From the NCBI RefSeq assembly GCF_006519715.1, contig NZ_VIDT01000008.1:1-32739 (forward strand): a stretch of 32,739 nt of DNA, read 5' to 3'. Numbering within the stretch: the first letter of the stretch is position 1; each line of letters opens with the position of its first letter. The stretch comes from Ideonella azotifigens (lineage in GTDB: Bacteria; Pseudomonadota; Gammaproteobacteria; Burkholderiales; Burkholderiaceae_C). Shown here in pieces: positions 1 through 32,739 of this stretch. The translations under genes were made by a program, and so were the position numbers. The notes beneath the pieces are model-generated. The model was not told the origin of the DNA. It did not search any database and saw nothing but the letters and a program-made list of their open reading frames with translations.

Positions 1-1
1 A

Positions 2-292
2 GGCGACTGGGCGATGCTGGCCAGCTGGCCGCTGCCGCAGGCGCTGCACACCTTGCAGTGCCTGTGCCATGACCTGATGGCGCGCAGCTGTGGCGGCGTG
101 CCACGTTATTTCCCCACCGAAGCCCTGCCGGCGGTGGCCGATTGGGCGGCGCTGTCCGAATGGAGCCGCGAGCTGCAGCGCGTGCGTCGCCATGAAGACC
201 ATCCTTGGCAGGCCGGCTTGGTGCTGGAATCCCTGCTGGGCCAGTTGCAGCCCTTGCTGCGCAAACGCGCGAGCCGGGCCGGCGCTGCTTGA
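2..292 (+). CDS. holB: DNA polymerase III delta' subunit, C-terminal part (cut by window edge)
   Basis: The frame is open from the first bases of the window and stops at 292, so only the last 96 or so residues are present. The fragment is helical, rich in Leu, Trp and Arg, and ends in a basic Arg/Ala tail. This fits the C-terminal helical collar domain of the clamp-loader delta' subunit. The ATPase-like domain and zinc-binding module would lie upstream, outside the window. The assignment rests mainly on context: in Burkholderiales holB is commonly followed by pilZ and tatD, as here. In the clamp loader, delta' helps open the beta clamp and load it on DNA. The catalytic-core motifs cannot be checked, so the call is moderately sure. 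Confidence 0.65.
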   Translation, partial: GDWAMLASWPLPQALHTLQCLCHDLMARSCGGVPRYFPTEALPAVADWAALSEWSRELQRVRRHEDHPWQAGLVLESLLGQLQPLLRKRASRAGAA

Positions 293-365
293 AGCTTCGT
301 GATGCAAGCCCGACTGCATCCGCGCTTGACCCGGCATCCCGGCCCTGGCCCGTCTGAAACCTGCC

Positions 366-371
366 TACACT
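366..371 (+). promoter_or_regulatory. -10-like element of pilZ, possibly leaderless
   Basis: TACACT lies exactly six bases before the pilZ ATG at 378, and there is no purine-rich ribosome binding site between holB and pilZ. A start site at or within a base or two of the ATG would give a leaderless mRNA. No convincing -35 hexamer is visible at normal spacing, so this is a weak call. Confidence 0.35.
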
Positions 372-377
372 AGCCCC

Positions 378-806
378 ATGAGCGACATTGACAGCCGCAG
401 CCCGCAGACTCCCCCCGGATCTGCCTCGCTGCCCGCCGTGCCTGCCACCCCCAGCACCAGTGGAGGCGGGCGCCCAAGCGTCATCCAGCTGGTGTTCCGC
501 GAAAAGGGCGCGCTGTATGCCGCCTATGTGCCGCTGTTTTCCGATGGCGGCCTGTTCGTGCCAACCACCCGCGACTACCAGCTCGGCGATGACATCTACC
601 TGCTGCTTTCGCTGCCTGGCGACCCCCAGCGCTACCCGGTCGCCGGCAAGGTCGGCTGGATCACGCCGCCTAACACCTCCGGCGGCCGCACCCAGGGGGT
701 GGGTGTGCGTTTCCCGAGTGATGAGAAGACGCGCATGCTGAAGGTGCGCATCGAGGAAATCCTCGGCACCTCGATCTCATCGTCCAAGCCGACCCAGACC
801 ATCTGA
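378..806 (+). CDS. pilZ: PilZ domain protein, type IV pilus assembly type
   Basis: This 142-residue protein has a low-complexity Ser/Pro/Thr-rich N-terminus (about residues 1-33) followed by a compact PilZ beta-barrel of about 100 residues. The core includes a segment reading LVFREKGALYAAYVPLFSDG and the later GVGVRFPSDE strand. This is the short single-domain PilZ associated with type IV pilus biogenesis. That subgroup often lacks the RxxxR motif used for cyclic-di-GMP binding, and no clear RxxxR precedes the barrel here, so nucleotide binding is doubtful. In relatives it acts in the cytoplasm with PilB and FimX-like partners. It sits between holB and tatD, the usual betaproteobacterial order, and may be co-transcribed with tatD 29 bases downstream. 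No pilus structural genes are in the window. Confidence 0.85.
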   Translation: MSDIDSRSPQTPPGSASLPAVPATPSTSGGGRPSVIQLVFREKGALYAAYVPLFSDGGLFVPTTRDYQLGDDIYLLLSLPGDPQRYPVAGKVGWITPPNTSGGRTQGVGVRFPSDEKTRMLKVRIEEILGTSISSSKPTQTI

Positions 807-835
807 CTTCCCGCCTCGTACCGTTTCCCATCCGG

Positions 836-1660
836 ATGTTCGTCGACTCCCACTGCCACCTGATCTTTCCTGAGCTGCGCGAGCGCCTGCCGGAAATCCG
901 CGCCGCGATGACGCAAGCCCAGGTCGGCGCGGCCTTGTGCATCAGCACCCGTGTCGAGGAGATCGAACAGGTCGTGGCGCTGGCCGAGACCGACCCGCAG
1001 TGGTGGGCCAGCGCGGGCGTGCACCCCGACACCGAAGGCGAGACCGAGCCCGACGAAGCCTTGCTGCTGCGCTGGGCCGCGCATCCCAAGGTCATCGCCA
1101 TTGGCGAAACCGGGCTGGACTATTACCGCCTGAACGGCCGCAGCATTGCCGACATGGCCTGGCAGCGCGAGCGCTTCCGGGTGCACATCCGCGCGGGGCA
1201 GGCCACCGACCTGCCGCTGGTCATCCACACCCGCCAGGCCAGCGAGGACACGGTGGCGCTGCTGCGCGAAGCCGCCAGCGCGGGCCAGCCCGCGCCGCGC
1301 GGCGTGTTCCATTGCTTCACCGAAACCATGGACGTGGCCCGCGCCGCGCTGGACCTGGGTTTCCTGATCTCGTTCTCCGGCATCCTGACCTTTCGCAATG
1401 CCGAAGACCTGCGCGAGGTCGCACGCTATGTGCCGCTGGACCGCTGCCTGATCGAGACCGACAGCCCCTACCTGGCACCGGTGCCGTTCCGTGGCAAGAC
1501 CAACACGCCTGCGCTGGTGCCGCATGTGGCGGCCGAGCTGGCCAGGCAGAAGCAATGCAGCGTCGAGCAGATCGCGGACGCGACCCGGGTCAACTTCGAG
1601 CGCCTTTTCGGCGTCTCGGTGGCGCCGGTGAACAAGGAAGGTCGAGGCACCACGGCATGA
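836..1660 (+). CDS. tatD: TatD family metal-dependent DNase
   Basis: The 274-residue protein is full length for the TatD/YcfH family of TIM-barrel hydrolases. The metal ligands are all visible: the N-terminal DSHCH motif (His6, His8), Glu91 in the GETGLDYY motif, His131 in VIHTR, His159 in FHCF and Asp209 in ETDSPYLAP. Family members are 3'-5' exonucleases or endonucleases acting on DNA, with proposed roles in repair of oxidative damage and DNA turnover. The ATG at 836 begins directly with the conserved MFVDSHCH start, but no good Shine-Dalgarno precedes it, so translation may be coupled to pilZ. Its TGA overlaps the ATG of the ankyrin gene by four bases, implying an operon. Confidence 0.93.
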   Translation: MFVDSHCHLIFPELRERLPEIRAAMTQAQVGAALCISTRVEEIEQVVALAETDPQWWASAGVHPDTEGETEPDEALLLRWAAHPKVIAIGETGLDYYRLNGRSIADMAWQRERFRVHIRAGQATDLPLVIHTRQASEDTVALLREAASAGQPAPRGVFHCFTETMDVARAALDLGFLISFSGILTFRNAEDLREVARYVPLDRCLIETDSPYLAPVPFRGKTNTPALVPHVAAELARQKQCSVEQIADATRVNFERLFGVSVAPVNKEGRGTTA

Positions 1661-2319
1661 AGCGGCGCGAATTGTTGAAGCACGGTGGGCTTGCCGCGAT
1701 GGCCGCCACCGGACTGATGGTCGGGCAGGGCGCCCAGGCCGACAGCTACAGCGACTTTTTCCTCTACATCGAGCTGGATCGACCGGAGGGCCTGCAAAAG
1801 CTGCTGCGCGCCGGTTTCGACGTCAATTCCCGCAACCCCAAGGGCCAGCACGGCTTGTACATGGCCTTCCGCAACGATTCGGAAAAGGCTGCCGAGCTGC
1901 TGCTGGGCTGGCCTGGTCTCGACCCTGAGGGCACCAATGCCCAGGGCGAAACCCTGCTGATGATGGCCGCGATGAAGGGCCAGATCGACGCGATGAAAAA
2001 ACTGATCGCGCTGGGTGCTGCCGTGAACCGCAAAGGCTGGACGCCGCTGCACTACGCTGCTTCGGGCGGGCAACAGGCCGCCATCATCCTGCTGCTCAGC
2101 CATGGCGCCGAGCTGGAAGCCCGCGGGCCGAATGGCAACACGCCGCTGATGATGGCCGCGGGCTACGGCACGATAGACAGTGCCAGGCTGCTGCTGAGCC
2201 GTGGCGCCGACCCGAAACTGGTGGATGGGGGCGACCGCCACGCCAGCGACTACGCACGCAAGGCCGGCCACGAAGGCTTGGCCAAGGACCTCGAAGCGCT
2301 GGCGGCGAAGCCAGGCTGA
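1657..2319 (+). CDS. Exported ankyrin-repeat protein
   Basis: The 220-residue product starts at an ATGA overlap with tatD. It opens with a signal sequence of about 28 residues: KRRELLKHGG, then a hydrophobic Ala/Met/Gly stretch, then GAQA before the mature part. The paired arginines followed by ELLK resemble a twin-arginine (Tat) signal, though the match is loose. The rest consists of about five ankyrin repeats, the clearest being GWTPLHYAASGGQQAAIILLLSHGAEL and GNTPLMMAAGYGTIDSARLLLSRGADP. Ankyrin repeats mediate protein-protein contact and have no catalytic role here. The place of action is probably the periplasm. The binding partner is unknown. Ankyrin genes after tatD are frequent in Burkholderiales, so the gene is likely conserved. 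Confidence 0.85.
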   Translation: MKRRELLKHGGLAAMAATGLMVGQGAQADSYSDFFLYIELDRPEGLQKLLRAGFDVNSRNPKGQHGLYMAFRNDSEKAAELLLGWPGLDPEGTNAQGETLLMMAAMKGQIDAMKKLIALGAAVNRKGWTPLHYAASGGQQAAIILLLSHGAELEARGPNGNTPLMMAAGYGTIDSARLLLSRGADPKLVDGGDRHASDYARKAGHEGLAKDLEALAAKPG

Positions 2320-2383
2320 GCCTGCGAAAACTGGCGGCGCTCGGGTCCTTTCCTCACCCCCGCCGCCCGGCGCCGCTGACACC

Positions 2384-2441
2384 CTTGTCAGATGAATACC
2401 GACAGAGGCTTTGTCGGCGCTCCGACTTATGTCCTGACAAG
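2384..2441. repeat. Nested inverted repeats upstream of the small ORF
   Basis: Two dyads share nearly the same centre. The outer arms are CTTGTCAG (2384-2391) and CTGACAAG (2434-2441), a perfect 8-bp pair. Inside lies CCGACAGA (2399-2406) and TTTGTCGG (2410-2417), which can form an 8-bp stem with one G-T wobble and a 3-base loop. A TACAGT hexamer at 2450-2455 could be a -10 element for the downstream ORF. The structure could be an operator or an RNA fold; its function is unknown. Confidence 0.5.
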
Positions 2442-2502
2442 CGTCGCCCTACAGTGCGTTCCATGGGTTCCACACCGGAGCCCGCCTAGAGAGCCCACCA
2501 CC

Positions 2503-2727
2503 ATGCGCGACATCCAGAGCCTGAGCAACCCGTTCATGATGATGACCGACCCGGAAGTCATCCTCCAGGCCATCGAACGTTCAGACCGCCTGAACCGCCT
2601 GCAACGCCGCGTGTGCCGCCCGCTGGACCGTCCGCTGATCCCGAAGATTGGCGGCGTGGCCGACTTCGACGCAGAGATCGACCACGAACCCGACATGGAA
2701 CTGAGCGACGAATTCCTGGCTGACTGA
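2503..2727 (+). CDS. Small conserved-looking hypothetical protein (74 aa)
   Basis: The ORF begins MRDIQSLSNPFMMMTDPE, contains an Arg-rich middle (ERSDRLNRLQRRVCRPLD) and ends in an acidic tail. It has no signal peptide, no membrane segment and no enzyme motif. A longer frame starts at 2392, but the segment before residue MRD reads like noncoding sequence, so I chose the ATG at 2503. A purine stretch near 2488-2493 is the only candidate ribosome site. Codon use is similar to neighbouring genes, with mostly G or C in the third position. Small proteins of this general look occur in Burkholderiales, but I cannot name a family, and no function is assigned. Confidence 0.6.
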   Translation: MRDIQSLSNPFMMMTDPEVILQAIERSDRLNRLQRRVCRPLDRPLIPKIGGVADFDAEIDHEPDMELSDEFLAD

Positions 2728-2825
2728 CAGCCCACGGCTCGCAGCCCCGGCTGCAGCACGAAACGAACGGACGGACTGGTGGCGTCCGGCTGGCCTGAAC
2801 CGCCGCACAGCGACAGGCTGCCACC

Positions 2826-2848
2826 GTTGGCAAGCAAGTGCTGCCAAC
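2826..2848 (-). terminator. Hairpin after the SOS short ORF
   Basis: GTTGGCA (2826-2832) and TGCCAAC (2842-2848) form a 7-bp stem with a 9-base loop. On the minus strand it begins about 15 bases after the stop of the 28-codon ORF. There is no run of T after it, so it may be an mRNA 3' structure and not a true intrinsic terminator. Confidence 0.35.
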
Positions 2849-2863
2849 GATCACCAATGGCGA

Positions 2864-2950
2864 CTACAGCCATCCCCAAAGCAGGTAAGCCAGGCGCGTC
2901 AAGCGAATGGAACGTGCGGGGCGGTAGTTCTCGCGGTAGTGGGTTTGCAT
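2864..2950 (-). CDS. Putative LexA-controlled microprotein (28 aa)
   Basis: On the minus strand an ATG at 2950 opens a 28-codon frame ending with TAG at 2864. The peptide begins MQTHYRENYRPARSIRL and ends LTRLAYLLWGWL. It is strongly basic (five Arg, one Glu), rich in aromatics (three Tyr, two Trp), and has a short hydrophobic C-terminal half that could form a membrane-active amphipathic helix. The third codon position is mostly G/C, as in nearby genes. A CAGG sequence lies eight bases before the ATG. A strong promoter with an overlapping LexA box sits immediately upstream. I do not recognise a family. By size, charge and SOS control it recalls the E. coli TisB toxin, but the resemblance is general and no homology is claimed. 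Confidence 0.5.
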   Translation of the reverse strand: MQTHYRENYRPARSIRLTRLAYLLWGWL

Positions 2951-2963
2951 GGTGAATGCCTGA

Positions 2964-2983
2964 TACTGTATGTTCATACAGTA
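2964..2983. promoter_or_regulatory. LexA (SOS) box
   Basis: TACTGTATGTTCATACAGTA is a near-perfect 20-bp palindrome matching the proteobacterial LexA operator CTGT-N8-ACAG, including the flanking TA and TA. It overlaps the -10 hexamer and the predicted start site of the leftward promoter at 2980-3008, which is the geometry expected for repression by LexA. The nearest gene in the direction of that promoter is the 28-codon ORF starting at 2950. Confidence 0.85.
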
Positions 2984-3008
2984 TCCGCATCGCTGCTCAC
3001 CGAGTCAA
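2980..3008 (-). promoter_or_regulatory. Sigma-70 promoter, leftward, under the LexA box
   Basis: On the minus strand TTGACT (3008-3003) and GATACT (2985-2980) are separated by exactly 17 bases, a strong promoter for this genome. The predicted start is near 2973, giving an untranslated leader of about 22 bases before the ATG at 2950. A rightward promoter over the same box is much weaker (TTGCAT and TGTATG). Confidence 0.7.
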
Positions 3009-3232
3009 GCAAGACTGTCCATCTCGAAGGTTGGAGGCCAGCCCGCCCGACCAGCCGCACCAGCACCTTCGGCAACTTGCGGCCAGACCGGCAGCCTTGC
3101 CGCGAGGCAACGGCCATGAATACGCGACAATGTATATTATGTCAAATAAAGCAGAACCTTCGATTCATTGGATGTCGCGTGGCTCATGGGGAAAGTTTCC
3201 ACCCACCGAAGGCATCTGACCTTGCGACCTGC

Positions 3233-4000
3233 TCAGCGCACCACGCCAAAGTACTGAATCAACGCGCGCGCCTGATCGACCTCTGTGGCCAGGCGCTGGG
3301 TGCGGCGCCGTGAGCCTTCGGTGGTGATCAGGATGTGGTCGCTCAGGCTGATGCGCCCACCAGGAATGGCCTTGGAGCAGATGATCTTGCGGCTGAAGTG
3401 CGACGCGGGCGAGCTCTGGTGGAAGCGGCACATGGCTTCGAAGGCCGCCAGTGGCTGCGGCTGCAAAGACAGCAGGAACACCGGCCTGGGCTTGGGCGCC
3501 GCGACTTCGCTCGAATCGGTGGCGCGCATCAGCAGCAGGTTTTCGCCCTCCGGCTGTAGGTGGTAGACGTCCTTGCCCTGCCGGTGCGTGTCGGTGCTGC
3601 CAATGCGCAGCGGCTGCATGTACGAGTCGCCAAAGCCGACATCAACCAGGTAGCGCGAACCGTCCAGCGTCACCTGCAATGCCATGTGGTCGAAAGCCGG
3701 CCCGGGCTTGCCGTCTGCGCCATGCACCTGGGCAGACAGGAACACCACCTCGAAGCCCAGTGCCTGCAGCAGCCAGCCGAACAAGCCGTTCAGCTCGTAG
3801 CAGATGCCGCCGCGCCGGCGCTCGACAATCTTGTCGTACTGGCCTTCCGGGTCCAGGTGCAGCGGCGGGCCGCCGTGGATGTCCAGGTTCTCGAAAGGCA
3901 CTGCCAACAGATGGGCGAGTTGCAGGCCGGCCAGCGTTTCCAGGTTCAGCTCAAGCGGACCGGTGTAGCCGAACCGCGCCAAGTACTTCTCTTTGTTCAT
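3233..4000 (-). CDS. nat: Arylamine N-acetyltransferase
   Basis: This 255-residue protein shows the complete NAT catalytic triad: Cys67 in RRRGGICYELNGLFGWLL, His105 in FDHMALQV and Asp120 in YLVDVGFGD. The PFENLDIH motif at 35-42 is also typical. The enzyme transfers the acetyl group of acetyl-CoA to arylamines, arylhydroxylamines or hydrazines through a Cys thioester, in the cytoplasm. The length is slightly short of the usual 270-280 residues, mainly in the C-terminal domain. The ATG at 4000 follows an AGGGTGA stretch that can serve as ribosome site. A terminator lies between it and the upstream SDR gene, so it is probably transcribed separately. The physiological substrate is not evident. 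Confidence 0.93.
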   Translation of the reverse strand: MNKEKYLARFGYTGPLELNLETLAGLQLAHLLAVPFENLDIHGGPPLHLDPEGQYDKIVERRRGGICYELNGLFGWLLQALGFEVVFLSAQVHGADGKPGPAFDHMALQVTLDGSRYLVDVGFGDSYMQPLRIGSTDTHRQGKDVYHLQPEGENLLLMRATDSSEVAAPKPRPVFLLSLQPQPLAAFEAMCRFHQSSPASHFSRKIICSKAIPGGRISLSDHILITTEGSRRRTQRLATEVDQARALIQYFGVVR

Positions 4001-4040
4001 TCACCCTGTTTCCTTGAGCAGGCCGGCAAGCGCCAGCCTC

Positions 4041-4072
4041 GGAAAAAATCATAAGGCGCGGCCTGCCGCGCC
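4041..4072 (-). terminator. Intrinsic terminator of the SDR gene
   Basis: GGCGCGG (4055-4061) and CCGCGCC (4066-4072) form a perfect 7-bp stem with loop CCTG. On the minus strand it is followed by TTATGATTTTTT, a T-rich tract. The TATGAT within that tract (4053-4048) may also serve as a -10 element for the N-acetyltransferase gene. Confidence 0.7.
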
Positions 4073-4142
4073 AGGGTGAATGCCTGCCGGTTTGCAGACT
4101 GGCCGCAACAGTCGTTCTAGGGTGTTGAAAACCGTAGAGCGC

Positions 4143-4892
4143 TCAAAGCTGGCTCATGCCGCCGTCCACGATGATTTCGGTGCCGACGATGAAGGCCGAT
4201 TCCTTGGCCGCCAGGTGCAGCACGGTCGAGGCAATCTCGGCTGGCAGGCCGAAGCGGCCCAACGGCACCTGGCTCTGGATTTGCGCGGCGACGGTGTCCA
4301 GCGTGGTGGCGTCCATGCCCAGCTTGCCGTACAGCGGCGTGCTCACCGGGCCGGGGCTGACCACATTGACCCGCACGCCACGCGGCAGCAGTTCGGCCGA
4401 CAGCGTCTTGGCCAGCGAGATCAGCGCGGCCTTGCTGGCGGCATAGATCGATGAGTTCGGCATGCCGATGTGGGCGTTGATCGAACCGTTCAGCACGATG
4501 GACGCGCCCGGGTTCAGCAGCGGCACCAGCGCCTGGATCTGGAAGAAGGCGCCCTTCACGTTGGCGTTGAAGATGCGATCCCACAGGCCTTCGTCAGCGT
4601 CCGCCAGGCTGGCGAACTGGGCGGTGCCAGCGTTGATGAAGATGGCGTCCAATCGAACATGTTGTTCGGCCAAGGTGCGAGCCAGCGCCTTCGCGTCCGC
4701 CAGGTTGGCAGCATCGCTGCGCAGGCCTTGAGCGGTAGCGCCGAGTTGCGCAAGGGCCTGGTCGATCAGCGCCTGGTCGCGGCCGGTGACGATGACGCGG
4801 GCACCTTCGTTGGCAAATGCCTGGGCGGTGGCGAAGCCGATGCCGCTGGTGCCGCCGGTGACGAGGACGGTGCTGTTGGTGAAACGGGTCAT
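4143..4892 (-). CDS. SDR family oxidoreductase
   Basis: The 249-residue protein is a classical short-chain dehydrogenase/reductase. The N-terminal Rossmann motif is TGGTSGIG (12-19), the cofactor-stabilising INAG is at 86-89, Asn111 is in the NVKGAFF helix, and the catalytic Ser137, Tyr150 and Lys154 are present (YAASK). TGRD after the second strand contains an Arg at position 38 and may favour NADP(H). The C-terminus IIVDGGMSQL is typical of the family. A clear AGGAG precedes the ATG at 4892. It is divergent from a LysR regulator, which probably controls it. The substrate cannot be read from sequence; such pairs often reduce reactive carbonyls or quinones, but this is inference. Confidence 0.9.
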   Translation of the reverse strand: MTRFTNSTVLVTGGTSGIGFATAQAFANEGARVIVTGRDQALIDQALAQLGATAQGLRSDAANLADAKALARTLAEQHVRLDAIFINAGTAQFASLADADEGLWDRIFNANVKGAFFQIQALVPLLNPGASIVLNGSINAHIGMPNSSIYAASKAALISLAKTLSAELLPRGVRVNVVSPGPVSTPLYGKLGMDATTLDTVAAQIQSQVPLGRFGLPAEIASTVLHLAAKESAFIVGTEIIVDGGMSQL

Positions 4893-4972
4893 GGTGAAGC
4901 TCCTGTTTGGGTTGCTCGGCGGGATGCCGTGCCGTCATGGTCTGTTTTTCAGGGGCCGCTGCCGTACCATCG

Positions 4973-4993
4973 CTTCGACGCAAACGTTCGAAG
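4973..4993. promoter_or_regulatory. Candidate LysR operator
   Basis: CTTCGA (4973-4978) and TCGAAG (4988-4993) form a perfect 6-bp inverted repeat with a 9-base spacer. It contains a T-N11-A arrangement, the general signature of LysR-family sites. It lies in the 110-base divergent region between the SDR gene and the LysR gene and touches the AAGGAG ribosome site of the latter, suggesting autoregulation. Confidence 0.5.
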
Positions 4994-5002
4994 GAGTTGC
5001 AC

Positions 5003-5923
5003 ATGTTGTCGGAGGACGAACTGGCGCTGCTGGAAGCCATCAAGGCCACCGGCAGCCTGACGCGCGCCGCCGCCAAGCTGGGCAAGGCGCCGTCGACCGT
5101 CTCGCACGCGGCGCGGCAGCTGGAAAACCGCTTCGACGCGCTGCTGTTCGACCGGCGCCGCTACCGGCTGCAGCTCACGCCTGCCGGCCAGTTGCTGGTG
5201 CAGGAGGCCGGGCGCATCCGAGAAGACGTTTCCAGGCTGACACGTCGCGTCAAGCAGGTGGCCGGCGGCTGGGAAGACCGGCTTTGGATCGTCACCGACG
5301 AGTTGCTGGAATTCGAAACGCTGCTGCCGGTGATCCGCGATTTCGACGCGCTGGCTTCGGGCGTGTCGTTGCGCATCACGCACGAGGTGCTGGGCGGCAC
5401 CTGGGAGGCGCTGCGCGAGGGCCGGGCCGACCTGGTGATTGGCGCGACCAATGAGCCACCGGTCATTGCCGGGCTGCAGTGGGCGGAGCTGGGCAGCATG
5501 GCCTGGGTGTTCGCAGTCTCGCCGCGCCATGCGCTGGCTCAGGCAGCAGAGCCGCTGGACCCGGCGGAGGTGACGGCACACCGCTCGGTCGTCGTCGGCG
5601 ACAGCTCGCGCCAGTCGGTCGGCCGCAGCTATGGCGTGCTGGGCGGCCAGCCAACGCTGGCGGTACCGTCGATGCGGGCCAAGATCCGCGCGCAGTGCGA
5701 AGGCCTGGGCGTGGGCTGGCTGCCTCGGCAACGCGTGGCTTCCTTGCTGGCGCGGGGCTTGCTGGTCGAGAAACAGGTGGCGCAGCCGCGTGACCCGAAC
5801 CTGCTGTACCTTGGCTGGCGCGGCGAGGCGCAGGGCCGGGCCCTGAACTGGTGGCTGGAAAAGCTGCGCGAACCGCGGCTGGCGCAGCGCCTGGTCGATG
5901 GCCTTGATGCCGCTGCGGCTTGA
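5003..5923 (+). CDS. LysR family transcriptional regulator
   Basis: The 306-residue protein has an N-terminal winged helix-turn-helix (about residues 1-60, with GSLTRAAAKLGKAPSTVSHAARQLE) and a periplasmic-binding-like effector domain (about 85-295). The ATG at 5003 follows AAGGAG by six bases. An upstream frame from 4907 is rejected because its first 32 residues lack LysR character. The ORF is divergent from the SDR gene, with a dyad between them, so local control of that gene is likely. The effector is unknown. LysR regulators with this gene arrangement commonly answer to a substrate of the neighbouring oxidoreductase; that is inference. Confidence 0.92.
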   Translation: MLSEDELALLEAIKATGSLTRAAAKLGKAPSTVSHAARQLENRFDALLFDRRRYRLQLTPAGQLLVQEAGRIREDVSRLTRRVKQVAGGWEDRLWIVTDELLEFETLLPVIRDFDALASGVSLRITHEVLGGTWEALREGRADLVIGATNEPPVIAGLQWAELGSMAWVFAVSPRHALAQAAEPLDPAEVTAHRSVVVGDSSRQSVGRSYGVLGGQPTLAVPSMRAKIRAQCEGLGVGWLPRQRVASLLARGLLVEKQVAQPRDPNLLYLGWRGEAQGRALNWWLEKLREPRLAQRLVDGLDAAAA

Positions 5924-5985
5924 GGCTTGCTGTTCCAATCAAGGCTGTCGCTTCCCTTCCCCGCTGTTCCTGTGTGAGTCCCCCC

Positions 5986-6954
5986 GTGAAAGACCTGATC
6001 GCCCTGCTGTTGCAACACGGCGTATTGCTGGTGTTCCTGGTCACGCTGGCCGCGCGTGCCGGTGCGCCTTTTCCGGCGGCGCCGCTGCTGGTGGTGGCGG
6101 GCGGCCTATCGGCGGGCGGGCTCCTCTCCAGCAGCGGCACGGTGATGGCCTCGCTGCTGGCCAACTTGGCGGGCGATGCGGTGTGGTTCTGGGGCGGCCA
6201 GCGTTTTGGCCACCGCGTGATGCGGCTGCTGTGCCGCATCTCGCTGTCGCCTGACTCCTGCGTGCGCCAGAGCGAATCGCTGATCACGCGTTGGGGCGGC
6301 GCTTCGCTGGTGGCCGCCAAATTCGTGCCGGGCATCTCGGTGGTGGCAGCACCCATGGCTGGCGCGCTGCACATGTCCTGGCGCCGCTTCCTGGCTTACG
6401 ACGCGCTGGCCGGGCTGTTGTGGACGGGGCTGTTCTTCGGCATTGGTCGGGTCTTCAGCAGCCAGATCGAGCAGATCCTCGGTGTGCTGGCCAACACCGG
6501 CATGTACGCGCTGGGTTTGCTGGCGGTGCTGCTGGCCGCCGCGGTGGCGCTGCGCTACTGGCGCCGCCGCCGCTTCCTGTTGAACCTGGACATGCCGCGC
6601 ATCAGCGTCGAAGAGTTGCTGGAACTGATGGCGCAGGAGCAGCCACCGCTGATCGTGGACGTGCGCTCGGCCGGCAGCCAGGCGGCAGACCGCCGACGCA
6701 TCCCGGGTGCCATGCGCATTGCGCTGCCGGACCTGGCCGAACACGCACCACGCCTGCCGCGCGACCGCGACATCGTGCTGTATTGCAACTGCCCGAACGA
6801 CGTGTCCGCCGCGCTCGGCGCACGCACGCTGAGCAGCCATGGCCACACCCGCGCCCGGCCGCTGATCGGCGGCATCAACGCCTGGGAAGCCGCCGGTGCA
6901 GACCTGGCCGCACATGACGATGGGGATCAGGCCATGGTGATGGCACCGTCCTGA
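5986..6954 (+). CDS. DedA family membrane protein fused to a rhodanese domain
   Basis: The 322-residue product joins two domains. Residues 1-200 form a DedA/SNARE-associated (VTT) membrane domain with several hydrophobic helices and the characteristic AKFVPGISVVAAPMAG segment at 111-126. A basic YWRRRR stretch (191-196) ends the membrane part. Residues 205-310 form a rhodanese domain with the active-site loop VLYCNCPN; Cys267 is the presumed sulfur acceptor. DedA proteins are linked to membrane lipid (undecaprenyl phosphate or phospholipid) transport and proton homeostasis. Rhodanese domains carry persulfide sulfur. GTG at 5986 is chosen as start because it begins the membrane domain directly; the ribosome site is weak and an in-frame ATG at 5920 is possible. 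Confidence 0.88.
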   Translation: MKDLIALLLQHGVLLVFLVTLAARAGAPFPAAPLLVVAGGLSAGGLLSSSGTVMASLLANLAGDAVWFWGGQRFGHRVMRLLCRISLSPDSCVRQSESLITRWGGASLVAAKFVPGISVVAAPMAGALHMSWRRFLAYDALAGLLWTGLFFGIGRVFSSQIEQILGVLANTGMYALGLLAVLLAAAVALRYWRRRRFLLNLDMPRISVEELLELMAQEQPPLIVDVRSAGSQAADRRRIPGAMRIALPDLAEHAPRLPRDRDIVLYCNCPNDVSAALGARTLSSHGHTRARPLIGGINAWEAAGADLAAHDDGDQAMVMAPS

Positions 6955-7026
6955 AGACACCAGGCCCAGGTGAACGCCGACGAGCCCGCGCGCGTTAGCA
7001 TCGTTTGTTCCGCACCAAGGTCCGCC

Positions 7027-7533
7027 ATGCAGTCGATGCTTCCCCTCTCGTCGCCCTCCTCCCGCCGCAGTCTCCTCGCCGGTTTCGCCGCCTCGGCACT
7101 GGCCGCGGCAACACTGCTGAGCGGCTGCGCCGGCATGGGCAAGCTGGAGAAGATCAAGGTGACGGTGGCCAGCGTAGAGAGCCTGGGTGTGCATGGGCTG
7201 GAAGCGCGCTTCGTGGTGAAGCTGCGGGTGCAGAACCCGAACGACATCTCGCTGGACTACGACGGCCTGGCCGTGGACATGGAACTGAACGGCAAGCCGC
7301 TGGCCAGTGGCGTGAGCAACGACAAGGGCACGCTGCCGCGCTTTGGTGAAACCGTCGTCACGCTGCCGCTCACAGTCTCCACCGTGGCGCTGCTGCGCCA
7401 GGCCAGCGAACTCGTCCGCGACAAGGGCGGCCAGAAGGAAGTGCCGTACCTGATCAAGGGCAAGATCGGCGGTGGTCTGTTCGGCACGGTGGAGTTCCAC
7501 CAGGCGGGCGTGCTGGCCATTCCGCGGCTGTAG
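7027..7533 (+). CDS. LEA type 2 family lipoprotein
   Basis: The 168-residue protein has a signal peptide with a clear lipobox, LLSGC, with Cys34 as the predicted lipidated residue. The SSRRSLLAGF start contains paired arginines and could be a Tat-type signal. The mature part is a WHy/LEA14-like beta-sandwich, recognisable from VESLGVHGLEARFVVKLRVQNPNDISLDYDGLAVDMELNG. Members of this family in bacteria are small, probably periplasmic or outer-membrane anchored, and of unknown function beyond a suggested stress role. The ATG at 7027 follows AAGG within ribosome-site distance. A TAGCAT hexamer at 6996-7001 may be the -10 element. Confidence 0.85.
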   Translation: MQSMLPLSSPSSRRSLLAGFAASALAAATLLSGCAGMGKLEKIKVTVASVESLGVHGLEARFVVKLRVQNPNDISLDYDGLAVDMELNGKPLASGVSNDKGTLPRFGETVVTLPLTVSTVALLRQASELVRDKGGQKEVPYLIKGKIGGGLFGTVEFHQAGVLAIPRL

Positions 7534-7588
7534 GCCCGCAAAGCCGTCCTGACCCTTCCGGGAGATGGTGTTTCGGGCGGCGGCGCAG

Positions 7589-7594
7589 CAAAAT
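7589..7594 (+). promoter_or_regulatory. -10-like element of the pirin gene, possibly leaderless
   Basis: CAAAAT lies exactly six bases before the ATG at 7601, with no ribosome site in between. The same spacing occurs at pilZ, the hydrolase gene and clpS. No good -35 is visible. Confidence 0.3.
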
Positions 7595-7600
7595 CGGGCG

Positions 7601-8530
7601 ATGCAAAGCCCTGCCACGCCCCACGAAGCGCCCCACTCCTCGCCCCTGCTGCTCACGGGTCACACCAAGGACCTGGGTGGCGGTTTCACCGTCAGCCGCC
7701 TGCTGCCTTCGGCCAAGCGCCAAGCCGTCGGCCCGTTCCTGTTCTTTGACCACTTCGGTCCGGTGCAGGTGGTGCCCGAGAGCCGGCATGACGTGGGGCC
7801 GCATCCGCACATCGGCCTGGCCACAGTGACCTACCTGTTCGAGGGGGCGATGATGCACCGCGACAGCATTGGCTCGGTGCAACGCATCGAGCCGGGTGCG
7901 ATCAACTGGATGAGCGCCGGCCGCGGCATCGTGCATTCCGAGCGCCGCCCGGAAGACCTGGCGCAGGCGACCTACATGAACCACGGCCTGCAGTTGTGGG
8001 CCGCGCTGCCGGCGGCGCACGAAGAAAGCGAGCCAGCGTTTTCGCACACAGCCGCTTCGGAACTGCCCGAGCACACGCTGCCCGGCGGCCACAAGCTGCG
8101 GGTGTTGATCGGCAAGGCGCTGGGCTTTGAATCGCCGGTGCAGACCTTGAGCGAAACGCTTTACCTGGACCTGCAACTGGCGCCCGGCGTCGAATTCACA
8201 CTGCCAGCGCTCGCGGAGGAACGTGCGGTCTACCCGGTTTCCGAGCCGCTGTTGCTGGATGGCCAAACGGTCGAACCGCGCACGTTGGCCGTGTTGCCCG
8301 CCGGCCAGCCGGTGAAGCTGGCCGGCACGACCGGCCAGGCGCAGCGCGTCATGGTGATCGGCGGCGCGCCGCTGGACGGCCACCGGCTGATCTGGTGGAA
8401 CTTCGTGTCCACGCAGCGCGAACGCATTGTCACGGCTGGCGAGGTCTGGGCGGCGGGCGGCATCGGCCACGTGCCGGGCGATGACGAAGGCCGGCTCGTG
8501 TTGCCAACGAACCGGCCGCTGCCAGCCTGA
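7601..8530 (+). CDS. Pirin family protein
   Basis: The 309-residue protein is a bicupin of the pirin family. The N-terminal cupin carries the metal-binding set His68 and His70 (HPHIGLATVTYLFEG), His112 and Glu114 (GIVHSERRP). The FLFFDHFGP segment is typical. The second cupin (about 180-300) lacks metal ligands, as usual. Bacterial pirins can act as quercetin dioxygenases or as regulators of metabolism; which applies here is unknown. I take the ATG at 7601 as the start because residues before it in the longer frame from 7565 look noncoding. The gene converges with acnA, and a strong hairpin separates the two. Confidence 0.9.
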   Translation: MQSPATPHEAPHSSPLLLTGHTKDLGGGFTVSRLLPSAKRQAVGPFLFFDHFGPVQVVPESRHDVGPHPHIGLATVTYLFEGAMMHRDSIGSVQRIEPGAINWMSAGRGIVHSERRPEDLAQATYMNHGLQLWAALPAAHEESEPAFSHTAASELPEHTLPGGHKLRVLIGKALGFESPVQTLSETLYLDLQLAPGVEFTLPALAEERAVYPVSEPLLLDGQTVEPRTLAVLPAGQPVKLAGTTGQAQRVMVIGGAPLDGHRLIWWNFVSTQRERIVTAGEVWAAGGIGHVPGDDEGRLVLPTNRPLPA

Positions 8531-8541
8531 ATGTGATGCAG

Positions 8542-8574
8542 GGACGACCGACGCCGATGAGGCGCCGGTCGTCC
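8542..8574. terminator. Bidirectional hairpin between pirin and acnA
   Basis: GGACGACCG (8542-8550) pairs with CGGTCGTCC (8566-8574), and inside it CGCC (8552-8555) pairs with GGCG (8561-8564) around a GATGA loop. The long stem sits 11 bases after the pirin stop and 4 bases before the acnA stop codon. There is no T-run on either side, but the position and strength fit a shared terminator. Confidence 0.7.
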
Positions 8575-8578
8575 GGCT

Positions 8579-11320
<2,742 letters not shown>

Positions 11321-11781
11321 GGGCTCTCTCCGGGCTGCGGACAGCGGCAGCCATCCGTTCAACGGCCTAGCTTACCGAGAAACTCGGCCTTGCGTCATGC
11401 CCGGCCTGGTACCACCCCGAAAGAGACAGGCCGGGCTGTGCCCATTGGCCTGTGACGCATGTGGCGCCACAAAAGCAAAGGGCCACCCAAAGGTGACCCC
11501 AGACTTCCGTTCACACCAACTTCGGTGGTGCAACGGGTACTTCGACGCCGGTAACGGGTTCCGGTCTCTGCCCAGTGCTGCAGTCGGTTTGTCGTCTCAG
11601 TGGTGCCTATTGTGCGGCGAAGTCGATGACCGGATCGTGACATGAAGCAAGGAAACACAAACCAGTTCCTGCTCATGCCGGCCGACAGGCTGCCGACAAG
11701 GTTCTGGAGCGGTGATTGCCGAACCGCAGGAGACTGCCTCTGCGAGCTTGTTGGGGAGGTAGGCCGGCGTGCCGAGGTGGG
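11321..11781. other. 461-base intergenic region between acnA and glgX, no gene seen
   Basis: No coding frame here is convincing. The region holds a perfect 10-bp palindrome GTGGCGCCAC (11461-11470), a small hairpin GGG-C-CACC/GGTG-A-CCC (11480-11499), and two similar direct repeats AACGGGTAC and AACGGGTTC near 11532 and 11553. The acnA promoter should lie at the left end; a TAAGCT hexamer on the minus strand near 11370 is a weak -10 candidate. The remaining sequence is unexplained. Confidence 0.5.
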
Positions 11782-13974
<2,193 letters not shown>

Positions 13975-14270
13975 GAACGCTCCTCCCTTTGAGCTGTGTC
14001 CGCAAATGCTGTGATGCAGCAAACACGCTAAGGGTGGCGGCGATCAATGGCCGCGGGGCAAACGCGCAAAGTGCTGTCGGTCTTCGCCTACTTGCAGCAC
14101 GCCAGGGTGTGGCTACGCTACTGGCTGCCGCCATGCGCAGAGAGCGGCCCAAGCAGTCGGGGCCGGCGTTTTCCGGCATGCCGATTGCCGTTTCTGCAAT
14201 GCTTTGAAACTTCGCACGCCAGCAGTTTCGGCGCCACACAAGCCACCCTTTGTTGGGACAGGAGACTGCA

Positions 14271-14522
14271 ATGCCCGTCGCCTTTTACGAGCAAGACCTG
14301 AAGAACCCGGTGCACCTGAGTGCGCACGATCCGGCGCAAGCCGACTACTGGGCTAGCCGTCTCGGCGTTTCGGTGCCTGAGCTGCGCCAGGCGGTCGACG
14401 CGGTCGGCACGGCACTGCACGCCGTGCAGCAATACCTGGGTTGTGCCGACAGCCCATCGCTGGGCTGGGCACCACCTGGCACCACGCTGACGCTGGGCCC
14501 GCCGATCAATCGGCGGCGCTGA
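14271..14522 (+). CDS. DUF3606 family small protein
   Basis: The 83-residue protein contains a DUF3606 core in residues 17-60: an HDPAQADYWASRLGVSVPEL segment followed by RQAVDAVGTALHAVQQYLG. The pattern of tyrosine-tryptophan and a helical AVDAVG segment is typical of this small domain. Function in the family is unknown. The C-terminus is Pro-rich and ends in Arg residues. An AGGAG motif lies at 14260-14264, suitable for the ATG at 14271. The gene is divergent from glgX. A GAAACT/AGTTTC inverted repeat (14206-14211 and 14224-14229) lies in the shared upstream region and may be part of the promoter. Confidence 0.8.
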   Translation: MPVAFYEQDLKNPVHLSAHDPAQADYWASRLGVSVPELRQAVDAVGTALHAVQQYLGCADSPSLGWAPPGTTLTLGPPINRRR

Positions 14523-14547
14523 AGCAATCTGAGGCAATCTGAGCCGC

Positions 14548-15210
14548 TCAGGCCAGCACTTTCAGCAGCCAGCGGTTCAGGTCTTCGATCTCCGGGCCGC
14601 AGACCGAGTGTTCCATCGGGTAGGTGTGCCACTCGACCGGGTAGCCCAGCGACTGCAGCGTGTCGTGCGCCGCCTGCCCGCGCGCCAGCGGCACGACGGG
14701 GTCGTACTGGCCGTGCGCGAGGAACACCGGCACGTCGGCATTGGCGCTGCTGCGCTCGGAGGCGGTCGTGTCTGACAAGGGCAGGTAGCCGGACAGGCCG
14801 ACGATGCCGGCCAGTCGCTTCGGTGCGCGCAGGCCCGTCAGCAGGCTCATTGCGCAGCCCTGCGAAAAGCCCATCAGCACGATGCGGTTCGCCGGGATGC
14901 CGCGTTCGATTTCGCGGTCCACCAAAGCTTGCACCGACAACAAAGAGGCACGCAGTCCGGCTTCGTCTTCGCGCCGCACCAGGTCGCTGCCATGGATGTC
15001 GTACCAGGCCCGCATGCGCATGCCGTTGTTCCAGGTGACAGGGATCACCGGCGCATGCGGGAACACGAAGCGGACCGGGCCGACCACGGACAGGTCGAGT
15101 TCCTGCGCGATCGGGACGAAGTCGTTGCCATCGGCACCGAGGCCGTGCAGCACGATGATGCTGGCAACGGGGAAGTCGCCAGATTGCATTTCAAGGGTTT
15201 CAAGCGCCAT
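14548..15210 (-). CDS. Carboxylesterase/phospholipase family alpha/beta hydrolase
   Basis: The 220-residue protein belongs to the short alpha/beta hydrolases related to Pseudomonas carboxylesterase II and acyl-protein thioesterases. The catalytic triad is Ser116 in GFSQG, Asp170 in HGQYDPVVP and His201 in MEHSV. The oxyanion segment VLHGLGADGNDF is at 20-31. It hydrolyses carboxylic esters of short to medium acyl chains in the cytoplasm; the natural substrate is unknown. No signal peptide is present. The start ATG at 15210 has a -10-like TATGCT exactly six bases upstream and no Shine-Dalgarno. It is followed by the glutathione peroxidase gene upstream on the same strand, 48 bases away. Confidence 0.92.
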   Translation of the reverse strand: MALETLEMQSGDFPVASIIVLHGLGADGNDFVPIAQELDLSVVGPVRFVFPHAPVIPVTWNNGMRMRAWYDIHGSDLVRREDEAGLRASLLSVQALVDREIERGIPANRIVLMGFSQGCAMSLLTGLRAPKRLAGIVGLSGYLPLSDTTASERSSANADVPVFLAHGQYDPVVPLARGQAAHDTLQSLGYPVEWHTYPMEHSVCGPEIEDLNRWLLKVLA

Positions 15211-15216
15211 GGCGCC

Positions 15217-15222
15217 AGCATA
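15217..15222 (-). promoter_or_regulatory. -10-like element of the hydrolase gene, possibly leaderless
   Basis: On the minus strand TATGCT is followed by six bases and then the ATG at 15210. No ribosome site lies between them. No good -35 is seen. Confidence 0.35.
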
Positions 15223-15258
15223 GCGCGCAGCGGCCTGAAACCCGGTGGAGCGTTGGGC

Positions 15259-15810
15259 TCAGGCCGCCAGTGCGGCGTCGATCGCGGCGATCAGCGCCGG
15301 ATGGTCCGGCGCCACGTCCGGTGCAAAGCGGGCCAGGACCTGGCCGTCGCGGCCGATCAGGAACTTCTCGAAGTTCCACAGCACGTCGGTCGGCGCCTTG
15401 GGCCGCATGTTGTACTTGGTCAGCGCGGTCGTCAGCTTGTCGTCGCCCGAGGGCTGGGCCGTTGGCTGGGCTTCGATGAGCGCGGCATACAGCGGGTGGC
15501 GCGGCGCGCTGTTGACCTGCAGCTTGCTGAACAGCGGAAAGCTCACGCCATAGTTCAGGTCGCAGAAGGAGGCGATCTCGGCTTCGGTGCCCGGTTCCTG
15601 GGCGCCGAAATCATTGGACGGGAAACCCAGTACCTGCAGGCCCTGCGCCTTGTGCTGCTCGAACAGCGCTTCCAGCCCCTTGTACTGCGGCGTGAGGCCG
15701 CATTGGGAAGCCACGTTGACGATCAGCAGCACCTGGCCGGCATATTCGCCCAGCGTGGTCGGCGTGCCGTCGATGCGTTGCAGGGGAATGCTTCGAAGCG
15801 TGCTGCTCAT
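15259..15810 (-). CDS. Glutathione peroxidase (Cys type)
   Basis: The 183-residue protein carries the peroxidase active-site residues: Cys37 in VNVASQCGLTPQY, Gln71 in FPSNDFGAQEPGT, and Trp145 and Asn146 in DVLWNFEKFLI. The active site uses cysteine, not selenocysteine. Such bacterial enzymes usually reduce hydroperoxides with thioredoxin or glutathione. There is no signal peptide, so it acts in the cytoplasm. An AAGGACAGGACA stretch precedes the ATG at 15810 and can provide a ribosome site. Its neighbours do not point to a specific pathway; sodB, another oxidative-stress gene, is at the far end of the window. Confidence 0.93.
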   Translation of the reverse strand: MSSTLRSIPLQRIDGTPTTLGEYAGQVLLIVNVASQCGLTPQYKGLEALFEQHKAQGLQVLGFPSNDFGAQEPGTEAEIASFCDLNYGVSFPLFSKLQVNSAPRHPLYAALIEAQPTAQPSGDDKLTTALTKYNMRPKAPTDVLWNFEKFLIGRDGQVLARFAPDVAPDHPALIAAIDAALAA

Positions 15811-15972
15811 GGGGCTTGTCCTGTCCTTGAAGTGGGGAGGCGCAGGTTAGCCTGAAGCGGCGTGTGGTGTTGTCGGCGGACTGAACGTCCCTGCCGGCAG
15901 CCGGTGCAAACCGTGAGCGGTACTCGAAAAGGTACTTCAATCCGCCGGCCGATGAAACTCGACGCGGAAATG

Positions 15973-16000
15973 AAAAACGGGTCCCGAAGGACCCGTTTTT
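15973..16000. terminator. Strong bidirectional intrinsic terminator (tRNA-Ser)
   Basis: AAAAACGGGTCC (15973-15984) pairs perfectly with GGACCCGTTTTT (15989-16000) around a 4-base loop that reads TTCG on the minus strand. This 12-bp stem with A and T runs on both sides is a textbook terminator. It lies 13 bases beyond the 3' end of the leftward tRNA-Ser. Confidence 0.92.
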
Positions 16001-16012
16001 ACTCTCGTAGGT

Positions 16013-16105
16013 TGGCGGAGACGAAGGGATTCGAACCCTTGATGGAGTTTTAAGCCCCATACTCCCTTAGCAGGGGAGCACCTTCGGCCACTCGGTCACG
16101 TCTCC
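16013..16105 (-). tRNA. tRNA-Ser (anticodon GCU)
   Basis: The minus-strand sequence folds as a class II tRNA. The acceptor arm is GGAGACG (16105-16099) with CGTCTCC (16023-16017), followed by discriminator G and an encoded CCA (16015-16013). The anticodon loop CTGCTAA gives GCT at 16071-16069, reading AGC and AGU codons. The T arm contains GGTTCGAATCC, and a long variable arm typical of serine tRNAs lies between. The promoter and terminator around it are both recognisable, so it is a single-gene unit. Confidence 0.97.
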
Positions 16106-16118
16106 AACCTAAGCTCGC

Positions 16119-16147
16119 ATTCTAGCCACAAAAACAGTGGTTTCTAA
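16119..16147 (-). promoter_or_regulatory. Promoter of tRNA-Ser
   Basis: On the minus strand TTAGAA (16147-16142) and TAGAAT (16124-16119) are 17 bases apart. The predicted start near 16112 leaves a short leader before the mature tRNA at 16105. Confidence 0.6.
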
Positions 16148-16180
16148 AGAAAACGCCGGGCCGCTCCCAAGTTTTCTTTA
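16145..16180. repeat. Imperfectly placed 10-bp inverted repeat, possible REP-like unit
   Basis: TAAAGAAAAC (16145-16154) and GTTTTCTTTA (16171-16180) are exact reverse complements separated by a GC-rich 16-base spacer. The left arm overlaps the -35 of the tRNA promoter. A C-run, a palindrome CCCCTCGAGGGG (16182-16193) and another hairpin follow directly. The composite looks like an interspersed palindromic element. Confidence 0.4.
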
Positions 16181-16193
16181 CCCCCTCGAGGGG

Positions 16194-16212
16194 CCTGCCG
16201 CAGAGCGGCAGG
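16194..16212 (-). terminator. Hairpin after lysC
   Basis: CCTGCCGC (16194-16201) and GCGGCAGG (16205-16212) form an 8-bp stem with loop AGA, flanked by CCCCC and GGGGG that can extend the fold. It begins 16 bases after the lysC stop codon on the minus strand. On that strand the T content comes only later (GTAAAGAAAAC), so it is a moderate terminator call. Confidence 0.6.
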
Positions 16213-16227
16213 TTCGGGGGCACCAGT

Positions 16228-17517
16228 TCAGCTCATGTTCTCGGCGACCGGAGAATTGTCTGCGTCGAGATCGAAGGCCTTGTGCAGCGCGCGCACCGCC
16301 AGCTCCATGTACTTCTCGTCGATCACGACGGAAGTCTTGATTTCGCTGGTCGTGATCATCTGGATGTTGATGCCCTCTTCGCTCAGCGTGCGGAACATCT
16401 TGCTGGCCACGCCCACGTGGCTGCGCATGCCGATGCCGACGATGGAGACCTTGCAGATCTTCGGGTCGCCCAGCACGGTGGCGGCACCGGTGGCCGGTGC
16501 GACCTTGTTCTTCAACAGGTCCATCGTGCGCTGGAAATCATTGCGGTGCACGGTGAACGAGAAGTCGGTCTTGCCGTCGTGCGAGACGTTCTGGATGATC
16601 ACGTCCACATCAATGTTGGCCTCGGCGACGTCGCCGAGGATCTGGTACGCGATGCCAGGCTTGTCAGGCACGCCCATCACGGTGACCTTGGCTTCATCGC
16701 GGTTGAAGGCGATGCCCGATACAACGGCTTGTTCCATCTTTTCGTCTTCCTCGAAAGTGATCAGGGTGCCCGACTTGGCTTCTTCGTCAATGTTGATGTC
16801 CCAGGGCGTGAAGCTGGACAGCACGCGCAGCGGCACGCGGTACTTGCCAGCGAATTCCACTGAGCGGATCTGCAGCACCTTGGAGCCCAGGCTCGCCATT
16901 TCCAGCATTTCCTCGAAGCTCACGGTGTGCAGCCGGCGCGCTTCGGGCACCACACGGGGGTCGGTGGTGTAGACACCATCGACGTCGGTGTAGATCAGGC
17001 ATTCGGCCGCCTTCAGCGCGGCGGCGATGGCGACGGCGGAAGTGTCAGAGCCGCCGCGGCCCAGCGTCGTGACGTTGTGGTCTTCGTCGATGCCCTGGAA
17101 GCCGGTGATGACGACCACCTTGCCGGCGGCCAGGTCGGCACGCACTCGTGCATCGTCGATGCTCTGGATGCGGGCCTTGGTGTAGGACGAATCGGTCTTC
17201 ACCGGCACCTGCCAGCCGTTGTAGCTGATCGCGTCCATGCCTTCGGCTTGCAGTGCCAGCGACAGCAGGCCCACCGAGACCTGTTCACCGGTGCAGGCAA
17301 TCATGTCCAGCTCGCGCAGCATGGCGGGCGTTTGCTGGGCGGGCGACAACTCCTTGGCCAGTCCCAGCAGGCGATTGGTTTCGCCGCTCATGGCCGAGGG
17401 CACGACCACCATCTGGTGCCCGGCGCGGGCCCATTTGGCAACGCGTTTGGCGACGTTGCGAATGCGCTCCGTCGAACCCATTGATGTGCCACCGTACTTG
17501 TGAACGATCAAAGCCAT
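16228..17517 (-). CDS. lysC: Aspartate kinase
   Basis: The 429-residue enzyme phosphorylates aspartate, the first step toward lysine, threonine, methionine and diaminopimelate. The kinase motif KYGGTSMG starts at Lys7. [25 protein letters not shown] marks the nucleotide and substrate region. Two ACT domains occupy the last 150 residues (for example [26 protein letters not shown]), as expected for a feedback-inhibited LysC. The full length and the Burkholderiales order tilS-lysC-tRNA-Ser support the assignment. The leader upstream of the ATG at 17517 contains a TAGAAT -10 candidate at 17614-17609, which would give a leader of about 85 bases. Confidence 0.96.
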
Positions 17518-17689
17518 GTGAGGATGCCAAAGTAGCTGAACAAGCCGCCGCGAAGGCTTGGCTGCGCATGCGGTGGACGGTGACCGGCATGGCCACGCGA
17601 AACCCTACATTCTAGCGGTTGCCATCTGTCGAATTCCCGGGCAGAGGCTTGCTTGGCAAATGGCGAAGCCTGGCTTGCCGCGCTGTCGT

Positions 17690-19036
17690 TTACGTGGGCT
17701 CTGCCGGCTCGGCCAGCCATTCGGGCCGCAGCTGCGGCTCACCCGGCGCAGCCAACGCCCTGGCGTCCACACCCAATCCCGGCACGAACAAAAGCTGACC
17801 GCCCGCCCCGTACAGCAGCGGCGCCTGCCGCGCCCAGGCCGGCACCGCCGCAGCCTGGAACTGTTTTTTCAGCGAACGCAGCGTGCTACGCGGTGCCCGC
17901 TGGAATTGCTCGCCGCCGGTTCGCGCCGCGAGGCATGCGCCGGCCAGCAAGGCGAGCGGAACGCCGCCTTCGCTGGCGGCGCTGAGCCTGAGGCGGCCTT
18001 GCCAAGCCGGTGCGTGCCACTCGCCAGGCTCGACCACCTGGGGCAATTGCAGCGATGCGGCCTCGACGACCCTGTTGAGCGGCAAGCTGAGCGGCTGCAG
18101 CACGCCGCGGTAAAGCCTCAATTCCGAATCGGGTCCCAGCGGCCACCTGCCCTGCCTGGCGCGCGGCAGTTCCGCCAGCAGACGCGCCACCAGGCTGTCC
18201 GGCACATCGGCCTGACGATGCTGCAACCAGGCCTGCAGTGAAAATCGCCGGCGGACCGGCGAGAGACACAGCCAAGCCTGCATCGGCATCCCGGCCTGGC
18301 TCGCGCCCATTGCCGCCAGATCTTGCGCAGCCACCTCGTGGATCAGCGCTGCGGCGGCCTGGGCTTGCTCGGCCAAGCGCTGCAGCTGCTGCTCGGCCTG
18401 CGGAAACGCCTGGTTCAGCGCCGGCAACACCTGATGCCGCAAGCGATTGCGGTCGAAGCGGGTGTCGTGGTTGCTGCTGTCCTCGATGTGCCGCAGCCGA
18501 TGGCGCCGCACATAGTCTTCGATGGCCTGCGCCGGCTGTTGCAGCCACGGGCGAGCCCAGACGATGCCTTCGCGTTCAATCAGGTCGGGCATGGCCGACA
18601 AGCCAGCAGGCCCCGTGCCGCGCATGGCTTGCAGCAACACGGTTTCTGCCTGGTCGCGCCGGTGATGGGCCAGCAGTACCAGGCCTGCGCCATGCGCCTT
18701 AGCCATGCGGGCCAGCGCCTCATAGCGCTCTCGCCGGGCCCAGGCTTCGATGCTTTGCCCGGGCGAAGGCGAGCCACTCAGCCGGGCGGCGTCAAAACGA
18801 AGATGGGGATGGCGGCTGCGCCAGCGCTGGCATTGCGCCGCGAGATGGGCGAGCCAGGCGTCCGCCTGAGGCATCAGCCCATGGTGCACATGCAGGGCCA
18901 GCACCTGCAGGCCGCTGCCGGCTGCCTGCCGCAAGGTCGCGTGCAGCAAGGCGGTGGAGTCGCGCCCGCCACTGGTGGCGACCGCCACCACGGGCAGCGT
19001 CGAAATTGAAGCCGGCCTCGGCGGCCGCGCCGCCAT
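17690..19036 (-). CDS. tilS: tRNA(Ile)-lysidine synthase
   Basis: The 448-residue protein attaches lysine to C34 of tRNA-Ile(CAU), using ATP, so that the tRNA reads AUA as isoleucine. The PP-loop ATP-binding motif SGGRDS is at 22-27, followed by HVHHGL (49-54), AHHRRDQAET and DSSNHDTRFDRNRLRH. The C-terminal substrate-binding domains are present, including the LKKQFQAAAVPAWARQAPLLYG segment. It is essential in most bacteria. It lies 26 bases after accA on the same strand, in the conserved accA-tilS-lysC order, and is probably translated from the accA transcript. Confidence 0.95.
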   Translation of the reverse strand: MAARPPRPASISTLPVVAVATSGGRDSTALLHATLRQAAGSGLQVLALHVHHGLMPQADAWLAHLAAQCQRWRSRHPHLRFDAARLSGSPSPGQSIEAWARRERYEALARMAKAHGAGLVLLAHHRRDQAETVLLQAMRGTGPAGLSAMPDLIEREGIVWARPWLQQPAQAIEDYVRRHRLRHIEDSSNHDTRFDRNRLRHQVLPALNQAFPQAEQQLQRLAEQAQAAAALIHEVAAQDLAAMGASQAGMPMQAWLCLSPVRRRFSLQAWLQHRQADVPDSLVARLLAELPRARQGRWPLGPDSELRLYRGVLQPLSLPLNRVVEAASLQLPQVVEPGEWHAPAWQGRLRLSAASEGGVPLALLAGACLAARTGGEQFQRAPRSTLRSLKKQFQAAAVPAWARQAPLLYGAGGQLLFVPGLGVDARALAAPGEPQLRPEWLAEPAEPT

Positions 19037-19062
19037 GCCGGCCAGCCTTTCCGTCAGCGCGC

Positions 19063-20034
<972 letters not shown>

Positions 20035-20094
20035 GCTCGGGTTCCTTCTTAGCGGGGAAAAAGAGATCGGGGGAACGATGCGTGTCGGTGGCTG

Positions 20095-20748
20095 TCAGTA
20101 GTCGACCGGCAGCGGATCCAGGCTTCGCCACAGGTACCAGGTCGCCACCGACCGGTAGGGGGCCCAGCCCTCGCCCAGTTCGCGGGCTTCAGCTCGCGAA
20201 ACCGGCTCACCGCTGAAATAGCAGGAACTGATGCCTTTCATCAGGCCCTCGTCGTCCAGCGGCAGCACATTGGGTCGCATCAGGTAAAAGATCAGGAACA
20301 TTTCGGCCGTCCAGCGGCCAATGCCACGAATGGCGACCAATTCCTCGATGATGGCCTCGTCGTCCATCTGCCGCCAGAGCGGCACATGCACGCTGCCCTC
20401 TTCGAAATGGCGCGCCAAATCCCTCAGGTATTCTGCCTTGCGCGCCGACAGACCGACAGCCCGCAATTCCGGGACTTCCAGCGACAGCACATCCGCGGGA
20501 ACCAAAGCATGAGACGGGCCACCCACGGCACCGGCGAACTTTTCCCATACCGACTGCGCGGCCTTGACCGAGATCTGCTGGCCAACGATGGAGCGCGCCA
20601 GCGTGGTGAAGGCATCTCCGCGGCTCTCAAGGCGGGCCTCGCCGAACTGCGGGATCAGCTTCTTCATCACGCGGTCACGCTTGGCCAGGTGGCGGCAGGC
20701 TTCGTCCCAGTACTCGGGCGTCACGCCCGGGTTCGATGCATGCGGCAC
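20095..20748 (-). CDS. AlkA-type DNA-3-methyladenine glycosylase
   Basis: The 217-residue protein belongs to the helix-hairpin-helix GPD superfamily. The HhH element is LVAIRGIGRWTAEMFLIF (137-154), and the catalytic aspartate is most likely Asp166 in LPLDDEGLMKG. It lacks the N-terminal TBP-like domain of E. coli AlkA, so it is the short form typical of betaproteobacteria. It removes alkylated bases, mainly 3-methyladenine, in the first step of base excision repair. The start is GTG at 20748, one base after the cysS TGA, with AAGG inside the end of cysS as the ribosome site. The two genes are therefore translationally coupled. Confidence 0.9.
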   Translation of the reverse strand: MPHASNPGVTPEYWDEACRHLAKRDRVMKKLIPQFGEARLESRGDAFTTLARSIVGQQISVKAAQSVWEKFAGAVGGPSHALVPADVLSLEVPELRAVGLSARKAEYLRDLARHFEEGSVHVPLWRQMDDEAIIEELVAIRGIGRWTAEMFLIFYLMRPNVLPLDDEGLMKGISSCYFSGEPVSRAEARELGEGWAPYRSVATWYLWRSLDPLPVDY

Positions 20749-20749
20749 G

Positions 20750-22126
20750 TCAGGCCTTCACCCAAGTGGTGCCTTGCGGCGAATCCTTCAGCAGGATGCC
20801 GGCGGCCAGCAGTTCCTGGCGGATCTGGTCGGCGCGGGCGAAGTCCTTGGCCTGCTTGGCGGTCTGGCGCTCTTCGATGCGCAACTGGATCGTCGCGTCG
20901 TCCAGCAGGCTGCCGGCTTGCAGGAAGGTGGCGGGCGATTGCTGGAGGATGCCCAGCGTGGCTGCAAGCGCCTTCAGCTGGCCGGCGACTTCGGTCGACT
21001 TGTTGCGGTTCAGCTCGGCCGCGAGCTCGAACAGCACCGCCAGCGCGCCCGGCGTGTTGAAGTCGTCGTCCATCGCCGCATGAAAGGCCTGCACGGATGG
21101 ATTGGCCAGGTCCATCGCCACCTCAGGCACGTCAGCCACACTGGCCAGCGCTGTGTAGAGTCGGCGCAGCGCGCTGCGGGCGTCGTCCAGGTGCGCGTCG
21201 CTGTAATTGAACGGGCTGCGGTAGTGGGTGCGCAGCATGAAGAAGCGCAGCGTCTCGCCGTCGTAGTGCTTCAGCACATCGCGGATGGTGAAGAAGTTGC
21301 CGAGCGACTTCGACATCTTGACGTTGTCGACGTTCAGGAAGCCGTTGTGCATCCAGACATTGACAAACGGATGGCCCAGCGCGCCTTCGCTCTGCGCAAT
21401 CTCGTTTTCGTGGTGCGGGAACTGCAGGTCCATGCCGCCACCGTGAATGTCGAAGCGCTCACCCAGCAGCGCGCAGCTCATGGCGGAGCACTCGATGTGC
21501 CAGCCAGGCCGGCCGGGACCGAACGGCGAGTCGTACTTGGCATCGGCCGGCTCTTCAGCCTTGGCAGACTTCCACAGCACGAAGTCCAGCGGGTCCTGCT
21601 TGCCGTCGTCCACCGCCACGCGCTCGCCGGCACGCAGGTCGTCCAGCGACTTGCCGCTGAGCTTGCCGTAGCCGGGGAACTTGCGCACCGAGTAGTTCAC
21701 GTCGCCGGTGCTGGCGCGGTAGGCCAGGCCCTTTTGCTCCAGCGTACCGATCATGTCGACCATGCCTTGCACATGATCGGTGGCGCGGGGCTCGTGCGTA
21801 GGTGAGGCGACGCCAATGGCACCGATGTCGGCCCGCATCGCGGCAATCATCTCGTCGGTCAGCTGGCGGATGCTGATGTCGCGCTCCACCGCCCGTTTGA
21901 TGATCTTGTCTTCGATGTCGGTGATGTTGCGCACGTAGGTGACGCGGTAGCCGCGGGCAATCAGCCAGCGGTAGACCACGTCGAAAGCCATCATCATCCG
22001 CGCATGGCCAACATGGCATAGGTCGTAGATCGTCATGCCGCACACGTACATGCGCACATGGCCTGGCTCGATGGGGGAGAAGTCTTCGACCCGGCGGGTC
22101 AGGGTGTTATAGATGCGCAGCGTCAT
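20750..22126 (-). CDS. cysS: Cysteinyl-tRNA synthetase
   Basis: The 458-residue class I synthetase charges tRNA-Cys. The HIGH-like motif is HVGH (38-41), the KMSKS motif is at 270-274, and zinc ligands are Cys29 (YVCG), Cys213 (IECSAMS) and His238 (FPHHENE). The C-terminal anticodon-binding region is complete. I chose ATG at 22126, giving [12 protein letters not shown], which matches family N-termini. A TTG at 22144 would add six residues. Neither start has a clear Shine-Dalgarno. The gene is divergent from the exported cyclophilin and leads the leftward block through accA and tilS. Confidence 0.95.
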
Positions 22127-22259
22127 CGACGAAGAAAAAGGCAAGGCTTCGTGAGCAGGTTCGGCCGCGAGGCCCGGGCAAGGTCATCGCCGCGAGCGGA
22201 CCACGCCGGCCGCGAGGACAAACGGCACTCCACGAACGGCGCTTCAAAAAGGGGGTCGG

Positions 22260-22265
22260 TACAAT
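22260..22265 (+). promoter_or_regulatory. -10 element for the cyclophilin-lpxH cluster
   Basis: TACAAT lies about 28 bases before the GTG start at 22294. AAGGAG at 22281-22286 is the ribosome site. No convincing -35 hexamer is seen at normal spacing. Confidence 0.5.
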
Positions 22266-22293
22266 CGGGCGAGTATAGCGAAGGAGCTTTTAC

Positions 22294-22896
22294 GTGACCT
22301 TAACAAGCACCCGGCCCGGCCTCGCAGCGCGCCGGTCAGCCGCCTTGACCCGCTCGCTGGCGCTGGCAGCTGCGCTGGCCGTGGCAGGCATTGCGCCGGC
22401 CCTGGCAGAGACCGTCCGCCTCAGCACCACTGCTGGCGACATCGTCGTCGAACTCGACAAGGAAAAGGCGCCCAAGAGCGTGGACAACTTCATCCAATAC
22501 GTGAAGGCTGGCCACTACAACGGCACCATCTTTCACCGTGTGATCGAAAGCTTCATGATCCAGGGCGGCGGCATGACGCCGGACATGAAGGAAAAGCCGA
22601 CGCGCGCGCCGATCAAGCTGGAAAGCCAGAATGGCCTGTCCAACCTGCGCGGCACGATTGCAATGGCGCGCACCAGTGTGCCGAACTCGGCCACCTCGCA
22701 ATTTTTCATCAACGTTGTCGACAACCAGCGCCTGGACTACCAGCCCGGGCGTGACGGTTATGCGGTGTTCGGCAAGGTTGTCAGCGGCATGGACGTGGTC
22801 GACAAGATCAGGGCCGTGCCGGTCGGCGACAAGGGCGGACACGAGAACGTGCCGAACGAACCCATCCTGATCAAAAAAGCCACGTTGGAGAACTGA
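22294..22896 (+). CDS. ppiA: Exported cyclophilin peptidyl-prolyl isomerase
   Basis: The 200-residue protein has an N-terminal signal peptide (about 38 residues: RR-containing basic part, Leu/Ala core, APALA before Glu39) and a single cyclophilin domain. [14 protein letters not shown] and [11 protein letters not shown] are the conserved cyclophilin segments that include the catalytic Arg and the substrate pocket. It catalyses cis-trans isomerisation of prolyl bonds in the periplasm. It starts with GTG at 22294, seven bases after AAGGAG. The next gene, four bases on, encodes a cytosolic paralogue with the same fold. Confidence 0.93.
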
Positions 22897-22900
22897 AACC

Positions 22901-23404
22901 ATGACCAAGACTGTTGAACTGACCACTTCCGCCGGCGTGCTGCGCATCGAACTTGACGACGCCAAGGCGCCTGCCACCGTTGCCAATTTTCTGGCCTACG
23001 TGAACAAGGGCCACTACGACGGCACCGTGTTCCACCGCGTGATCAAGAGCTTCATGATCCAGGGCGGTGGCATGCTGGCCGACATGAGCCAGAAGCCCAC
23101 CGACGCAACGATCCAGAACGAGGCCAACAACGGCCTGAAGAACCTGAAGTACACGTTGGCCATGGCACGCACCAACGCGCCGCACTCGGCCTCGGCCCAG
23201 TTCTTCATCAACACCAAGGACAACGACTTCCTGAACTTCAGCAGCGAGTCGCCCAGCGGTTGGGGTTATGCGGTGTTCGGCAAGGTGGTTGCTGGCACCG
23301 AGGTGGTGGATGCGATCGAGAAAGTTCGCACAGGTCGCAAAGGCATGCACGACGACGTGCCGCTCGAGGCGGTGACGATCGAAAAGGCCGTCGAGATTGT
23401 CTGA
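22901..23404 (+). CDS. ppiB: Cytosolic cyclophilin peptidyl-prolyl isomerase
   Basis: The 167-residue protein is a complete single-domain cyclophilin with no signal peptide. [34 protein letters not shown] and [18 protein letters not shown] are the family landmarks. It assists protein folding in the cytoplasm. It is close in sequence to the exported paralogue just upstream and probably arose by tandem duplication. The ATG at 22901 uses GGAG located inside the end of the previous gene. The start of lpxH overlaps its stop codon by eight bases. Confidence 0.94.
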
Positions 23405-24188
23405 CGCAGCCTTGGCCCCCAGCGCCGTGGTGGCGCCGGGCGCCTTGCGCCAGCTGCCGCCCGCCTGCCAGCGGGCGGTTTTCATCTCGGACCTGCACCT
23501 GAGCGAGTCGCTGCCGCGCACCACCGGAGCCTTCCTGCGCCTGCTGGCGCAACCGCAGGGGGACGCCTTGTTCATCCTCGGCGACCTGTTCGAAGCCTGG
23601 GTGGGCGACGACATGCTGGACCAGCCGTACGAGGCTGGTGTTGCTGCGGCCATCGCCGCCCTCGCCCGCCAGCAGCCGGTCCATGTGATGCGCGGCAACC
23701 GCGACTTCCTGCTGGGCGCGCGCTTCTTCCGCGAGACCGGCTGCGTCGAACTGCCAGACCCGGTTGCTTTCCACGGCTTTGGCCAGACGGTGTTGCTGAG
23801 CCATGGCGACGCGCTGTGCCTGGACGACAAGGCCTACCAGCAGTTCCGCGCCCAGGTGCGGCAGCCCGCGTGGCAAAGCGCCTTGCTCGCCCGGCCGTTC
23901 GCCGAGCGCATGGCGATCGCGCAGCAGATGCGAGGCGCCAGTCGTGCGCAAGCGCGCGAGCCCGAGACCTACGCGGACATAGACCCGGCCATGGCGCAGG
24001 GCTGGCTGGCAGAGGCCGGCTCGCAGTTGCTGGTGCATGGCCACACGCACCGCCCTGGCAGCGACGCGTTCGTTGGCTGGCAGCGCCATGTGCTGTGCGA
24101 CTGGGAGCTGGACCATGGCGACGCCGACCGCGGCGAGCTGATGCTGTGGGACGCGCAAGGCTGGCACCGCCGGCCCCTGCCCGCCTGA
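23397..24188 (+). CDS. lpxH: UDP-2,3-diacylglucosamine diphosphatase
   Basis: The 263-residue protein is a calcineurin-like phosphoesterase. Metal-binding motifs are SDLHLSE (Asp32, His34), [11 protein letters not shown] (Asp63), GNRDFLLG (Asn101), LSHGD and HGHTHRP. LpxH hydrolyses UDP-2,3-diacylglucosamine to lipid X, the fourth step of lipid A synthesis, at the inner face of the membrane. The start is not certain: TTG at 23397 overlaps ppiB by eight bases, and GTG at 23427 would also preserve the whole domain. The order ppiB-lpxH is common in betaproteobacteria. Confidence 0.93.
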
Positions 24189-24205
24189 ATCGTCTCGATC
24201 TGTCG

Positions 24206-24988
24206 ATGGCCTTCCTGCAGAAGCTGCGCGACTGGCGCGAGCAGCGCGCCCTGCGGCGTTACGCGATTCCCGATGCCTTGTGGCAGGCGGTGCTGGCGCA
24301 CTACCCGTTCCTGAGCCATCGCCCGGCGGACGACCTGATCGAGCTGCGTGGGCTCGCCAGCCTGTTCCTGTCGCAAAAGGAATTCACCGGCGCCCAAGGG
24401 CTGGTGGTGGACGATGCGATGGCGGTTGCGATTGCCGCCCAGGCCTGCCTGCCGGTGCTGAAGCTGGGCCTGGCGATGTACGACGGTTTTGTCGGCATCG
24501 TCGTGCACCCGGATGAAGTGATGGCCCAGCGCGAGTTCATGGACGACGACGGCGTGGTGCATGAATACGAGGAATGGCTCAGCGGCGAAGCGATGGCTGG
24601 CGGGCCGCTGATGCTGTCATGGCCGGACGTCGAAGCGGCCGGCGAGTCCGCCGAAGAAGCCTACAACGTCGTGATCCACGAGTTCGCCCACGTGCTGGAC
24701 ATGCGCGGGGGTGAGCCCGACGGCGTGCCTTTGCCCGCAAGCGCCCAAGCCGCGCGCGAACGCTGGCTCGCAGTGTTCGATCCTGAGATGGCGCGCTTCG
24801 TCGAACGCGTTGACGCGGGCGAAACCACGCTGCTGGACCCCTATGGCGCGGAAGCGCCGGAAGAATTTTTCGCCGTGGCCGCCGAGGCGTTTTTCGTCTG
24901 CCCGCAAGCCTTCCGTGAGGAGCACCCGGCGCTGCACGAACTGTTCGTCGGGTACTTCAAGCAGGACCCGGCAGCCGCTGTGCGCTAA
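24206..24988 (+). CDS. mtfA: MtfA-like zinc-dependent peptidase
   Basis: The 260-residue protein carries the metallopeptidase motif HEFAH (His158, Glu159, His162), with the further acidic region PEEFFAVAAEAFF supplying the probable third zinc ligand. It matches MtfA (YeeI), which in E. coli binds the glucose repressor Mlc (DgsA) and has weak aminopeptidase activity. The family has wide distribution in bacteria without Mlc, so its role here may differ. The ATG at 24206 lies 17 bases after lpxH and begins the typical MAFLQKLRDWR. It ends the rightward cluster and is followed by a terminator. Confidence 0.88.
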   Translation: MAFLQKLRDWREQRALRRYAIPDALWQAVLAHYPFLSHRPADDLIELRGLASLFLSQKEFTGAQGLVVDDAMAVAIAAQACLPVLKLGLAMYDGFVGIVVHPDEVMAQREFMDDDGVVHEYEEWLSGEAMAGGPLMLSWPDVEAAGESAEEAYNVVIHEFAHVLDMRGGEPDGVPLPASAQAARERWLAVFDPEMARFVERVDAGETTLLDPYGAEAPEEFFAVAAEAFFVCPQAFREEHPALHELFVGYFKQDPAAAVR

Positions 24989-25006
24989 GCAGTGCCGCAT
25001 CAACGA

Positions 25007-25030
25007 CAAAGGCGCCCGAGGGCGCCTTTG
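25007..25030. terminator. Bidirectional intrinsic terminator between mtfA and clpA
   Basis: CAAAGGCGCC (25007-25016) pairs perfectly with GGCGCCTTTG (25021-25030) around loop CGAG. It lies 18 bases past the mtfA stop and about 40 bases past the leftward clpA stop, so it can serve both convergent units. Confidence 0.85.
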
Positions 25031-25072
25031 ATTATGTGCCTGCCGGTCTCAACCGGCCGGTATGCGCGGCCG

Positions 25073-27385
25073 TCAGACCGCAGCAGCTTCCGCACGCGGC
25101 TTGTCGCCACTCTTGCCAAGTGGCTGGATGTCCAGCTGCACCTCGCCAGCCTCGTCCACGTCCACCGCCAGGCGACCACCATCGACCAGGCGACCGAACA
25201 GCAGTTCGTCGGCCAGCGCGCGGCGGATGGTGTCCTGGATCAGGCGCTGCATCGGGCGCGCGCCCATCAGCGGATCAAAGCCCTTCTTGGCCAGGTGCTT
25301 GCGCAAGCCATCGGAGAAAGTCACTTCGACCTTCTTTTCGGCCAACTGTTGCTCCAGTTGCAGCAGGAACTTGTCGACCACACGCATCACGATCTCTTCG
25401 TCCAGCGAGCGGAAGTTGACGATAGAGTCCAAGCGGTTGCGGAACTCTGGCGTGAACAGGCGTTTGATGTCGCCCATCTCATCACCTTGCTGGCGCTGGG
25501 TCGTGAAGCCGATGGTCGCCTTGTTCATGGTCTCGGCGCCCGCGTTCGTGGTCATGATGATGATCACGTTGCGGAAGTCGGCCTTGCGCCCGTTGTTGTC
25601 GGTCAGCGTGCCGTGGTCCATGACCTGCAGCAGCACGTTGAAGACGTCCGGGTGGGCTTTCTCGATTTCATCGAGCAGCAGCACGGAATGCGGCTTCTTG
25701 GTGACGGCCTCGGTCAGCAGGCCACCCTGGTCGAAACCGACATAGCCCGGAGGCGCACCGATCAGCCGGCTCACCGCATGGCGCTCCATGTACTCGGACA
25801 TGTCAAAGCGGATCAGCTCGATGCCCAGGATGTAGGCCAGTTGCTTCGCCACTTCGGTCTTGCCCACGCCCGTGGGGCCGCTGAACAGGAAGGAGCCAAT
25901 CGGCTTGTCGGACTTGCCGAGGCCGGAGCGGGCCATCTTGATGGCAGCCGCCAGCACGTCCACCGCAGGGTCCTGGCCGAAAACCACGCTCTTCAGGTCG
26001 CGCTCCAGGCTCTTGAGCTTGCCGCGGTCATCGCTCGAAACGCTGGCCGGCGGAATGCGCGCGATCTTCGCGACGATTTCCTCGACCTCGTTGCGGGTGA
26101 TGGTCTTCTTCTGCTTGCTCTTGGGCAGGATGCGTTGTGCCGCACCGGCTTCGTCGATCACGTCGATCGCCTTGTCCGGCAGGTGGCGGTCATTGATGAA
26201 CTTGGCCGACAACTCGGCTGCGGCCTGCAGTGCACCGACCGCGTACTTCACGCTGTGGTGCTCCTCGAAGCGGGACTTCAGGCCCTTGAGGATCTCGACC
26301 GTCTGCTCCACCGTCGGCTCGACCACGTCGACCTTCTGGAAGCGACGGCTCAGCGCCGCGTCTTTCTCGAAGATGCCGCGGTATTCCTGGAAGGTGGTGG
26401 CGCCAATGCACTTCATCGCGCCGCTGGACAGCGCCGGTTTCAGCAGGTTGCTGGCGTCCAGCGTGCCGCCGGAGGCCGCACCCGCGCCGATCAGCGTGTG
26501 GATCTCGTCGATGAACAGGATGGACTTCGGGCTGTCCTTGAGCTGCTTAAGCACACCCTTCAAACGCTGCTCGAAGTCGCCGCGGTACTTGGTGCCGGCC
26601 AGCAGCGCGCCCATGTCCAGCGAATAGACGATGGCGTCCCCCAGCACCTCGGGCACCTCGCCTTGCGTGATGCGCCAGGCCAGACCCTCGGCGATGGCGG
26701 TCTTGCCCACGCCGGCTTCGCCAACCAGCAGCGGGTTGTTCTTGCGGCGGCGGCACAGCACCTGGATGACACGCTCGACCTCATGCTCGCGGCCGATCAG
26801 CGGATCGATCTTGCCGTCCTTGGCATGCTGGTTCAGGTTGGTGGTGAACTGATCCAGCGGCGAGCCTTTTCCTTCGCCACTTTCTTCCTTCTCGGCTTCG
26901 CCGCCGCCGCTGCCCTCGTTGCTGCCCTTGGCAGGCTCGGGCGGGTCGGACTTCTTGATGCCGTGGGCAATGAAGTTCACGACATCCAGGCGGGTCACGC
27001 CCTGTTGATGCAGGTAGTAGACCGCGTGCGAGTCCTTCTCGCCGAAGATGGCCACCAGCACGTTCGCGCCAGTGACTTCCTTCTTGCCGCCGCCCGTGGA
27101 CTGCACATGCATGATGGCGCGCTGGATCACACGCTGGAAGCCCAGCGTGGGTTGCGTGTCCACTTCGTCGGTGCCGCCCACGGTGGGCGTGTTTTCGCGG
27201 ATGAAAGCGACCAGGCTCTTGCGCAGGTCTTCGATGTTGGCTGCACAGGCTCGCAGCACCTCAGCAGCAGACGGGTTGTCCAACAAGGCCAGCAACAAGT
27301 GCTCTACCGTGATGAACTCGTGTCGCTGCTGGCGTGCCTCGACGAACGCCATGTGCAGGCTGACTTCCAGTTCTTGGGCAATCAT
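25073..27385 (-). CDS. clpA: ATP-dependent Clp protease ATP-binding subunit ClpA
   Basis: The 770-residue chaperone has an N-terminal Clp repeat domain (1-145), an acidic Gly/Glu/Ser-rich linker (about 145-175), AAA+ module D1 with Walker A GEAGVGKT (222-229) and module D2 with Walker A GPTGVGKT (503-510). A TIGF segment in D2 matches the loop that docks on ClpP. ClpA unfolds substrates and feeds them to ClpP. It begins at ATG 27385, whose bases overlap the clpS TGA in an ATGA junction, with GGAGG as ribosome site. ClpP itself is not in the window. The C-terminal tail after about residue 745 is short and basic-acidic, as usual. Confidence 0.97.
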
Positions 27386-27741
27386 GCGGCCTCCATAATG
27401 CATTGAAGCGGGTGTCCAGAGCGTCGTGCCGCGGCGAGCACCAGCTCGACCTTGGTTGCGGCGACGTCCTTGCTGAACACGCCGCACACTGCACGCCCTT
27501 CATGATGAATCTTCAACATGATGAGGGTGGCAGCCTCAAGATCAAGCCTGAAATATTCCTGCAGCACCATCACCACGAACTCCATGGGTGTGAAATCGTC
27601 GTTGAGCAAGACCACTTGGTACATGCGCGGCGGCTTGGTGCGGGCGGCCTTTCGTTCGGCCACCACGGCCCCCTGCCCGTCTTCCGGCTTGATCACCGAA
27701 GGCGTGGATGGCAGAGGGGCAACGGGTCGTTTCGCAGGCAT
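27382..27741 (-). CDS. clpS: ClpA adaptor protein ClpS
   Basis: The 119-residue protein is the N-end-rule adaptor. Its core [24 protein letters not shown] forms the binding pocket for N-terminal Leu, Phe, Tyr and Trp, and the C-terminal half carries [20 protein letters not shown]. ClpS delivers such substrates to ClpA and blocks SsrA degradation. A long disordered, basic N-terminal extension (first 40 residues) is typical of betaproteobacteria. The ATG at 27741 is preferred; a longer frame to 27774 has no support and would start inside the promoter. clpA overlaps by four bases. Confidence 0.95.
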
Positions 27742-27747
27742 GAATCG

Positions 27748-27753
27748 AGTATA
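27748..27753 (-). promoter_or_regulatory. -10 element of clpS-clpA, possibly leaderless
   Basis: On the minus strand TATACT is followed by six bases and the clpS ATG. The hexamer is five of six to consensus. The -35 is weak (CTGTGC). No ribosome site precedes clpS, so a leaderless transcript is plausible. Confidence 0.5.
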
Positions 27754-27903
27754 GCGAGATGACCAACACCGCACAGCCGTTAGGCAATGGTCGTCGCATC
27801 AAGACGCTGACCATTCGGTGAAAAAGCGCCGGGCCGTGCCGCATTTCGCAGCATCGGCCGCCGTCAACGCCCCCGGCGGAGCTCGGCTCATCGCTCAGCC
27901 CAT

Positions 27904-27933
27904 TTGACATCGACAAAGCCATGCCTCAAGAAT
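27904..27933 (+). promoter_or_regulatory. Promoter of the cold-shock gene
   Basis: TTGACA (27904-27909) and AAGAAT (27928-27933) are 18 bases apart. The predicted start is near 27940, giving a leader of about 35 bases before the ATG at 27975. Confidence 0.6.
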
Positions 27934-27974
27934 AGCGACCACAAGCCTGCAAAAGGCGTCAGGAGGAATTGCAA

Positions 27975-28214
27975 ATGGAAGCGGTTGGAACCGTGAAATG
28001 GTTCAACGATGCCAAGGGTTTTGGCTTCATAGAACCAGAGTTGGGTGGCGGTGATGTGTTCGCGCATTTTTCGGCCATTCAGATGGAAGGCTTTCGCACC
28101 CTGAAGCAAGGCGGACGTGTCCGTTTTGAATTGGTGCAAGGGCCCAAAGGCCAGTTGGCGCAGAACATACGGCCAGTGGACGAAGTCCCCGTGCCTCAAA
28201 CTGTGGCCAGCTGA
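27975..28214 (+). CDS. Cold-shock domain protein (CspA family)
   Basis: The 79-residue protein is one cold-shock OB-fold domain. RNP1 is KGFGFIEP and RNP2 is DVFAHFSAI. It binds single-stranded nucleic acid and may act as an RNA chaperone. It is about ten residues longer than E. coli CspA, the excess being a Pro/Val C-terminal tail ([10 protein letters not shown]). The ATG at 27975 follows a very strong AGGAGG (27961-27966) by eight bases. The divergent clpS-clpA arrangement is common in Burkholderiales. The short leader makes a CspA-type thermosensing UTR unlikely, so cold induction is unproven. Confidence 0.94.
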
Positions 28215-28219
28215 GCCCT

Positions 28220-28247
28220 CGAGCCGAGCGGCGGGCCGTCCGGCTCG
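28220..28247 (+). terminator. Hairpin just after the cold-shock gene
   Basis: CGAGCCG (28220-28226) and CGGCTCG (28241-28247) pair over a GC-rich 14-base loop, starting six bases after the stop codon. No T-run follows. Confidence 0.4.
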
Positions 28248-28287
28248 CCGGCTTTCCCAGGTGTCCGGTGACGGGCGCCTGCCCTGT

Positions 28288-28311
28288 CCCATACCGGCTT
28301 GCCGGTATGGG
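28288..28311 (+). terminator. Strong 10-bp hairpin downstream of the cold-shock gene
   Basis: CCCATACCGG (28288-28297) pairs perfectly with CCGGTATGGG (28302-28311) around CTTG. It has no T-run, so it may be a terminator aided by Rho, an mRNA stabiliser or part of a small RNA. Confidence 0.45.
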
Positions 28312-28362
28312 CGTGGCGCAGCTTTGCCCTGGCGTCGTTCACCAGCGGACAGCAGGCAAACG

Positions 28363-28438
28363 CATACCCAGGTTTGATTTTGGGTATGGACAACACAGGC
28401 CCTGGTATTTGACGAGATGTGTCGCCTCATCGACACAT
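28363..28438. promoter_or_regulatory. Two dyads, candidate enhancer sites
   Basis: CATACCCA (28363-28370) with TGGGTATG (28381-28388), spacer 10, and ATGTGTCG (28417-28424) with CGACACAT (28431-28438), spacer 6, are both perfect 8-bp inverted repeats. They lie about 40 to 115 bases upstream of the sigma-54-like element at 28475, in the usual range for enhancer-binding proteins. Confidence 0.4.
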
Positions 28439-28474
28439 TCAAAGGGCGGCGTCTTCGTTGTCACTTTCTGAGGC

Positions 28475-28490
28475 AGGCACACGCGTTGCC
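28475..28490 (+). promoter_or_regulatory. Sigma-54 type -24/-12 element
   Basis: AGGCACACGCGTTGCC matches the sigma-54 consensus TGGCACG-N4-TTGCW at the critical GG (28476-28477) and GC (28488-28489), which are exactly ten bases apart, and at most other positions. The predicted start is near 28501. The next gene on this strand encodes a sigma-54 activator starting at 28713. Confidence 0.5.
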
Positions 28491-28652
28491 CGGTCCTTGG
28501 CGTCGTGCAAACCACCTTCACAAGGCGGCCAGTCGCCGTAACAGCACATTGCCCGGCTAACTGATGCCCGCCCGGTTTTTATCCCGCAAAGCTTTGCGTT
28601 ACACACGTTGCTGAACCGCACATTCACGCGTATGCAAATTCGATTTCATGTC

Positions 28653-28681
28653 TTGACGCACTCGTTTTGTGCGCCTAAGGT
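28653..28681 (+). promoter_or_regulatory. Sigma-70 promoter before the enhancer-binding protein
   Basis: TTGACG (28653-28658) and TAAGGT (28676-28681) are 17 bases apart. The start near 28688 would leave a leader of about 25 bases. There is no Shine-Dalgarno before the ATG at 28713. Confidence 0.55.
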
Positions 28682-28712
28682 GGAGTTCATCTGACTTTTT
28701 TTGCACTGCAAC

Positions 28713-29894
28713 ATGCCCGGACCCACTGAACGGCTCTCCCCGCGGCGGCTGGCCCTCGCAGAGCAAGGGCCAGACACCAGCCCCGTGCGCGCCAAGGCGC
28801 TGCTCTTCCACGACCCTGCGTCTTGCGCGCTGCTTGAGCAGATCGAACGCATCGGGCGCAGCGATGCGTCGGTGCTGCTGATCGGCGAGACAGGCACCGG
28901 CAAGGAACTCGTCGCCCGTCACCTGCATGCCATGAGTGCTCGCAGCGGGCCTTTTCTTGCGGTCAACTGCGGCGCGTTCAGCGAATCGCTGATCGACGCC
29001 GAGCTCTTCGGCCACGAAACCGGTGCTTTCACCGGCGCTTCGCAGGCACGTGCTGGCTGGTTCGAGGCCGCCCATGGCGGCACCCTGTTCCTGGACGAAA
29101 TTGGCGACCTGCCCTTGTCGCTGCAAGTGAAGCTGCTGCGCGTGCTGCAGGAGCGCCAGGTCGTGCGCCTGGGCTCGCGAAAGACGCTGGCAGTAGACGT
29201 GCGGCTGGTGGCCGCCACCAACATCGACCTGCGCGGCGCGGTGGCGGCGCAGCGCTTCCGGGCCGACCTTTATTACCGACTCAGCGTCGCGACCGTGCAA
29301 TTGCCGCCATTGCGGGATCGTCCGGGGGATCTGCTGCCGCTGGCACGCCATTTCGTTAGCCAGTACGGCCCTCGCCTGAAGCTGGCGGATGCGGTGCTGA
29401 GCGCAGAGGCCGAAGCTGCGCTGCTGGACTACAGCTGGCCCGGCAACATTCGCGAGCTGGAAAACGTCATCCACTTTGCGCTGATCGTCTGCCGGCATGG
29501 CGTGATCGAGGTCAGCGACCTGAAGCTGGTGGCGGCCGTGACGGCAACGCTGGAAGAACCTGCGATCCGGGCACTGGCGCCTGTGGACCGGCTGGCGCCG
29601 AACGCAACGATGGCGCCTGCGCAGGCTGAGGCGCCGCTGGCCGACATCCGCCAGCAGCAACTGGAAGCCGCCCTGGAGGCCTTGCTGAATGCCGGGCTGT
29701 CGGACGTGTTCCAGCGCGTCGAAGCCACACTGGTGAAGACGGCGTTCGCGCGCACCGACGCCAACCAGGTGCGCACCGCGCGCGCACTGGGCATCACCCG
29801 CAACACGCTGCGCACGCTGCTGCGCCGGCATGGCCTGCTTGCACCGGCCAAGCCAGGCGAAGACTCTCAGTTCTCCCAGTTGGACGACGACTGA
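28713..29894 (+). CDS. Sigma-54-dependent enhancer-binding protein, SfnR-like
   Basis: The 393-residue regulator has no receiver or sensor domain: after about 28 residues comes the AAA+ module (about 29-275) with Walker A GETGTGKE (58-65), an intact GAFTGA loop (104-109) that contacts sigma-54, and Walker B LFLDEIGD with Asp128 and Glu129. A Fis-type helix-turn-helix (about 350-376, NQVRTARALGITRNTLRTLLRRHGLL) ends the protein. The segment AKALLFHDPASCALLEQIERI and the overall layout resemble SfnR of pseudomonads, which activates sulfone and sulfonate use under sulfate starvation. No sulfur genes are nearby, so the target here is open. A TTG at 28701 is a less likely start. It converges with icd. 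Confidence 0.9.
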   Translation: MPGPTERLSPRRLALAEQGPDTSPVRAKALLFHDPASCALLEQIERIGRSDASVLLIGETGTGKELVARHLHAMSARSGPFLAVNCGAFSESLIDAELFGHETGAFTGASQARAGWFEAAHGGTLFLDEIGDLPLSLQVKLLRVLQERQVVRLGSRKTLAVDVRLVAATNIDLRGAVAAQRFRADLYYRLSVATVQLPPLRDRPGDLLPLARHFVSQYGPRLKLADAVLSAEAEAALLDYSWPGNIRELENVIHFALIVCRHGVIEVSDLKLVAAVTATLEEPAIRALAPVDRLAPNATMAPAQAEAPLADIRQQQLEAALEALLNAGLSDVFQRVEATLVKTAFARTDANQVRTARALGITRNTLRTLLRRHGLLAPAKPGEDSQFSQLDDD

Positions 29895-29926
29895 GCCTGC
29901 TGGGCGACTGCTCGGAAAGAACGCCC

Positions 29927-29942
29927 CGCCTCCGATGAGGCG
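29927..29942. terminator. Hairpin between the sigma-54 activator and icd
   Basis: CGCCTC (29927-29932) pairs with GAGGCG (29937-29942) around CGAT, with further C/G pairs possible outside a mismatch. It sits in the 58-base gap between the two convergent genes. No T-run is present. Confidence 0.55.
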
Positions 29943-29952
29943 CGGGCGGGAC

Positions 29953-31206
<1,254 letters not shown>

Positions 31207-31317
31207 GCGCTTGCTCCGCGAGTCGTGATGGATCATTCCCAGCCAGAAAACGCGAGGCTTGGCCCTGGTTTTCGTCGAGGAATTTGGATGCCTGAAATTC
31301 TATGCGAGCCCTTCTTG

Positions 31318-31333
31318 CCTGCCGGTAGGCAGG
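31318..31333. repeat. Short palindromic unit in the icd-DUF192 gap
   Basis: CCTGCC (31318-31323) and GGCAGG (31328-31333) flank GGTA. Units of the type CTTGCCTGCCGG-AGGCAGG recur as interspersed palindromes in many genomes and give spurious translations reading LPAGRQ. A single copy is seen here. Confidence 0.4.
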
Positions 31334-31429
31334 GCCGGGCCGTGCTCGAACGGGGCGCTCGCACGCGCGCGCTCTGGCGAAGCGGTGAAGCTCGATTCTG
31401 CGTCGGCCATTCCGGGCGCTCCGACGTTC

Positions 31430-31435
31430 GATAAT
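31430..31435 (+). promoter_or_regulatory. -10 element of the DUF192 gene
   Basis: GATAAT lies 25 bases before the ATG at 31461. No clear -35 is visible. Confidence 0.4.
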
Positions 31436-31460
31436 CCAGACTTACCCCCGGTTGGAAAAC

Positions 31461-31940
31461 ATGACCCTGATCCACACAAGCTTGCGTGCCTGGTGCCTGG
31501 CGATCACTTCGCTGACGGCGCTGGCTTCCATCAGTCCGTCTACGCTGGCGCAGTCGACTGGACAGGCACAACACTTGTCCACTGTCACGCTGGGCGCCGG
31601 CATGTACAACATCGTCGCGCAAGTGGCGCGCACGCCGCAGGAGCGCCAGATCGGGCTGATGTTCCGCGAGAACATGCCGGTGCACGAAGGCATGCTGTTC
31701 ATCTTCGAAGAAGCAGCCACGCAGTGCTTCTGGATGAAGAACACACTGCTGCCACTGTCCGCCGCCTTCGTGGCCGAAGATGGCCGCATCGTCAACATCG
31801 AAGACATGGCGCCCCAGACCGAGACCTCGCACTGCTCGAAGCAGCCGGTGCGCATGGTGCTGGAGATGAACCGGGGCTGGTTTTCCAAGCGTGGGCTGAA
31901 GGCCGGCAGCAAGCTGACCGGCGCGCCATTCTCGGGCTGA
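31461..31940 (+). CDS. Exported DUF192 family protein
   Basis: The 159-residue protein has a signal peptide of about 30 residues ending near STLA, then a DUF192 domain. The domain shows the hallmark RTPQERQIGLMFRENMPVHEGMLFIFEE, followed by QCFWMKNTLLPLSAAFVAEDGRIVNIEDM. DUF192 proteins are small beta-barrel-like secreted or periplasmic proteins with no established activity. The domain retains two cysteines (in TQCFWM and SHCSKQ). The ATG at 31461 is used; a TTG three codons earlier would not change the signal peptide. The gene is divergent from icd and converges with sodB. Confidence 0.88.
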   Translation: MTLIHTSLRAWCLAITSLTALASISPSTLAQSTGQAQHLSTVTLGAGMYNIVAQVARTPQERQIGLMFRENMPVHEGMLFIFEEAATQCFWMKNTLLPLSAAFVAEDGRIVNIEDMAPQTETSHCSKQPVRMVLEMNRGWFSKRGLKAGSKLTGAPFSG

Positions 31941-31988
31941 TCGCGCCCGCCGCCAGTCGCCGGCCATGGCGTTGGCAGTTGTGAAAAA

Positions 31989-32005
31989 GCCGTCGCAGGG
32001 ACGGC
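31989..32005 (+). terminator. Terminator after the DUF192 gene
   Basis: GCCGTC (31989-31994) and GACGGC (32000-32005) form a stem with loop GCAGG. It is preceded by AAAAA and followed by CTTTG, so it can act in both directions. Confidence 0.6.
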
Positions 32006-32024
32006 CTTTGTGGTGCATCGGGCA

Positions 32025-32040
32025 GCTGCCGTGCGGCAGC
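32025..32040 (-). terminator. Hairpin after sodB
   Basis: GCTGCCG (32025-32031) and CGGCAGC (32034-32040) form a 7-bp stem with a two-base loop, 14 bases past the sodB stop on the minus strand. The tight loop probably opens to four bases in RNA. Confidence 0.5.
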
Positions 32041-32053
32041 AGCCGCCGAGCAC

Positions 32054-32638
32054 TCAGCTCGCGAAGTTGGCCTCCGCGAAGCCCCAGTTGGCGAGCGACG
32101 TGAGGAAGGTCTCGACGAACTTCGGGCGCAGGTTGCGGTAGTCGATGTAGTAGGCATGTTCCCACACGTCGATCGTCAGCAGCGCGGTGTCGCCCGTCGT
32201 CAGCGGGGTGCCGGCGGCACCCATGTTGACGATGTCGACCGAGCCGTCGGCCTTCTTCACCAGCCAGGTCCAGCCGGAGCCGAAGTTACCCACGGCGCTC
32301 TTGGTGAAGGCTTCCTTGAAGGCTGCGAACGAGCCCCACTTGGCATTGATGGCGTCAGCCAGCGCGCCTTTGGGCTCACCGCCGCCGGCCGGCTTCAGGC
32401 AGTTCCAGAAGAAGGTGTGGTTCCAGATCTGGGCCGAGTTGTTGTAGATCGGGCCAGAGGACTTCTTGATCACGTCTTCCAGCGGCACGCCGGCGAACTC
32501 GGTGCCGGCCACCAGGTTGTTCAGGTTCACGACATAGGCGTTGTGGTGCTTGCCGTGGTGGTATTCGAGCGTCTCGCGGCTCATCGCGGGGGCCAGGTCG
32601 TCCAGACCGAACGGCAGCGGCGGCAGGGTATGTTCCAT
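32054..32638 (-). CDS. sodB: Superoxide dismutase, Fe type
   Basis: The 194-residue enzyme converts superoxide to oxygen and hydrogen peroxide in the cytoplasm. Metal ligands His27 (YHHGKHH), His74 (NHTFFWNCL), Asp157 and His161 (DVWEHAYYIDY) are all present. FeSOD-like features include the Gln70 and GSGWTWLV region; iron is likely but manganese use cannot be excluded. The ATG at 32638 follows AAAGGA closely. The longer frame to 32692 adds a basic N-terminus with no support. It converges with the DUF192 gene, with two hairpins between them. Confidence 0.95.
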   Translation of the reverse strand: MEHTLPPLPFGLDDLAPAMSRETLEYHHGKHHNAYVVNLNNLVAGTEFAGVPLEDVIKKSSGPIYNNSAQIWNHTFFWNCLKPAGGGEPKGALADAINAKWGSFAAFKEAFTKSAVGNFGSGWTWLVKKADGSVDIVNMGAAGTPLTTGDTALLTIDVWEHAYYIDYRNLRPKFVETFLTSLANWGFAEANFAS

Positions 32639-32712
32639 GCAAGTTCCTTTCGAGGTATGCCGGCGCGGCGGTGCGCGCCGGGTGTTGTGCAAGAGTTGGC
32701 AGTACCTCGTCG

Positions 32713-32718
32713 ATTGTA
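32713..32718 (-). promoter_or_regulatory. -10 element of sodB
   Basis: On the minus strand TACAAT lies about 75 bases before the sodB ATG. The matching -35 would fall at or beyond the window edge, so it cannot be checked. Confidence 0.4.
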
Positions 32719-32739
32719 GGCAAGGGATGCGACAACCGT

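Follow-up and report, generated by a model that had tools for sequence, protein, structure and literature searches.

A LexA operator over the promoter of a 28-codon reading frame

The window, that is, the whole 32,739-nucleotide stretch of Ideonella azotifigens DNA that was analysed, contains on its reverse strand a 28-codon reading frame for the peptide MQTHYRENYRPARSIRLTRLAYLLWGWL, behind a perfect LexA-type palindrome that reads TACTGTATGAACATACAGTA in the leftward direction (Table 1). An earlier note on this DNA had placed the palindrome over the -10 element of a leftward TTGACT-N17-GATACT promoter, and had described the frame as opening with the ATG at 2950, containing five Arg and being preceded by CAGG. 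We found each of these elements in the sequence. The hexamers, 17 nt apart, are the sole promoter-like match on either strand of 2700-3250 (shuffle mean 0.1). The ATG at 2950 is the first one after the predicted transcript start, about 22 nt downstream of it, and the frame ends with TAG at 2866-2864; an additional in-frame ATG at 2977 lies within the operator and upstream of the predicted start. A damage-induced rightward transcript was one of the outcomes by which the note's proposal would be refuted; no promoter for such a transcript was found on the plus strand of 2700-3250, in a search that weak promoters could escape, and positions 2300-3400 had no Rfam match. The genes on both sides, one for an arylamine N-acetyltransferase and one a 74-aa ORF that matched no family, agree with the note's statement that no known SOS gene is adjacent. 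A stem-loop lies between the peptide stop and the convergent gene; the 81-nt stretch that contains it folds better than shuffled sequences (z -2.33), and no match to an intrinsic terminator was found after the stop.

Table 1. Features of the peptide locus and of related loci
Feature	Position	Strand	Basis or remark
74-aa ORF without family match	2503-2727	+	neighbour of the peptide gene
Stem-loop directly after the peptide stop, without U-tract	2820..2854	-	may mark where the transcript ends
Reading frame of the 28-aa SOS peptide, including stop codon	2864..2950	-	68-locus family, purifying selection, LexA box linkage
Putative ribosome-binding site CAGG	2959..2962	-	sequence
LexA operator, perfect 20-bp palindrome	2964..2983	.	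the genome has two such perfect CTGTAT-N4-ATACAG sites
-10 element GATACT, overlapping the LexA operator	2980..2985	-	similar overlap in many relatives
-35 element TTGACT	3003..3008	-	only promoter-like match in 2700-3250
Arylamine N-acetyltransferase (PF00797)	3233-4000	-	neighbour of the peptide gene
Radical-SAM genes behind LexA-type boxes, window's own genome	L001:294-1499; L003:202-1479		PA0069 family; TIGR03916, putative DNA modification/repair
Companion protein, examples	L126:3132-3338; also L107, L091, L096		

The core pattern CTGT-N8-ACAG is weak evidence by itself within the window, where it occurs once and where 31 of 100 shuffles had at least one. The perfect form CTGTAT-N4-ATACAG occurs only twice in the genome of 6,257,981 bases, and allowing one mismatch adds three more sites, while the reversed control pattern has none in the whole genome. 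The other four sites precede lexA, ruvB and the two radical-SAM genes. Because of these counts and the identities of the adjoining genes, we consider the operator to be among the best in the genome and not accounted for by a neighbour. In four genomes of the window's genus, LexA boxes precede integron-integrase-like ORFs (L196, L199, L212 and L216), and in G003 a perfect box precedes a glyoxalase-like ORF (L205:401-816); both kinds of ORF were named by eye.

A family of small peptides behind LexA-type boxes

We searched 60 relatives with a single sequence, the 37-aa extended frame, as the query. One match had a convincing context: in G015, a genome of the same genus, a frame with 38% identity (E 0.00255) starts 16 nt after a LexA box of its own, and the box had played no part in the search. 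A profile of these two sequences gave many weak matches in 399 genomes of the same taxonomic family, and the 30 best were fetched; 20 were clear members, and ten were false and had no box. With a 16-sequence profile, we found 67 places in 64 of the 399 genomes and 31 of the 141 genera, and adding G015 brought the set to 68 loci in 65 genomes. The 64 genomes are a lower bound because only 20 candidates per genome were scored. The window peptide itself has an E value of 1.5e-12 with the A2 profile, which includes it, and has the R-x-x-Y-x-P motif and the C-terminal W-x-W-[LF]-stop of the family behind a LexA box. When named records were scanned with a narrow pattern, 22 loci came up, comprising one unrelated protein and 21 peptides, all 21 with a LexA box and 12 apparently on contigs already among the 68 loci; these members come from Rhizobacter, Piscinibacter, Rubrivivax, Ideonella and Azohydromonas as well as from higher-level bins. 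Samples drawn more widely, with 300 genomes from the order and 299 from the phylum, gave only two weak matches outside the taxonomic family, both without a LexA box as far as the sequence reaches. A tiny ORF from another family of the order (G514, L134:77-187; MRQHYTPKPAPIPRWAVVVLECLIGLALGALIGFSL) contains RQHYTPKPxPxPRW followed by a membrane-like segment, and is either a chance likeness or a distant cousin; the sequence upstream of it, 76 nt in all, contains no LexA box.

The earlier note had raised the question of whether a LexA box always precedes the peptide in relatives, and it nearly always does. A lenient LexA-type box is present within 250 nt upstream at 63 of the 68 loci (within 100 nt at 58), and a strict one at 49. 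Background windows from the same loci had a lenient box in 5 of 737 cases and a strict box in 1 of 737, and a second background gave 3 of 1744. None of 27 matches that had been set aside has a box. For 15 of them the E-value was the sole reason; another 10 were excluded after their sequence and flanks had been seen, which makes the comparison partly circular, and 2 came from the wider samples, one of these being L134 with its 76 nt of upstream sequence. In four of the five loci that lack a box the companion gene described below comes first, and the fifth locus is that of G338. Tandem boxes 16-22 nt apart are present at 19 of the 68 loci. We also started from the boxes, choosing 31 LexA boxes in the genus and reading the sequence downstream of each without using a protein search. 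Behind three of them, at a distance of 36 nt, stands MKYQYCDFYS[AV]KPHR..EWLRRLMLWF, a divergent variant not picked up by the profile. Counting both the profile and the box-first scan, at least 6 of 16 genomes of the window's genus have the peptide.

The reading frame is conserved as a protein. In the seven closest independent pairs (protein identity of at least 96%), we counted 26 changes at 142 synonymous sites and 4 changes at 455 non-synonymous sites, a non-synonymous to synonymous ratio near 0.05. The ratio is 0.33 when all 19 independent pairs are taken together, with synonymous sites partly saturated in the distant pairs. This large excess of synonymous change in close pairs indicates that the frame is under purifying selection. 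The family consensus is M-x(3-12)-[LYF]-R-Q-x-Y-R-P-x-P-x-R-[VL]-P-x-W-L-R-R-[LIV]-W-x-W-[LF]-stop, with an arginine-rich front. The conserved part extends as far as the stop codon. Counted back from it in 61 distinct peptides, 60 have tryptophan at -2, 57 have it at -4 and 57 at -9, and 60 have proline at -11. The window peptide is the sole one without this core proline and one of four without the first tryptophan. A frame broken behind a retained box, which the earlier note had named as an outcome that would refute its proposal, was seen in a single case: in Piscinibacter aquaticus (L119:3001-3123), the box and most of the peptide are kept, and the last codons are frame-shifted into an unrelated tail, which may reflect decay or a sequencing error.

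GC-rich DNA has many short ORFs, and the CTGT-N8-ACAG core is no rarity by itself, so that the frame in the window could have arisen by chance behind a LexA box that controls some other transcript. We rejected this explanation as scarcely credible in view of the size of the family (68 loci with conserved residues), the purifying selection and the linkage to the box. Hence, judging from the sequence comparisons, the gene almost certainly exists and is under LexA control, and 2950-2864 on the minus strand is, with strong support, a member of a family of SOS microproteins of roughly 26-36 aa. Searches of Pfam, NCBIfam, PHROGs, PADLOC and PDB sequences gave nothing better than E 0.1 (a few matches had E values of 0.13-0.28), and we did not find the family in the literature, as covered by open-licence papers. 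The interpretation in the earlier note is thus supported in part: its proposal of an undescribed LexA-controlled microprotein has strong support from the conserved frame, the box linkage, the selection and the lack of a name in the libraries, and its suggestion of a membrane-active effector like TisB or DinQ is a conjecture.

A second small protein at peptide loci

At 16 of the 68 loci, the operon of the peptide contains a companion ORF of about 64-75 codons with the consensus ..EGVxRYVWESRFGxMLIEVxDGxAYVNGQxVEP. It lies upstream of the peptide in 7 loci, with a stop/start overlap of 1 or 4 nt in 6 of them, and downstream in 9, with gaps of 40-209 nt. The companion was found in 38 of 398 genomes, and the window's genome lacks it. 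A LexA-type box is present within 330 nt upstream at 26 of 30 fetched companion loci. Two further divergent peptides were seen at companion loci (G354 and G290). Some genomes have several copies of the peptide gene: G105 has three (L096, L100 and L103), each with a companion upstream, and G270 has two (L079 and L091), one of them with a companion. The structural model of the companion is a small four-stranded sheet (pLDDT 67), for which Foldseek returned a best E value of 0.95, and its sequence had no match in Pfam, none in NCBIfam above the cut-off and none among PDB sequences below E 0.1. From its sequence and its boxes, the companion is apparently a second uncharacterised, SOS-controlled protein family.

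These observations raise the question of whether the peptide and the companion of about 68 aa form a two-component SOS module, in which the companion would act, for example, as an adaptor, antidote or chaperone and would be absent or unlinked in many genomes. Besides sharing an operon in those 16 loci, the two genes occur together more often than expected, with the peptide in 64 genomes, the companion in 38 and both in 23 (Fisher p about 3e-11, kinship ignored). This table combines the 399-genome peptide search with the 398-genome companion search, and G290 and G354, which do bear a peptide, are entered in it as genomes without one. Moreover, at 14 companion loci no peptide lies nearby, and at 12 of these the companion has its own LexA box. 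Against an obligate pairing, 41 peptide genomes, including that of the window, have no detected companion, so the peptide can presumably act alone, and we consider a two-component module somewhat unlikely.

Apart from the companion, no neighbouring gene was seen in more than four genomes, except for a cluster of opposite-strand frames that overlies the companion in 9 of 11 genomes. We therefore rejected the possibility that the frame is a regulatory leader of a downstream gene: there is no conserved neighbour but the companion, and the next gene in the window is convergent. A phage or plasmid origin was rejected as well, since tblastn gave no match for the peptide in plasmid and phage collections or for the companion in plasmids, within the limited sensitivity of such short queries. 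Viral contigs gave no match.

Possible roles of the peptide and known SOS peptides

The AlphaFold2 model of a 34-aa member has a helix at residues 25-33 (block pLDDT 81-86 there), and the remainder is open. Over the last 11 residues, the mean helical hydrophobic moment in the family is 0.56 at 100 degrees, modestly above shuffled sequences (mean z 1.35), and 0.18-0.21 at 160-180 degrees; the helical moment is lower, 0.41, in the window peptide. The mean net charge of the family is near +5, a value slightly inflated by one mis-started sequence (L100). As the predicted helix has only about 9 residues and contains Arg in most members, it is probably not a transmembrane helix of the TisB or DinQ kind, and a single hydrophobic membrane-spanning helix was not recognised in the sequences. 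Helix and moment together suit a docking motif or a short helix lying on a surface, not a transmembrane span, and a surface-bound helix is possible.

We propose the following mechanism. In the undamaged cell, LexA would cover the -10 element and keep the gene silent, and at the loci with tandem boxes the two sites would cover more of the promoter. Upon damage, RecA filaments would cause cleavage of LexA, the short leader would be transcribed and the peptide would be made. By comparison of the loci, the minimal unit consists of one or more LexA boxes over the promoter and the peptide gene, to which the companion is added in some operons. The [LYF]RQxYRP front and the amphipathic Trp/Arg helix (PxWLRRxWxWL-stop) would place the peptide at the inner membrane, on its cytoplasmic side, with the near-invariant residues in contact with a protein target, and its most probable role would be to restrain division or growth during DNA repair, as SidA, YneA or SulA do elsewhere. 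We favour a protein partner because of the near-invariant single residues and the membrane surface because of the Trp/Arg helix. We looked for SulA in 30 peptide-bearing genomes and found none, and the two matches over the cut-off were ImuA. The known roles of SOS peptides of this size, the failure to find SulA, the conserved residues and the helix together lead us to favour a brake on growth or division at the inner face of the inner membrane. As a whole, this is our best explanation, a tentative one with slightly less than an even chance; docking at a membrane surface or protein is, taken separately, nearly as probable as not, and the restraint of division or growth, which we suggest by analogy, is plausible at a somewhat lower level. 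The peptide is unlikely to be a universal division inhibitor of the clade because it was detected in only 64 of the 399 genomes, which is an undercount.

Alternatively, the peptide could be an SOS toxin that depolarises the membrane in the manner of TisB or DinQ; as a cationic Trp/Arg peptide, it would disturb the inner membrane and slow down metabolism. Its LexA control, small size, positive charge and Trp-rich C-terminus are consistent with this, and the tandem boxes suggest tight repression, as expected for a toxic product. However, there is no membrane-spanning stretch, neither an opposite-strand promoter nor an RNA family was found near the gene, and the conservation of residues over many genera suggests a specific partner and not bulk disruption of the membrane. 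We regard a depolarising toxin as unlikely.

A more specific version of a division block would be mimicry of the FtsZ tail, with the core [VLAT]-P-x-W-L-R-R competing for partners of the FtsA, ZipA or MinC type and blocking the Z-ring after damage. The FtsZ tails of 29 peptide-bearing genomes end with ..EIEIPAFLRKQAD or close variants (EIPAFLRKQAD in the same genomes), and all 7 places of VPAWLRR and IPAFLRK are either identical or conservatively replaced. On an 8-column peptide profile, the tails IPAFLRRQ and IPAFLRKQ rank 74 and 99 among 580,546 sequence windows from all six frames of long ORFs in the analysed loci, and about 18 of those ranking above them are the family peptides themselves. 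However, about one sequence window in 6,000-8,000 scores as well, in a comparison that was picked after the likeness had been seen, and the variant IPAYLRKQ ranks only 772. The acidic residues that flank the FtsZ motif are absent from the peptide, FtsZ has nothing that corresponds to the C-terminal W-x-W-[LF], and both the P and the first W are missing from the copy in the window. The likeness to the FtsZ tail is suggestive and by itself not significant, and we consider such mimicry improbable. A still bolder and even less probable version is a new SOS checkpoint, in which the peptide would copy the FtsZ tail, anchor at the membrane and strip FtsZ of its tethers, and the companion would tune or end the arrest. 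If true, this checkpoint would be the missing SOS division brake for part of a bacterial family in which SulA was not found.

SOS-induced peptides can decide between halted division, dormancy and death of damaged cells; to our knowledge few are known, and most of these come from model species. The present family can be read by its operator across dozens of genera, and it brings with it a second, apparently SOS-controlled protein family in the companion. Ideonella paludis, Rhizobacter sp. Root404 and Azohydromonas caseinilytica offer cultured handles on growth restraint where SulA is not detected. SulA (PF03846), SosA and YneA resemble the family in SOS control and in their possible role and are larger proteins; a Pfam scan of five family peptides, covering the SulA domain, gave no family at E <= 10. 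FtsA-type amphipathic membrane anchors likewise have a short amphipathic C-terminal helix, and the conserved C-terminal peptide of FtsZ shares the P-x-aromatic-L-R-R core, a likeness of a few residues with no homology shown.

The closest parallels are tiny LexA-controlled peptides. TisB is similar in size to the window peptide, and both TisB and DinQ, SOS peptides of E. coli type I toxin-antitoxin systems, are alike in their LexA control. DinQ, whose gene has two operators, has 27 aa and is described as a single transmembrane peptide that disturbs the membrane and is controlled by an antisense RNA and a processed leader (PMC3567139). In contrast, the window peptide has a predicted leader of about 22 nt and is rich in Arg and Trp, and no antisense RNA was found. 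Predicted LexA targets named hypA and hypB were reported for beta-Proteobacteria with several chromosomes in a comparative study of 2012 (PMC3323433); they resemble the genes described here as uncharacterised genes of the same bacterial class under predicted LexA control. A survey of missed genes from 2010 took ORFs of at least 99 bp (PMC3098052), which is longer than most genes of the peptide family. SidA of Caulobacter crescentus, a LexA-controlled division inhibitor of 29 aa, shares with the family its size, its LexA control and its organisation as a single tiny ORF. According to its description, SidA is an inner-membrane protein that acts on FtsW (PMC4211646), and it is set apart by this description from the peptide family, which has no transmembrane stretch. 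SOS-induced microproteins are thus already known, and the peptides described here appear, by the searches made, to be a new family that is unrelated to the known ones and has its own operon partner.
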